NCBI GenBank assembly: GCA_017883075.1
Contig: JADGOI010000005.1
Coordinates: 1-51,692 of the forward strand
Source: Acidimicrobiales bacterium
GTDB taxonomy: Bacteria > Actinomycetota > Acidimicrobiia > Acidimicrobiales > RAAP-2
Length of the DNA stretch: 51,692 nucleotides
Direction: 5' to 3'
Shown here: positions 1-51,692 of the stretch, piece after piece
Layout: every line of letters starts with the position of its first letter
Position numbering within the stretch: position 1 is the first letter of the stretch
Notes under the pieces: generated by a model
The model's database searches: none
Seen by the model: the letters and a program-made list of their open reading frames with translations, nothing else
What the model was told of the DNA's origin: nothing
Translations under genes and position numbers: made by a program

Positions 1-1
1 T

Positions 2-250
2 TCGTCGGGGACCGGGCTCACCACGTTCGGGGGCACGTCGGGAGCGGTGGAGAACCTTTCGACCACCGGGCCCGGAAGTGCCAACGCCAACCGGACGTCA
101 TCGCCGGCGACATCCGCTATCGCCTTCCCCATCCGGGGGGTACCCGCTCCTCTCGGATGGGCAGTCACCGCCCTGGCGCTGTGCATGCTGTTGGCGTATC
201 CCCTGTTGTTGCTGGCCAGGTGGCAGTTCCTGGCCGGGAGGAGACGATAA
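2..250 (+). CDS. C-terminal end of a membrane protein (5' truncated by window edge)
   Basis: The reading frame is open from the first complete codon at position 2 to a TAA at 248-250, so only about 82 C-terminal residues are visible. They are a Ser/Thr/Gly-rich linker followed by one strongly hydrophobic segment (about 22 residues, rich in Ala/Leu) and a short positively charged tail ending GRRR. This looks like a C-terminal membrane anchor with a cytoplasmic basic tail, as found at the end of secreted or wall-linked proteins. A GTG at 47 could start a 67-residue protein, but the open frame upstream makes truncation more likely. The stop overlaps the ATG of the next gene (TAATG), so the two are probably co-translated. 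No specific function is recognisable. Confidence 0.5.
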   Translation, partial: SSGTGLTTFGGTSGAVENLSTTGPGSANANRTSSPATSAIAFPIRGVPAPLGWAVTALALCMLLAYPLLLLARWQFLAGRRR

Positions 251-963
251 TGCTCGACATGGAACATCCGCAGAGTGGCAGCCTGGGTGTGGCGCCCGAT
301 GGAGATCGGTCCCCCCACGCTGATGGCGATGGCGCGCCGGGCCCCGGCGAACGCCTCGAACGACTCCGGCAGCGGCTGCCCAAGGGGCGGGGGGGCGGGG
401 CCACCAAGGTTCGAGCCGATGGTGAGGACAGCGGAAGCTACGACCTGCGGAATGCCTGGCAGGTAGTGGCCGGTTCGATCCTGATCCCCCTGGGTCTCAT
501 CTTCATACTGCTGGCCTGGTACGGAGCCGCCCATGCCCGGGTCGTCCAGCAGCAGATCCCGTACATGGTGAGCGGCTCCTTCATCGGGCTCGGCTGCATG
601 GTGTTGGGCGGGTTCCTCTACTGGGGTCATTGGCTCTACCGCCTCTATGACCAGAAGGAACTCCATCACGAGGAGGAGCTCCGGGTCTTGCGGGAGTTGG
701 TCGGCACCATGGCTTCCACCGCGGCCGGGGGTGGTGCCCACTCACTTGTCCCGTCGCCGGATGCGCACCCTGGCACCGCGGCCGGGACCTTGCTGGTGAC
801 GCCGACCGGGACCGTGTACCACCGGGCCGGTTGTCCGGTCACCGCCCATCACCCCGAGGACGTGAGGGTGGCCGGAGCCGCGGATCTGGCGGGGCTACAC
901 CCGTGCCAGATCTGCTCGCCCGAATCGGAACCCTCGGTGGCGGCCCCCTCTTCTGGCGGCTGA
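250..963 (+). CDS. Two-helix membrane protein with C-terminal Ada-like Cys motif
   Basis: The ATG at 250 overlaps the upstream TAA and gives 237 residues. Residues 1-60 are hydrophilic and Gly/Asp/Arg-rich. Two hydrophobic segments follow at about 70-92 and 105-127, then a charged helix (about 130-152) and a flexible linker. The C-terminus carries VYHRAGCPV at about 189-197 and LHPCQICSP at about 216-224. This spacing of His, Cys and a CxxC followed by Pro resembles the zinc-binding region of Ada and of Ada-like metal-binding domains attached to nucleases and membrane proteins. Metal binding is inferred from this pattern. An upstream in-frame ATG at 157 would add a non-conserved extension and is not favoured. 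The role is unknown; coupling to the previous membrane protein suggests a shared complex. Confidence 0.6.
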   Translation: MLDMEHPQSGSLGVAPDGDRSPHADGDGAPGPGERLERLRQRLPKGRGGGATKVRADGEDSGSYDLRNAWQVVAGSILIPLGLIFILLAWYGAAHARVVQQQIPYMVSGSFIGLGCMVLGGFLYWGHWLYRLYDQKELHHEEELRVLRELVGTMASTAAGGGAHSLVPSPDAHPGTAAGTLLVTPTGTVYHRAGCPVTAHHPEDVRVAGAADLAGLHPCQICSPESEPSVAAPSSGG

Positions 964-979
964 TGTGGGCTCTCCCGCC

Positions 980-2167
980 TCAGCCCTCGCCGCCGCCCAA
1001 GGGACCATGACCGTGGACGGTGAGGAGCTCGTGGCCACCTTCGGTGATGAGGATCGTCTCCCCGGCCACGATGGTCCCCACCTCGGGCTCGACCACCTGG
1101 CCTGACACGAAGAGGACCATGCCGGGGGCAAAGCCGGTGGTGGCTCCCGCATCAGCGGGAAATCCGTCCCCGATCAATGGCGGTTCCATGCCCAGCCCGA
1201 CCCCGTGGGCCACCGGCCCGGAGGGAAGAGGCTCACCTGCCATCTCGTATGCCGCCAGTAGATCGGTTCCGTTGCCGCCTGGTCGGCACGCTTCCATCAG
1301 CCGATCGAACAAAGCCCTCCACCGTTCGGCGAGACTTCTCTGGCCAGGGGTCGGGACCGCGGCAAGTCCCTTCGCCCCGGGGTTGAGCCAGGTGCGGACG
1401 ACCTCACCCTCATAGCCGGCGTAGATGGCACCCACGTGACAGCTGACAAGCGCACCGGCGGGGAGTTCGTCGACGGGTGCCTGACCCCCTGGCGAGGACG
1501 AAGAGAACACCGCTTCGAGATCGGGGGTGGTGACACCGAGCCCGGCCATTCGCTCGGCAACCCGGCCGGTGAGTTCCCGCCCGCGCACGCCGGGCCGGAG
1601 CCCGGCCAGGGCATGAGCCAACGCCGAGTCCGCCACCGTCGCCGCCACCCGGATGCAGGCCTGTTCGTCGGGGGTCTTGATCCGGCGGCGCTCGGTCAGC
1701 ACCGCCGATGCGTCTTCGATGTCGGCCTTGGGCGCCACCGCATGCAAGAGGCGGGCGGCGCCCGGTGTCATGGCGTCGACCCCGATACGCCGGGATTCGG
1801 ACAACCCGGGGATGGCGGCCAACTCGGCGGCCAGGGTGGCGCCGTTCCAGGTCATGCCGTACAGCTGATCGTGCCCGATCTCGGCAGGGACGCCGTCGGC
1901 CCAGGTGCTCATGAGGTAGACCAGCCCGGACCCGGCGATCATCACGCAGCCGGGGTTGAACGGATTGGCACCCTCGGTCCAGAACCGGCGTGCCCCCGAG
2001 ACGTACTGGATGGTGGCCTCACGTCCGACCACCAGGGCGTCGAGATCGAGATCGTCCATCACGGCCACGCAGGTGCGATGGTGCTCGGCGCGGAGCCGGT
2101 CGAAATCGATCTGGCTTCCGTTCCCCGGTGCGGGGGCAACCCTGCCGTTGGTGGTCGGCGGGCTCAT
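980..2167 (-). CDS. M24 (Xaa-Pro peptidase/creatinase-fold) protein with degenerate metal site
   Basis: This 395-residue protein has the two-domain layout of the M24 family: a creatinase N-terminal domain (about 20-160) and a pita-bread catalytic domain (about 170-395). Aligned by eye to its neighbour, the first metal-binding Asp is His (SCHVGAIYAGYEGEVVRTW), the second is Glu, and the EP-type Glu segment reads VSGQVV. The His of AHGVGLGME and a late Glu (AGETILIT) remain. It may therefore be a non-peptidase M24 enzyme, as creatinase is, or a regulatory partner. The ATG overlaps the stop of the intact paralogue by 4 nt, so the two are translated together and could form a heterodimer. Substrate unknown. 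Confidence 0.8.
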   Translation of the reverse strand: MSPPTTNGRVAPAPGNGSQIDFDRLRAEHHRTCVAVMDDLDLDALVVGREATIQYVSGARRFWTEGANPFNPGCVMIAGSGLVYLMSTWADGVPAEIGHDQLYGMTWNGATLAAELAAIPGLSESRRIGVDAMTPGAARLLHAVAPKADIEDASAVLTERRRIKTPDEQACIRVAATVADSALAHALAGLRPGVRGRELTGRVAERMAGLGVTTPDLEAVFSSSSPGGQAPVDELPAGALVSCHVGAIYAGYEGEVVRTWLNPGAKGLAAVPTPGQRSLAERWRALFDRLMEACRPGGNGTDLLAAYEMAGEPLPSGPVAHGVGLGMEPPLIGDGFPADAGATTGFAPGMVLFVSGQVVEPEVGTIVAGETILITEGGHELLTVHGHGPLGGGEG

Positions 2168-3384
2168 CCGTCGTAGGGGTCATAGGGGTAGTCGGACAGG
2201 CCAACCCAGCCGTCTTCGGTAACGGCCACAATGTCCTCGGAGCGATAGCCCGCATAGCCGTCATCCCAGATCACCGGCTCCAGCACCAGCACCATGCCCG
2301 GCTGCAATACCAGGGCAGCGTCGTGCTCGGGTCCCATGTCGGTACCGATCATGGGGGCTTCTGCGCTCTCGGTCCCCAACCCGTGGATCAGGTAGAAGTG
2401 GGGGAGCCACGGGGTCCGACCTCCGACCACGGCCCTGGCGGCAGCGGTCAGGTCGCTCCCGGTGGATCCCGGGCGGACCTCGGCCAGCGTGGCCGCCACC
2501 ACGTCCCGCCAACGGCGGTACTGATCGCGCTGGCGGGCGGTGGCCCGGGGTTCGTGACCCACGATCCAGGTGCGCCCGAAATCAGAGGCGTAGCCGTGAT
2601 AGTGGACACCGGTGTCCACCCAGATCACCTCCCCTTCGTCCAGCACCCGATCGGTGGTGACGAGGGGGAAGGCGACATCGCCGTGAGTGGTGTAGGGACC
2701 GCCCTTTCGGGTGGGGGCCATGACCTGCCAGATGGGGTCGATGCCATTGCCGGTGGCGCCGAGCTCGAACGCCCGCCGCAGGAACATCCCGGTCAGTTCG
2801 GTCTGGCGGATGCCCGGCACCATGGCTGCCTGCACCTCGTGCATGGCCACTTCGTTGATGCGCTGGGCATGGCGGATGCATTCGAGCTCGTCGGAAGTCT
2901 TGATCAACCGGGCCGGCCCGAGGAGCCTCGATGCGTCGACCAACTCGGTTCTTTCGAGCACCCGAGGGGCCAATCGGTACATCGGTCCGCTGAGGTCGTC
3001 GACGGCCAACCGGTCGAGACCCCCGGGGGACAGTGCCGAAAGGATGTCGGCCAGGTCGGCCACCCCCTGGTCCGACTCGGTATAGAGCGGCGGGTGGACG
3101 TGGTCGGGAACGAGCTCGGGTGGTGCGCCCTCGGGGTAGGGGGTGAACAGGTGGGGTTGGTCGTCACCCGCCAGCACCAGCGCGGCGGTGCGCAGGTGGG
3201 CGGCCCGGCCGGAATCTGCGGAGATTACCGACGGTCCGGCGGCGTACTGCACGGCGCCACTGCCGAACACCAGAAGCGCCGGAATGTCGCGCCGGCCCAT
3301 CTCCGTTTGCAGCCTCGAGCATCGCTGACGACGCATACGGGGAAGATCGACCTGACCGGTGAAGATGTCTGCATCCGTTGCCAT
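2164..3384 (-). CDS. M24 family metallopeptidase (Xaa-Pro dipeptidase-like)
   Basis: The protein has 406 residues from the ATG at 3384, which is preceded by GGGGAGG about 6 nt upstream on the reverse strand; a longer GTG start at 3438 lacks such a site. The N-terminal half is a creatinase-type domain. The C-terminal half carries the M24 metal ligands: VDTGVHYHGYASDFGRTW supplies two Asp, LIHGLGTE the His, VLEPVIW a Glu and YRSEDIVAV the last Glu. M24 enzymes are cytoplasmic dinuclear-metal hydrolases acting on Xaa-Pro or related amide bonds; some members are creatinase, ectoine hydrolase or DMSP lyase. It overlaps the degenerate paralogue downstream by 4 nt. The exact substrate cannot be read from the sequence. 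Confidence 0.85.
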   Translation of the reverse strand: MATDADIFTGQVDLPRMRRQRCSRLQTEMGRRDIPALLVFGSGAVQYAAGPSVISADSGRAAHLRTAALVLAGDDQPHLFTPYPEGAPPELVPDHVHPPLYTESDQGVADLADILSALSPGGLDRLAVDDLSGPMYRLAPRVLERTELVDASRLLGPARLIKTSDELECIRHAQRINEVAMHEVQAAMVPGIRQTELTGMFLRRAFELGATGNGIDPIWQVMAPTRKGGPYTTHGDVAFPLVTTDRVLDEGEVIWVDTGVHYHGYASDFGRTWIVGHEPRATARQRDQYRRWRDVVAATLAEVRPGSTGSDLTAAARAVVGGRTPWLPHFYLIHGLGTESAEAPMIGTDMGPEHDAALVLQPGMVLVLEPVIWDDGYAGYRSEDIVAVTEDGWVGLSDYPYDPYDG

Positions 3385-3554
3385 CGTTGCCTCCCCATGC
3401 TCTGGCATCGAGACTCTAACCGGCCGTCTGACCACCAACGGGGTGGTCCCACCCGGCCGGCACCACCATCGCGGCCCGGTCGGATGCCCGGTGCCATTCG
3501 GAGAGTCGATACCTCCGGCAAGGGCCGATCGTCATCGCCAGTCGGATGGGTGCC

Positions 3555-3560
3555 TAAAAT
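3555..3560 (+). promoter_or_regulatory. -10 box for a probably leaderless transcript
   Basis: TAAAAT lies 6 nt before the ATG at 3567, so transcription would start at or next to the start codon. No -35 consensus is apparent. There is no Shine-Dalgarno sequence in the short gap, which agrees with a leaderless mRNA. Confidence 0.5.
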
Positions 3561-3566
3561 GGCGCC

Positions 3567-3869
3567 ATGTTGAAAGCCGGTCTTCGTCTGGCCTGTCCGC
3601 GCTGCACGACCGAGGTGGTGGTCGTCCGGGCCCCCGCCGACGAGGTGATGCTCACCTGCAGCGAAAGCGCCCTGGTCGGCGTGGACTCAGCGCGGGAGGA
3701 GACCGGCCATCCGACCACCGGGACCGACGGCATGCTCCTGGGTAAGCGCTATGTCGACGAGTCCGCCGACCTCGAGTTGCTCTGCACCAAGGCCGGGCCC
3801 GGGGCGCTGGCGTGCGACGGACGGGTGCTCGGGATCAGAGGCGCCAAACCCCTGCCATCCTCGGATTGA
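3567..3869 (+). CDS. Small conserved protein with N-terminal CxxC
   Basis: This 100-residue protein begins MLKAGLRLACPRCTTEVVVVRAP, with a CPRC knuckle at residues 10-13 and further single Cys residues in LTCSESAL, LLCTKAG and LACDGR. The layout suggests a small metal-binding or redox protein, but no family function is known to me. From memory, short proteins of this kind, with GKRYVDE and LELLCTKAG segments, occur next to acyl-CoA ligase genes in other actinobacteria; this is recollection, not a search result. The gene lies 10 bp before the acyl-CoA ligase start and is probably its first operon partner. The -10 box 6 nt before the ATG supports this start. Confidence 0.65.
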   Translation: MLKAGLRLACPRCTTEVVVVRAPADEVMLTCSESALVGVDSAREETGHPTTGTDGMLLGKRYVDESADLELLCTKAGPGALACDGRVLGIRGAKPLPSSD

Positions 3870-3879
3870 GGTCGCCTCG

Positions 3880-5412
3880 GTGGATCTGAACCTTCTGCTC
3901 GACATGGCCGTGACCGGCTATGGGGACAGAACGGCCGTGAGTGAGGGCGAAGACTCGCTCACCTATGCCGAACTGGGCCGGGTCGCGACCCTCGGGGCCC
4001 GATTGGTCCGCCGGATCGGCGCCGACGCAGTCATCTTCGTCGGACCCAGTCACCCGGCCTATCCGGCCGCGCTGTTCGCCTCGGCTGCAGCCGGCGTACC
4101 TTTCATTCCGCTCAACTACCGGTTGGGACGTGACCAGCTCGAAGATCTCATGGCCGGCTACCCCAAGGCCCTGGTGGTGAGCGACGAACCTTGGATCGGT
4201 GAGGGCATGCCCGGGAGGGCGAGATCCCTTCGCAGCTATCTCGCCACCCTGCTGGACGATCGTGGCTCCTCTGAAGAGCCCGACGCCGGACCGCTGTCCC
4301 CGGGCCAAACCGACGATGTGGCGGTGGTGCTGCACACCAGTGGGACGTCGGGGACACCCAAAGCCGCCCTCCTGCGCCACCGGAACCTGGCTTCCTATGT
4401 CTTCACCACCGTCGAGTTCGCCAACGCCACCGATGAGGAAGCCGCGCTGGTGACGGTCCCGACCTATCACGTCGCCGGGCTCGCCAACCTGGTGTCCAAC
4501 CTCTACGCCGGTCGCCGGATCGTCTACCTCGAAGCCTTTGATCCCCAGCGTTGGCTCGAGACGATCCGGTCGGAGGGGATCACTCAGGCCATGGTGGTCC
4601 CGACCATGTTGGCCCGGGTCGTCCGGTTCCTCGATGGTGCCGATGCCAGGGTGCCCACCCTCCGAACGCTCGCCTACGGCGGGTCCCGCATGCCTATTCC
4701 CGTGCTCGAGGAAGCGCTGGCCCGCTTCCCCGACGCCGGTTTCGTCAATGCCTACGGTCTCACCGAGACCAGCTCCACCATCGCCCTGCTCGGTCCCGAC
4801 GATCACCGGGCTGCGCTCACCTCGAACCAGCCACGGGCCCGGGCCCGGTTGGGCTCCGTCGGGCGGGTGATACCCAGCGTGGAGGTGGAGGTGCGCGACG
4901 ATGGCGGCGCACCGACTGCCGGGCAGCTACCGGGCCTGATATTCCTGCGCGGTGATCAGGTGTCGGGGGAGTACGCCGGGGTATCGGTCCTCGACGCCGA
5001 TGGCTGGTTCCCCACCGGTGACCGTGGATGGCAGGATGACGAGGGGTACCTGTTCATCGAGGGTCGAGCTGACGACACCATCATCCGCGGCGGTGAGAAT
5101 GTGTCACCGGCGGAAATCGAGGACGTGCTCTTGGCGCATCCGGCCGTCGCCGATGCCGCGGTGGTGGGCCTCTCCGACGACGAGTGGGGTCAGCGGATTG
5201 CCGCGGTGGTGAGTATCGATGGAGACGGTGGCGCCGTCACCTCGGACGTCCTCCGGGAATGGGTGCGCGATCACTTGCGCTCATCCAAGACGCCCGATCT
5301 GGTGGCCTTCTGGCCTGAGCTGCCCCGCACCGCTACGGGAAAACTGCTGCGTCGCCAGATCTTGGAAGACCTGTCGTCGACCCTGGCGACCGAGAATCCG
5401 ACGGCGTCGTAA
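3880..5412 (+). CDS. Acyl-CoA ligase (AMP-binding, FadD-like)
   Basis: The GTG at 3880 has GAGG 8 nt upstream and yields 510 residues, normal for the family. The ATP-binding loop HTSGTSGTPKA is at about 152-162, AYGLTETSS lies mid-protein, the GDRGW and GRADDTIIRGGENVSPAEIE hinge region follows, and the catalytic lysine motif RTATGKLLRR is near the C-terminus. These enzymes activate a carboxylic acid with ATP and load it on CoA in the cytosol. The following TetR gene (23 bp away) and F420-type oxidoreductase suggest a regulated catabolic operon. Chain length or ring specificity cannot be told from the sequence. Confidence 0.9.
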   Translation: MDLNLLLDMAVTGYGDRTAVSEGEDSLTYAELGRVATLGARLVRRIGADAVIFVGPSHPAYPAALFASAAAGVPFIPLNYRLGRDQLEDLMAGYPKALVVSDEPWIGEGMPGRARSLRSYLATLLDDRGSSEEPDAGPLSPGQTDDVAVVLHTSGTSGTPKAALLRHRNLASYVFTTVEFANATDEEAALVTVPTYHVAGLANLVSNLYAGRRIVYLEAFDPQRWLETIRSEGITQAMVVPTMLARVVRFLDGADARVPTLRTLAYGGSRMPIPVLEEALARFPDAGFVNAYGLTETSSTIALLGPDDHRAALTSNQPRARARLGSVGRVIPSVEVEVRDDGGAPTAGQLPGLIFLRGDQVSGEYAGVSVLDADGWFPTGDRGWQDDEGYLFIEGRADDTIIRGGENVSPAEIEDVLLAHPAVADAAVVGLSDDEWGQRIAAVVSIDGDGGAVTSDVLREWVRDHLRSSKTPDLVAFWPELPRTATGKLLRRQILEDLSSTLATENPTAS

Positions 5413-5422
5413 GGGCGACAGG

Positions 5423-5428
5423 TATCGT
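5423..5428 (+). promoter_or_regulatory. -10 box before the TetR gene
   Basis: TATCGT is followed by 7 nt and then the GTG start at 5436, the same geometry as other leaderless candidates in the window. It lies in the 23-bp gap after the acyl-CoA ligase, so the regulator may have its own promoter in addition to readthrough. Confidence 0.35.
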
Positions 5429-5435
5429 AGCCAGG

Positions 5436-6074
5436 GTGTCCGCTCTCCCCGACGACGTTGTCCCTCTGGTCGCGGCGCTGACCCCCGGGGCAGAGGCCGA
5501 GCGTGCCCAACTGATGGACGCGGCATTGAAGGTGATGCGCCGGAACGGCTTTCAGGGCGCCAGCGTGCAGGACATCCTCGATCATGCCGGACTCTCGACC
5601 CGCGCCTTCTATAGGCAGTTCCAGTCCAAGGACGATCTGCTTTTGGCCATGTTCCATACGGCATCCGGACCTGAGGTTGCCCAGGTGGCCCGATCGGTGG
5701 AGGAGTCATCGGAGCCGATCGACGCGGTCCGTCGGTGGATCGACGAGATATTGGCCATCGCCTACGACCGGAAGCGGATCCAACGACTCGTCATATTCAA
5801 CGTGTTGGCCCGCCAGACCGTCGGCTACGACCGAGAGGAGGCGTCACTTCGCGACGGGTTGATCTTCCCCCTGCTGCAGGCTCTGCTCCGAGGCTCGGCC
5901 GACGGGTCGTTCCCTGCCACCGACCCCCTTCCCGATGCCCACGCCATCTTCGACCTGGTGTGGAGCCTGGCCAGTCCCCATGTGCGCCGGCTGCGACCGA
6001 TGGACCGCGACGAAGCGAGGTCGCACGTCCTCCGGTTCTGCCTGCCGGCACTCGGGGCCGAGTGGGCCGGCTAG
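5436..6074 (+). CDS. TetR/AcrR family transcriptional regulator
   Basis: The protein has 212 residues. Residues about 22-68 form the TetR helix-turn-helix (AALKVMRRNGFQGASVQDIL, then HAGLSTRAFYRQFQSKDDLL). The rest is the variable ligand-binding and dimerisation domain with a WIDEILAIAYD helix. TetR repressors next to acyl-CoA ligases commonly respond to acyl-CoA or the ligase substrate, so local autoregulation is a reasonable inference. A GTG start at 5436 is used. The stop TAG at 6072 is in the same reading frame as the next gene and is separated from it by a single codon. Confidence 0.85.
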   Translation: MSALPDDVVPLVAALTPGAEAERAQLMDAALKVMRRNGFQGASVQDILDHAGLSTRAFYRQFQSKDDLLLAMFHTASGPEVAQVARSVEESSEPIDAVRRWIDEILAIAYDRKRIQRLVIFNVLARQTVGYDREEASLRDGLIFPLLQALLRGSADGSFPATDPLPDAHAIFDLVWSLASPHVRRLRPMDRDEARSHVLRFCLPALGAEWAG

Positions 6075-6077
6075 GAG

Positions 6078-7025
6078 GTGGCGAGGACCGGAAAGGGCGT
6101 CGAGGTCGGCATCTTCGTACCCCAGGTTGGGTTCGGTCGCGACGACATCCTCCTCCGGGCCACCATGGCCGAGGACCTGGGCATCCATTCGATGTGGTTC
6201 TACGATCACCTCTACAGTCCCGGGCTCCCCGACCTCGACTCGTTGGAAGCATGGACCCTGGCCAGCTACGTCCTGGCCCGGACCGAGCGGCTGCGTGTGG
6301 GCCACCTGGTGCTCTGCAGCAACTTCAGGCACCCTGCCCTGCTGGCCAAAATGGCGACCACCCTCGACGTACTGTCACGAGGCCGCCTGGAAATCGGCCT
6401 GGGAAGCGGGTCGGTGGCTCTGGAGCACCACCAGGCCGGCCTCCCGTGGGGAACGGCCGCCCAACGCTCCGAGCGCCTGGGTGAGACGCTCGAAATCGTG
6501 TCCCGGATGCTGTCACAAGAGGTCACGTCCTTCGAGGGCCATCACTACCAGGTGTCCGAACTGCCCAACCGGCCCCGGTCGATTCAGTGCCCGCGCCCGC
6601 CCATTCATGTGGGTGGGATGGGCCCGCGTCGCACCCTTCCCCTGGTGGCCCGGTACGCCGACGTGTGGAGCATCCCGACCTACGGCCTGGCCGACTGGGA
6701 GGCCAGCCAGTTGCTCCTCGATGCTGAGTGCGTCCGGATCGGTCGCGACCCGGACGCCATCCGACGGTCACACCAGGCCGTGCTAGTCCTGGTGCCCGAT
6801 GTGTCGCGGCTCGACGAGGCCAGGGAACGGGCCGCCCGGCGGTACGGAGGACCGGGATGGGGGGTGGCCGAAGGGGGGTATGTGGGTACCCCGGCCATGG
6901 TCATCGATCGGATGGCGCAGGCGGTCGAGAAGGGAATCTCCATGTTCATCTTCTTGGCCCACGACCGGGGTGAGCCCGCGACGCTCGAGTTGTTGGCCCA
7001 CGAGGTCATGCCCGCCTTCGCCTGA
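6078..7025 (+). CDS. LLM-class F420-dependent oxidoreductase
   Basis: This 315-residue protein shows the luciferase-like TIM-barrel pattern: VEVGIFVPQVGFG at the N-terminus, WFYDHLYSPGLPD, RLRVGHLVLCSNFRHPALLAKMA, LDVLSRGRLEIGLGSG and PIHVGGMGPRRTLPLVARYAD. In actinobacteria this group usually uses coenzyme F420 for hydride transfer to alcohols, ketones or activated double bonds; F420 rather than FMN is inferred from family. The GTG start at 6078 lies two codons after the TetR stop, and AGGAGG overlaps the start codon itself, so translation probably depends on reinitiation. Substrate unknown; the flanking acyl-CoA genes suggest a lipid-like compound. Confidence 0.85.
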   Translation: MARTGKGVEVGIFVPQVGFGRDDILLRATMAEDLGIHSMWFYDHLYSPGLPDLDSLEAWTLASYVLARTERLRVGHLVLCSNFRHPALLAKMATTLDVLSRGRLEIGLGSGSVALEHHQAGLPWGTAAQRSERLGETLEIVSRMLSQEVTSFEGHHYQVSELPNRPRSIQCPRPPIHVGGMGPRRTLPLVARYADVWSIPTYGLADWEASQLLLDAECVRIGRDPDAIRRSHQAVLVLVPDVSRLDEARERAARRYGGPGWGVAEGGYVGTPAMVIDRMAQAVEKGISMFIFLAHDRGEPATLELLAHEVMPAFA

Positions 7026-7093
7026 GGGCCGTTGGGTGGAACCTCATGTCGGTATCGTGCCGACGAGGGCGTGGAGTGTCGCAAGTGCAGGTT

Positions 7094-7099
7094 TAGGAT
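7094..7099 (+). promoter_or_regulatory. -10 box before the ferredoxin gene
   Basis: TAGGAT is followed by 6 nt and the GTG at 7106. It lies in an 80-bp gap after the oxidoreductase, with no ribosome binding site in the short interval, again matching a leaderless start. Confidence 0.45.
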
Positions 7100-7105
7100 G
7101 ACGTC

Positions 7106-7297
7106 GTGAAGATCACATTGGATCCCGATCGATGTACCGGCCACGGCCGGTGCTACTCATTGGCCGAGGATCTCTTTGACTGCGATGACCGCGGCTACGG
7201 CACGGTCATCCACCCTCAGGTGCCGGTGGGGCTCGAAACACAGGCCCGCATGGCTGCCGCCAACTGTCCGGAGACGGCCATCACCCTCGAGGACTGA
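7106..7297 (+). CDS. Ferredoxin of the P450-partner type
   Basis: The 63-residue protein reads MKITLDPDRCTGHGRC at the start and NCPETAITL near the end. Cys10, Cys16 and Cys54 are the expected ligands of a single [3Fe-4S] cluster; His13 sits where [4Fe-4S] ferredoxins have the second Cys (CxxHxxC). Such short actinobacterial ferredoxins donate electrons to cytochrome P450s. Two P450 genes lie 7 and 15 kb downstream, so this is a candidate redox partner, although no ferredoxin reductase is encoded in the window. An extra Cys26 is not a typical ligand. Confidence 0.85.
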   Translation: MKITLDPDRCTGHGRCYSLAEDLFDCDDRGYGTVIHPQVPVGLETQARMAAANCPETAITLED

Positions 7298-7405
7298 GTG
7301 GTGCCGACCACCGAAAACGGGATTGTCGCGAGAGCGGGTGGTGGTCTAACCTGACCGATCGAGCCGGCACGGGCGCCGAGCCGCAGTGGGCGATCTAGGG
7401 GGACC

Positions 7406-8608
7406 GTGGACATCGATGGTGCAGTGACCCTGATGCCGGATCGGTCCGGGCCGCAGAGCCCACCCCCGGCACAGGCGGCACCGGACGGGCTCGATCAGTT
7501 CCGTGCCTCACTGACCGACTGGCTGAGCGCCAATCTCACCCCGGAGGTGGTGGCGTCCGGTCGCGGCGGCCTGGTGGTCGCCGAAACCATCGAGATCCTG
7601 AGGGCATGGAACCGAACCCTCGCCGATGCCGGGTGGGCGGCGATCTCGTGGCCCGCCGTGTATGGCGGCCGCGATGCCACAGTTGCCGAGCAGTTGGCGT
7701 TCCATGAGGTGATGACCGAGGCTCAGGCCCCGGGCCCGGTGAACGCCATCGGCGTGGCAAACATTGCTCCCGCCATCATGGCCTTCGGCACTTCCGAGCA
7801 GAAGGACAGGTATCTGGCACCCATGCTCCGAGGCGACGAGATCTGGTGCCAGGGCATGTCCGAGCCCGATGCCGGCTCTGACCTTGCTTCACTGAAGACC
7901 AGTGCTGTTGCCGACAACGATGGGTTCGTCGTCAACGGGCAGAAGACCTGGAACAGCCTCGGGCAGTTTGCCGACTGGTGTCAGCTCTATGTGCGTACCG
8001 ACCCATCGGTCCCCAAGCACAAGGGCATCACCTGCCTGCTGGTCGACATGAGATCCGCCGGCGTCGAGGTGCGGCCGGTGCGGACCATGGCCGGTGATTC
8101 GAGCTTCTCCGAGATCTTCCTCACCGACGTGTGGGTGCCGAACACTGCGCTCCTCGGATCGATCCACCAGGGTTGGAGGGTGGCCATGACCACCCTCAGC
8201 CACGAGCGGGCCGGGGTGGCCCGCCTCCATCTGGGGCTGACTGCCAGGTTCAACGAGCTGTTGGACGATGCCCGTTCGGCGGGGGTGGTGGCGACACCCG
8301 TGCAGCGCGACCGGTTGGCCCGGCTCTTTGCCTACATCTCCACCATGCGGTGGATGACGACCCGTGAGTTGGAGGCGATCGGCGGCGGCGGCCAGCCGTC
8401 CCCGGCCATGGGGAGCGTGGCCAAGCTCATGTGGGCCCAGGCGACCCAGGAACTGGCCGACCTGGCAGTGGGACTGCTCGGGACCGGTGCACTGGCCGGC
8501 CCGTGGACGAAGAATCTGGCCGCAGCACCGGCGGTGTCGATCGCCGGCGGTACCAGCGAGATCAACCGGAACATCGTGGCTGAGCATGGCCTGGGGCTAC
8601 CCCGGTGA
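7406..8608 (+). CDS. Acyl-CoA dehydrogenase
   Basis: This 400-residue FAD enzyme shows the family signatures: QGMSEPDAGSDLASLKT in the middle domain, GFVVNGQKTWNS, SEIFLTDVWVP, and the C-terminal GGTSEINRNIVAEHGLGLP. The residue where medium-chain enzymes carry the catalytic Glu (YEGTS) is Gly here (AGGTS), so the base probably comes from another helix, as in isovaleryl-CoA dehydrogenase-like members. The GTG at 7406 follows AGGGGGA closely. It would introduce a 2,3-double bond into an acyl-CoA; the downstream SDR, thioesterase and ALDH form a coupled set 88 bp later. Confidence 0.9.
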   Translation: MDIDGAVTLMPDRSGPQSPPPAQAAPDGLDQFRASLTDWLSANLTPEVVASGRGGLVVAETIEILRAWNRTLADAGWAAISWPAVYGGRDATVAEQLAFHEVMTEAQAPGPVNAIGVANIAPAIMAFGTSEQKDRYLAPMLRGDEIWCQGMSEPDAGSDLASLKTSAVADNDGFVVNGQKTWNSLGQFADWCQLYVRTDPSVPKHKGITCLLVDMRSAGVEVRPVRTMAGDSSFSEIFLTDVWVPNTALLGSIHQGWRVAMTTLSHERAGVARLHLGLTARFNELLDDARSAGVVATPVQRDRLARLFAYISTMRWMTTRELEAIGGGGQPSPAMGSVAKLMWAQATQELADLAVGLLGTGALAGPWTKNLAAAPAVSIAGGTSEINRNIVAEHGLGLPR

Positions 8609-8696
8609 ACGAGGTGTTCGCCGGGGCCCGGTGCTGTCACCGGTCCGCCCGGTCCGCCAGCTACGACCTGCAGGCCAACCAAAGAGAGGGACGACC

Positions 8697-9521
8697 ATGA
8701 CATCAGTGTGGGACTACGAGGGCAGACGAGTCGTTGTCAGTGGCGGTGGTGGCGCCGGCATGGGTGCGGCGACCGTCCGGGAGTTGGGCCATCTCGGCGC
8801 CGAGATCCACGTCATCGACTTGAAGGAACCACCGGTGGACGTGGCCAGCTTCCAACGCGTGGACCTGCGTGACCCCGATGCGATCGCCGGTGCCGTCGAG
8901 ACGATCGGGGGAACGATCGATGCATTGTTCAACTGCGCCGGTCTCCCCGGGGGTCGGTTCTCCGATTACGACACCATGCTGGTGAATTTCGCGGCCATGC
9001 GGCATCTGACCGATCTGGTGGTGCCGCACATGGGCGAGGGCGCGGCCATTGCCAACATCTCTTCGGGCGCGGGTGCGGCGTGGATGACCAACATCGCCAA
9101 GTGGATGCCCTTGGTCACCTGCGACGGCTTTGCCGAGACGTCCCGTTGGCTGAAGGACCATCCCGAGGAGATCGCAAGTGGGTACTCGCCCTCCAAGGAG
9201 GCCATCATCGTCTGGACGATCTGGCGGTCGTTCGAGTTGGGCAAGTCGGGGATCCGCATCAACTGCACCAGTCCCGGACCGACCGATACCCCGATGATGC
9301 CGGACTTCGAGGAGCAGGTGGGCAAGGCCTTCATGGACAACTATCCGATCCCGCTGGGCCACCGGGCCACGCCCGAGGAGCAGGCCTACCCGCTCATCTT
9401 CCTGAACTCGCGGGCGGCTTCGGCCATCACCGGCGAGAACATCCTCACCGATGGGGGCACCATGGGTGCCATGACGGTGGGCACCATGGACATATCGGCG
9501 TTCGGGGCCTTCCCCGAATGA
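8697..9521 (+). CDS. SDR family oxidoreductase
   Basis: The ATG at 8697 is preceded by AGAGAGGG and gives 274 residues. The Rossmann glycine motif is unusual (VSGGGGAGMGAAT at about 14-26 instead of TGxxxGIG). NCAG at 79-82, Ser122/123 and the catalytic Tyr163-xxx-Lys167 (GYSPSKEA) are present. PGPTDTPM and the C-terminal TGENILTDGGTMGAM are typical of SDRs that oxidise or reduce hydroxy/keto groups with NAD(P)H. An insertion of about 30 residues (AAWMTNIAKW to KDHPEEIAS) separates the Ser and Tyr, as in hydroxysteroid dehydrogenase-like SDRs. The stop overlaps the next ATG (ATGA). Confidence 0.87.
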   Translation: MTSVWDYEGRRVVVSGGGGAGMGAATVRELGHLGAEIHVIDLKEPPVDVASFQRVDLRDPDAIAGAVETIGGTIDALFNCAGLPGGRFSDYDTMLVNFAAMRHLTDLVVPHMGEGAAIANISSGAGAAWMTNIAKWMPLVTCDGFAETSRWLKDHPEEIASGYSPSKEAIIVWTIWRSFELGKSGIRINCTSPGPTDTPMMPDFEEQVGKAFMDNYPIPLGHRATPEEQAYPLIFLNSRAASAITGENILTDGGTMGAMTVGTMDISAFGAFPE

Positions 9522-10375
9522 ACGAGATTCCCGAGGCGTTTCGCCTCGAGCAGGTGGGGGAGCACCGGTTCCGGGCATCCAGCATCGGTGACCCGACCGT
9601 GCACGACGTGGTGTTCGGTGGCCAGATCATGGCGCAGATGATCCTCGCCTCCGGCTTGGGCTCGGCGGGCAAGGACGTCACGTCCATCCACACCATCTTC
9701 GCCCGCAGTGCCAGCCTTTCGGTACCCATCGACATCGAGGTGGACGTGATGCACGATGGGCGAACCCTCGGCAGTGAGACGGTCACCGTCCGCCAGGGGG
9801 ACCGGTTGTGCGCCCGTGGGCTCGTCCTCCGGCACGCCGAGGAGCCCGATCTCATCCGTCACCAGCCCCCCATGCCCGAGGTCGACAGCCCCGACACGGC
9901 CCCGGCCACAGGACAGGACATGCTGGTGGCCCCAGGGACCGAACTTCGGGTCGTCGGAGGTGTGAACACCTGGGACCCAGAGTCTCCGGTGGGTGCTGCC
10001 GAGCTGTTCGTCTGGATCCGACTCCCGGTCGGCCTCGGCGACTTCACCCTCACCCAGGCCATGTTGGCCTACGCCACTGACGGGTTTCTCATCGGCACGG
10101 CCATGCGCCCCCATGCCGGCATCGGTCAGAACATGGCCCACCGTTCCATCGCCACCGGCGTGGTATCGCACACTCTCACCTTCCATGACCGCTTCGAAGC
10201 CGGAGAGTGGCTGCTGATGGCCCATGAGGGCGTCTATGCCGGACGAGGCCGAAGTTACGGGAGGGCTCACGTCTTCGCCGAGGACGGCAGAGCGGTGGCC
10301 TCGTTCGTCCAGGAGAGCCTCATCCGTGCTGCCCACCCAGAGGGCAGCACATCCACTGCAGGGAGAAGGAATTGA
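9518..10375 (+). CDS. Acyl-CoA thioesterase, TesB-like double hot-dog
   Basis: This 285-residue protein begins at an ATG overlapping the SDR stop by 4 nt. Its N-terminal hot-dog carries VVFGGQIMAQMILAS and SIHTIFARSASLSVPIDIEV; the C-terminal hot-dog carries TQAMLAYATDGFLIGTAMRPH and LTFHDRFEAGEWLLMAHE. This resembles TesB/ACOT8-type thioesterases, which hydrolyse acyl-CoAs to free acid and CoA. Position within an acyl-CoA operon suggests release of a CoA product or removal of dead-end CoA esters. A catalytic Asp lies in the YATDG segment by family analogy. Confidence 0.85.
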   Translation: MNEIPEAFRLEQVGEHRFRASSIGDPTVHDVVFGGQIMAQMILASGLGSAGKDVTSIHTIFARSASLSVPIDIEVDVMHDGRTLGSETVTVRQGDRLCARGLVLRHAEEPDLIRHQPPMPEVDSPDTAPATGQDMLVAPGTELRVVGGVNTWDPESPVGAAELFVWIRLPVGLGDFTLTQAMLAYATDGFLIGTAMRPHAGIGQNMAHRSIATGVVSHTLTFHDRFEAGEWLLMAHEGVYAGRGRSYGRAHVFAEDGRAVASFVQESLIRAAHPEGSTSTAGRRN

Positions 10376-11877
10376 TGACAAATCAGAACGACACTTCGGC
10401 CGAACCCACCGGAGAGACCCGGATGCTCATCGACGGCGAGCTGGTTCCGGCCGTCTCGGGCAAGCAATTCGACAATGTCAATCCGGCCACCGAGGGCGTG
10501 CTCGGCCAGGTGGCCGATGCCGGTCACGAGGACATGGACCGTGCCATCGGAAGCGCCCGCCGGGCCTTTGACGGGACCGGCTGGGCCACCGACAAGAAGT
10601 TTCGCCAGCGGTGCCTGGCCCAACTGCAGGACGCGCTCGAAGAGGAACATGAGTTGCTCCGGGCTGAGCTGGTGGCTGAAGTGGGGACCCCTGTGCTTCT
10701 GACCTACGGGCCTCAACTCGACGCCCCCCTGGCCGAGGGCCTGACATGGCCGGCCCGGTTCATCGACGAGTTCCCCTGGGAGCGCGACCTTCCTGAGGGA
10801 ACGGCGTTCGGCACCCGTAGCTGGCGCAAGGTGGTGAAGGAGGCGGCCGGGGTGGTGGCGGCAATCGTGCCGTGGAACTACCCCTTCGAGGTGACCATCA
10901 ACAAGCTGGGCCAAGCGTTGGCCACCGGCAACTCGGTGATCCTGAAGGCGGCCCCCCTCACGCCGTGGAACGCCACCCGCATCGGTCGGCTGGTGGCGGA
11001 GAAGACCGACATCCCGGCCGGGATCCTTCAGGTGGTGACCACGTCGGACAACACGGTGGCCGAGGACCTCGTCACCGACCCACGGGTCGATCTGGTGTCC
11101 TTCACCGGTTCCACCGCGGTGGGCCGGCGCATCATGGAGAAGGGGGCACCCACGCTGAAGCGGCTGTTCCTCGAGCTCGGAGGCAAGTCGGCCGACATCG
11201 TGCTGGAGGACGCCGACTTCGCCGCCAAGCTATCCATGGCCTGGACGGTATGCGTCCACGGCGGGCAGGGATGCGTGATGCTCACCCGGATGCTGCTGCC
11301 GCGGTCCCGTTACGACGAGGGAATTGCCGCCATGGAAGAGGGATTCCGGACCATGGCCTATGGGGACCCGACCGATGCGTCCAACCTGCAGGGGCCGCAG
11401 ATCAGCGCCGTCCAACGCCAGCGGGTGCTTGACCTCATCGAGTCCGGCGTGGACGAGGGAGCCCGGGTAGTGGTGGGCGGTGGGCGTCCGGCCCACCTGG
11501 ACAAGGGGTTCTATGTGGAACCGACCCTCATCGCCGACGTCGACAATTCGATGAGAATCGCCCAGGAGGAGATCTTCGGGCCCGTCCTGGTGGTGGTGCC
11601 TTTCGAGGACGACGACGATGCAGTGCGCATCGCCAATGAGAATCAGTACGGGCTCGGTTGCGGCGTGACCTCCGGCTCGGAGGAACGGGCCCTGTCGGTG
11701 GCGAGAAGGATCCGGGCCGGCACCGCCTCGGTGAACGGGGGGGTGTGGTACGGAGCCGATGCCCCCTTTGGTGGCTACAAGGCCAGCGGCGTCGGCCGGC
11801 AGAACGGGCTGGAGGGATTCGAGCAGTACACCGAGACCAAGACGATCGCCGGCGGGTTGCCACCGCTCGTCCAGTAG
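10375..11877 (+). CDS. Aldehyde dehydrogenase, NAD(P)+-dependent
   Basis: The ATG at 10375 shares its A with the thioesterase stop (TGATG) and is preceded by GGGAGAAGGA. The protein has 500 residues with all ALDH landmarks: PWNYP with Asn168, FTGSTAVGRRI, the general base Glu267 in LELGGKS, the nucleophile Cys300 in GGQGCVMLTR, EEIFGPV and a C-terminal PFGGYKASGVGRQNG. It oxidises an aldehyde to a carboxylic acid in the cytosol. It is the last gene of the coupled SDR-thioesterase-ALDH set. The aldehyde cannot be specified. Confidence 0.92.
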   Translation: MTNQNDTSAEPTGETRMLIDGELVPAVSGKQFDNVNPATEGVLGQVADAGHEDMDRAIGSARRAFDGTGWATDKKFRQRCLAQLQDALEEEHELLRAELVAEVGTPVLLTYGPQLDAPLAEGLTWPARFIDEFPWERDLPEGTAFGTRSWRKVVKEAAGVVAAIVPWNYPFEVTINKLGQALATGNSVILKAAPLTPWNATRIGRLVAEKTDIPAGILQVVTTSDNTVAEDLVTDPRVDLVSFTGSTAVGRRIMEKGAPTLKRLFLELGGKSADIVLEDADFAAKLSMAWTVCVHGGQGCVMLTRMLLPRSRYDEGIAAMEEGFRTMAYGDPTDASNLQGPQISAVQRQRVLDLIESGVDEGARVVVGGGRPAHLDKGFYVEPTLIADVDNSMRIAQEEIFGPVLVVVPFEDDDDAVRIANENQYGLGCGVTSGSEERALSVARRIRAGTASVNGGVWYGADAPFGGYKASGVGRQNGLEGFEQYTETKTIAGGLPPLVQ

Positions 11878-11879
11878 TT

Positions 11880-11907
11880 GGTACCAGTTAATTCAATGGT
11901 TCGTACC
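11880..11907. promoter_or_regulatory. AT-rich inverted repeat, possible operator/promoter
   Basis: GGTAC and GTACC flank an AT-rich core (TTAATTCAA) in the 77-bp gap between the ALDH and the CoA-transferase. The gap is notably poorer in GC than its surroundings. The arrangement would suit a TetR-type operator or promoter for the CoA-transferase gene, but the arms are short. Confidence 0.3.
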
Positions 11908-11954
11908 AGGGCCGTGAGGTCGTCGAAGCGTCCGCCGTCGAAAAGGAGAACACA

Positions 11955-13172
11955 GTGAAGGGCATCATGAGCGGTATCCGAGTGGTCGAGGTGGCGGCAT
12001 GGACCTACGTACCGATAGCGGGGGCGGTCCTGGCCGAGTGGGGTGCCGATGTCATCAAGATCGAGCACCCCGAGGTCGGTGACCCCCAACGAGGCCTGGT
12101 GAACTCCGGGCTGGTCCCCAGCGGGCCGGGTGGGGTCAACCACATGATGGAGCTGCCCAACCGGGGGAAGCGCAGTGTCGGCCTCAATCTGAAGACCGAA
12201 GAAGGTCATGCCCTCCTCCTCAAGTTGGCGGAGAGCGCCGACGTCTTCTTGACCAATTTCCGTCCGCAGGCCCGCGCCAAACTGAAGATCGACGTGGAGG
12301 ACATCCGGGCCGTCAACCCCGACATCATCTATGTGCGGGGCTCGGCCAACGGTCAACGCGGGCCGGAGTCGAAGAGGGGTGGGTATGACAACTCCACCTT
12401 CTGGGGACGCGGAGGTTCGGCCGACATCCTCAGTGCCCCCGGGGAGTACCCGACAAGCCAACCGGGACCGGGGTACGGGGATGTCATCGGAGGGCTGACC
12501 ATTGCCGGCGGGGTATCGGCCGCCCTCTTCCACCGCCAGCGAACCGGGGAAGCTGTCACCGTCGACAATTCGTTGTTGGCCAACGGCATCTGGGCCACAG
12601 GGGCGACGGTGTTGGCCGCCGACCTCTTCGGGTTCAGTCGGATGCCACGCGGGGACCGGACCAAGATGCCGAATCCGCTGGTCAATAACTACAAGACCAA
12701 GGACGACCGCTTCCTGTCCCTGATCATGCTCGAATCAGACAGGTACTGGGCCGACCTGGTCATCAAGATAGGTCGACCGGAGTTGGCCGATGACCCTCGC
12801 TTCGTGGACTCGGTGGTGCGGGCCCAGAACTGCCAGGAGTGCGTCATCGCCCTCGACGAGATCTTCGCCGGCCGCACCCTTGACGAGTGGAAGCCCATCC
12901 TCTTCGAGGTAGAAGGGGTGTGGGCTCCGGTGCAGACGGCCAGCGAGTTGTTGGAGGACCCCCAGGTCCTTGCCAACGACTACATCCGCGAGGTCACCTC
13001 GGCGTCGGGAACGACCTTCCACATGGTGGCGTCACCGCTGCAGTTCAATGAGCAACCGCCGGACCTCACCCGGGCACCCGACCACGGGGAACACACCGAC
13101 CAGGTCCTCGAGGAGCTGGGCCTGGACATGGACGCCATCCTCGATCTCAAACTCAAGGGGGCGGTGCTCTGA
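11955..13172 (+). CDS. Family III CoA-transferase (CaiB/BaiF-like)
   Basis: This 405-residue protein starts at a GTG with AGGAG 8 nt upstream. SGIRVVEVAAWTYVPIAGAVLAEWGADVIKIEHPE is split across the classic N-terminus of class III CoA-transferases, and Asp176 in GPGYGDVIGG is the expected catalytic aspartate that forms the acyl anhydride. SVGLNLKTEEG and DVFLTNFRP are further family features. These enzymes move CoA between organic acids, or racemise 2-methylacyl-CoAs in the AMACR branch. Location among beta-oxidation genes fits either role. It is convergent with the crotonase gene, 5 bp apart. Confidence 0.9.
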   Translation: MKGIMSGIRVVEVAAWTYVPIAGAVLAEWGADVIKIEHPEVGDPQRGLVNSGLVPSGPGGVNHMMELPNRGKRSVGLNLKTEEGHALLLKLAESADVFLTNFRPQARAKLKIDVEDIRAVNPDIIYVRGSANGQRGPESKRGGYDNSTFWGRGGSADILSAPGEYPTSQPGPGYGDVIGGLTIAGGVSAALFHRQRTGEAVTVDNSLLANGIWATGATVLAADLFGFSRMPRGDRTKMPNPLVNNYKTKDDRFLSLIMLESDRYWADLVIKIGRPELADDPRFVDSVVRAQNCQECVIALDEIFAGRTLDEWKPILFEVEGVWAPVQTASELLEDPQVLANDYIREVTSASGTTFHMVASPLQFNEQPPDLTRAPDHGEHTDQVLEELGLDMDAILDLKLKGAVL

Positions 13173-13177
13173 TCAGG

Positions 13178-13993
13178 TCAGCGGAGACGCCAGTCAATTC
13201 GCGTGCCCGACGAGAAGCGCTCCTGTCCCTCGGCCAGGGTGGCGCGATCGGTCCCGATGTTGGTGAACAAGAAGGCGTGATCGAGCGCTTGGCGTCGGGT
13301 CAGCTCCAGTCCGGTCCACAGGGCCCGGACGGTGCCCTGCACTGCCAGCGCAGGTTGACCGGCGATGGCGCCGGCCGCCCACGCCGTCCGGGAGTGGAGC
13401 TCGGCGGCCGGTACGACTTCGGAGACCAGGCCGACCTGGTGGGCCCGCTTCGCCGACATGCGTTCGTGGGCACCCAGCAACGACAGCCGCGCAACCTCCT
13501 GGAACGGCATCTTGTGAAGCAGGAAGATGGGTTCGAAGGCGGCGGGCATGCCGTAGGTGACATGGGGGTCGAAAAAGGTGGCGTGATCGGCGGCAATGAT
13601 GAAGTCCACTTCGCCGAGGAGGTAGAAGGCCCCTCCGCATGCCATACCGTTGACAGCTGCGATCACCGGCTTCCAGAGGTCATTGGATTTGGGGCAGACG
13701 CTCTTGCCCGGGTCGTCGAAGTCCCAGGGCGTGTTGTAGCCGGGGAGCTTTCCTGGCGGCAGGTCGTCCATCGATTCGATCTGACCACGGTCCAGGCCGG
13801 TGGAGAATGCCTTCTCACCGCTTCCGGTGAGCACCACGCAGCGGACGTCGTCGTTCATCCGAAGCATCGACCACAGTTCCCGGAGTTCCCTCTGCATCAC
13901 CGAGTCGAAGGCGTTGTAGGCCTCGGGGCGATTGAGGGTGACCCATGCCACGCCGTCTGATTCTTCGTAGAGGAGGGTCTCTCGTTTGGACAT
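13178..13993 (-). CDS. Enoyl-CoA hydratase/isomerase family (crotonase fold)
   Basis: The ATG at 13993 gives 271 residues beginning MSKRETLLYEESDGVAWVTL. An open frame extends upstream, but only through the antisense of the P450 gene. Oxyanion-hole segments are visible as FSTGLDRG and VNGMACGGAFYLLGEVD. The usual catalytic Glu pair is not obvious; YGMPAAFEPIFLL occupies the second position. The fold covers hydratases, isomerases, thioesterases and C-C lyases on CoA esters. The gene is divergent from the P450 gene with a 69-bp shared upstream region, so the two may be co-regulated. Confidence 0.85.
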   Translation of the reverse strand: MSKRETLLYEESDGVAWVTLNRPEAYNAFDSVMQRELRELWSMLRMNDDVRCVVLTGSGEKAFSTGLDRGQIESMDDLPPGKLPGYNTPWDFDDPGKSVCPKSNDLWKPVIAAVNGMACGGAFYLLGEVDFIIAADHATFFDPHVTYGMPAAFEPIFLLHKMPFQEVARLSLLGAHERMSAKRAHQVGLVSEVVPAAELHSRTAWAAGAIAGQPALAVQGTVRALWTGLELTRRQALDHAFLFTNIGTDRATLAEGQERFSSGTRIDWRLR

Positions 13994-14062
13994 GGCCGCG
14001 ATGCTATCGGTGGCCGATCGAGGGGCTGTCGTTCCGGTCCCCGGAAGAAGGGATGGAGCGCC

Positions 14063-15322
14063 ATGGGTGACGTTGAACCGACCGCGGTTGACTTTGATCC
14101 CCACGCCGAAACGTATCTGGATGGTCGCCACGCCACCTGGGCCGAACTGCGAAGATGCCCGGTTTCGCGCAGCCCCCACTACGGGGGATTCTGGGTGGTG
14201 AGCGGGTACGACGAGGTGGCCAAGGTGGCCCGCGACGACACCACATTCTCGAGCCGGTACGAACCGGCGCCCGTCGACGGTCTCGACTACCTGGGGATCA
14301 CCGGGATCCCGCGGGCCCGAGGCATCCCACAAGCCGGCATTGCCGAAGCCGACGCGGACGTGCACGTTGCCCTCCGGCGACTCCTCAATCCGTTTCTTCT
14401 TCCCGGCGCCATCGCGGCTCTCACCCCATTCATGGAGGCGACGACCACCTGGTTCCTCGACCAGAAGATCGGTGACGGCCAGATGGACATGGTGCTCGAT
14501 TTCGCCAATCCGGTCCCGGCCGTCATCACCATGCAGCTGATTGGTCTCCCGTGTGACCAGTGGGCCCGGTATGCGGAGGTCTTCCATGGCACCGTGGCCT
14601 ACGGCACACGGACGCCTGAGCATCGCCAGGCCGTGGCCCTCATCCCGGCCATGATGACCGAGCTCGTGGCTGCGGTGGAGGAACGGAAGCGGAAGCCCCA
14701 AGCCGACATCCTCACCGAGCTGACCCGTCTGCGACTGGACGATGGCCGCTTGCTGACCGACGAACAGATCGGATCCGTGCTGTGGAACCTGGTCGGCGGA
14801 GGCCTGGACACCACCACGTCGTTGACATCCCTGGCGCTGCATCACCTCAACAGCGACGCCGGGGCGCGCCGGCGATTGGTCGAGAACCCGGACCTTCTTC
14901 CGACCGCCACCGAGGAGTACCTCCGTTTCTTCTGTGTCAATGAGACGCTCACCCGCACGGTCACCAAGGACACCGAACTCGGCGGCCAGCACCTTCGACG
15001 GGGCGACTATCTGATGGTGAGTTGGTTGTCGGCCAATCTCGACGAGAAGGTGTTCGAGGACGCCGAGGAACTGGTGCTGGATCGGGCCCCCAACCGCCAC
15101 CTGGCCTTCGGGGTCGGGCCGCACCGGTGCATCGGCCTGCACATGGCGCGGGCTCTCTTTCAGATCATGATGCGCGAAGTACTGAGCCGGATCCCCGACT
15201 ATCAGATCGATACGGAGGCAACCCGCTTCTATCAGGGCAACCCCGAACTCACAGGGGTCGTCACCATGCCGACCACGTTCACTCCGGGAGCCGTCACCGG
15301 TCGATCCGAGGCGCCTTTCTGA
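14063..15322 (+). CDS. Cytochrome P450
   Basis: This 419-residue soluble bacterial P450 starts at the ATG at 14063, with GGGATGGAG upstream. The I-helix oxygen-binding motif is GGGLDTTTS (Asp in place of the more common Glu), the K-helix ExxR is EEYLR, and the heme ligand is Cys356 in FGVGPHRCIGLHMAR. It would hydroxylate a hydrophobic substrate using electrons from a ferredoxin such as that at 7106. The divergent crotonase gene and surrounding CoA enzymes suggest a lipid, terpenoid or steroid-like substrate; this is inference. Confidence 0.93.
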   Translation: MGDVEPTAVDFDPHAETYLDGRHATWAELRRCPVSRSPHYGGFWVVSGYDEVAKVARDDTTFSSRYEPAPVDGLDYLGITGIPRARGIPQAGIAEADADVHVALRRLLNPFLLPGAIAALTPFMEATTTWFLDQKIGDGQMDMVLDFANPVPAVITMQLIGLPCDQWARYAEVFHGTVAYGTRTPEHRQAVALIPAMMTELVAAVEERKRKPQADILTELTRLRLDDGRLLTDEQIGSVLWNLVGGGLDTTTSLTSLALHHLNSDAGARRRLVENPDLLPTATEEYLRFFCVNETLTRTVTKDTELGGQHLRRGDYLMVSWLSANLDEKVFEDAEELVLDRAPNRHLAFGVGPHRCIGLHMARALFQIMMREVLSRIPDYQIDTEATRFYQGNPELTGVVTMPTTFTPGAVTGRSEAPF

Positions 15323-15923
15323 GGGATGCGCCGACCTGGCCGGAGCTCCTCGATAAGCAGGTGGCGGCCCTGTCCCACGAAGGCCGAATCGACGAAGCCC
15401 GCCCGGTACCGCGCGACATCGCCGACGGTTGATGGCCTCCCGTATGGCGGTGCTAAGGGCGCCGATGGGTCCGAGGCCGACCGGCGGCGCCGGCGGTCAC
15501 TCTCCGTGGTGCCGCGGAGGGGACAGGAGGGGACGGGTGCCACGTTCGTTCCACGTCCCGGCGAAAGCAGTTCCTCGGATCGGCAAAGTGCCACGCAGCG
15601 TGTCGGTCTCATTCCTGGATGGGCAAACTGCAACCGATGCCAATTCGCCGCGACGTGGAACGAAACCAACGTGCCGGCGCTCCCAGTGCTGCCGAGATCG
15701 ACCACCACGAAACCATCGCCCGAGGTGGGGTGGTTCTGCTCCGAACACGACGGCTACGCCAATCTGCCTGGGCTCCTCGCCCGCCGGGTGGGATGAACTG
15801 GTCGGCATCCCGTAACTGCCGGCCGGCGCGCTAGGTTCGCGGCGGTGGCCGGTGGCGCGAGATTCATGTCGCCGGCCCGGCCGGTAACGGTGCGCAACTA
15901 TTCGAGGGCAAGGGAGGACTGAG
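15323..15923. other. 601-bp gene-free interval with possible coding remnants
   Basis: No convincing gene is seen. Just after the P450 stop, the +1 frame stays open for about 36 codons (TWPELLDKQVAALSHEGRID) and ends at 15432 with genome-like third-position GC. A second short stretch around 15601-15796 contains CNRC and FCSEHDGYANL. Neither has a credible start or full domain, so they may be decayed genes. The interval also contains an inverted repeat. The last 20 bp hold the ribosome binding site of the next gene. Confidence 0.4.
15546..15663. repeat. 20-bp inverted repeat with 78-bp loop
   Basis: The left arm (15546-15565) and right arm (15644-15663) are reverse complements at 19 of 20 positions. 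Within the loop, 15577-15593 and 15617-15633 are imperfect direct repeats (14 of 17 match, GGATCGGCAAAGTGCCA-like). Such a nested arrangement is unusual here and sits in the only long gene-free interval. It could be a MITE-like remnant, a protein-binding site or a folded RNA. Confidence 0.6.
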
Positions 15924-16421
15924 GTGTCGCAAAGCGTCCTGAGTGAGATAATCGGCCAGCCGACGGGAAAATCGGTGGTGACCGTGGAGCGCGGGCATCT
16001 GGCCACGTTTGCCGGCGCTGTGAAAGACGCCAGCCCGGTATATAGGGACCCGCGGGCGGCCACCGAGGCCGGCCTGGCTGGGATCCCGGCGCCTCCGACC
16101 TATCCGTTCGTCATGGAGAACTTCGGAGTCTTCCCCGAACTACAGCCGTCAGATGCACCTACCGGCAATGCGATGGTGTCAGTGCTCGGTCCGCTGATGG
16201 CCAAGGGCGGCCTCATCCTCCATGGAGAACAGGAGTTCACCTACCATCGGCCGATTTTCGCCGGGGACGTTCTCGAGGGCGAAGGCAAGGTGGTGGACGC
16301 GTATCAAAAGGAGTCCAAGGGCAAGACGATGACCTTCGTGGTGGTGGAGACGGTATGGACCGATCAGGCCACCGGGGATCCCGTCTGCACCTCGCGCATG
16401 AACATCATCCACCGGATCTGA
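15924..16421 (+). CDS. MaoC N-terminal-type hot-dog protein (HadA-like dehydratase subunit)
   Basis: This 165-residue protein starts at GTG with GGGAGG 6 nt upstream. It has the single hot-dog signature of the FAS1-like dehydratase/MaoC-N group: HLATFAGAVKDASPVYRDP, AGIPAPPTYPFVMENFG, and ILHGEQEFTYHRPIFAGDVL. Members pair with a catalytic MaoC subunit to hydrate or dehydrate acyl-CoA or acyl-ACP; the N-type subunit usually lacks the catalytic Asp-His pair. A matching catalytic subunit lies 1.4 kb downstream (17838). Its stop overlaps the next ATG (TGATG). Confidence 0.82.
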   Translation: MSQSVLSEIIGQPTGKSVVTVERGHLATFAGAVKDASPVYRDPRAATEAGLAGIPAPPTYPFVMENFGVFPELQPSDAPTGNAMVSVLGPLMAKGGLILHGEQEFTYHRPIFAGDVLEGEGKVVDAYQKESKGKTMTFVVVETVWTDQATGDPVCTSRMNIIHRI

Positions 16422-17251
16422 TGGTCGTTTCCGCGGCCCCCGCCGCTGACGTCCTTCGCCGGATCGAGAACGAAGTGGCGTGGATCACTCTCAACCGGCC
16501 CGAAACCGGAAACGCCATCACTGCCGAGATGAGGACCCAGCTCATCGCATGGTTGGAGGAGGCCTCGGGCGACCTGGCCGTGCGAGCGGTGGTGCTGACC
16601 GGGGCCGGGGAGAAGGGGTTCTGCACCGGGGCCGACCTCCGCAGCCAGGCCGCCGGCCCGCCGCGCCCGGTAGGCGCCCCCGACCGGGCGGTGGGCGATG
16701 CCGCCCGGCTCATCCGAAACGGCTGGCAACGTCTGGTCGGAGCGGTGCTCGACTGTGAGAAGCCGGTGATCGCAGCGGTGAACGCCACGGCCGCCGGCGG
16801 GGGTATGCATCTCGCCTTGGCCTGCGATCTGGTGATCGCGGCCGAGGAGTCGAAGTTCATCGAGGTATTCGTTCGCCGGGGGATTGCGCCCGATGCCGGG
16901 GGTGCCTACCTTCTGGCCCGGCTCGTCGGTCCCCAAAAAGCGAAGGAGCTCTTCTTCTTCGGGGACGCGGTGCCCGCCGCGGAAGCGGAACGCTTGGGTC
17001 TCGTCAATCGGGTGGTGCCCCGGGCCGAGTTGATGACCGTGGTGGGCGAGTGGGCGACCCGGTTGGCATCGGGCCCGACCCAGGCCATCGGCATGGCCAA
17101 ATACCTCACCAATCGGGCCCTCGAGTCGGACAGGTCGGCCGCCTTCTGGGACGAGGCTGTCGGTCAAGAGCTGATCACCCGGACCGAGGACTGTCGAGAG
17201 GGCCTGGCATCGTTCGCCGAACGACGGACTCCGGAGTTTCGCGGATGGTAG
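16421..17251 (+). CDS. Enoyl-CoA hydratase/isomerase (PaaG/EchA-like)
   Basis: This 276-residue protein is translationally coupled to the upstream hot-dog gene. Crotonase motifs are VAWITLNRPETGNAI, the oxyanion-hole GFCTGADLRSQ, AAVNATAAGGGMHLALACDLVIAA and FVRRGIAPDAGGAYLLARLVG. The second catalytic position is Asp in PDAGGAY, a pattern shared with isomerase-type members such as PaaG, whereas the first Glu of classical hydratases is replaced in GGGMHLAL. Isomerisation or hydration of enoyl-CoA is therefore the likely chemistry. The gene groups with the two MaoC-type proteins. Confidence 0.88.
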   Translation: MVVSAAPAADVLRRIENEVAWITLNRPETGNAITAEMRTQLIAWLEEASGDLAVRAVVLTGAGEKGFCTGADLRSQAAGPPRPVGAPDRAVGDAARLIRNGWQRLVGAVLDCEKPVIAAVNATAAGGGMHLALACDLVIAAEESKFIEVFVRRGIAPDAGGAYLLARLVGPQKAKELFFFGDAVPAAEAERLGLVNRVVPRAELMTVVGEWATRLASGPTQAIGMAKYLTNRALESDRSAAFWDEAVGQELITRTEDCREGLASFAERRTPEFRGW

Positions 17252-17321
17252 CGCCGACCGGTGACGGCCCTACAGGAACCGGTTCTTAGTCCCGGGGGGC
17301 CAAGATGCTAGAACGTGTCGC

Positions 17322-17777
17322 GTGAACTCGACCTGGTTGACCACGGCGGAATGGCTGGCCGTACTGCGAATCGGCCTCGGCCTCTGGTGGCTGAAGAGCT
17401 TCCTTCACAAGGACCTCGGGGCATGGTTGAAGCGGGGTGCCGGAATTTCGTGGGGCGGGTCCGTCGCCGAAAAGCACAAGTGGTCCTTCGTGAAGACCGG
17501 ATTCGACAAGGTCGTCCGACCCCATCCGATCCCCATGGCCTACATAGTGGTCTTCGCCGAGCTCGCTCTCGGGTTGGGCCTCATCCTGGGGTTTCTGACC
17601 CCGATCGCCGCCATCGCCGGCATCGTGCTCAACCTTCTGTACTTCGTGCTGATGATCAATGACTGGGCCGAACAAGGGCAGAACCTGATGATGATTCTGG
17701 CCGCGGTGGTGGTGCTCGGAACCCACGGTTGGGATGTATGGTCGATCGACCACCTGCTTCACCTCTTCGGAGCCTGA
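17322..17777 (+). CDS. DoxX family membrane protein
   Basis: This 151-residue protein has four hydrophobic segments, at about 11-27, 71-91, 93-112 and 120-140. EWLAVLRIGLGLWWLKSF at the N-terminus and VVFAELALGLGLILGFLTPIAA in the middle match the DoxX/SURF4-like fold. DoxX proteins are small inner-membrane redox-related proteins of variable function, so no specific reaction can be assigned. It starts at GTG 17322, 70 bp after the crotonase gene and 60 bp before the MaoC gene. Confidence 0.8.
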   Translation: MNSTWLTTAEWLAVLRIGLGLWWLKSFLHKDLGAWLKRGAGISWGGSVAEKHKWSFVKTGFDKVVRPHPIPMAYIVVFAELALGLGLILGFLTPIAAIAGIVLNLLYFVLMINDWAEQGQNLMMILAAVVVLGTHGWDVWSIDHLLHLFGA

Positions 17778-17837
17778 CCGGTGGATGTGACATTGTTCTT
17801 CCAGGACGAAGAAGGCCGTGACAAGGAGGACTGACCG

Positions 17838-18269
17838 ATGGCTCCAGGGACGTTGTACGTCGAGGACGTGGCCGAGGGCGACGAAGCGCCGGTCCGTAGT
17901 CACGTATTGACCCGCACCGATCTGGTTGCCTACGCCGGGGCGTCGGGTGACTACAACCCCATGCACCATGACGAGGTGATCGCAACGGCATCGGGCCAAC
18001 CCAGTGTGTTCGGACACGGCATGTTCTCGATGGGGCTCCTGGGCTCGGCGCTCACCGACTACGTGGGCGTCGGGAATGTCCGTCGTTTTCAGGTGCGCTT
18101 CGCCAAACAGACCTGGCCGAGTGAGAAACTCGAGACGAAGATTGTTGTGACGGGCACCCGCAACGAGGCCGGCGAACATCTGGTCGATCTCGATGTCCGT
18201 CTCCACAACGCCGACGGCGAGGAGAAGGTGGTCGGGCAGGCAACCGCGGTGCTCGCCAGTCGATCGTGA
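17838..18269 (+). CDS. MaoC-like dehydratase/hydratase (HadB-like)
   Basis: The 143-residue protein starts at ATG with AAGGAGG upstream. The catalytic hot-dog signature AYAGASGDYNPMHHDE contains Asp38 and His43 of the R-specific enoyl-CoA hydratase motif, followed by VFGHGMFSMGLLG. This is the active subunit type and should hydrate trans-2-enoyl-CoA or dehydrate (R)-3-hydroxyacyl-CoA, possibly with the catalytically incomplete subunit at 15924. The last residues ATAVLAS match the end of the family. Confidence 0.87.
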   Translation: MAPGTLYVEDVAEGDEAPVRSHVLTRTDLVAYAGASGDYNPMHHDEVIATASGQPSVFGHGMFSMGLLGSALTDYVGVGNVRRFQVRFAKQTWPSEKLETKIVVTGTRNEAGEHLVDLDVRLHNADGEEKVVGQATAVLASRS

Positions 18270-18439
18270 GCCACACCCGGCCTTTGCGTTGTCACTAGGC
18301 GACCGGCCGCGTTGGCTTCACCTCCCCCAGGCACCAGCCTCGGTCCAGAGCCCTGAGCTTCCCGAATCCGCCGGGTACCGGGTGAAGCGGTAACTGCTCG
18401 GTCCGCCCGTCGTCAGCGAGGCGCCGCCGCGGGTTCGGC

Positions 18440-19342
18440 TCAGAAGAAGCTGAACTTCGGGATACCCGATGAGATTCCCTTGAAGAGCTCGCCCTTGGCA
18501 TCGGCCAACTCTTTGGGGGTCCACATCGAGTCGCGATGAATTTCGCCCACCGGATGGAAGCCACCGGTGGCCCACACGTTGCCGCCGAAGACGATGAAGT
18601 TCTGACCGGTCACGTCGGAGGCCTCGTCGGAGGCCAGAAAACCGACCAGTTGAGCGACATTGCGGGGATCCCATTCGTCAAAGCCCTTGTCGGCCTTGGC
18701 CATCTCCCCGAACAGACCCTCGGTCATCCGGGTACGGGCCCGGGGGGAGATGGAGTTGACGGTGATGCCGTAACGCTCGAGCTCGCGGGCCAACACCCAG
18801 GTCATCGACGCGATTCCGGCCTTGGCCGCCGAATAGTTGGCCTGGCCGGCGTTGCCGTAGAGCCCGGCCTCCGAGGAGGTGTTGATGATGTGACCCGTCA
18901 CCGTCTCGCCCGCCTTGGCTCGCCCTCGCCAGTGGATGGCTGCGTGATGCGAGGGTGCGAAGTGACCCTTCAGGTGGACCCGGATGACATCGTCCCAATC
19001 CGACTCCTCCATGTTGAAACTCATCTTGTCCCGCAGAATTCCGGCGTTGTTGACCAGGATGTCGAGCTGGCCGAAGGTATCGACGGCTTGGTCGATGAGG
19101 GCCTTGGCCCCTTCCCACGAGCTGACATCAGAAGAGTTGACGGCCCCGTCGCTCCCTCCGGCCTTGATCAGCTCCACCACCTCTTCCGCCGGGTGCTTGT
19201 CGCCCCCTTCGCCCTGGAGAGAGGCACCGACGTCATTGACGATGACCTTGGCTCCCTCGGATGCCAGCAGAAGGGCCTCCTCGCGTCCGATTCCCCGACC
19301 TGCGCCGGTGACGATGGCTACCTTGCCGTCGAGCAGTCCCAT
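18440..19342 (-). CDS. SDR oxidoreductase, MFE-2/3-hydroxyacyl-CoA dehydrogenase-like
   Basis: This 300-residue protein starts at the ATG at 19342 with AGGAGG 5 nt upstream. It has TGAGRGIGRE at 12-21, NNAGILRD, INTSSEAGLYGNAGQANYS with the catalytic Ser and Tyr, and AAKAG with the Lys. The extended C-terminal part (DVTGQNFIVFGGNVWATGGF and a 45-residue tail) matches SDRs related to the hydroxyacyl-CoA dehydrogenase domain of peroxisomal multifunctional enzyme 2. It would oxidise the product of a MaoC-type hydratase to a 3-ketoacyl-CoA, complementing 15924 and 17838. It is convergent with that group. Confidence 0.88.
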   Translation of the reverse strand: MGLLDGKVAIVTGAGRGIGREEALLLASEGAKVIVNDVGASLQGEGGDKHPAEEVVELIKAGGSDGAVNSSDVSSWEGAKALIDQAVDTFGQLDILVNNAGILRDKMSFNMEESDWDDVIRVHLKGHFAPSHHAAIHWRGRAKAGETVTGHIINTSSEAGLYGNAGQANYSAAKAGIASMTWVLARELERYGITVNSISPRARTRMTEGLFGEMAKADKGFDEWDPRNVAQLVGFLASDEASDVTGQNFIVFGGNVWATGGFHPVGEIHRDSMWTPKELADAKGELFKGISSGIPKFSFF

Positions 19343-19527
19343 AGTGGCCTCCTGTGCCTAGATGTGAAATGTGGGTGCAGCGTGTGTGAATCGAGAAGCG
19401 CCGCCCATCGGAGCCCAAGACCGTGGTGATGGTGCGGTGGAACCCGGGAAGCATGGCCGAAACCCACCCCTTTCGGCAAGCCGGCGATGGTAGGTTCGGA
19501 ACTCGGCCGATGGTGAACGGAGATGTT

Positions 19528-20523
19528 GTGAGCGGAGAGACAAGGGCGGCAGCGGGGCCGAACCTCGCTGGGTCGACGAGTACTGCGATGCGCAAGGTCA
19601 CGCCGTTCCTGTCCCGGGTGGAGATGAAGGCTCGCCGGGAGGCCACCCGCCTGGCGGGACTGTCGTTCACCCAGCTTCCTCCCCGTCAGGCGGTGCGCAT
19701 GGTGTACAACGTCCTCCTGCGACGTGAGCCCGACGTCAACGCCTGGAGTGATCTGACCGCGGCCATGGCGGATGGCCATCTCACCCACCATGACGTGATG
19801 GACAGGGTCCGTTGTTCGAGCGAATACCGCACCCAAGTGCCGGTTGGAGTGGACAACCTCCACAGCTCGTTGCACGCCAGCCGATGTGAATTCATCATCG
19901 GCCTGCCCGCGGCCCGCCAGATCGTCGACCTCGGAGGCGGTCACACCATCGACCCCCGGGGGGCACTGGTGGTGCTCGGTTATCCCTATGCCTTCGATGA
20001 GTTGGTGGTGGTCGATCTCCCGCCTGACGATCGGCATCCTCTCTATCACTCCGAACGGTTCGGAGCCGGGGACACCGGGCGGGGCACGGTGCGCTATGAG
20101 TACCGTTCGATGGCCGATCTCTCGTTTGCCGAGGACAGCTCCGTCGATCTCGTCTACAGCGGGCAGTCCATCGAGCACGTCACCCCGGCGGACGGTGACA
20201 TCGTGCTCGGCGAGGCCCTTCGCGTCCTGAAGCCGGGTGGGTTCCTGGCTATCGACACGCCCAACGGCAAGGTGTGCCGCCTCCAACAGGACGCCTTCAT
20301 CGATCCGGACCACAAGGTGGAGTACACCCTCCCCGAACTGCGGTCCAAAGTCAGCTCGGCCGGATTCGAGGTGGTGGCTGAGCGCGGTCTGAACTGGGGG
20401 GGAGCGGCCGTCTCGCGGGGTGAGTTCGACCCGGTCGCCCTGGCGGCCAACTACGGGACCTACTTCGATGCCGAGTCCTGTTATCTGTTGGCGCTGCTCT
20501 GCCAAAAACCATCGCCGGGCTAG
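19528..20523 (+). CDS. SAM-dependent methyltransferase with N-terminal DUF4214-like region
   Basis: The GTG at 19528 with GGAG 5 nt upstream gives 331 residues; in-frame ATGs at 19423, 19510 and 19588 are alternatives, and a TAGGTT -10 box at 19491 favours a start downstream of it. The N-terminal segment QAVRMVYNVLLRREPDVNAW with a CSSEYR end resembles the DUF4214 repeat found in surface-polysaccharide enzymes. The C-terminal class I methyltransferase core shows QIVDLGGGHTIDP, a DLVYSGQSIEHV step and LRVLKPGGFLAIDTPNG. Sugar or lipid O-methylation is plausible, but the acceptor is unknown. It is divergent from the SDR gene. Confidence 0.8.
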   Translation: MSGETRAAAGPNLAGSTSTAMRKVTPFLSRVEMKARREATRLAGLSFTQLPPRQAVRMVYNVLLRREPDVNAWSDLTAAMADGHLTHHDVMDRVRCSSEYRTQVPVGVDNLHSSLHASRCEFIIGLPAARQIVDLGGGHTIDPRGALVVLGYPYAFDELVVVDLPPDDRHPLYHSERFGAGDTGRGTVRYEYRSMADLSFAEDSSVDLVYSGQSIEHVTPADGDIVLGEALRVLKPGGFLAIDTPNGKVCRLQQDAFIDPDHKVEYTLPELRSKVSSAGFEVVAERGLNWGGAAVSRGEFDPVALAANYGTYFDAESCYLLALLCQKPSPG

Positions 20524-20532
20524 TTGTAGTCC

Positions 20533-21414
20533 TCACCCACCGTCGGCTGCTCGGGGCACCACAATGACACCGAGCACCGAGGCGTTCCTGCGCTCGGACT
20601 CAGCCTCCACTTCGTGCATGAAGTGTCCGGCCTGGGGCGAGAGAGACTCGGACCAGGCCCGCAGTCCCTGTTGGATCACCGTCAGGTCGGCCAGTCTGGG
20701 AACGCAGTCGCCAAGGGCGTCGGCCACCGCGGTGGGATACGGAGAGGCGAGCTGTTCGGCCACCCACTCCCGGGCCAGTCGCCGGGTGGCGGCGTCGTCG
20801 TCGGGGGGCAGGGCCACCACCTGGGTGGACAGGTCGCGCAAGCGGGCAAAGAGGGCGTCGTGACCGTCGGCTATCACCAAACGCTCGAGCAACTCGGTGA
20901 TCTGCTCGGGGAGGACCATCTGGCCGAAGAGTGGGGGTACCGGGAGTTCCCACGAGCTGAAGATCTTCAGATAGGCGACCGCGGCTCGATCGGAAAGTGG
21001 TCGGCTCAGGCGTCCGAACATGCCGATGCTGTCCCGTTGGGTGGTGGCCAGTCGGGCCATGGAGCCCGAGGGATCGTCATCGCTGTGCCCCAGGGCGGTG
21101 TCGACGGCCTCGAGGAGGCGCTCGATGCGCCGATGCTCGCCATCGAGCACCAGCCGGTGCTGCACCAGGGCAGCGTGAAGGGTCTCCGGTTCGTCGTTCA
21201 GACACGCCCGGATGGCGCCCAGCCCCATGCCGAGGCTCCGGAGCAGGTCAATGCGGAGCAAGAGGAGCACGTCGGCAGGCCGAAAGGTGCGATAGCCACT
21301 GTCGAGGTGGTCGGGGGCGATGAGCCCGATGGCCTCGTAGTGGCGAATGCGTCCGGCCGTGATCCCGGTGAGGGCGGTCACGTCACCGATGAACAAACAG
21401 CCTGTTTGGGGCAC
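20533..21414 (-). CDS. MerR family transcriptional regulator
   Basis: This 293-residue protein starts at GTG 21414 after AAGGGG. Residues about 8-75 are the MerR winged helix (IGDVTALTGITAGRIRHYEAIGL, then SGYRTFRPADVLLLLRIDLL). A coiled-coil helix follows (RLVLDGEHRRIERLLEAVDTAL), then a long alpha-helical effector domain without a visible cobalamin motif or Cys cluster. It is divergent from the carotenoid-like/P450/ALDH/ligase operon across a promoter with MerR geometry, so it probably activates that operon in response to a small hydrophobic ligand. Convergent, 9 bp from the methyltransferase. Confidence 0.9.
   Translation of the reverse strand: MPQTGCLFIGDVTALTGITAGRIRHYEAIGLIAPDHLDSGYRTFRPADVLLLLRIDLLRSLGMGLGAIRACLNDEPETLHAALVQHRLVLDGEHRRIERLLEAVDTALGHSDDDPSGSMARLATTQRDSIGMFGRLSRPLSDRAAVAYLKIFSSWELPVPPLFGQMVLPEQITELLERLVIADGHDALFARLRDLSTQVVALPPDDDAATRRLAREWVAEQLASPYPTAVADALGDCVPRLADLTVIQQGLRAWSESLSPQAGHFMHEVEAESERRNASVLGVIVVPRAADGG
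21394..21408. promoter_or_regulatory. Odd-centred palindrome at the MerR gene start
   Basis: CAAACAG and CTGTTTG are perfect 7-bp inverted arms around one base, inside the first codons of the MerR gene. It could be an autoregulatory operator, or may be fortuitous since it lies within coding sequence. Confidence 0.3.
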
Positions 21415-21419
21415 GCCCC

Positions 21420-21450
21420 TTGACTCTACAACTATAGGAAGGTTTTGGAT
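21420..21450 (+). promoter_or_regulatory. MerR-type promoter with 19-bp spacer
   Basis: TTGACT (21420-21425) and TTGGAT (21445-21450) are separated by exactly 19 bp, longer than the usual 17 and diagnostic of promoters that MerR proteins activate by untwisting the spacer. CCTT and AAGG mark the edges of a 25-bp element across the spacer. It lies between the MerR gene and the start of the divergent operon and points towards the operon. The -10 match is modest. Confidence 0.5.
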
Positions 21451-21488
21451 GGTGGGGCGAAGCTTCGCGTGGGTGACAGGAGAGCCAG

Positions 21489-22319
21489 TTGCATCAGATC
21501 TATGGAACGTTGGTCGGACGTTGGTATGTCACTCTGTTCGGATTGACCTTCCTCTGGCGGGCCAGCCGACACCTCGGTTGGCGTAATACGATTCTCTACG
21601 CCGTGGCGGCGGTGGGGATCGGCGCCCTGGCGGAGAACTGCTCGGTTCACTTCGGGATTCCTTACACCGGCTACAACTTCAACCCACTTCTTCGCCACAA
21701 GGAGATCTTCATCGGCGACGTTCCCTTGATGGTCCCACTCTCCTATACCTTCTTGGGCTATTTCGGGTTTTCCGCCGGCCGGCTCTTGACCAGTGGCCCT
21801 TGGCAGACCCGGGCCCGCCGCCCGTGGCATGAGTACCTGGTCGGCTTGGTCCTCACCGTATGGGCACTGTGGATCATGGATCCGGTCTCCCGGCTCGGGA
21901 ACCGGTGGTTCCTGGGCACGGTGTTCCACTACCGCGGCCCTGGGTTCTGGTTCGGCCTCCCTCTCGGCAGCCAGGTCGGCTTCACCCTCACCGCTGCCGT
22001 CCTGTTGACCATCCTCACCTACATGACCAGGAGTGAGCCCAACCGGCGGGTCGAACGCTGGATGGACCACCCCCACATGGTGAGCCTGGTCACCTACAAC
22101 TGTCAGATCTTGTGGTTGGCCATTGTGGCCGCCGTACTGGGTGCCAATGAGATCGCCGGGTCGGCATTGCTCATGTGGGTGCCGGCCGCCGCAGTGTCCG
22201 CGGTGCTGTGGAGCACCCTCCGCCAGCTTCCCGCCGTGGTCGGATCGCCCACACCCGAATCGCCGGCCGCGGCAAGGCCGCCGGTGTCAGATTCCCCGAG
22301 GAATGAGGTCCGTATATGA
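21489..22319 (+). CDS. Carotenoid-biosynthesis-like membrane protein (DUF422/CruF-like)
   Basis: The protein has 276 residues from a TTG at 21489, the only start in frame near the strong AGGAGAG site at 21478. About seven hydrophobic segments are visible. ENCSVHFGIPYTGYNFNP and FIGDVPLMVPLSYTFLGYF resemble the DUF422 family, whose characterised members include the CruF-type carotenoid 1',2'-hydratase. The assignment rests on pattern, not on a search. It opens an operon with a P450, an ALDH and an acyl-CoA ligase, with a 4-nt overlap to the P450, so it may act on an isoprenoid substrate in the membrane. Confidence 0.6.
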   Translation: MHQIYGTLVGRWYVTLFGLTFLWRASRHLGWRNTILYAVAAVGIGALAENCSVHFGIPYTGYNFNPLLRHKEIFIGDVPLMVPLSYTFLGYFGFSAGRLLTSGPWQTRARRPWHEYLVGLVLTVWALWIMDPVSRLGNRWFLGTVFHYRGPGFWFGLPLGSQVGFTLTAAVLLTILTYMTRSEPNRRVERWMDHPHMVSLVTYNCQILWLAIVAAVLGANEIAGSALLMWVPAAAVSAVLWSTLRQLPAVVGSPTPESPAAARPPVSDSPRNEVRI

Positions 22320-23494
22320 CCGGTGGGAGCTTTGAGATCCCGCTGGGAGATCCGGCGTTCTTCGCCGGTGATCCCGATCCGGAGATGGCCGAGCTCCGCC
22401 GACACTGTCCGGTCAGTTGGCAGAAAGGTGGTGAGTTCTGGGCGGTGACCGGCCTCCGCGACATTCAAACTGTCGGCAAGGACCCAGCCAACTTCTGTTC
22501 CGGCCAGGGTGTGCTGATGTCCGACCGTGGCCGGGAGATTGCGGCCGAGGACTCCGTCCTCTACCTCGACCCTCCCCGCCATGAGCAGTACCGGAAGCTT
22601 GTCAACCGGGCGTTCACGCCGCGCCGGGTGGCTACCCTCGAGCCACGGGTGCGGGAGCTGACCGTAGATCTGCTCGACCGGATCGACCCCACCCAACCGG
22701 TCGATCTGGTGGACGCCTTGTGCGCCCCGCTCCCGTTGTTGGTCATCGCCGAACTCCTCGGCCTCCCGGCCGAAGACCGCGACAGCTTCCGCCGCTGGTC
22801 CGATGCCATCATGGAAGCGGCCACCGACCTCACCGAAGAGAATGCCCTACTGGCCCTCGAACTCATCGGCTACTTCGATGGGCAACTCGACGCCCGAGCG
22901 GAAGCTCCCACCGATGACCTGCTGAGTGCCCTGCTGGTGGCCGAGGTCGAAGGGACCCGGCTCACCCGGGCCGAGGTGCAGGGTTTTTGCATGACCCTCA
23001 TGGTGGCGGGCAATGAGACCACCCGGTCGCTCATGTCGGGCGGTCTGGTCGCCCTGGCCGATCATCCCCAACAGCGGCGCCGGCTCGAGCAGGAGCCCGA
23101 GCTTCTGGCGCCGGCCATCGAAGAGATGCTCAGATGGGTGACGCCGATCATGGCCATGGCCCGCACCACCACCGGCGAGGTCGTTCTCCACGACACCGAG
23201 CTAGGTGGGGGCGAGTACGTGGTCCTCGCCTACGGGGCGGCCAACCGGGATGAGGAGGTGTTCGGCGAGACAGCCGATTGTTTCGACGTCACCCGGTCGC
23301 CCAATCCCCACGTCTCGTTCGGCTTCGGCGAGCACTTCTGCATCGGGGCGAGCCTGGCTCGACTCGAGGCCCGGGTCCTCCTCGAAGAGGTCTTGGCCCG
23401 TTGGCCTGACTATGCGGTGGCCGGGGACATCGAACGGGCACCGTCGACCCTGTTTCGCCAGATCACCCATGTGCCGGTACTGTTCGCGCCGTGA
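22316..23494 (+). CDS. Cytochrome P450
   Basis: This 392-residue P450 overlaps the preceding gene by 4 nt (ATGA). The I-helix motif is VAGNETTRSLMSGG, ExxR is EEMLR, and Cys342 in FGFGEHFCIGASLAR binds heme. LYLDPPRHEQYRKLVNRAFTPRRV is the typical C-helix region of bacterial class I P450s. It needs a ferredoxin, possibly that at 7106. With the ALDH and ligase downstream, it could start terminal oxidation of a methyl group. Confidence 0.93.
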   Translation: MTGGSFEIPLGDPAFFAGDPDPEMAELRRHCPVSWQKGGEFWAVTGLRDIQTVGKDPANFCSGQGVLMSDRGREIAAEDSVLYLDPPRHEQYRKLVNRAFTPRRVATLEPRVRELTVDLLDRIDPTQPVDLVDALCAPLPLLVIAELLGLPAEDRDSFRRWSDAIMEAATDLTEENALLALELIGYFDGQLDARAEAPTDDLLSALLVAEVEGTRLTRAEVQGFCMTLMVAGNETTRSLMSGGLVALADHPQQRRRLEQEPELLAPAIEEMLRWVTPIMAMARTTTGEVVLHDTELGGGEYVVLAYGAANRDEEVFGETADCFDVTRSPNPHVSFGFGEHFCIGASLARLEARVLLEEVLARWPDYAVAGDIERAPSTLFRQITHVPVLFAP

Positions 23495-24969
23495 CGACAG
23501 GGGCCACCGCCACCGGTGAGCGAGCCGATCATCGTGTGCCCGAGTGGGACGCGCTGTTCATCGGCGGTCGCTGGGCCCCCCGGCCTTCGAGTCCGGCCAT
23601 CGAAGTGGTCTCACCCCACGACGCTCACATCGTCGGTCGGGCCCCGATGGCTACCCCCGATGACGTGGACCTGGCGGTGGCGAGCGCTCGCCATGCCTTC
23701 GACACCGGGCCCTGGCCGAATCTCGAACCCAGCGAGCGAGTGGCGCTTCTCCGGCGATTCGCGGATGTCTACGAAGCCCGACAAGAGGAAATGGCGCTCC
23801 TCATTACCGCGGAGACCGGCTCGCCGGTCACCTTCTCCAGGCTCGGTCAGGCGTGGGCCCCATGGTCGCTCCTCGATGTGACGCTCGGTCTCGCCTCCCT
23901 CATCGAGTGGGAGGAGGAGCGACCGGGTCTGTTCGGTCGCACGCTCGTCCGGCGCGAGCCGGTGGGGGTGGTGGCGGCGATTGCCCCATGGAACGTGCCC
24001 CAGATGACCATCATGTCGAAGCTGGCACCAGCGTTGGTCGCCGGGTGCACAGTGGTGGTCAAGCCCTCGCCCGAGACCCCGCTCGATGCGTTGCTCATGG
24101 CCGAGTGGATCGCCGAGGCCGGCCTGCCCGAAGGGGTGGTCAGCGTGCTGCCGGCAGGACGGGAGGTCGGGGAGTACCTGGTCTCCCACCCCGGGATCGA
24201 CAAGGTCGCCTTCACCGGTTCGACAGTCGCCGGCCGACGCATCGGTTCGATATGCGGAGAGCAGATCAAGCGGGTGGGTCTCGAGCTGGGTGGCAAATCG
24301 GCGGCGATCATTCTGGACGACGCGGATCTGGCCGGGGTCGCCACCGGGCTGCGTTTCGCCTCTTTTATGAACAGCGGGCAGGCGTGCGCCGCCCAGACCC
24401 GCGTGCTCTCCCCCCGACATCGCCACGACGAGGTGGCCGATGCCCTCGGTGAGGTGGCCCGGGGCCTGGTCGTGGGCAACCCGTTCGAAGAGGCGACCGA
24501 GATCGGTCCGATGGTCTCGCGACGCCACCAGGACCGGGTGTCGGGCTACATCGCGCTCGGGATCGAGGAGGGTGCCCGGGTGGTGGCCGGCGGTCCCGGC
24601 GAACCCGACGGCTTGGGTGGCGGCTGCTATGTGCGCCCGACCGTCTTTGCCTCCGTCGAGAATTCCATGAGGATCGCCAGTGAGGAGATTTTCGGCCCGG
24701 TGGTAGTGGTCATCCCGTACGACGGCGAGGAGGAGGCGGTGCGCATCGCCAACGAATCGGAGTATGGATTGGCCGGTTCGGTATGGACGGGCGACGAGTC
24801 CCACGGGCTCGAGGTGGCTCGCCGAATCCGGACCGGGACCATCGGCATCAACAAGTATGCGCCCGACCTTTCCAGCCCCTTCGGCGGATACAAGGCGAGT
24901 GGCATCGGTCGGGAGTACGGGAGAGAGGGGCTCGAGGAGTACTTCGAGCTGAAGTCCATTGCCCCCTGA
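23491..24969 (+). CDS. Aldehyde dehydrogenase
   Basis: This 492-residue ALDH starts at GTG overlapping the P450 stop by 4 nt. It carries APWNVPQMTIMSKL, FTGSTVAGRRIG, the general base Glu in GLELGGKSAAI, the nucleophile Cys299 in NSGQACAAQTR, EEIFGPVVVV and a C-terminal PFGGYKASGIGREYG. It is related to, but distinct from, the ALDH at 10375. The expected role is oxidation of the aldehyde produced by sequential P450 hydroxylation to an acid. Confidence 0.92.
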   Translation: MTTGATATGERADHRVPEWDALFIGGRWAPRPSSPAIEVVSPHDAHIVGRAPMATPDDVDLAVASARHAFDTGPWPNLEPSERVALLRRFADVYEARQEEMALLITAETGSPVTFSRLGQAWAPWSLLDVTLGLASLIEWEEERPGLFGRTLVRREPVGVVAAIAPWNVPQMTIMSKLAPALVAGCTVVVKPSPETPLDALLMAEWIAEAGLPEGVVSVLPAGREVGEYLVSHPGIDKVAFTGSTVAGRRIGSICGEQIKRVGLELGGKSAAIILDDADLAGVATGLRFASFMNSGQACAAQTRVLSPRHRHDEVADALGEVARGLVVGNPFEEATEIGPMVSRRHQDRVSGYIALGIEEGARVVAGGPGEPDGLGGGCYVRPTVFASVENSMRIASEEIFGPVVVVIPYDGEEEAVRIANESEYGLAGSVWTGDESHGLEVARRIRTGTIGINKYAPDLSSPFGGYKASGIGREYGREGLEEYFELKSIAP

Positions 24970-26602
24970 GGCAGGTACGACGGCTGCGGAAGTCGTGCTG
25001 GCACGGGCCAACGACACCAACACCGGTTTGGTGTTCGAGGGGGAGAGTTGGACCTGGGCCGATGTGGTGGCCGAGATGTCGGCTCGGGCCACCTGGCTTC
25101 GTGCGCTCACCGCCGGTCGCCCGCCCCACGTAGGGGTTCTGCTTGACAACGTCCCCGAGTACCTCTTCGCCCTGGGGGCGACAATCTTGTCGGGATCGGT
25201 CCTCGTCGGCCTGAACTCGACCCGGCGGGGCGATGAACTGGCCACCGACATCATGCACACCGACTGTGCGGTCATCCTCACCGATGCCGGGCACCGACCC
25301 CTGCTCGAGGGACTCGACCTCGGGTCGACCCGGATTGTCGAAGTTGACGACCCTTCTTCCATCACCGACGGCAAGCGACCCGAGGCGTTCGCCCCATCTC
25401 CTGACGACCTTGCCCTGCTGTTGTTCACCTCTGGCTCCACCGGGGCACCCAAGGCGGTGCGGGTCACTCAGGGGAGGATCGCCCGGTCGGCCCGCGGTTT
25501 CGGATTCTCGTCCGCCGACGTGATGTATTGCGCCATGCCGCTCTTCCATGGCAACGCGCTCTTCTCGAGCGTGTTTCCCGCCATGGGGTGCGGAGCCTCC
25601 ATCGTGCTCCGCCGCCGATTCTCAGCCTCGGAATGCATGCCGGACATCCGATCAACCTCGGCCACCTTCTTCGCCACCATCGGGCGTGCACTCTCGTTCG
25701 TCGTGGGCACGCCGCCCGACCCCCACGACCGCGATCATCATCTCCGTTTCGTTCTCGCCCCCGAGTCCTCCCTTTCCGACATGGCGGCGTTCGAACATCG
25801 ATTCGGTTGCAAGGTCTTCTCAGGATATGGCTCCAGTGAGAACGCAGTGATATTCGTGCCCAAGCCCGGGCTCCCTCCCGACGCTCTCGGGGTTCCCTTG
25901 GAGGGTCTCGATGTGGCCATCGTGAATCCGGAAACGGGGGAGGAGTGTGAAGCCGCTCGATTCGACGGTTCCGGCAAGTTGCTGAATGCCGGTGACGCCA
26001 CCGGGGAGATTGTGGGCCGGAACGCCCTCGCGCGCTTCGAGGGGTATTACAACAACCCCGAGGCGACCCGAGAACGGTCGCGCCACGGCTGGTACTGGTC
26101 AGGTGACCTCGGCTATCGCGACGAGCAGGGGGTCTTCTTCTTCGCCGGGAGGACCATCGATTGGCTGCGGGTGGACGGCGAGAACTTCGCCTCGGCCCCT
26201 CTCGAACGCATTCTGGCCCGGTTCGAGGGGGTGACCGGTGTGGCTGCATTCGGCGTCCCCGATGAGCGGACCGCCGATGATCAGGTCATGGCCGTCGTCG
26301 AACTCGATGACCCGACCAGGTTCGATCCATCGGCGTTCGACGAGTTCCTCGCCGCCCAGCCCGACCTTGGAACCAAGTGGGCACCCCGCTACGTCCGGGT
26401 GGTCGGCGAACTACCGGTGGGCGCCACCAACAAGGTGAACAAGCGAGCGTTGAGAGAGCGGGGCTGGCGAGTTGACGACCCCGTCTACTGGAGGCCTGAT
26501 CGGCGCGCATCCCTCCGGTTGATGTCCCCCGGTGACGTGGCCGGACTCGAGGCTTCATTCGGTCTCCACCGCCAGGTCAACCATCAGGGAGCGGATGCAT
26601 GA
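24959..26602 (+). CDS. Acyl-CoA ligase (FadD17-like AMP-binding enzyme)
   Basis: The TTG at 24959 overlaps the ALDH end by 11 nt and gives 547 residues. The ATP-binding loop is FTSGSTGAPKAVRVTQ, the A5 motif is SGYGSSENAV, and the hinge region reads WYWSGDLGYRDEQGVFFFAGRTIDWLRVDGENF. The catalytic-lysine region is GATNKVNKRAL, with Asn where most relatives have Gly before Lys. The WRP/RRASLRLM tail is seen in actinobacterial FadD17/FadD4-type ligases. As the last gene of the operon it would activate the acid made by the P450 and ALDH. A later start near 24992 cannot be excluded. Confidence 0.88.
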   Translation: MPPEAGTTAAEVVLARANDTNTGLVFEGESWTWADVVAEMSARATWLRALTAGRPPHVGVLLDNVPEYLFALGATILSGSVLVGLNSTRRGDELATDIMHTDCAVILTDAGHRPLLEGLDLGSTRIVEVDDPSSITDGKRPEAFAPSPDDLALLLFTSGSTGAPKAVRVTQGRIARSARGFGFSSADVMYCAMPLFHGNALFSSVFPAMGCGASIVLRRRFSASECMPDIRSTSATFFATIGRALSFVVGTPPDPHDRDHHLRFVLAPESSLSDMAAFEHRFGCKVFSGYGSSENAVIFVPKPGLPPDALGVPLEGLDVAIVNPETGEECEAARFDGSGKLLNAGDATGEIVGRNALARFEGYYNNPEATRERSRHGWYWSGDLGYRDEQGVFFFAGRTIDWLRVDGENFASAPLERILARFEGVTGVAAFGVPDERTADDQVMAVVELDDPTRFDPSAFDEFLAAQPDLGTKWAPRYVRVVGELPVGATNKVNKRALRERGWRVDDPVYWRPDRRASLRLMSPGDVAGLEASFGLHRQVNHQGADA

Positions 26603-26759
26603 GATGAGATGTGATGAGTGGGAACTGACCTGATCGGTGGCTGGGCCCGACCCGTGGTGCACTGGGAGATCGTGGCCCGTGACCCGGATCCAGGCCCCGC
26701 TGGCCACCTGCGCCAGGTCGTGAGGGCAGGGTGCGGCTGCTGAAAGGCCACAATGGTGC

Positions 26760-27812
26760 ATGCCCATAAGCATGAGGTACGGCAAGGATGCCGGGGGTCG
26801 CCAGATCCGGACGGCCAAGAGGCTGCGTTCGGGGCTGATCGGGCTGCTGGTGGTGGTGGTTGCGGGCACCGTGGGCTTTGTACTGTTCGGGTACGGGGTC
26901 ATCGACGCGATCTTCCAGACAATCATCACCGTCACCACCGTGGGGTTCGGTGAGGTCCACCCCTTCGGGACGGGCCAGGAGTTGTTCACCATCATCCTGA
27001 TTGTCACCGGCGTCGGCACGGCTGCGTACACGTTCAGCGTGATGATCGAGACACTCGTCGAGGGTTACCTCGGCGACGAATTCGGGAGGCGGAGAATGGA
27101 ACGTCAGATCAAGGAGATGAGGAATCATGTGGTCCTCTGTGGCTGGGGTCGGGTGGGACAGGCGATCGCCCGTTACCTTCTGACCTCGAACGATGACGTG
27201 GTGGTGGTCGATGCCTCCGCGGAACGGATTGCCACTGTGGGCGGGCCGGCCGTATTTGGCGATGCCACCGATGAGGATGTCCTGCGCGCTGCCGGGATCG
27301 ATCGGGCCCGGGTGCTCATCACCGCTCTCAACGGTGATGCCGACAACCTCTATGTGACCTTGACGGGCCGGTCGATGCGTCCTGACCTGTTCATCGTCTC
27401 GCGTATCGCTTCGGAATCCGCAGCTGCCAAGCTGATCCAGGCGGGTGCCGACAGGGTCGTGAACCCGCAAGACCTCGGCGGTGCTCGCATGGCGGCGCTC
27501 GCCGTGCAACCTCATGTTGCGGAATTCCTCGATGTCGTCATGCACGATGGCAGTCTCGAGTTCCGCCTCGAGCAGGTGGAGGTGCCTGCCCATTCATCGC
27601 TGGTCGGCCAGACGTTGCGCAGTGCACGGGTCCACGCCCAGACCGGTGCTCTGGTCCTCGCGCTCCGGCATCCCGGTGAGGCGTTTCGCACCAACCCGCC
27701 GCCCGAAGCTGAGGTCGAAGGGGGAGATGTCCTGGTGGTGATCGGAAACGTGCAACAGATCGAGTCCCTTCGCTCTCTGGCCGCGATAGAGGAACACCCG
27801 GGTGAAGACTGA
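26760..27812 (+). CDS. Two-TM potassium channel with RCK (TrkA) domains
   Basis: This 350-residue protein has a first helix at about 23-45, a pore loop with the selectivity filter TVTTVGFGE (K+ type), a second helix at about 78-98, then NHVVLCGWGRVGQAIARYL, the nucleotide-binding RCK_N motif, and an RCK_C domain from about 245 (VEVPAHSSLVGQTLRSARV). This is the MthK/Kch-like layout: a tetrameric membrane channel gated by ligands bound to cytoplasmic RCK rings. ATG 26760 is used; ATG 26772 is possible. It is unlinked in function to the upstream ligase, with a 157-bp gap, and convergent with the isochorismatase gene. Confidence 0.92.
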   Translation: MPISMRYGKDAGGRQIRTAKRLRSGLIGLLVVVVAGTVGFVLFGYGVIDAIFQTIITVTTVGFGEVHPFGTGQELFTIILIVTGVGTAAYTFSVMIETLVEGYLGDEFGRRRMERQIKEMRNHVVLCGWGRVGQAIARYLLTSNDDVVVVDASAERIATVGGPAVFGDATDEDVLRAAGIDRARVLITALNGDADNLYVTLTGRSMRPDLFIVSRIASESAAAKLIQAGADRVVNPQDLGGARMAALAVQPHVAEFLDVVMHDGSLEFRLEQVEVPAHSSLVGQTLRSARVHAQTGALVLALRHPGEAFRTNPPPEAEVEGGDVLVVIGNVQQIESLRSLAAIEEHPGED

Positions 27813-27814
27813 CT

Positions 27815-28372
27815 TCAGCGCAGCCGGGCCGTCCACTCCCCGATGGTGGTGACGTCGGCCTGCCTCGGAAACACCTTCTCGGTGAGCACCCGGTGGACTT
27901 CCTCGTCGCCGTCCCGGCAACCGTCGGCCAGCACCACCAGCCGGTAGTCGAGATCTGCTGCCTGGCGGAGGGTGGAGAGCACCACTCCGCTGGTAGCGAT
28001 CCCGGCCAGCACCAGAGTGTCCACGTCTGCGGCACGGAGCACAACCTCGAGGTCGCTACCGGTGAAGGCGCTGACTCGCCGTTTGACGACCACGATATCG
28101 CTGTCCTGCGGTTCGAGGCCGGGGTGGAGGTCGCTGGCCGGGTCGGTGTCGACGAACCCGCCGCCGGCGGTGAGCGCGGAGAAGGTCCTGTTCCGTGCGG
28201 ACACCTCGGGATGACCTCGACGGAACCCGACCTTCACCCATATCACCGGTAGCCCCGCGGTCCGGGCTGCGTCGGCGGCGGCGGTGATCCGCGGCACGAA
28301 GCCGGTATCGGTGACGTAGCGGTCGACGATGCCGGCTTGCAGGTCCATCAACAACAGGGCAGGGGTGGTCAT
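27815..28372 (-). CDS. Isochorismatase-fold hydrolase lacking the nucleophilic Cys
   Basis: This 185-residue protein starts at ATG with GAGGAG upstream. The conserved Asp is in LLLMDLQAGIV, and the Lys is in VVVKRRVSAF. The segment that carries the catalytic Cys in nicotinamidase-like members (normally near ATS-x-C) reads GIATSGVVLSTLRQA, with Val in that place. Cys-less members include true isochorismatases such as PhzD and EntB, which use Asp and Lys. Whether this one is an enzyme on a vinyl ether, an amide or something else is open. The stop lies 2 bp from the channel gene stop. Confidence 0.85.
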   Translation of the reverse strand: MTTPALLLMDLQAGIVDRYVTDTGFVPRITAAADAARTAGLPVIWVKVGFRRGHPEVSARNRTFSALTAGGGFVDTDPASDLHPGLEPQDSDIVVVKRRVSAFTGSDLEVVLRAADVDTLVLAGIATSGVVLSTLRQAADLDYRLVVLADGCRDGDEEVHRVLTEKVFPRQADVTTIGEWTARLR

Positions 28373-28437
28373 GGAGAACTCCTCATGGTCGTCACCCGAG
28401 CAATGTGTCCTGTTCAGGGATATCGTGGCCGCACACT

Positions 28438-28484
28438 ACGCGTAGCCCGTTAGTGACGGGGCTCGCCAGCTTACGAGCGCGTAT
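28438..28484. other. Nested inverted repeats in a divergent intergenic region
   Basis: Outer arms TACGCG (28438-28443) and CGCGTA (28479-28484) enclose AGCCCGT (28445-28451) and ACGGGGCT (28457-28464), which pair with one bulged base around a 5-nt loop. The element lies about 60 bp before the secreted-protein gene and also faces the isochorismatase gene. It could be a structured leader or binding site. Confidence 0.35.
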
Positions 28485-28546
28485 TCGGCTATCGCTGGTT
28501 TGGACATCCGGGGCTGTGGGTTGCGCCCGATCACCGGAGGCTCACC

Positions 28547-29149
28547 ATGTCCACTGTCCAACGCTGGCAGACTCCTGCCTGCCTCAGCTTGGTTCTCATA
28601 GCTGCAATCCTGTTTGTCTTCTCGCTCGGTCTTCGCATCGACGCACGGTCGGTGGCGGTAGCGCAGAGTCCCGTGGCGGCAGAGACCCCCGCCCCGACGG
28701 TGTGCCCGGCGACTCCGGCCGCCGCTACGGTGGCGGCTCCAAGCGTGCTCCCGGCTCCGATCGGCATCAACCAGAACGTATCCGGCTCGAGCAACCTGTC
28801 CGTCGCCGGGAGGGGAAACCAGACCCAGGGGAATGACGGTGGCTTCGGCGACGTCGGCATGCAGTTCCAGAACGTCAACGTGCTGGCACCGATCAACATC
28901 GTCCACATCTCCAATGAAGGCAACGGCAACACCAACAGTGTGAACTTCGGTTCCGCTGGCCCCGTCACCACCACGACGCCGGCCACCGTTGACCCTGCGA
29001 CCCCGACGCCGGCCACCGTTGACCCTGCGACCACGACGACGACGACTCCCGATGCCACCACGACGCCGACCACCATTGCCACCCGGCCATGGACGCCGCC
29101 GACACCCACGACCACCACAACGACGGCTCCGGCATCCACCACACCGTGA
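28547..29149 (+). CDS. Secreted Asn/Gly-rich and Thr/Pro-rich protein
   Basis: This 200-residue protein has a signal-peptide-like N-terminus (hydrophobic about 12-30, possible cleavage after SVAVA). The middle part (about 72-130) is rich in Asn, Gly, Ser and Val (NQNVSGSSNLSVAGRGNQTQ, then FQNVNVLAPINIVHISN), and the last 60 residues are a low-complexity Thr/Pro/Ala tail containing TPATVDPAT twice. Thr/Pro tails are often glycosylated or span the cell wall in actinobacteria. The Asn-rich centre recalls aggregating surface proteins, but there is no clear family match. It precedes the polysaccharide locus by about 0.8 kb. Function unknown. Confidence 0.6.
   Translation: MSTVQRWQTPACLSLVLIAAILFVFSLGLRIDARSVAVAQSPVAAETPAPTVCPATPAAATVAAPSVLPAPIGINQNVSGSSNLSVAGRGNQTQGNDGGFGDVGMQFQNVNVLAPINIVHISNEGNGNTNSVNFGSAGPVTTTTPATVDPATPTPATVDPATTTTTTPDATTTPTTIATRPWTPPTPTTTTTTAPASTTP
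28974..29033 (+). repeat. Two tandem copies of a 30-bp unit
   Basis: The 30-bp unit at 28974-29003 is repeated at 29004-29033 with 29 identical bases. It encodes TPATVDPATP-like steps in the Thr/Pro tail of the secreted protein and may vary in copy number by slippage. Confidence 0.8.
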
Positions 29150-29210
29150 ACGCTGACCGCTGAGGCTCGTCGGGGCCTGGATGCAGGCCGTCGATGAACT
29201 CAGAACGGAG

Positions 29211-29243
29211 TGGCCCCCGCCGATCAGCGGTCGGCGGGGGCCA
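29211..29243. terminator. Bidirectional hairpin terminator
   Basis: Perfect 13-bp arms (TGGCCCCCGCCGA and its complement) enclose a 7-nt loop. It follows the secreted-protein gene and contains the stop codon of the convergent GNAT gene, so it can serve both. There is no T-tract, as is common in high-GC bacteria. Confidence 0.65.
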
Positions 29244-29682
29244 GGTCTCGTTCGAAAGCAACTGCATCTTGGTAGGGGCCGAAGGGCGGGATCGTCCGGT
29301 AGCCGAGGTGTCCATACATGGCGATCGCCTCAGGCTGTGAAGGACCGGTCTCCAGCCGCACCCGGGTGTAGCCGAGCTGTCGGCCAACATCTTCCAACGC
29401 GGTCAGGACGGTACTGGCAAGTCCACGTCGGCGATACTCAGGTGAGGTCCACATCCGCTTGACCTCACAGGTTTCATTCTCCAAGCGGCGGATACCACCA
29501 CCGGCCACGGTCTGATCGTCATCGAGGAGGACGACGAACGCACCGGTGGGGGGATCGAACTCGTCGGGATGGGCCAGGGCCATCTCACCGTCCGCTCCGT
29601 ACCGGTGCTCATACTCCGCGGTCAGGCCGGCGAGCAGCGGGGCGATGATCGGGTCGGACAACCGAACCTGGCGGAGTTCCAT
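29224..29682 (-). CDS. GNAT family N-acetyltransferase
   Basis: The ATG at 29682 gives 152 residues. The acetyl-CoA binding loop is present as MWTSPEYRRRGLASTVLTALE (about 83-103), followed by LGYTRVRLETGPSQPEAIAMYGHLGYRTI, the conserved GNAT beta4-alpha4 end. The frame runs upstream through the tRNA gene, but that extension (MAELADAPG) is simply the tRNA read as protein. The substrate cannot be predicted. The gene shares its 3' hairpin with the convergent secreted-protein gene. Confidence 0.85.
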   Translation of the reverse strand: MELRQVRLSDPIIAPLLAGLTAEYEHRYGADGEMALAHPDEFDPPTGAFVVLLDDDQTVAGGGIRRLENETCEVKRMWTSPEYRRRGLASTVLTALEDVGRQLGYTRVRLETGPSQPEAIAMYGHLGYRTIPPFGPYQDAVAFERDLAPADR

Positions 29683-29768
29683 CGACCAATTATCGCGGCC
29701 CGGGCGTCCAGCGCGGCCAAGACCTGGTCGGGGTGGCTCTGGTCCGGTCAAATGTGGATTCACATCGG

Positions 29769-29850
29769 TGCGGGCGAGAGGACTCGAACCTCCACCCCCG
29801 AAGGGACCGGGACCTAAACCCGGCGCGTCTGCCAATTCCGCCACACCCGC
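29769..29850 (-). tRNA. tRNA-Leu (anticodon TAG)
   Basis: The reverse strand folds as a class II tRNA. GCGGGTG pairs with CGCCCGC in the acceptor stem (one G-T pair), with discriminator A. The anticodon stem CCGGG/CCCGG holds the loop TTTAGGT with anticodon TAG, followed by a long variable arm and GGTTCGAGTCC in the T arm. The 3' CCA is not encoded. It reads CUA codons and by wobble other CUN codons. A TAGATT box lies about 15 bp upstream. Confidence 0.95.
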
Positions 29851-29912
29851 AAGGCCGACAATCTACCAAGCCGGGGTTTCTCCGGTTCTCGAGAATGCTT
29901 TGCCCCGCTGGC

Positions 29913-29918
29913 TATAGT
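29913..29918 (+). promoter_or_regulatory. -10 box at the head of the polysaccharide operon
   Basis: TATAGT is followed by 7 nt and the ATG at 29926. It is the best -10 match in the region and would give a leaderless transcript for the long operon that follows. No -35 consensus is visible. Confidence 0.55.
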
Positions 29919-29925
29919 CGTCGGA

Positions 29926-31086
29926 ATGCCCGCATCGACCCCGTCCGAGCCCACGGCGGCCTCCTCGGCAACAGAGCCCACGTCGTCGGCGACTCCGGAG
30001 GAACCCCTCTCGAAGAAGCCGGACGAACTCGACGCCGCCGGGCGCGCAGAGTACCTGGCTGAGGTGATGGCCGAGATCGACGCCGAGGTCAGACACCGGC
30101 GGGCGTCGGGTGATCTGCCCGCCGGACTCGAACGGGAACTCGATGAGCTCTTTCTCGAGTTCTCACCCGTCGGCCTGCAGGGCAAAGCCCGGTTGCGCGA
30201 GAACTTGGCGCTGGTGGATGGGGCCGCCTACGTCGATATTGCCGTGCCGGTCGAATCCGAGAAGAAGATAGGTGTCTACATCAAGCGACTGATCCGCAAG
30301 TCGCTGAACTGGTATCTCGGTTTCATAGTCCATCAAATCGTGAAGTTCTCGTGGGCGGTTTCCCGGATGTTCCATCTCGTCGTGGACCACATCGAGGACC
30401 TCGAGGCGACCGTAGAGTCCCTGCGCATTCCCGAGCTTCCCGCCACCGCCGTCCCCGTTACCGACCCTGGGACCACCTGGTGGGCGGACCAGGCCCAGGC
30501 GGCGGTGTCGGGGGTCCCGGGCCGGGTTCTCCACGCCGAGTGCGGGAACGGGTCGTTGGTGGCCCGCCTCATCGCCGATGGAGTGGACGCCTACGGGGTG
30601 GACCCGTCGGAGACGACCATCGAACCGGCCATCGAGCGGGGCTTGGACGTGCGGGCCGAGGCGGCCCTTGATCATCTCGAGGTGGTGGCCGAGGAAGCGC
30701 TGGCCGGGATCGTGTTGAGCGGATCGGTCCAGTGGCTTCACCCCAATGAGCGTGATCGCCTCGTCGCTCTGGCTTCGTCCCGGTTGGCAGTCGACGGCGT
30801 CCTGGTGCTTCATTCCGCCACCCCGGAGGCGTGGCGGCGGAGCACGTCACCGCTGGTGGCGGACTTGGCTCCCGGGCACCCGCTTCACGCCGACACCTGG
30901 ACCCACGTGCTGGCGGCCTACGGGCTGTCCCGAACCGCACTTCACACCGGGGGCGAAGTTCGACGACTCGATCGTGTGGCGACCTCGAGCACCGATGCCA
31001 CCACTATCAACGCAGCTATCGATACAGTCAACGACCTGTTGTTGGGGCCGGGCGAGTACCTGCTGGTTGCCGTACGGGATCGGTGA
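29926..31086 (+). CDS. Methyltransferase of a polysaccharide cluster
   Basis: This 386-residue protein opens with a Ser/Thr/Pro-rich segment, then an amphipathic helical region (about 95-165, KKIGVYIKRLIRKSLNWYLGF) that may touch the membrane. From about 200 there is a class I SAM fold: GRVLHAECGNGSLVARLIADG, AYGVDPS, GIVLSGSVQWL and LAVDGVLVLHSATP. The layout matches methyltransferases found in actinobacterial O-antigen-like loci, where they modify sugars or terminate chains. Its last codon overlaps the next GT start (GTGA). A related but eroded copy lies at 33432. Confidence 0.75.
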   Translation: MPASTPSEPTAASSATEPTSSATPEEPLSKKPDELDAAGRAEYLAEVMAEIDAEVRHRRASGDLPAGLERELDELFLEFSPVGLQGKARLRENLALVDGAAYVDIAVPVESEKKIGVYIKRLIRKSLNWYLGFIVHQIVKFSWAVSRMFHLVVDHIEDLEATVESLRIPELPATAVPVTDPGTTWWADQAQAAVSGVPGRVLHAECGNGSLVARLIADGVDAYGVDPSETTIEPAIERGLDVRAEAALDHLEVVAEEALAGIVLSGSVQWLHPNERDRLVALASSRLAVDGVLVLHSATPEAWRRSTSPLVADLAPGHPLHADTWTHVLAAYGLSRTALHTGGEVRRLDRVATSSTDATTINAAIDTVNDLLLGPGEYLLVAVRDR

Positions 31087-32183
31087 CCACCGTTCACCAG
31101 TTCGTCCCGGCGCTCCTCCCTCGGGACGCCACCGGCGACCATACCCTCGCCTTGCGCGACACCTTCCGAAATGCAGGATGGACCTCGAACATCTATGTGG
31201 AGGCCGCCCACGATGAGCTCCTGACCGAGGCCACGTACTTCGAGGAGTACCCCGATCATGCGCAACCCGGCGACGTTCTCCTCTATCAATTGAGTACAGC
31301 ATCGCCGGTGGCCGACTTTCTGTTGGGCCGGCCCGAGACCCTGGTGCTCGATTATCACAACATCACTCCGGCCAGCTTCTATGAAGGTTGGGAAGAGAAC
31401 ACCGCGGAAAAGGTGGCATTGGCCCGGCGCCAGATGGCCGAGTTGGCACCGCGGGCGACGTTGGGCATCGCGGACTCAGCCTTCAATGCGGCCGAGCTCC
31501 GGGCCTTCGGGTGTCTCGAGACCGAGGTCGTGCCCATCCTCACCGACATTGACGCCTGGGCGAGCCGGCAACTCGTCGATGCTGCCGAGGCGGCACGATT
31601 GAAGGAGTCCCACGGCACCGGCGCCCGGCTGCTCTTTGTCGGTCGCCTGTCGCCCAACAAGAATCAGCACCTGTTGGTGGAGATGCTCTGGCTCTATCGG
31701 CGGTGGTACGACCCCGAGGCGCGCTTGGCACTGGTGGGGCCGGCCATCACCGGCACCTACGCCCGGGCGGTGATGGAGTATGCCGAGGAGTTGGGACTGG
31801 CAGGGGCGGTCGACCACGGAGAGAACCTGACACCTCCCCAACTTGCCGCCTGGTACTCGGATGCCGACGTGTTCGTCTGCCTGTCTGACCACGAGGGGTT
31901 CTGCATCCCCCTCCTCGAGGCCATGCACTTCGATCTGCCCATCGTGGCTTTCGCAGCCGGCGCGGTGCCCGAGACCCTGGGCCGGGCCGGGATCCTGATC
32001 GACTCGAAGCGTCCCAGCCTGGCGGCGGCGGCCGTCGATCGGGTGCGTGGTGATGCGTCGTTGGCCGAGCACCTGGCCGAGCAGGGGCACCAGCGTCTTG
32101 ATACGTTCGCGGTGACTGCCACCCGGGCCCGGTTCATCGAAGTGGTGGGCGGGCTCGAGGCCGACCGGGCGGTCAGCGCGTGA
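31083..32183 (+). CDS. Glycosyltransferase family 4, type A of this locus
   Basis: This 366-residue GT-B enzyme starts at a GTG overlapping the methyltransferase stop. It begins VHQFVPALLPRDATGDHT, has LLFVGRLSPNKNQHLLVEML at the start of the nucleotide-sugar domain, and the retaining-GT EX7E signature DHEGFCIPLLEAM. It would transfer a sugar from an NDP donor in the cytosol. Close relatives by sequence lie at 34415 and 38547, so this is one of three copies of the same GT type in the locus. Confidence 0.9.
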   Translation: MTTVHQFVPALLPRDATGDHTLALRDTFRNAGWTSNIYVEAAHDELLTEATYFEEYPDHAQPGDVLLYQLSTASPVADFLLGRPETLVLDYHNITPASFYEGWEENTAEKVALARRQMAELAPRATLGIADSAFNAAELRAFGCLETEVVPILTDIDAWASRQLVDAAEAARLKESHGTGARLLFVGRLSPNKNQHLLVEMLWLYRRWYDPEARLALVGPAITGTYARAVMEYAEELGLAGAVDHGENLTPPQLAAWYSDADVFVCLSDHEGFCIPLLEAMHFDLPIVAFAAGAVPETLGRAGILIDSKRPSLAAAAVDRVRGDASLAEHLAEQGHQRLDTFAVTATRARFIEVVGGLEADRAVSA

Positions 32184-33427
32184 AGCTCACATTTGTCACA
32201 CCGCGGTATGGATCCGAGGTCATCGGCGGGGCGGAGACGGCGGCTCGCATGCTGGCCGAAAGGATGAGCCTGCGTCCCGACTGGGACGTGGAGATCCTCA
32301 CCAGCTGTGCGCTGGACCACCTCACCTGGGAGAACACCGAGCCGGCGGGAACGTCGTCGGTGAACGGGGTCACCGTGCAGAGATTCCGCACCGCCAGCCG
32401 ACGATTGCTCGAATACTTCGAACTCGACGGCAAGCTGCGGGTGTCGCCGACCACCGCCGGCCTGGCCGAGTCCCGCAGATGGGTGGCGCTCAATGGGCCG
32501 ATGTGCCCGGAGTTGGTCGACGCCATCGCCGCCAGCGATGCCGACGTCATTGCGTGCTATCCGTATCTGTTTGCCACCACCGTCGACGCCATCGCCGCCG
32601 CCCGGGTCCCTACCGTCCTCCACCCGGCCGCTCACGATGAGCCGGCGCTGTACCTGAAGGCGTTCCGACAGAGTTTTCGGGATATCGACGGGCTCGTGTA
32701 CCACACCCAAGCCGAGCGGGACCTGATGGAGCACGTCTTCGGAATTGGTGCCAAACCCCAGATCGTGCTCGGGCTCGGGGTGAACGAGCCGGCCGGCGAC
32801 GGGAGGCGGGGAGGGGAGATTCTCGGGATCGGCGATCGTCCTTACCTCTGCTACCTGGGCCGGGTCGACGAACACAAAGGGTGCGGGATGCTCGCCGAGT
32901 ACTTCGCCCACTACAAGGACCGCCACCCGGGTGACCTGGTCCTGGCCTTCGTGGGCCCGGTGTCGGACAAGGCACCCGAACATCCCGACATGGTCGTCAC
33001 CGGCACCGTCTCCGAGGCCGACAAGTGGGACATCCTGGCCGATGCCCAGGTGATGGTCTCGCCTTCTGCCTATGAGTCGTTCTCGCTGGTCCTGTTGGAG
33101 GCATGGACCCTCGACGTGCCCGTCCTGGTGAACGCGGGATGTGCCGCCACCATGGAGCACTGTCGCCGGTCCGGGGGTGGCCTGTACTTCGAGTCCTACC
33201 GGACGTTCGAAGCCACCGTGGACAAGCTGGTGGGGGACGCGGAGGTGAGGGCGCAACTGGGCAGGGCCGGCCGGGACTACACCGAGCAGTACTACCGTTG
33301 GCCCTCGATCATCGATCGCTACTCAGAGTTCTTGCAGGCAGTGGTGTCCCGAGGTCCCCGCACGTCGATTCGCACAGGCCGGCTGCCCTTGGTGACGGGC
33401 GGGCCGGCCTACCAACGAGGAGGATGA
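32180..33427 (+). CDS. Glycosyltransferase family 4, type B of this locus
   Basis: This 415-residue protein overlaps the previous gene by 4 nt (GTGA). It begins MKLTFVTPRYGSEVIGGAET and contains PTVLHPAAHDEPALYLKAF, YLCYLGRVDEHKG and the EX7E region SAYESFSLVLLEAW. It is paralogous to the GT at 39661, with which it shares the distinctive IGGAETAAR and HPAAHDEPAL segments. Each type A gene here except that at 34415 is followed by a type B gene. Confidence 0.88.
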   Translation: MKLTFVTPRYGSEVIGGAETAARMLAERMSLRPDWDVEILTSCALDHLTWENTEPAGTSSVNGVTVQRFRTASRRLLEYFELDGKLRVSPTTAGLAESRRWVALNGPMCPELVDAIAASDADVIACYPYLFATTVDAIAAARVPTVLHPAAHDEPALYLKAFRQSFRDIDGLVYHTQAERDLMEHVFGIGAKPQIVLGLGVNEPAGDGRRGGEILGIGDRPYLCYLGRVDEHKGCGMLAEYFAHYKDRHPGDLVLAFVGPVSDKAPEHPDMVVTGTVSEADKWDILADAQVMVSPSAYESFSLVLLEAWTLDVPVLVNAGCAATMEHCRRSGGGLYFESYRTFEATVDKLVGDAEVRAQLGRAGRDYTEQYYRWPSIIDRYSEFLQAVVSRGPRTSIRTGRLPLVTGGPAYQRGG

Positions 33428-33431
33428 GCCG

Positions 33432-34418
33432 ATGACTCCCGAGGAGGGCATTCCCGATGCCACCGTCTCCGACGACGGCCCCGAGCCCGACGAGATGGAA
33501 TTGCTGGCGGGGTTCGACCGGTTGCGTCCTCAGGGCGGCCTGAAGTGGGGGTTCGACGATGCCATGCGCCGGCTTTCCGAGCGAGGTACGGGCACGGGAG
33601 CCGCGGGCATCCCCTGGGAAGGACTGCCGGAGGATCTCTGGCAGCGCGGACGATCCGCGCGGATCGGACAGCGGTTTGTGGGGGATGTGGCCGGAGTGCT
33701 CGCTTCCACTCTCGCCGCGGACGCCCGAAAAGCCGCCGACGCGGCCATGGACGACCGACTGGTTGCCACCTGGGACGCGCTCCGTTACCTGGCCGCCCGG
33801 ATGGAGTCCCTTGCCTCACGGGTGGACCCCATCGGCACCCTGTTGGACGAGCCCCTCGAACCGATGCCCGAACCCGACGTGTCGGTGTGGTCCGACATGC
33901 TGGCCGGGTGGTTCGAGTCCCCGCACAGTTCGGGGCCGGTCGTCGTGGGTGAGTCGGGCGGCGGGGAACTGACGGCGACCCTGCGACGCGCCGGTCACCG
34001 GGTGTGCGGGGTGGAACCCCGGGGGTGGGAAGTCTGGCGAACCTTCGGGGATCCCGGGCCCGAGGACGGTGTGGTCTTCAGCGAGGTGGCGGAGTTTCTC
34101 GCCTCGGCGGAGGACAACAGCGTGTCAGGGGTGGTCCTGGTCGGAGCCGTCGACCGGCTCGAGCTCTCCGGCAAACTGGGCCTGTTGGGGAACACCGTGC
34201 GGGCGGTGGGTCCGGGGGGGACGGTTGTCCTGTTGGTCAGCGACCAGGCGGCCTGGGACGAGAACCTTCCCGCAGTGGCCCGGGATCTGGCTCCGGGACG
34301 CCCGCTGCATCCCGAGACATGGCTCTTTCTGCTTCGGCGTTTCGGAGTGGTGGACCTGCAGTGGCACCCATCACCGGATGGTTCCATGCACGCGCTGGTG
34401 GGGACGGTGGGCCGATGA
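33432..34418 (+). CDS. Degenerate methyltransferase-like protein
   Basis: This 328-residue protein starts at ATG with GAGGAGG upstream. Its second half follows the order of the methyltransferase at 29926, including LAPGRPLHPETWLFLLRRFGV against LAPGHPLHADTWTHVLAAYG there. The SAM-binding glycine motif is altered to VVVGESGGGELTATLRRAG and the acidic residue step is weak. It may have lost catalysis and serve as a scaffold, or bind SAM in a divergent way. The stop overlaps the next ATG. Confidence 0.65.
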   Translation: MTPEEGIPDATVSDDGPEPDEMELLAGFDRLRPQGGLKWGFDDAMRRLSERGTGTGAAGIPWEGLPEDLWQRGRSARIGQRFVGDVAGVLASTLAADARKAADAAMDDRLVATWDALRYLAARMESLASRVDPIGTLLDEPLEPMPEPDVSVWSDMLAGWFESPHSSGPVVVGESGGGELTATLRRAGHRVCGVEPRGWEVWRTFGDPGPEDGVVFSEVAEFLASAEDNSVSGVVLVGAVDRLELSGKLGLLGNTVRAVGPGGTVVLLVSDQAAWDENLPAVARDLAPGRPLHPETWLFLLRRFGVVDLQWHPSPDGSMHALVGTVGR

Positions 34419-35548
34419 GCGGTATCCATCAGTTCGTCCCCATGCTGCATCGCTTCGACGCGGTGGGGGAGCACACCCGGGCCCTCCGCGATCAGCTGGC
34501 GGCCCAAGGGGTGACGACCCGGATCTACACAGAGCTCCCCGATCCCGACACGGTTGCCGAAACCCGTCCCTACCTCGCCTACGAGGAGGAGGCCGAGCCC
34601 GGCGACGTGCTGGTGTATCAGTTCGCCACCGAGTCGGTGATGGCCCGATGGCTGGCGGCTCGCCGCGAGTGTCTGGTGGTGAACTATCACAGTGTCACCC
34701 CGCCCCGGTTCTTCGCCCCATGGAACAATGGCATCGCCCGGCTGCAGGTCGAAAGCCTCTACGAGCTGGCTGAGATCGGACCCCGCGCCGACCTGGGGAT
34801 CGCCGTCTCGGAGTTCGACGCGGCTGAACTCCGAGAGGCCGGATGCGCCTCGACGGTGGTGATCCCGGTGGCCAATGTGGTCACTCCGCCCACTCCGCCC
34901 GACCCGGTCACGGCGGAACGACTGCGAAGGGAGGGTGATCGCCGGCGCCAGGAGGATGCAGGCGGCGCCCGTTGGCTCTCGGTCGGGCGTTTGGCACCCA
35001 ACAAGGGACACCACGACGCGGTGGCGGCGTTGTTCGTAGCCCGCATGACCACCGACCCCGGTGCGCGCCTGACACTGGTGGGCACGCCCTCCGAGCCCAA
35101 CTACGCACACGCCCTTCGTCACTACGTGATCTCCCTCGGCCTGTCCGGCGCGGTCGACTTCGTGAGCGGTATCGACGACGCCCAACTCTCCGCCTATTAC
35201 GGAGCGTCCGATGTACTGGTGATGCTGTCGGACCACGAGGGTTTCGGGGTACCGCTGGTCGAGGCCATGGCCCGTGGCGTACCGGTGGTGGCCTACGACG
35301 CCGGGGCAGTGTCGGAGGTCCTCGGTGACGCCGGGGTGCTCCTGACCAGGAAACACCCACGTCATGTGGTGTCTGCCCTTCACCGGCTCCTCGGTGATCC
35401 CGCCGAGTGTGAGCGGTTGACGGCGAAAGGCCGAGAACGGGTGGCGGGCTTGGACCTGGCCAATTCTGGGAATCGCCTGGTGGCGACGGTGCGGGCGCTG
35501 GCCGACGAGGCGATGGACCCGGGGGGAACCGTGGCTGCACCGTCCTGA
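34415..35548 (+). CDS. Glycosyltransferase family 4, type A copy 2
   Basis: This 377-residue protein is coupled to the preceding gene by ATGA. It begins SGIHQFVPMLHRFDAVGEHT, very like the GT at 31083, with LVVNYHSVTPPRFFAPW, WLSVGRLAPNKGHHDAVAAL and the EX7E motif DHEGFGVPLVEAM. It is followed by a 43-bp gap with a small hairpin and the ClpP gene. A retaining sugar transfer in glycan assembly is expected; donor and acceptor are unknown. Confidence 0.9.
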   Translation: MSGIHQFVPMLHRFDAVGEHTRALRDQLAAQGVTTRIYTELPDPDTVAETRPYLAYEEEAEPGDVLVYQFATESVMARWLAARRECLVVNYHSVTPPRFFAPWNNGIARLQVESLYELAEIGPRADLGIAVSEFDAAELREAGCASTVVIPVANVVTPPTPPDPVTAERLRREGDRRRQEDAGGARWLSVGRLAPNKGHHDAVAALFVARMTTDPGARLTLVGTPSEPNYAHALRHYVISLGLSGAVDFVSGIDDAQLSAYYGASDVLVMLSDHEGFGVPLVEAMARGVPVVAYDAGAVSEVLGDAGVLLTRKHPRHVVSALHRLLGDPAECERLTAKGRERVAGLDLANSGNRLVATVRALADEAMDPGGTVAAPS

Positions 35549-35555
35549 GGCTGCA

Positions 35556-35583
35556 TCACCGCAGGGCGGTGACCAAGTAAGCT
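35556..35583 (+). promoter_or_regulatory. Small hairpin and -10 box before clpP
   Basis: TCACCGC and GCGGTGA (35556-35572) form a 7-bp hairpin around AGG, followed by TAAGCT at 35578-35583, which is 8 nt before the clpP ATG. This may mark partial termination and an internal promoter, so that ClpP and the exporter can be made independently of the upstream GT genes. Confidence 0.35.
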
Positions 35584-35591
35584 TGCGGCCT

Positions 35592-36257
35592 ATGGACGAC
35601 GCCGGTCACCTTTCTCTGCACGCCCCCTCCCCCCTTGCTCTGGGTGGAGATATCGAATCAAAGTCTGGCGCTGACACCGGCCCCGGCTCCGATATTTTCC
35701 AACGGTTGCTGAAGGAGCGGATCGTATTCATCGGATCAGCCATCGACCAGGACACGGCCAATCTGGTCTGTTCCCAGTTGATCCTGCTCGAGGCGGAGGA
35801 TCCGGACCGGGATATCTCCGTGTATATCAACTCGCCGGGTGGATCGGTCACCGATGGCTTGGCCATCTACGACACCTTGCAGTTCGTACGGTGCGACATT
35901 CGCACCATCTGCGTAGGCCTGGCTGCGTCGATGGGACAGTTCCTGTTGTGCTCGGGCACGCCGGGCAAGCGGTTCGCCCTGCCGCACAGCCGGATTCTCA
36001 TGCACCAGCCGTCAGGTCAGATGCAGGGGCAGGCGTCCGACATCGCCATCCAGGCCGAGCAGATCATCTACCTGAAGCGGATGATGGCCGAGCGGATCGC
36101 CTTCCACACCGGTCAAACGGTGGAGCGTATCGAGGCCGACTCGGATCGGGACCGTTGGTTTACCGCCGACGAGGCCCGTGACTACGGGTTCATCGACGCG
36201 GTGATCCAAAAGGACGGGGTCGATGGTCCGTCCACCGCGGGGGCCGTGGTCAAGTGA
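35592..36257 (+). CDS. clpP: ATP-dependent Clp protease proteolytic subunit
   Basis: The ATG at 35592 gives 221 residues. The serine-protease triad is complete: Ser113 in GLAASMGQFLL, His138 in LPHSRILMHQPSG, and Asp187 in DRDRWFTADEARDYGFID. DISVYINSPGGSVTDGLAIYD is typical of ClpP. An N-terminal extension of about 30 residues could be a propeptide. ClpP forms barrel-shaped tetradecamers fed by ClpX or ClpC, normally encoded near tig/clpX; here no ATPase is adjacent. Its stop overlaps the GTG of the ABC permease, so it is translated with the exporter. Confidence 0.93.
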   Translation: MDDAGHLSLHAPSPLALGGDIESKSGADTGPGSDIFQRLLKERIVFIGSAIDQDTANLVCSQLILLEAEDPDRDISVYINSPGGSVTDGLAIYDTLQFVRCDIRTICVGLAASMGQFLLCSGTPGKRFALPHSRILMHQPSGQMQGQASDIAIQAEQIIYLKRMMAERIAFHTGQTVERIEADSDRDRWFTADEARDYGFIDAVIQKDGVDGPSTAGAVVK

Positions 36258-37276
36258 GTGTGGGCGCGGTAGAGCCCGCGCCTCTGGACTCGGGACCGGG
36301 ACGCAGCGGAACGGCCAAGGGAAAGGACGAGCAGACCTCGACCATCGGGGGAAGCGCCCGGTTCGTCCCTGGGCAGTCGAATCGGCAGATCACCGTGGTC
36401 AACGGCAAGGCCCAGGTCCGACAACGACTGAAGGAGCTTTGGCGCAACCGCGACCTGCTGGTGCTGCTCACCCGCACCCAGCTAAAGGTGAAGTACAAGA
36501 ACTCGGTGCTCGGCTACCTCTGGTCGATGTTGAACCCGGCCCTGGTGCTGGCCGTCTATTACGTGGTCTTCAAGGTCATCGCCAGAAATACCATTCCATC
36601 CTTCGCCATCTTTCTATTCTGTGGCCTGTTGGTGTGGAACCTGTTCAACAATGCGGCCATGGCGGCCACCGGCGTGGTGGTGGCGAACGCCGGCATCGTG
36701 AAGAAGGTGGCGTTCCCGAGGGAGCTGCTGGCTCTGTCCACGGTGGGGGTCGCCCTTGTGCTGTTCGCCATTCAGGTGGTGGTGCTCATCTTGGCCCTGG
36801 TGGTCTTCGGCATCACGCCCAGTCTTCCCTTTCTCATCACCCTCCCCATCGCCCTGTTGGCCCTGGTCGTCTTCACCAGTGCCATTTCCGTCTTTCTGTC
36901 GGCGGTCAACGTCTACCTCCGGGACACCCAGCACCTCACCGAGGTGCTTCTGATGGCCTGGTTCTGGAGCATCCCGGTCGTCTACCCCTACGGGCAGATC
37001 GCCGGCGCGCTGAGCGACCATCATCTCGGCAGTTTCAAGTGGGTGTACCTCATGGACCCGGTCACACCCATTGCCTTGGCGTTTCAACGAACGATGTATG
37101 GGAGATCGCAATACACCGTCAAGGGAGCTTCAACGGTGACCCACATGCTTCCGAATTGGGGCCCTAGTACCTACTGCCTGATCCTCGGGGTGGTGCTGGT
37201 GGCCAGTATCATCCTCTTCCTTCTCTCGTTGATCGTCTTCGGTCGCCTCGAAGGCAACTTCGCCGAGGAGCTCTGA
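36254..37276 (+). CDS. ABC-2 type polysaccharide export permease (Wzm-like)
   Basis: This 340-residue protein starts at GTG overlapping the clpP stop. A hydrophilic N-terminus of about 60 residues is followed by RLKELWRNRDLLVLLTRTQLKVKYKNSVLGYLWSM (split by the family's first amphipathic helix) and six hydrophobic segments, including NVYLRDTQHLTEVLLMAWFW, a hallmark of Wzm/TagG permeases. It should pair with the ATPase 2 bp downstream to flip a lipid-linked glycan across the cytoplasmic membrane. Confidence 0.92.
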   Translation: MSVGAVEPAPLDSGPGRSGTAKGKDEQTSTIGGSARFVPGQSNRQITVVNGKAQVRQRLKELWRNRDLLVLLTRTQLKVKYKNSVLGYLWSMLNPALVLAVYYVVFKVIARNTIPSFAIFLFCGLLVWNLFNNAAMAATGVVVANAGIVKKVAFPRELLALSTVGVALVLFAIQVVVLILALVVFGITPSLPFLITLPIALLALVVFTSAISVFLSAVNVYLRDTQHLTEVLLMAWFWSIPVVYPYGQIAGALSDHHLGSFKWVYLMDPVTPIALAFQRTMYGRSQYTVKGASTVTHMLPNWGPSTYCLILGVVLVASIILFLLSLIVFGRLEGNFAEEL

Positions 37277-37278
37277 CC

Positions 37279-38550
37279 ATGGCTGTCGCTATTGAAGTTG
37301 CCGACATCTCCAAGCAGTTCCGGTTGTACAACGAGAGGTACACCTCGCTCAAGGAGAGGGTGATCCACGGTGGCAAAATGCCGTTCACCCCGTTCTGGGC
37401 GTTACAGGACGTGAATGTCGAGATCAACGAGGGTGAGACGTTCGGCATCCTGGGCCGTAACGGGTGCGGCAAGTCGACCCTGCTCAAGTGCATCGCCGGC
37501 ATCCTGAAGCCGACCTCGGGTGAGATCCGGGTCCGGGGCAGCCTGGCCGCCATGTTGGAGCTGGGTGCCGGTTTCCAACCGGAGCTCTCGGGCCGGGACA
37601 ACATCTTCCTCAACGGTTCGTTGCTCGGTTTGCCCCGCTCGGAGATCGAGAAGCGTTTCGACGAAATCGTGGCCTTCGCCGAACTCGAGCAGTTCATCGA
37701 CAACCAGGTGAAGTACTACTCGTCGGGTATGTACGTCCGGCTCGGGTTCGCGGTGGCCGTGAACGTGGAACCAGACGTGCTGTTGGTCGATGAGGTGTTG
37801 GCGGTGGGGGATGCCGCCTTTCAGCGGAAATGCCTCGACCATGTTCGGAAGTTCCAACAAGAGGGCCGGACCATCGTGGTTGTCAGTCACGCTACCGACA
37901 CCATTCGCCAGAACTGTGAACGGGTGATGGTGATGAACCACGGCAAGGTGATCACTATTGACGAGCCCGGAGAGGGCATCCGGGTCTACCTGGCGGACCT
38001 CCTCGGGGTGGGTACGTTGGATAATTCGGAGGCGGGGGGGATCGAAGGCAATGTGTTCGCCATCGGTACCGTGCAGGCCGAACATGGCGGCATGGGCACC
38101 CGGTCCCACCTCTACCCGGGGGACTCGTTGTCCATCATCGCGGACCTCGACAGCCTGGCGCCCGTGCAGAACGCCATCGCCACCATCGCCATCCACGATG
38201 ACAAGAACGAACTGGTCTTCGCCTCTGATCCCGACGATCCGGGGTGCCAGATGGAGGTGCCTCTGGGCGGCGGCCAGATCCGGTTCGACTTCGCCGAGGT
38301 TCCCCTCCTCGACGGCACCTACTCGGTGAGCGTCGGCATCCGCAGCCTGACCGAGACGGCCATCTTCGATTGGAAAGATCAGGTCACCCAGTTCGAAGTG
38401 GCCAACCCCGGTCGGGCCACCGGCCGGGTGAGATTATTGCCGGCGGTGAGCTTCCGTCGCCGGTCGACCGGTTTGACCGGTGAGGTGCCGGTGGTGGAGA
38501 GGATCGGTGGCATCTCCGGCTCACCGGTGGCCGAGACCATCACCTCTTGA
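37279..38550 (+). CDS. ABC transporter ATPase with C-terminal glycan-binding domain (Wzt-like)
   Basis: This 423-residue protein has Walker A GRNGCGKST at 60-68, signature YYSSGMYVRLGFAV, Walker B VLLVDEVLAVGD and switch His in VVSHA. Residues about 255-400 form an extra beta-rich domain (SLSIIADLDSLAPVQNAIAT, then FDFAEVPLLDGTYSVSVGI) equivalent to the Wzt carbohydrate-binding domain. In O-antigen systems that domain recognises a capped, often methylated, chain end before export. That agrees with the methyltransferases in the operon. The TTG of the next GT overlaps the stop. Confidence 0.92.
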   Translation: MAVAIEVADISKQFRLYNERYTSLKERVIHGGKMPFTPFWALQDVNVEINEGETFGILGRNGCGKSTLLKCIAGILKPTSGEIRVRGSLAAMLELGAGFQPELSGRDNIFLNGSLLGLPRSEIEKRFDEIVAFAELEQFIDNQVKYYSSGMYVRLGFAVAVNVEPDVLLVDEVLAVGDAAFQRKCLDHVRKFQQEGRTIVVVSHATDTIRQNCERVMVMNHGKVITIDEPGEGIRVYLADLLGVGTLDNSEAGGIEGNVFAIGTVQAEHGGMGTRSHLYPGDSLSIIADLDSLAPVQNAIATIAIHDDKNELVFASDPDDPGCQMEVPLGGGQIRFDFAEVPLLDGTYSVSVGIRSLTETAIFDWKDQVTQFEVANPGRATGRVRLLPAVSFRRRSTGLTGEVPVVERIGGISGSPVAETITS

Positions 38551-39632
38551 CCCGTCGCATCGACCAGGTCATCCCGTCGCTGGCCAGCCGGGATGCGATC
38601 GGGGGCCACGTCGTGCAACTCCGGGACCTCCTTCGATCGCGGGGCTTCGAATCCGACATCTTCTACGGAAACGCCACTCCGGACCGCCTCGACTACGGGT
38701 TCCCGGTCTCCCGACTGGGAGACCGGTCCTCGACGGATCGCGTGTTGTTGTACCAACTCTCGATCGGGAGCGGGGTCGCCGACATCTTCCGTGACCGCGC
38801 AGAACGGAAGTTCGTGAACTATCACAACATCACGCCGGCCGATCTGCTCGAGGCCTGGATTCCGGCGGTGGGCGAGGAGGTCCGGTGGGGCAGGGCGCAG
38901 TTGCGCGACCTGGCTCCGATCACCGAGTTCGCCATTGCCGACTCGATGTTCAACGAGCGGGAGCTGCAGGCGGCCGGCTACCGATCGACAACCACCGTGC
39001 CGTTGCTCCTCGACCTGGACGGATTTGCCGGATCTCCGGATCCCACCTTGGCCGCTCGGCTGGCCGGACAGCGGTCCGGTGGGGGGACGGAGTTACTGTT
39101 CGTCGGCAAGGTGTCCCCCCACAAAGGCCAACACGACCTGGTCAAAGCTTTGGCCGCCTACCGCCGCTTCTACGACCCCCGGGCCCGTCTTCGGCTGGTG
39201 GGGGGCGCCATCAGCGATGAGTACCGGGCGGCGGTGGAACGGTTTGCCGATGAACTCGGACTCATCGACGCGGTGGAGATCGCCGGTTCGGTGACCCACG
39301 AGGAGCTCATCGCTTACTACGCCGCTGCCGACGTGTTCGTCTGCCTCTCCAACCACGAGGGTTTCTGTGTGCCGCTTCTCGAAGCCATGTACCACCGGGT
39401 GCCGATCGTGGCCTACACCAACACCGCAGTGCCCGAGACAGTGGCCACCGCCGGTCTGGTGCTCCCCGACAAGCAGCCCGCCCGGGTAGCCGCTGCCATC
39501 CACCGAGTGGTCACCGATCAGAACCTCCGGGATGCCCTGGCCCGGGCGGCGTCAGAACGGGTGGCCTCCTTCGCCTTGCCCCGGGTGCAGGAGGGCTTCG
39601 CGTCAGCCCTCGAATCCGCCTACGTCGCGTGA
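38547..39632 (+). CDS. Glycosyltransferase family 4, type A copy 3
   Basis: This 361-residue GT starts at TTG overlapping the ATPase stop by 4 nt. RIDQVIPSLASRDAIGGHV, KFVNYHNITPADLLEAW, LLFVGKVSPHKGQHDLVKAL and the EX7E motif NHEGFCVPLLEAM align with the GTs at 31083 and 34415. It has the same VLLYQLS segment as the first copy. A role in building the exported glycan is inferred from location. Confidence 0.9.
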   Translation: MTRRIDQVIPSLASRDAIGGHVVQLRDLLRSRGFESDIFYGNATPDRLDYGFPVSRLGDRSSTDRVLLYQLSIGSGVADIFRDRAERKFVNYHNITPADLLEAWIPAVGEEVRWGRAQLRDLAPITEFAIADSMFNERELQAAGYRSTTTVPLLLDLDGFAGSPDPTLAARLAGQRSGGGTELLFVGKVSPHKGQHDLVKALAAYRRFYDPRARLRLVGGAISDEYRAAVERFADELGLIDAVEIAGSVTHEELIAYYAAADVFVCLSNHEGFCVPLLEAMYHRVPIVAYTNTAVPETVATAGLVLPDKQPARVAAAIHRVVTDQNLRDALARAASERVASFALPRVQEGFASALESAYVA

Positions 39633-39660
39633 ACGTGTCGGCGGCCCACCGCCGCTTCTG

Positions 39661-40866
39661 ATGAGAGTCGCCTTTGTCGTGCCCCGCTACGGCCCGGACA
39701 TCATCGGGGGGGCCGAGACAGCCGCCCGCAAGCTGGCCGAGGGCCTGGTGGCACGGAAGGGGTGGGACGTAGAGGTATTGACCAGCTGCGCCGAGGACTT
39801 CGTCACGTGGGCCGATGTCTATCCCGAGGGTGACCACCGGATCAACGGGGTGTTGGTCCGTCGATTCATATCGGCAGCGGGGAGGGACCCGTCGTTCCAT
39901 CCCCTCTCAGCCGCGTTGCTGGCCGATCCGGCCTCGGCGTCATTGCCGGATGCCGAGCGGTGGCTCGATCTTCAGGGCCCGGTGACTCCCTCCCTGGCCG
40001 ATGCGGCGGAGGCCTCACCGGCCGACGTCGTGATCTTCTATCCCTATCTGTACTATCCGACGGCGCGGGTCATCGACAGGGTGGGTGTCCCCACCGTCCT
40101 TCACCCGGCGGCTCACGACGAGCCCGCCCTGCATCTGCCCGTCTTCCCGCGTGTCTTCGCGGCCGCTGATGCGTTGGTCTTCCAAACCGTGGCGGAACGT
40201 GAGTTGGTGCAGGGGCTCTTCCCGGTGGCGTCGCACCACCAGATGTTGCTCGGGCTGGGAGTGGACGATCCGCCCGATGCGCCCCAGACACTCGATCCGG
40301 GAGACCCCGCTCTTCCGGCCGGTCCCTTTCTGGTGTGTCTGGGCCGGGTGGACAGTCACAAGGGAAGCCTGATGCTGGCGTCGATGTTCGCCGCCTACAA
40401 GGAGCGACACCCCGGGCCGCTCCGCCTGATCATGGCCGGACCGGTGGTCGAAGCCCCCGACCCCCATCCCGAGATCGACGTGGTGGGCGCGGTGTCAGAG
40501 GCAGCCAAGTGGGAGCTCTTGCGCCATGCGGTGGCACTGGTGTCCCCGTCGCGATGGGAGGCGTTCTCGTTGGTCATCGCCGAAGCCTGGAGTGCTGGCA
40601 CCCCGGTAGTGGTGAACGCCAACTGCGGTGCCACCACCGAGCACTGCCGGCGTTCGGGGGGTGGCCTCTTCTTCGATGGCTACGCGGAGTTCGAAGTGAT
40701 CATCGAACGGCTGTGCGCTGACGATGAGCTCGCCTTCGAACTCGGCCGCCGGGGTCGCTCCTACGTCGATGGCAGATTCCGTTGGCCGATCATCATCGAC
40801 CGCTACGCGACGTTTCTCGAGTCGGTGGCGGCCGGAACTCGCGGATCAGATGCCGGCACCCAGTGA
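39661..40866 (+). CDS. Glycosyltransferase family 4, type B copy 2
   Basis: The ATG at 39661 gives 401 residues starting MRVAFVVPRYGPDIIGGAET, matching the GT at 32180. The open frame upstream is antisense-like and not conserved. It includes PTVLHPAAHDEPALHLPVF, FLVCLGRVDSHKGSL and SRWEAFSLVIAEAWSAGTPVVV. No Shine-Dalgarno sequence is obvious. Its 3' end overlaps the convergent membrane-protein gene by 21 nt. Confidence 0.88.
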   Translation: MRVAFVVPRYGPDIIGGAETAARKLAEGLVARKGWDVEVLTSCAEDFVTWADVYPEGDHRINGVLVRRFISAAGRDPSFHPLSAALLADPASASLPDAERWLDLQGPVTPSLADAAEASPADVVIFYPYLYYPTARVIDRVGVPTVLHPAAHDEPALHLPVFPRVFAAADALVFQTVAERELVQGLFPVASHHQMLLGLGVDDPPDAPQTLDPGDPALPAGPFLVCLGRVDSHKGSLMLASMFAAYKERHPGPLRLIMAGPVVEAPDPHPEIDVVGAVSEAAKWELLRHAVALVSPSRWEAFSLVIAEAWSAGTPVVVNANCGATTEHCRRSGGGLFFDGYAEFEVIIERLCADDELAFELGRRGRSYVDGRFRWPIIIDRYATFLESVAAGTRGSDAGTQ

Positions 40867-42672
40867 CCGGGGCCCGGAACGGGAGATCAGGCGCACCCCG
40901 AGCACAGTGGTACCGGGGAGAAGTTGCCACACCCGGTATCCCCCGATGGGTTGAGGCGTGGACACCGGGAGCGCGTAGCCTTGGGCAGTGAGGGAGGCCA
41001 ACCCCGGAATGGTGGGTGAAGCGACCAGAAAGACGGAGCCCGATGGCGCCGTAGCCACCGAGTTGCCGCGTGCGTAGTACAGCGCACCATGGATCTGGTT
41101 GTAGAGCACGCCGCCCGGTTGGATCAGGGCAATGGGGATAGTCGGCAGTGCATAGCCGGCACTGCGGTAGATGTTCGCCCCACCGTCGACGGTGTCGAAC
41201 ACGATGACGTCGCGGGTGGGATCGACAACGGGGCCCAGGCCTTTCAGGGCGACGTCGATGGCATCTGCGTTGATGATGCTGGCTCGCGTGTCGGCGTACG
41301 GTGCCTGGTACCGGGCCTGCTGCAACCAAAGGCCCCCAGTGGTGGGGCGGAGCCAGCGTTGGGGCAACACCCCGTTCCCGTCGATGAAGCGCTGGGTGCC
41401 AACGGCCACCACCAGGGCCACCGAGAGCGAGGTGAGCACCAGCCACACCGGCGAGTATCGAGCGGCCGCCCCGGGTTGGGCGACCCTACGGCCGAGGGCG
41501 GTCACCGGGAGCAGAAGGGCGATGACGGCGGCGGGCAGGTAGGCCAGCAGGTAACCCCCCTTGGCGAACTGGATCAGCCCCACGATGCCGGCGGGCGGGA
41601 CGATGGCGGCGGCCAGGATGGCGGCCTTCGCCTGGTACCACGGGCGGCGCCGCGCCGGATCCGTCCCGAAGCCCTCGGCCGGGTGATCGTGGCGTTCGGA
41701 GAAGTCGGGGCCCACAGATGCACTGTTCGTGTCGGATCGGAGGAAGCGGATCAGGCCGCGGATCACCACGGCCACTCCACTTACCAGCGCCACTGCCGCC
41801 AACGGCGCCAGGGCCACGGTTGTGTATGCGGCGAAAGTTCCGAGATTGACGTGCCCTCCCCGAGCGTGGTCGAGAACTGACGTGGCCTGTGCGGCTCCGG
41901 TGGCCTCGATGCGGGTTGCCCGGATCCAGGCATGGAAACCACCGGGTTGTTGGATCACCATGGGCACCAACCACACAGCTACCGACGCGACCCCGGCCAC
42001 GGCGGTGACGACCAGGCGACCCCAACGGCGGGTGGACGCCACAATGGCGATCACGGCCAGGATGGCGAAGGCTTGGATGATGGACTGCCTGAACCCTGCC
42101 AGCAGGCCGAGGACGACGACGGCCCACACACCGTGCCAACTTCCGGGTCGGGCCCGCCATGCCAAGATGATCAAGAGCGGACATGCGACCAGGTCGAAGG
42201 AGTAGGTGGCGACGATGGAGCCGCTGAACCAGGCGAACGGGGAGGTCGCCACGATGGCCCCTGTGGCGATTCCCGTCCATCGCCCCCCGAGATCACGCCC
42301 GGCCACCACGGCCAAGCCCACTCCGAACGCCGAGGCGACAGCCGCCACCACCACCAGGCTGTGTATGGTCCCGAGACCGCTGAGCGCCCTCACTGCCCGG
42401 CCCGCTTCGACGTAGAGCCAGTACCCGGGGGGCTGGGGCGACCCATGGGTCACGTCGAAACGGTTGACGGCCGATGCATATTGAGCGGAGTCCCAGTCGG
42501 TCGGCCCGCGCGCGGCGGTGGCCAGCCGGAGCACCAGGGTGGCGGCGGCCATCAACCACGGTGTCACGCTGAAGAGACGCCTTCGAAACGGAAGCTGCCC
42601 GATCCCGTCTGGGATCCCGCCGTCCGGCGTTCCGGCCGCTTCATCCGGGGTCGGGTGGGGCGACGAGTCCAT
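40846..42672 (-). CDS. GT39-like polytopic membrane protein
   Basis: The ATG at 42672 gives 608 residues (a TTG two codons upstream is less likely). About ten to eleven hydrophobic segments lie between residues 40 and 430, followed by a soluble C-terminal part of about 170 residues. After the first helix comes GPTDWDSAQYASAVNRFD, then HGSPQPPGYWLYVEAGRA, matching the acidic first loop of family 39/83 (PMT/ArnT-like) transferases that use polyprenyl-phosphate sugars. It probably adds sugars to a glycan or protein outside the membrane. It lies on the opposite strand to the export operon. Confidence 0.75.
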   Translation of the reverse strand: MDSSPHPTPDEAAGTPDGGIPDGIGQLPFRRRLFSVTPWLMAAATLVLRLATAARGPTDWDSAQYASAVNRFDVTHGSPQPPGYWLYVEAGRAVRALSGLGTIHSLVVVAAVASAFGVGLAVVAGRDLGGRWTGIATGAIVATSPFAWFSGSIVATYSFDLVACPLLIILAWRARPGSWHGVWAVVVLGLLAGFRQSIIQAFAILAVIAIVASTRRWGRLVVTAVAGVASVAVWLVPMVIQQPGGFHAWIRATRIEATGAAQATSVLDHARGGHVNLGTFAAYTTVALAPLAAVALVSGVAVVIRGLIRFLRSDTNSASVGPDFSERHDHPAEGFGTDPARRRPWYQAKAAILAAAIVPPAGIVGLIQFAKGGYLLAYLPAAVIALLLPVTALGRRVAQPGAAARYSPVWLVLTSLSVALVVAVGTQRFIDGNGVLPQRWLRPTTGGLWLQQARYQAPYADTRASIINADAIDVALKGLGPVVDPTRDVIVFDTVDGGANIYRSAGYALPTIPIALIQPGGVLYNQIHGALYYARGNSVATAPSGSVFLVASPTIPGLASLTAQGYALPVSTPQPIGGYRVWQLLPGTTVLGVRLISRSGPRSLGAGI

Positions 42673-42762
42673 CCCCAAGGGTAGCTAGCCAAGCTCCGTC
42701 CCAGGTGACCCCGGCGCTCCACGTACCCGTTGGTTCGTCGGGCCACGATTGCGAGCCATGAC

Positions 42763-42768
42763 TACAGT
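42763..42768 (+). promoter_or_regulatory. -10 box before the repeat-protein gene
   Basis: TACAGT is followed by 6 nt and the GTG at 42775, the same geometry as the other leaderless candidates. This supports GTG 42775 rather than the TTG at 42730 as the start. Confidence 0.4.
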
Positions 42769-42774
42769 GAGGTC

Positions 42775-45093
42775 GTGTCACCACAACATGGGCAACTGCG
42801 ACCTGGACTGGGCAACAGGGGACAGCGACCACCGGGGAAGCCCGGTCGGACCAACCGGGTCACCCGAACCGTGAGTGCGTGCCTGACCTTGGGCGCCGTC
42901 TTCGGCCCGGCATTGATCGGTCCGGAGCCTGCCGGTGGCGCGACAGCCGCTCGCCCCCGAGCTGTGCAACCTCACACGGTGACCACCTCCCTCGTGTGGA
43001 CGCAGACATTGCCCGACGCCGGTTCGCCGGTCGCCGAGTCATCGCCGTCGGTGGCCACCCTCGACGGCGGCGGTCCCTCGGTGGTGGTCGGTGACCGAAC
43101 CGGCACACTGTGGGCGTTCCACCTCGCTGATGGATCGGCGCCGGCAGGATGGCCGGCCCACACCGGAGGTGTGCCCATCGACTCGACACCCTCGGCCGCT
43201 TCGGTCGACGGGAGTGGATTGGACACCGTCTACGTCGGTGCCGGCAACGCCGCCAATTCGCACGTGGGCGGTTTCTCCGCCTTCAATCACGCCGGAGCGC
43301 AGGTGTGGGGCGTGAATGCCACCGATCCGCAAGGACCTCAGGGAGTGCAGGCCTCCATGTCGGTGGGGAACATCGACGGGGTCACCGGGGTGACCGCGCC
43401 GTCGCTCGGCCAGAACCAGTACGCCATGAACGCGGTGAACGGGGCGGTGCTCCCGGGTTGGCCATTCTTCACCGCTGACAGCGGGTTCGCCACACCGTCA
43501 CTGGCCGACCTGTACGGCAACGGGCAGACCGAAATTGTGGAAGGAGGTGATTCCAGCGCCGGAGTGGCCAATGGGGTCACCTATGCCAATGGTGGTCACC
43601 TTCGGGTTCTGGGCGGAGGTGGCAACCTCATCTGCGATCACCATGTGAACCAAACGGTCGACTCGTCGCCGGCGGTGGGGGGTTTCCTCGCCGGAGGCGC
43701 CACCGGCATTGCCTTCGGAACCGGTTCGAACTTTCCGGGGGCCTCCGACTCCAACACGGTGTTCGGATCGGATGCCCATTGCAACATCGTGTGGCAGACC
43801 AACCTGGGCGGCAACACGGTTGACAGCCCGGCCATCGGTGACGTGAGAGGTGACGGCGCGGTGGAAGTGGTCGAGGGGGCCGACACCGGATCGGGTGGAA
43901 CCGTGTGGGTACTCAACGGGGCGAACGGTGCACCATTGGCCGGATGGCCGCAATCGACCGCGGGCCGGATCATCGGTGGGATCGCGACGGCCGACCTGAC
44001 CGGAGGGGGCTACAACGATGTCCTGGTCCCGACCACGTCCGGCCTGGTCATCTTCGACGGTCGGAGCGCCGCGGTGGTGGCCACCTTGGGTGCCGGGACG
44101 ATCGGGCTCCAGAACTCCCCGATGGTGACCATCGATCCCAACGGGAGCATCGGCATCACCATCGCCGGATACGGTGCCAACAACCAGGGCATCATCCAGC
44201 ACTACGAAATCGCAGGATCGACCGGTCACTCGCTCGGGAAGCGGGCGTGGCCGATGTTCCATCAGAATCCTCAACTGACCGGTGTCCTGGCGCAACCCGC
44301 CGCCGGTCATCTCAACCAACCCATCGTGGGGATGGCGGCAACCGCAGACGGCAAGGGGTACTGGAACGTCGCCTCCGACGGGGGCATCTTCGCCTTCGGG
44401 GACGCCGGCTTCCACGGTTCGACCGGTGGTCTCCACCTCAATCGACCCATCGTGGGGATGGCGGCCACACCCGACGGCCAGGGCTATTGGCTGGTCGCCT
44501 CCGACGGGGGCATCTTCGCTTTCGGAGACGCCGGCTTCCACGGTTCGACCGGTGGTTCGCCCCTCAATCGACCGGTAGTGGGGATGGCGGCCACACCCGA
44601 CGGCCAGGGCTACTGGCTGGTCGCCTCAGACGGGGGGATCTTCGCCTTCGGGGACGCCGGCTTCCATGGGTCCACCGGTGGTTCCCACCTCAATCGACCG
44701 GTGGTGGGAATGGCGGCCACACCCGGGGGTGGTGGCTACTGGCTGGTCGCATCCGACGGGGGCATCTTCGCCTTCGGGGACTCCGGCTTCCACGGTTCGA
44801 CCGGTGGTTCCCCCCTCAATCGACCGGTGGTGGCCATGGCGGCCACGCCCAGGGGTGGTGGCTACTGGCTGGTCGCCTCGGACGGGGGGATCTTCGCCTT
44901 CGGGGACGCCGGCTTCCACGGATCAACCGGCAACCTGGGCCTGGTACTCCCGGTTGTCGACATGGCAGTGGTGCCGGGTGGGGACGGTTACTGGATGGTG
45001 GCGGCCGACGGTGGGATGTTCGCTTTCGGCAGCGCCGGCTTCTACGGCTCGATGCCAGCGGTGTTCGCCGCACAGAACAGCGGACAGGACTGA
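42775..45093 (+). CDS. Secreted FG-GAP-like protein with six 42-residue repeats
   Basis: The GTG at 42775 gives 772 residues. A basic stretch is followed by a hydrophobic signal segment (VSACLTLGAVFGPALIG). Residues about 75-480 contain spaced acidic loops such as VGDRTGTLWAFH, SLADLYGNGQTEIVEGGD, GDVRGDGAVEVVEGAD and ADLTGGGYNDVLVPT, like FG-GAP/VCBS beta-propeller blades. Residues about 513 to 764 are six uninterrupted 42-residue repeats (PVVGMAATPDGQGYWLVASD and GGIFAFGDAGFHGSTGG). The protein is probably a surface or extracellular adhesin-like protein; no enzyme motif is seen. The next gene carries the same repeats. Confidence 0.8.
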   Translation: MSPQHGQLRPGLGNRGQRPPGKPGRTNRVTRTVSACLTLGAVFGPALIGPEPAGGATAARPRAVQPHTVTTSLVWTQTLPDAGSPVAESSPSVATLDGGGPSVVVGDRTGTLWAFHLADGSAPAGWPAHTGGVPIDSTPSAASVDGSGLDTVYVGAGNAANSHVGGFSAFNHAGAQVWGVNATDPQGPQGVQASMSVGNIDGVTGVTAPSLGQNQYAMNAVNGAVLPGWPFFTADSGFATPSLADLYGNGQTEIVEGGDSSAGVANGVTYANGGHLRVLGGGGNLICDHHVNQTVDSSPAVGGFLAGGATGIAFGTGSNFPGASDSNTVFGSDAHCNIVWQTNLGGNTVDSPAIGDVRGDGAVEVVEGADTGSGGTVWVLNGANGAPLAGWPQSTAGRIIGGIATADLTGGGYNDVLVPTTSGLVIFDGRSAAVVATLGAGTIGLQNSPMVTIDPNGSIGITIAGYGANNQGIIQHYEIAGSTGHSLGKRAWPMFHQNPQLTGVLAQPAAGHLNQPIVGMAATADGKGYWNVASDGGIFAFGDAGFHGSTGGLHLNRPIVGMAATPDGQGYWLVASDGGIFAFGDAGFHGSTGGSPLNRPVVGMAATPDGQGYWLVASDGGIFAFGDAGFHGSTGGSHLNRPVVGMAATPGGGGYWLVASDGGIFAFGDSGFHGSTGGSPLNRPVVAMAATPRGGGYWLVASDGGIFAFGDAGFHGSTGNLGLVLPVVDMAVVPGGDGYWMVAADGGMFAFGSAGFYGSMPAVFAAQNSGQD
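44311..45066 (+). repeat. Six tandem 126-bp units
   Basis: Units begin at 44311, 44437, 44563, 44689, 44815 and 44941, exactly 126 bp apart with no indels. Units 2 to 5 are nearly identical at DNA level, unit 6 is the most diverged. Each encodes 42 residues ending in a GSTGG turn. High identity implies recent duplication or gene conversion. Confidence 0.95.
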
Positions 45094-45159
45094 GAGGACC
45101 CTGCCCGGGCGCCGGGCACCCTCGTTCGACACCGCCCCGGCGATAGTGTGGAGGACAAC

Positions 45160-47091
45160 GTGCATGCGCCACTGTCAAAGATGGGAAGAGGGCCCCGGCT
45201 TCGCATTTCGATAGCCGTGTTGGTGACCGCGTCGCTCAGTGTGCCGATGGGGCTGGTGGCATCGGCGGCCACCGCCTCGGCGATTCCGCATTCGTCATCA
45301 GTCGTGACCCTCACCGGCCACGGTTACGGCCACGGGCACGGTATGGGCCAGTGGGGAGCGCTGGGGTACGCCCTCGATCAGACCCCCTATCAATCGATCG
45401 TGGCGCTCTACTACGGAGGAACCGCGTTGTCGTCCCTGAGCCCCGCGGCGGAGGCGACCCAGGTCCACGTCGAGCTCTCCGAGAACAACGACAACACGGT
45501 CATCGTCACCTCCGGGTCCCCTTTCACGGTGGCGGGTTTGCCGGTGCCGCCCGGGCAGGCAGTGCTGATGACCAACAACGGCGCCAGTGGATCGTGGAAT
45601 GCCACCGTGGGCGGCGGGTGCGGCGGCCCGTGGAACGGTGCGGTGGTGGCCAACGTCACCAATCCCACCGCGGTGCCGAGCCACAACCCCGACTTGGGCG
45701 ACCCTGCCGCCGCAACCGATGCCCTCCAGTTGTGCCAGGGGGGCAGTGGCGGCAACATCGCCCTGCGAGGGAGCATCGAGGCAACCGACTACCAGGGTCA
45801 GTCCCGCACCGTCAACATCGTGCCTCTCGAGCAGTACGTCGCCGGTGTCGTCCCCAATGAGTCGCCCTCCTACTGGGGCACACTGGGCGGTGCCGGACCC
45901 CAGGGCCAGGCGTGGGGATTCCAGGAGCTCGAGGCCCAGGCAGTCGCGGCCCGTTCGTATGTGATGGCCGGTCTCGGTTCGTACTACGGATACGCCGATA
46001 CCTGTGACCTGAACTGTCAGACCTACCAGGGGACAAAGAACGAGAGCACGCTCGCCGACCTGGCTGCCTCCGACACCGCCGGCCAGGTGATGGAGTTCCC
46101 CGGTGGGGCAGTGGCGGCCACCCAATACTCGGCATCCACCGGCGGCTATACCAATCCCGGCGCCAACTCACTCGGGTTTCCCGCGGTTCCTGATGCCGGC
46201 GACTCGGTCTGTGTCCCCGGGGCGTGTAATCCCAACCACACGTGGAAGGCATCGGTGGCGTCCTCGGATATCGAGGCCGACTGGCCCCAACTCGGCACCT
46301 TCGAATCGTTGAAGGTGACGGCCCGCAACGGATTTGGGGACTGGGGTGGCCGGGTGACCTCGTTGACGCTGGTCGGGTCCAAGCAGAACGTGCAGATGTC
46401 CGGCGACCTGTTCGCCGGGACCCTGGGGTTGATGTCTGATTGGTTCACCACCTCCACCCTGCTCAACAAGCCCATCGTCGGCATGGCGGCCACCCCGGGC
46501 GGCAAGGGCTACTGGGAGGTGGCCTCCGACGGTGGCATCTTCTCCTTCGGCGATGCCAGCTTCCATGGGTCCACCGGGGCCATCACGCTCAACAAGCCCA
46601 TTGTCGGCATGGCCGCAACCCCTGCCGGCGGGGGCTACTGGCTGGTGGCCTCCGATGGTGGCATCTTCTCCTTCGGCGATGCCAACTTCCACGGGTCCAC
46701 CGGGTCCATCAGGCTCAACCAACCGGTGGTCGGCATGGCCGTAACCCCTGACGGCGGGGGCTATTGGTTGGTGGCCTCCGACGGCGGCATCTTCACCTTC
46801 GGCGATGCAGTCTTCTACGGGTCCACCGGGGCCCTCAGGCTCAACAAGCCGGTGGTGGGCATGTCGACCTCGGCCGACGGACACGGCTACCGCCTGGTGG
46901 CCTCCGACGGCGGCATCTTTACCTTCGGTGATGCCGCCTTCTATGGATCGGTGGGAAACCAGGCATTGATCGCACCGGTGGTGGGAATGACCGCCACCCC
47001 CGACCGGTTCGGCTATTGGATGGTCGCCTCTGACGGGAGCATCTTCTTCTTCGGTGATGCCGCCTTCTTTGGTTCGCCTTCGGCGGAGTAG
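45160..47091 (+). CDS. SpoIID/LytB-like secreted protein with five 42-residue repeats
   Basis: The GTG at 45160 has GGAGG 5 nt upstream, better than GTG 45148, and gives 643 residues. A signal peptide occupies about 1-42 (ISIAVLVTASLSVPMGLVAS). GHGYGHGHGMGQWGALGY at 53-70 and IVPLEQYVAGVVPNESP, QAVAARSYVMAG and ATQYSASTGGYT are the hallmarks of the SpoIID/LytB family, whose founder cleaves denuded peptidoglycan glycan strands. From about residue 435 five 42-residue repeats follow, as in the upstream gene. The repeats may target the enzyme to the cell surface polymer. Confidence 0.88.
   Translation: MHAPLSKMGRGPRLRISIAVLVTASLSVPMGLVASAATASAIPHSSSVVTLTGHGYGHGHGMGQWGALGYALDQTPYQSIVALYYGGTALSSLSPAAEATQVHVELSENNDNTVIVTSGSPFTVAGLPVPPGQAVLMTNNGASGSWNATVGGGCGGPWNGAVVANVTNPTAVPSHNPDLGDPAAATDALQLCQGGSGGNIALRGSIEATDYQGQSRTVNIVPLEQYVAGVVPNESPSYWGTLGGAGPQGQAWGFQELEAQAVAARSYVMAGLGSYYGYADTCDLNCQTYQGTKNESTLADLAASDTAGQVMEFPGGAVAATQYSASTGGYTNPGANSLGFPAVPDAGDSVCVPGACNPNHTWKASVASSDIEADWPQLGTFESLKVTARNGFGDWGGRVTSLTLVGSKQNVQMSGDLFAGTLGLMSDWFTTSTLLNKPIVGMAATPGGKGYWEVASDGGIFSFGDASFHGSTGAITLNKPIVGMAATPAGGGYWLVASDGGIFSFGDANFHGSTGSIRLNQPVVGMAVTPDGGGYWLVASDGGIFTFGDAVFYGSTGALRLNKPVVGMSTSADGHGYRLVASDGGIFTFGDAAFYGSVGNQALIAPVVGMTATPDRFGYWMVASDGSIFFFGDAAFFGSPSAE
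46462..47088 (+). repeat. Five tandem 126-bp units
   Basis: Units begin at 46462, 46588, 46714, 46840 and 46966 with the same exact 126-bp period as the array 1.4 kb upstream. They encode variants such as PIVGMAATPGGKGYWEVASD followed by GGIFSFGDASFHGSTG. Units are more diverged from each other than those of the first array. Confidence 0.95.
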
Positions 47092-47135
47092 GGACGGAAC
47101 TGGCCAACCGTCATCTCCGCCATCAGCAGGTTCAG

Positions 47136-47810
47136 TCAGCCGGCGCTGTCAGTAGGTCGCGTTTGGGTGCCGTCGAGGCCCGGAAATGCCCGGAGTCGAC
47201 CGATCTTTCCAAGTCGTCCGACGTTGACTCCCATGTCGGCGGCGGTCATCATCCGAAGATCCCCTCGGCTGTTGCCGTATGCCCACAGCCGCGGTGAGGA
47301 CTCGTCCACCGTTGCGACCCACTCCCGGAGGCGGCGTAACTTCTCCTCGCCTCGACAGTTCTTCCCCTCGTATCGTCCGGTGAGGCGACCGTCTTCGACC
47401 GCGAGCCGGGTGGCGAGCACCTGCTCGGCTCCGAGCAGGCGTCCGGCTTCGCGTACGTAGCTTTCGGGAGAGGCCGACACGATGACCGTGTGGTCTCCTC
47501 GTTGTTGGTGCCAGATGAATCGTCGGTAGACATCAGCGCGCAGGTGGCTGGCCAGGTGACCCTCGGCGAACTCGATGCTCGCCGTGTCGAGATGGGAGGT
47601 CTCGACACCGGCCAGGACCAGTTGGAAGAGGCGCTCTTTGGTCTCGTCCGCTACCGTGCCCCCGGCCACAGCGGCATGGGCCAGGCGAGGGGAGAGGGCG
47701 ATCGAGGAGGCGACCACCAACCGGCGACCGGTGACGGCAGAAAGGAAGCCGAATACACTTCCACCGGTGGTGAGGGTTCCGTCGAAATCGAATGCGGCGA
47801 TATCAGGCAT
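47136..47810 (-). CDS. HAD-IB family phosphatase (SerB-like)
   Basis: The ATG at 47810 gives 224 residues starting MPDIAAFDFDGTLTTGGSVF. Asp8 and Asp10 are the HAD nucleophile and acid/base, VIVSASPESYVREAG carries motif II Ser, and GEEKLRRLREW and YGNSRGDLRMM provide motif III Lys and motif IV acids. HAD-IB proteins dephosphorylate phosphoserine or lysophospholipid-like substrates; some act in lipid synthesis. An upstream in-frame extension has no conserved features. The gene is divergent from the peroxiredoxin gene. Confidence 0.85.
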   Translation of the reverse strand: MPDIAAFDFDGTLTTGGSVFGFLSAVTGRRLVVASSIALSPRLAHAAVAGGTVADETKERLFQLVLAGVETSHLDTASIEFAEGHLASHLRADVYRRFIWHQQRGDHTVIVSASPESYVREAGRLLGAEQVLATRLAVEDGRLTGRYEGKNCRGEEKLRRLREWVATVDESSPRLWAYGNSRGDLRMMTAADMGVNVGRLGKIGRLRAFPGLDGTQTRPTDSAG

Positions 47811-47889
47811 GTGCGAACATCTTGCCCGCAACCGGTGACCGGTTCGACCATGCCCGTCGGGTCGACTCAAGCCACGGTGGCCAGAAAAC

Positions 47890-47931
47890 TTGACCCATCA
47901 GGTCGACAATAGGTATTCCTTCGTCTATTCT
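47890..47931 (+). promoter_or_regulatory. Overlapping sigma-70-like promoters for the peroxiredoxin gene
   Basis: TTGACC (47890) with TATTCC (47914) at an 18-bp spacer, and TCGACA (47903) with TATTCT (47926) at a 17-bp spacer, both point to the peroxiredoxin gene. Either would give a leader of about 70-90 nt. Confidence 0.5.
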
Positions 47932-47944
47932 CCAGCAGACGGCG

Positions 47945-47983
47945 GGATCGTGAGGGTCGCGATCCGGACCGGGGTACCGGTCC
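47945..47983 (+). promoter_or_regulatory. Two adjacent hairpins in the peroxiredoxin leader
   Basis: GGATCG/CGATCC (47945-47965, 9-nt loop) is directly followed by GGACCGG/CCGGTCC (47966-47983) around a GGTA tetraloop. They end about 13 nt before the GAGGAG ribosome binding site, so they could affect mRNA stability or translation. Confidence 0.45.
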
Positions 47984-48007
47984 ACCGAACACATGAGGAG
48001 AAGCACC

Positions 48008-48643
48008 ATGGCAATTCGACTGGGCGACATCGCCCCCGATTTCACAGCGGAGACGACCGAGGGAACTGTCCGTTTCCACGAGTATCTCGGGGACAGCTGG
48101 GGAATCCTCTTTTCCCACCCCAAGGACTTCACTCCGATCTGTACCACCGAATTGGGCGGGTTTGCCAAGGCCAAGCCCGAGTTCGACAAGCGTGACACCA
48201 AGCTCATCGGGGTGTCCGTCGATGACGTCGTCTCGCATGCCAAGTGGGCAGAAGACATCAAGGAGACCCAAGGCCAGGCTCTGAACTTTCCGATCATCGG
48301 TGATGAGGATCGTAAGGTCGCCGACCTGTACGACATGATCCATCCCAACGCCAACGACACCCTCACCGTCCGGTCGGTGTTCATCATCGGGCCCGACAAG
48401 AAGATCAAGCTGACCTTGACCTACCCCGCGTCGACCGGTCGCAATATCGACGAGATCCTCCGGGTCCTCGACTCCCTGCAGTTGACCGCCGACTACCAGG
48501 TGGCCACTCCAGTGAACTGGAAGGACGGGGACGACGTGGTCATTTCCGGAGCGGTCTCCGACGAAGAGGCCAAGGAGCGTTTCCCGAAGGGCTTCAAGGC
48601 CTTGAAGCCCTATCTCCGGATGACCCCCCAGCCCAACAAGTAG
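48008..48643 (+). CDS. Peroxiredoxin, 1-Cys Prx6 type
   Basis: The ATG at 48008 follows GAGGAG and gives 211 residues. Thr42 and the peroxidatic Cys45 lie in HPKDFTPICTTELG. LIGVSVDDVVSHAKWAEDI, FPIIGDEDRKVADLYDMIHP and the long C-terminal domain (RVLDSLQLTADYQVATPVNW) are typical of Prx6. It reduces hydrogen peroxide and organic or lipid hydroperoxides in the cytosol, needing an external thiol since a resolving Cys is not seen. It stands alone as a transcription unit, with a promoter and a terminator of its own. Confidence 0.94.
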   Translation: MAIRLGDIAPDFTAETTEGTVRFHEYLGDSWGILFSHPKDFTPICTTELGGFAKAKPEFDKRDTKLIGVSVDDVVSHAKWAEDIKETQGQALNFPIIGDEDRKVADLYDMIHPNANDTLTVRSVFIIGPDKKIKLTLTYPASTGRNIDEILRVLDSLQLTADYQVATPVNWKDGDDVVISGAVSDEEAKERFPKGFKALKPYLRMTPQPNK

Positions 48644-48682
48644 TTCTGCCGCCGACCCCGGTTGGCTCCACAGTGCGAGTGC

Positions 48683-48712
48683 CCGAATCCGGCCCTGCGG
48701 GGCCGGATTCGG
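48683..48712 (+). terminator. Hairpin terminator after the peroxiredoxin gene
   Basis: A perfect 13-bp stem (CCGAATCCGGCCC with its complement) closes a TGCG loop 40 bp after the stop codon. There is no T-run. It separates the peroxiredoxin and rpsO transcription units. Confidence 0.7.
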
Positions 48713-48823
48713 CGCGTGGGCTTCAACCCGTTGGTGCCTGGTGCCGCCGATACTGCTACCATCGTTTGGTCGACGAACCCCGTCCGTCGCCGTTTCCGAA
48801 CATCCCAGAGGTCGACCCAGCAC

Positions 48824-49081
48824 ATGCCCGACAAGCAGGCAACCATCGCCGAGTACCGGCTCCACGAGACCGATACCGGTTCACCCGAGGTGCAAATCGC
48901 CATTCTGAGCGAGCGCATCACTCACCTCACCGAGCACCTGAGGGTGCACAAAGGTGATCACCACACCCGCCATGGGTTGCTGAAGCTCATCGGCCAACGC
49001 CGTCGACTCCTCGAATATGTGAGGAACAACGATGTCGAGCGCTACCGGGACATCATCGGGCGCCTCGGCCTCCGCCGTTAG
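48824..49081 (+). CDS. rpsO: 30S ribosomal protein S15
   Basis: This 85-residue protein (family about 88-89) starts at the ATG at 48824. [40 protein letters not shown] and [20 protein letters not shown] form the four-helix S15 fold; [14 protein letters not shown] and the RRRLLxY segment contact 16S rRNA. S15 binds the central domain of 16S rRNA early in 30S assembly. A longer open frame upstream is the leader, which includes a TACCAT -10-like box near 48757. pnp follows, the common bacterial order. Confidence 0.96.
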
Positions 49082-49096
49082 GCGGCCACCGTTCGC

Positions 49097-49120
49097 TTCG
49101 CCCGGCCTTGGCCGGGCGAA
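49097..49120 (+). terminator. Hairpin after rpsO
   Basis: TTCGCCCGGCC and GGCCGGGCGAA form a perfect 11-bp stem with only TT between, 15 bp after the rpsO stop (the real loop would be 4 nt or more). No T-tract follows, so termination may be partial and allow readthrough to pnp. Confidence 0.65.
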
Positions 49121-49157
49121 GGCAATTCTTCCACCGGCAACTCGCTGTTGGACGCCA

Positions 49158-49176
49158 GGTCGACACCGTGTCGACC
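49158..49176. promoter_or_regulatory. Perfect 9-bp palindrome in the rpsO-pnp spacer
   Basis: GGTCGACAC and GTGTCGACC are perfect inverted arms around a single C. A one-base centre suits a dimeric DNA-binding protein better than an RNA hairpin. No regulator can be named. Confidence 0.45.
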
Positions 49177-49249
49177 GGCAGTAGGACCGGCAAGCCGCAC
49201 CGGCGGTAGGCCGTAGACAGAAAGACCGGGCTCCTGCAGAGGTCAGTCA

Positions 49250-49325
49250 CCAGTTGCCGAATACCCGGTTCGCCACCGGGACGGGGTATTCGACAACTGG
49301 GAACTGGCTCGGGGGGCCCCCGAGC
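49250..49325 (+). promoter_or_regulatory. Two stem-loops in the pnp leader
   Basis: A 17-bp stem with one mismatch (49250-49266 with 49284-49300) encloses a 17-nt loop. A second 8-9-bp GC stem (49307-49325, GCTCGGGGG with CCCCCGAGC) ends 5 nt before the AAGGAG site. In E. coli a long pnp leader stem is cut by RNase III and then degraded by PNPase for autoregulation, so an analogous control is plausible here. Confidence 0.6.
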
Positions 49326-49340
49326 AAACCAAGGAGCGTC

Positions 49341-51692
49341 ATGTCAGACGCCATTTCAGTATCGGCACCTATCAGTGGTACCGACCGCACACTCACCTTC
49401 GAGTCGGGAAAGTTGGCTCAACTTGCCGACGGTGCCGTCCTCGCCCGTATCGGGGACACCGTGCTGCTGGCAACAGCCACCGCGTCCCGGTCGGTCCGGG
49501 AGGGAGCCGATTTCTTCCCCTTGACGGTCGACATCGAGGAACGCTCTTATGCGTCCGGAAAGATCCCCGGATCGTTCTTCCGGCGGGAGGGCAAGTCCTC
49601 GGACCAGGCCATCCTCACCTGCCGGCTCATCGACCGCCCCCTCCGCCCGTCCTTCCCCAAGGGTTTTCGCAACGAGGTCCACGTGGTCGGGACCATCTTC
49701 GGGGCTGACCAGATCAACCCGCACGACGTCCTGGCCATCAATGCCGCCTCGGCGGCACTGATGCTGTCAGGCATCCCGTTCGACGGCCCAATCGGTGCTG
49801 TCCGGGTTGCGTATTCGATCGACGGCGTCTGGATCCCGCACCCCACCTTCGAAGAGGGCAACACCTCGACCTTCGAGCTGGTGGTGGCGGGTCGGGCGCT
49901 CAGCGATGCCGACGACACCGACATCGCCATCATGATGGTGGAGGCCGGCGGCACCGAGCGTTCGTTCCAGTACTACGACGAAGGTGCCCCACAGGTCACC
50001 GAAGAGGTACTGGCCGACGGGCTCGAAGCGTCCAAGACATGGATCCGCGAGTCGATCGTCCTGCAGCGCAAGTTGGTGGCGGCTCACATTGCCGATCGTG
50101 GCGCCATCGTTCCTCTCGAGTTCTCCACCCTCTCCGACTACGGGGATGACGTGTGGGAGCGGGTGGTTGCCACCGGCTCGGAGTCGGTGGCCGCAGCCAA
50201 CGCCTTGACGGCCAAAGCCGAACGGAACGGTGCTCTCGACACAGCTACGGCGACGATCGTCTCGGCTCTCTCTTCCGAGTTCCCCGACCGCGAGCGGGAG
50301 ATCAAGGCCGCCGTCAAGGGGCTGACCAAGAAGCTGGTGCGCAAGCGCATCGTGGAAGAGGGCATTCGGATCGACGGGCGGAACACGACAGAGATTCGCC
50401 CGCTGTCGGCCGAAATCGATCTTCTGCCCACCGCGCACGGTTCTGCGATCTTCCAGCGGGGTGAGACCCAGGTGCTCAATGTGACGACTCTGGGCATGCC
50501 CCGGATGAATCAACTACTCGACACCATCACCCCGGTGGATTCGAAGCGGTACATGCATCACTACAACTTCCCGCCGTTCTCGACCGGGGAGACCGGCTTC
50601 ATGCGCGGCCCGAAGCGTCGGGAGATCGGTCACGGCTTGCTGGCCGAACGGGCGTTGCTCCCGGTTGTCCCCTACGCAGAGGACTTTCCCTACACATTCC
50701 GTTTGGTTTCTGATGTGTTGGCCTCCAACGGCTCCACGTCGATGGCGTCGGTGTGTGGATCGACGCTGTCGATGATGGCGGCCGGCGTGCCGTTGCGGGC
50801 ACCGGTGGCCGGCATCGCCATGGGTCTGGTCTACGACGATGGCAACTATGTGACCCTCACTGACATCCTCGGTGCCGAGGACGCATTCGGCGACATGGAC
50901 TTCAAGGTCACCGGGACCAAGGACGTTGTCACCGCCCTGCAACTCGACACGAAGATCGACGGACTGCCCGCGGACGTGCTGGCCAAGGCTCTCCTTCAGG
51001 CAAGGGACGCCCGACTGACGATCCTTGCAGTCATGGCCGAGGCCATCGCCGAGCCCCGCGACGAGGTGGCCTCATCGGCACCAAAGATCATCTCGTTCGA
51101 GATCCCCATGGACAAGATCGGTGAGGTCATCGGGCCCAAGGGCAAAGTGATCAACGCTCTCCAACAGGAGACCGGCGCCGATATCGCCGTGGACGATGAC
51201 GGCATGGTCGGCACCGTGACCATCGGAGCCAAGGACAGCAATGCCGTCGAAGAGGCTCGTCGGCGGATCTCGACCATCCTCGACCCGCCTTTGGCCGAGG
51301 TGGGTGCTATCTACCAGGGCAAAGTCGTGAACATCACCAAGTTCGGGGCATTTGTCAACATTCTGCCGGGTCGCGATGGGCTGTTGCACATCTCGAAGAT
51401 CGGACGCGGCAAGCGGGTGGAGCGGGTCGAGGACGTGCTCGAGCTCGGTCAGCCGGTGGAGGTGAAGGTCGACGACATCGACCCACAGGGCAAAGTGTCC
51501 CTCTCGCTGGCTGGTGAGCCTTCAGGGGACGAGGGATCCTCGGCCCCGGGGCGTTCCGAAAGCAAGGGTGGAGGTCGCGGCGATGGTGGAGGTCGCGGCG
51601 ATGGTGGAGGTCGCGGCGATGGTGGAGGTCGCGGCGATGGTGGAGGTCGTGCCAATCGTGGCGATCACGCTGACCCGGGTGACAGCGTTCAC
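49341..51692 (+). CDS. pnp: Polynucleotide phosphorylase (3' truncated by window edge)
   Basis: The frame is open from ATG 49341 (AAGGAG 4 nt upstream) to the window end: 784 codons with no stop. Two RNase PH domains are evident: [19 protein letters not shown] in the first and [20 protein letters not shown] with [19 protein letters not shown] in the second. KH ([18 protein letters not shown]) and S1 ([20 protein letters not shown]) domains follow. PNPase degrades RNA 3' to 5' with phosphate, or adds tails in reverse. The visible C-terminal tail is a GGGRGD repeat ending in [14 protein letters not shown], an RGG-like low-complexity extension. Confidence 0.97.
51567..51656 (+). repeat. 18-bp tandem repeats coding GGGRGD
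   Basis: Four identical 18-bp units start at 51567, 51585, 51603 and 51621; a fifth, altered unit (GGGRAN) runs to 51656. They code for an Arg/Gly-rich tail of PNPase and could change in number by slippage. Confidence 0.93.

Follow-up and report, generated by a model that had tools for sequence, protein, structure and literature searches.

In the E. coli scheme for the control of pnp, RNase III makes a cut and PNPase then removes the 5' strand. In Streptomyces coelicolor, according to the available part of PMC10126417, RNase III cuts the rpsO-pnp hairpin at an internal loop; in an rnc null mutant, PNPase activity is 2-4 fold higher and the transcripts live longer. The Rfam family Actino-pnp (RF01688) is recorded as a cis-regulatory RNA of Actinomycetales (PMC2864571, Table 1; also PMC11701678; both as far as their available text goes). 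It is known from Streptomyces and relatives, and the accessible text of PMC8079986 reports it from the 5' UTR of S. lividans pnp. The initial annotation of the present locus had held that actinobacterial versions of such control are less well described; the available parts of the work on RNase III cleavage in S. coelicolor (PMC10126417) and on Actino-pnp (PMC2864571) speak against this. The element that we report here is not described in the literature that we covered on Actino-pnp, Streptomyces rpsO-pnp and RNase III, actinobacterial pnp autoregulation, structured RNAs of Acidimicrobi- taxa and Mycobacterium rpsO/pnp, mostly openly accessible texts rather than subscription papers; in the available text of PMC3997798, pnp mRNA is mentioned in the references only.

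We analysed a stretch of 51,692 nucleotides from an Acidimicrobiales bacterium (the window), with rpsO and pnp at its 3' end (Table 1). The region 49060-49360 has a folding energy of -161.5 kcal/mol, compared to -124.2 +/- 5.7 in 100 dinucleotide shuffles (z = -6.5, 0/100 as low). The 16/17-bp stem that the initial annotation had placed in the spacer is present as 49250-49266/49284-49300, with the single mismatch C49257.A49293. Among the relatives listed, visual inspection suggested hairpins like the one at 49158-49176 in some close ones whose spacers are long. Note that the pnp frame is open in the 5' direction as far as 49254, a TTG that lies within the hairpin; the likelier start is the ATG at 49341, with its AGGAG. 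Two further observations concern the encoded proteins. At the pnp end of the window, 51568-51650, a tandem repeat encodes GGGRGD (RGG-like) units, which suggests that the predicted PNPase carries a glycine/arginine-rich tail. In addition, the translation of 45148-47091, a 647-aa protein, has C-terminal repeats of the form GYW..ASDGGIFSFGDA.

Table 1. Features of the rpsO-pnp region, in window coordinates
Feature	Position	Strand	Remarks
rpsO CDS (ribosomal protein S15, 85 aa)	48824..49081	+	reading frame; stop at 49081
12-bp hairpin 3' of rpsO	49096..49121	+	arms 49096-49107/49110-49121, 12/12 bp, 2-base gap
9-bp hairpin GGTCGACAC/GTGTCGACC	49158..49176	+	inverted repeat in window sequence
Outer stem A, 5' arm	49228..49235	+	pairing probability 0.22-0.29 with 49312-49319
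Core of pnp leader RNA	49242..49308	+	covariance-model match 49234-49316
Stem 1, 5' arm GTCAG	49242..49246	+	pairs with 49304-49308
3x3 internal loop, 5' side TCA	49247..49249	+	CTG in 60/93 sequences
Stem 2, 5' arm CCAGTTG, near-invariant	49250..49256	+	pairing probability 1.0
C of conserved C.A mismatch	49257	+	opposite A49293
Stem 3, 5' arm	49258..49268	+	sequence variable, covariation strong; 9 pairs in window, 49258-49266 with 49284-49292
Stem 3, 3' arm	49282..49292	+	pairs with 5' arm at 49258..49268
Stem 2, 3' arm CAACTGG	49294..49300	+	pairs with 49250-49256, 7 bp
3x3 internal loop, 3' side GAA	49301..49303	+	GAA in 75/93 sequences
Stem 1, 3' arm CTGGC	49304..49308	+	pairs with 49242-49246
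9-bp GC hairpin	49307..49325	+	arms 49307-49315/49317-49325, 9/9 bp, 1 base between
Outer stem A', 3' arm	49312..49319	+	partner of 49228-49235
Shine-Dalgarno AGGAG	49332..49336	+	ahead of pnp ATG
pnp (polynucleotide phosphorylase)	49341..51692	+	ATG at 49341; continues past window end

Relatives of the locus were collected with the first 140 aa of PNPase as query, which matched in 193/198 genomes of the order and 96/100 of the family. The spacer was read in 200 loci; two of these (L001 and L002) both represent the window, and L002 was dropped as a duplicate. A scored two-arm search found the hairpin at 176/199 loci with a score >=36 (a few of the weakest being false) and at 163/199 with a score >=43.5. 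Leaving out those of the 163 sequences whose arms are >52 nt apart or that are more than 82% alike gave alignment A1, with 93 non-redundant sequences, nearly gap-free except in the apical loop. The shared architecture consists of stem 1, a 3x3 internal loop, stem 2 with the duplex CCAGUNG/CN'ACUGG, a C.A mismatch and stem 3, the variable upper stem. Stem 1 (A1 columns 9-13/80-84), which is GUCAG/CUGGC in the window, is paired in 94.4% of cells and covaries from A-U to G-C. The internal loop is UCA/GAA in the window and CUG/GAA in 56/93 sequences, and stem 2 occupies A1 columns 17-23/70-76. At the position following stem 2, the mismatch is C.A in 50 sequences, A.C in 15, C.C in 13 and U.U in 1, with a standard pair in the other 14 (n=93).

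Pairing was retained in 90.1% of the A1 cells, compared to 74.9% in shuffled alignments and at most 46.1% when the partners were slid by 1-3 columns. Double changes were seen at 18/23 pairs across the 93 sequences, and 316 cells were altered on both sides, against 102 after shuffling. When RNAalifold was run unaided on A1, it predicted 20/23 of these pairs and no others. As a guard against kinship, we also counted changes within 43 non-overlapping nearest pairs, which cover 86/93 sequences. This gave 98 double compensatory changes, compared to 6-19 in the slid controls, and 85 single changes that keep the pairing; 142 changes broke the pairing or involved an unpaired state, while 303-356 breaking changes were counted in the slid controls. 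Swaps between C.A and A.C at the mismatch occurred only 3 times in the nearest pairs. Covariation, whose absence would have refuted the initial annotation, is strong, and the signal exceeds what had been stated there. The long stem of the spacer is far beyond chance. It is the core of a real, conserved RNA element before pnp, an imperfect hairpin with about 21-23 core bp and an additional outer stem, in which base pairing is strongly selected.

Since the region is GC-rich and holds many inverted repeats, one could ask whether the hairpin is a chance inverted repeat, or a DNA operator without any RNA function. The covariation against slid and shuffled controls refutes a chance origin. Against an operator, A1 contains 226 G.U cells but only 55 A.C cells, an excess which fits the sense strand as the working RNA, and the gap between the stem-2 arms ranges from 29 to 113 nt across 160 loci, which is unlike a DNA operator. 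We give this explanation next to no credence.

A covariance model, R1, was built from the 93 order-and-family sequences, window included. In its own genome the model scored the window at 71.7 bits (E 4.5e-14), the only significant place besides its own reverse strand (40.8 bits); a weak match elsewhere (E 0.9) has neither rpsO nor pnp. At E<=0.001 on the pnp strand, R1 matched 172/198 further order and family loci (83/98 + 89/100). Note that 92 of these 198 loci had helped to build the model, and that among the other loci 80/106 match. The 26 loci without a match comprise 9 spacers of 19-63 nt, 1 cut by a contig end and 16 with enough room. Spacers of 33-63 nt without the element, with RNase III kept in the genome, were found at L009, L021, L049, L060 (f61), L102 and L116 (f59), with only a fragment of RNase III in the genome of L021 (G129); these loci are lineage losses and potential natural controls.

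The element is also found beyond the class. In whole phylum genomes, R1 matched 68/296, 48 of them outside the class, under strict filters that lose weak matches. Model R2, a rebuild that took in matches found beyond the class (76 rows, 3 of them from the wrong strand: L046, L032 and L175), was used only for the distribution and for the comparison with Actino-pnp. With the same kind of strict filters and loss of weak matches, it matched 93/396 phylum genomes, including 66 outside the class with 15 family codes. We examined 36 strong-match loci (L223-L252 and L372-L377), of which 24 belong to genomes outside the class; in 36/36 cases the match precedes pnp, and in 35 rpsO is upstream. Nineteen sequences from outside the class are 90.4% paired, with a covariation score of 0.457 compared to 0.177 when shuffled, values that are favoured by their having been found with R1. 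The exact pattern occurs at no fewer than 118 places (>=118) in named genomes: at 112 of them pnp starts 0-150 nt after its end (110 of these stretches also contain rpsO), and the other 6 have no pnp in the stretch examined. Among the matches listed, the record titles, with few exceptions, refer to Acidimicrobiia or members of that class, or say Actinomycetes, Actinobacteria or Actinomycetota and nothing more precise. Two records that carry the exact pattern before pnp, L286 and L330, are titled Acidobacteria or Acidobacteriota, which suggests mislabelled genome bins. One genome, G542, has two strong matches on separate contigs (C19:1885-1965 and C127:5713-5797), which may reflect a second pnp locus or else contamination, reported as 6%.

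The position of the element was measured at 156/163 loci. The median distance from the 3' end of stem 1 to the pnp start downstream is 32 nt (IQR 30-45, range 20-102), and the distance from the rpsO stop to the 5' end of stem 1 has an IQR of 59-119 nt and a range of 15-243. With the window rpsO as query, rpsO was found upstream of pnp in 194/200 loci; in 5 it is absent from the approximately 700 nt upstream, and 1 stretch ends at a contig end. R1 gives E<=0.001 at all five loci without a nearby rpsO; the matches of L085, L121 and L129 are strong, those of L082 and L128 weak. The tight distance to pnp, together with these matches, indicates that the element goes with pnp. In 23/156 loci stem 1 begins <=45 nt after the rpsO stop, so little space is left for a promoter between them; a simple scan found no sigma-70-type promoter, although such a scan says little in this phylum. 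As a side observation, in one genus (g137) the codon aligned to the window ATG is TTG in L164, L165, L166, L168, L173, L175, L176, L181 and L189, and GTG in L170.

These placements bear on the idea that some other RNA-binding protein, for instance S15, or PNPase without RNase III, docks at the hairpin and would block pnp translation directly. In favour of this, stem 2 and the GAA of the internal loop are near-invariant, more than pairing requires, and the element lies directly downstream of rpsO. However, its retention with pnp at the five loci without a nearby rpsO argues against S15, while a trans-acting S15 is still compatible with it. S15 binding sites have a three-way junction, a fold not seen in the element. 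We regard docking of this kind as unlikely.

The outer stem was assessed through the energies of A:A' duplexes in 92/93 sequences, 1 having been dropped for a short flank. Matched arms had a mean of -19.2 kcal/mol, compared to -14.9 +/- 0.3 for permuted partners, kinship not having been removed. In the window, the outer stem competes with the GC hairpin, which is predicted to pair with a probability of about 0.70, versus <=0.29 for the outer stem. Once given a normal loop, this hairpin folds as 8 bp. In the interval from stem 1 to the Shine-Dalgarno sequence (SD), perfect hairpins of >=6 bp were present in 38/160 loci, a count without a chance control, which makes the GC hairpin a patchy extra. 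Such hairpins occur in 14/72 loci of the family and 24/88 loci of other families; within the same interval they are found in 13/22 loci with the window's TCA loop and in 1/50 other family loci. The GC hairpin that the initial annotation had described before the pnp ribosome binding site does exist in the window, but its occurrence in relatives is patchy and it competes with the covarying outer stem.

Another explanation is an SD switch, in which cleavage or refolding would let A' or A pair with the ribosome binding site and so close it. In some relatives, GGTGCCCC is by eye able to pair with GGAGCACC, and the SD of the window is predicted to pair weakly with 49320-49321 (0.20) or 49230-49234 (0.08-0.09). 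However, over 81/93 loci (12 were dropped, as they lacked rpsO, an SD or a start codon where one had been estimated) the predicted openness of the SD was alike in the intact leader (mean 0.33) and in the 3' fragment (0.31); in the fragment it fell by more than 0.2 in 14/81 loci and rose in 8/81. Matched A:SD duplexes (-8.0) were no better than mismatched ones (-8.3), and A':SD duplexes barely so (-9.7 vs -8.7). With neither the duplex energies nor the predicted openness in its support, we hold such a switch to be very unlikely.

On the rpsO side of the spacer, a hairpin of >=7 bp follows rpsO in 106/138 relatives, compared to 24/138 base-shuffled sequences. These strong hairpins would suit transcription attenuation, with terminators or antiterminators between rpsO and pnp. 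Against it, the window hairpins have no U tract, and a search of the + strand for terminator-like sites with a T run gave none; among the relatives, >=5 T in the next 10 nt follow only 9/106 of the rpsO-side hairpins. Moreover, long imperfect stems that keep their mismatches are unlike intrinsic terminators, and the 23/156 loci with stem 1 close to the rpsO stop also speak against attenuation, which we consider highly improbable. The initial annotation had seen a terminator-like hairpin after rpsO that would set the ratio of the two genes; the hairpin is real, with its 12/12 bp, but it lacks a U tract, so that its role as a terminator is only putative.

The reading that we favour, with a probability of about two in three, is a cis-acting pnp leader that, like those of E. 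coli and S. coelicolor, would be a target of RNase III cleavage and of PNPase degradation. We infer the enzymes from the S. coelicolor data, the E. coli scheme and the RNase III gene in the genome, which together make this control the most likely. The transcript strand of the rpsO-pnp spacer carries a long double-stranded hairpin, as the E. coli/S. coelicolor type requires, and the genome has a gene for RNase III (225.9 bits, over cut-off). By analogy, RNase III would cut this double-stranded hairpin, either in the pnp transcript or in the read-through one; the freed 3' end would then be attacked by PNPase, which would remove the 5' strand, and the exposed pnp mRNA would be poorly translated or decay. 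Abundant PNPase would thereby lower its own synthesis. The resemblance to a PNPase autoregulation leader, which had been proposed from the window, is thus borne out for a conserved, covarying and pnp-anchored hairpin in a genome with an RNase III gene, although not for the GC hairpin as a constant part of it.

RNase III was matched in 40/40 genomes tried, 38 of them over cut-off, whether the element was present or absent. Among the 26 genomes without the element it was found in 21/21 checked, as a fragment only in G129 and just below cut-off in G032. We therefore discarded the idea that loss of the element tracks loss of RNase III, as no association was seen. The fact that RNase III is retained where the element is missing indicates that the element is dispensable.

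Within the favoured reading of RNase III cleavage and PNPase degradation, the conserved mismatches probably fix the RNase III cut site or a protein docking site. In addition, stem 2 is conserved beyond what a plain RNase III substrate would need, and this sequence pattern hints at a further, sequence-specific partner. The near-invariant duplex and the retained mismatches offer precise positions for recognition by RNase III or PNPase. Tentatively, and with odds that we place well below even, we propose that the element is a separate RNA family, absent from Rfam 15, present in more than one class of the phylum and likely older than Actino-pnp; that its CCAGUNG/CN'ACUGG duplex with the R.G and C.A/A.C mismatches is read sequence-specifically by PNPase or RNase III; and that Actino-pnp is a divergent descendant in Streptomyces and relatives. 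If this were true, pnp feedback would rest on recognition of a motif and not on the cutting of any double-stranded RNA. RNA annotation currently misses the motif.

Actino-pnp itself was compared directly. RF01688 is over cut-off in 14/198 phylum genomes, with 0/17 members of the present class among them, and 14/14 of the loci examined over cut-off lie between rpsO and pnp, like the present element. The layouts are also alike: a basal stem, a small symmetric internal loop, a 5-bp middle stem, a 3x3 loop, a variable upper stem and conserved loop letters. However, the letters differ, UCGGUAGU...UUCGAUCGA in RF01688 versus CCAGUNG...CNACUGGGAAC in the present element, and the family codes do not overlap, RF01688 having f73, f83, f88 and f92 and none of the 15 R2 codes outside the class. 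RF01688 gave no match in 49000-49400, even at E<=10, and its best score in the same genome was 20.8 bits, on another contig. Membership in Actino-pnp was rejected, since neither the window nor any of 20 relatives tried (0/20) reached the gathering score of 47.7. Conversely, R2 gave right-strand matches at 6/14 RF01688 loci, with 18.6-24.2 bits (E 0.0027-0.048), yet the wrong strand scores higher; R1 behaved likewise, more weakly than R2. The matches that Rfam did give in the window, to microRNA-type hairpins, groES and other families, were far below their gathering scores and were set aside as chance matches on hairpins. In place and layout the element resembles Actino-pnp, and it is not a member of RF01688 as defined. 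Different RNA sequences at one gene junction raise the question of whether an ancestral element diverged or such elements arose repeatedly.

The E. coli pnp leader stem-loop lies farther from the start codon than the present element, which, unlike that leader, carries conserved sequence blocks. Both share the order of the rpsO-pnp operon: a hairpin after rpsO, which is a terminator in E. coli and terminator-like here, then a stem-loop, which is an RNase III target in E. coli and a putative one here, and then pnp (PMC5872136, available text, for E. coli). The locus of S. coelicolor, whose RNase III is AbsB, is alike in its operon layout, in the hairpin right before pnp and in the presence of an internal loop, according to the available parts of PMC10126417 and PMC5872136. 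The S. coelicolor hairpin, as far as the available text describes it, has a [4/4] internal loop at which cleavage is experimental, whereas the 3x3 loop and 1x1 mismatch of the present element are known from sequence. Taken with these likenesses, the favoured reading would extend pnp leader control, experimentally backed in E. coli and Streptomyces, to Acidimicrobiia and other members of the phylum.
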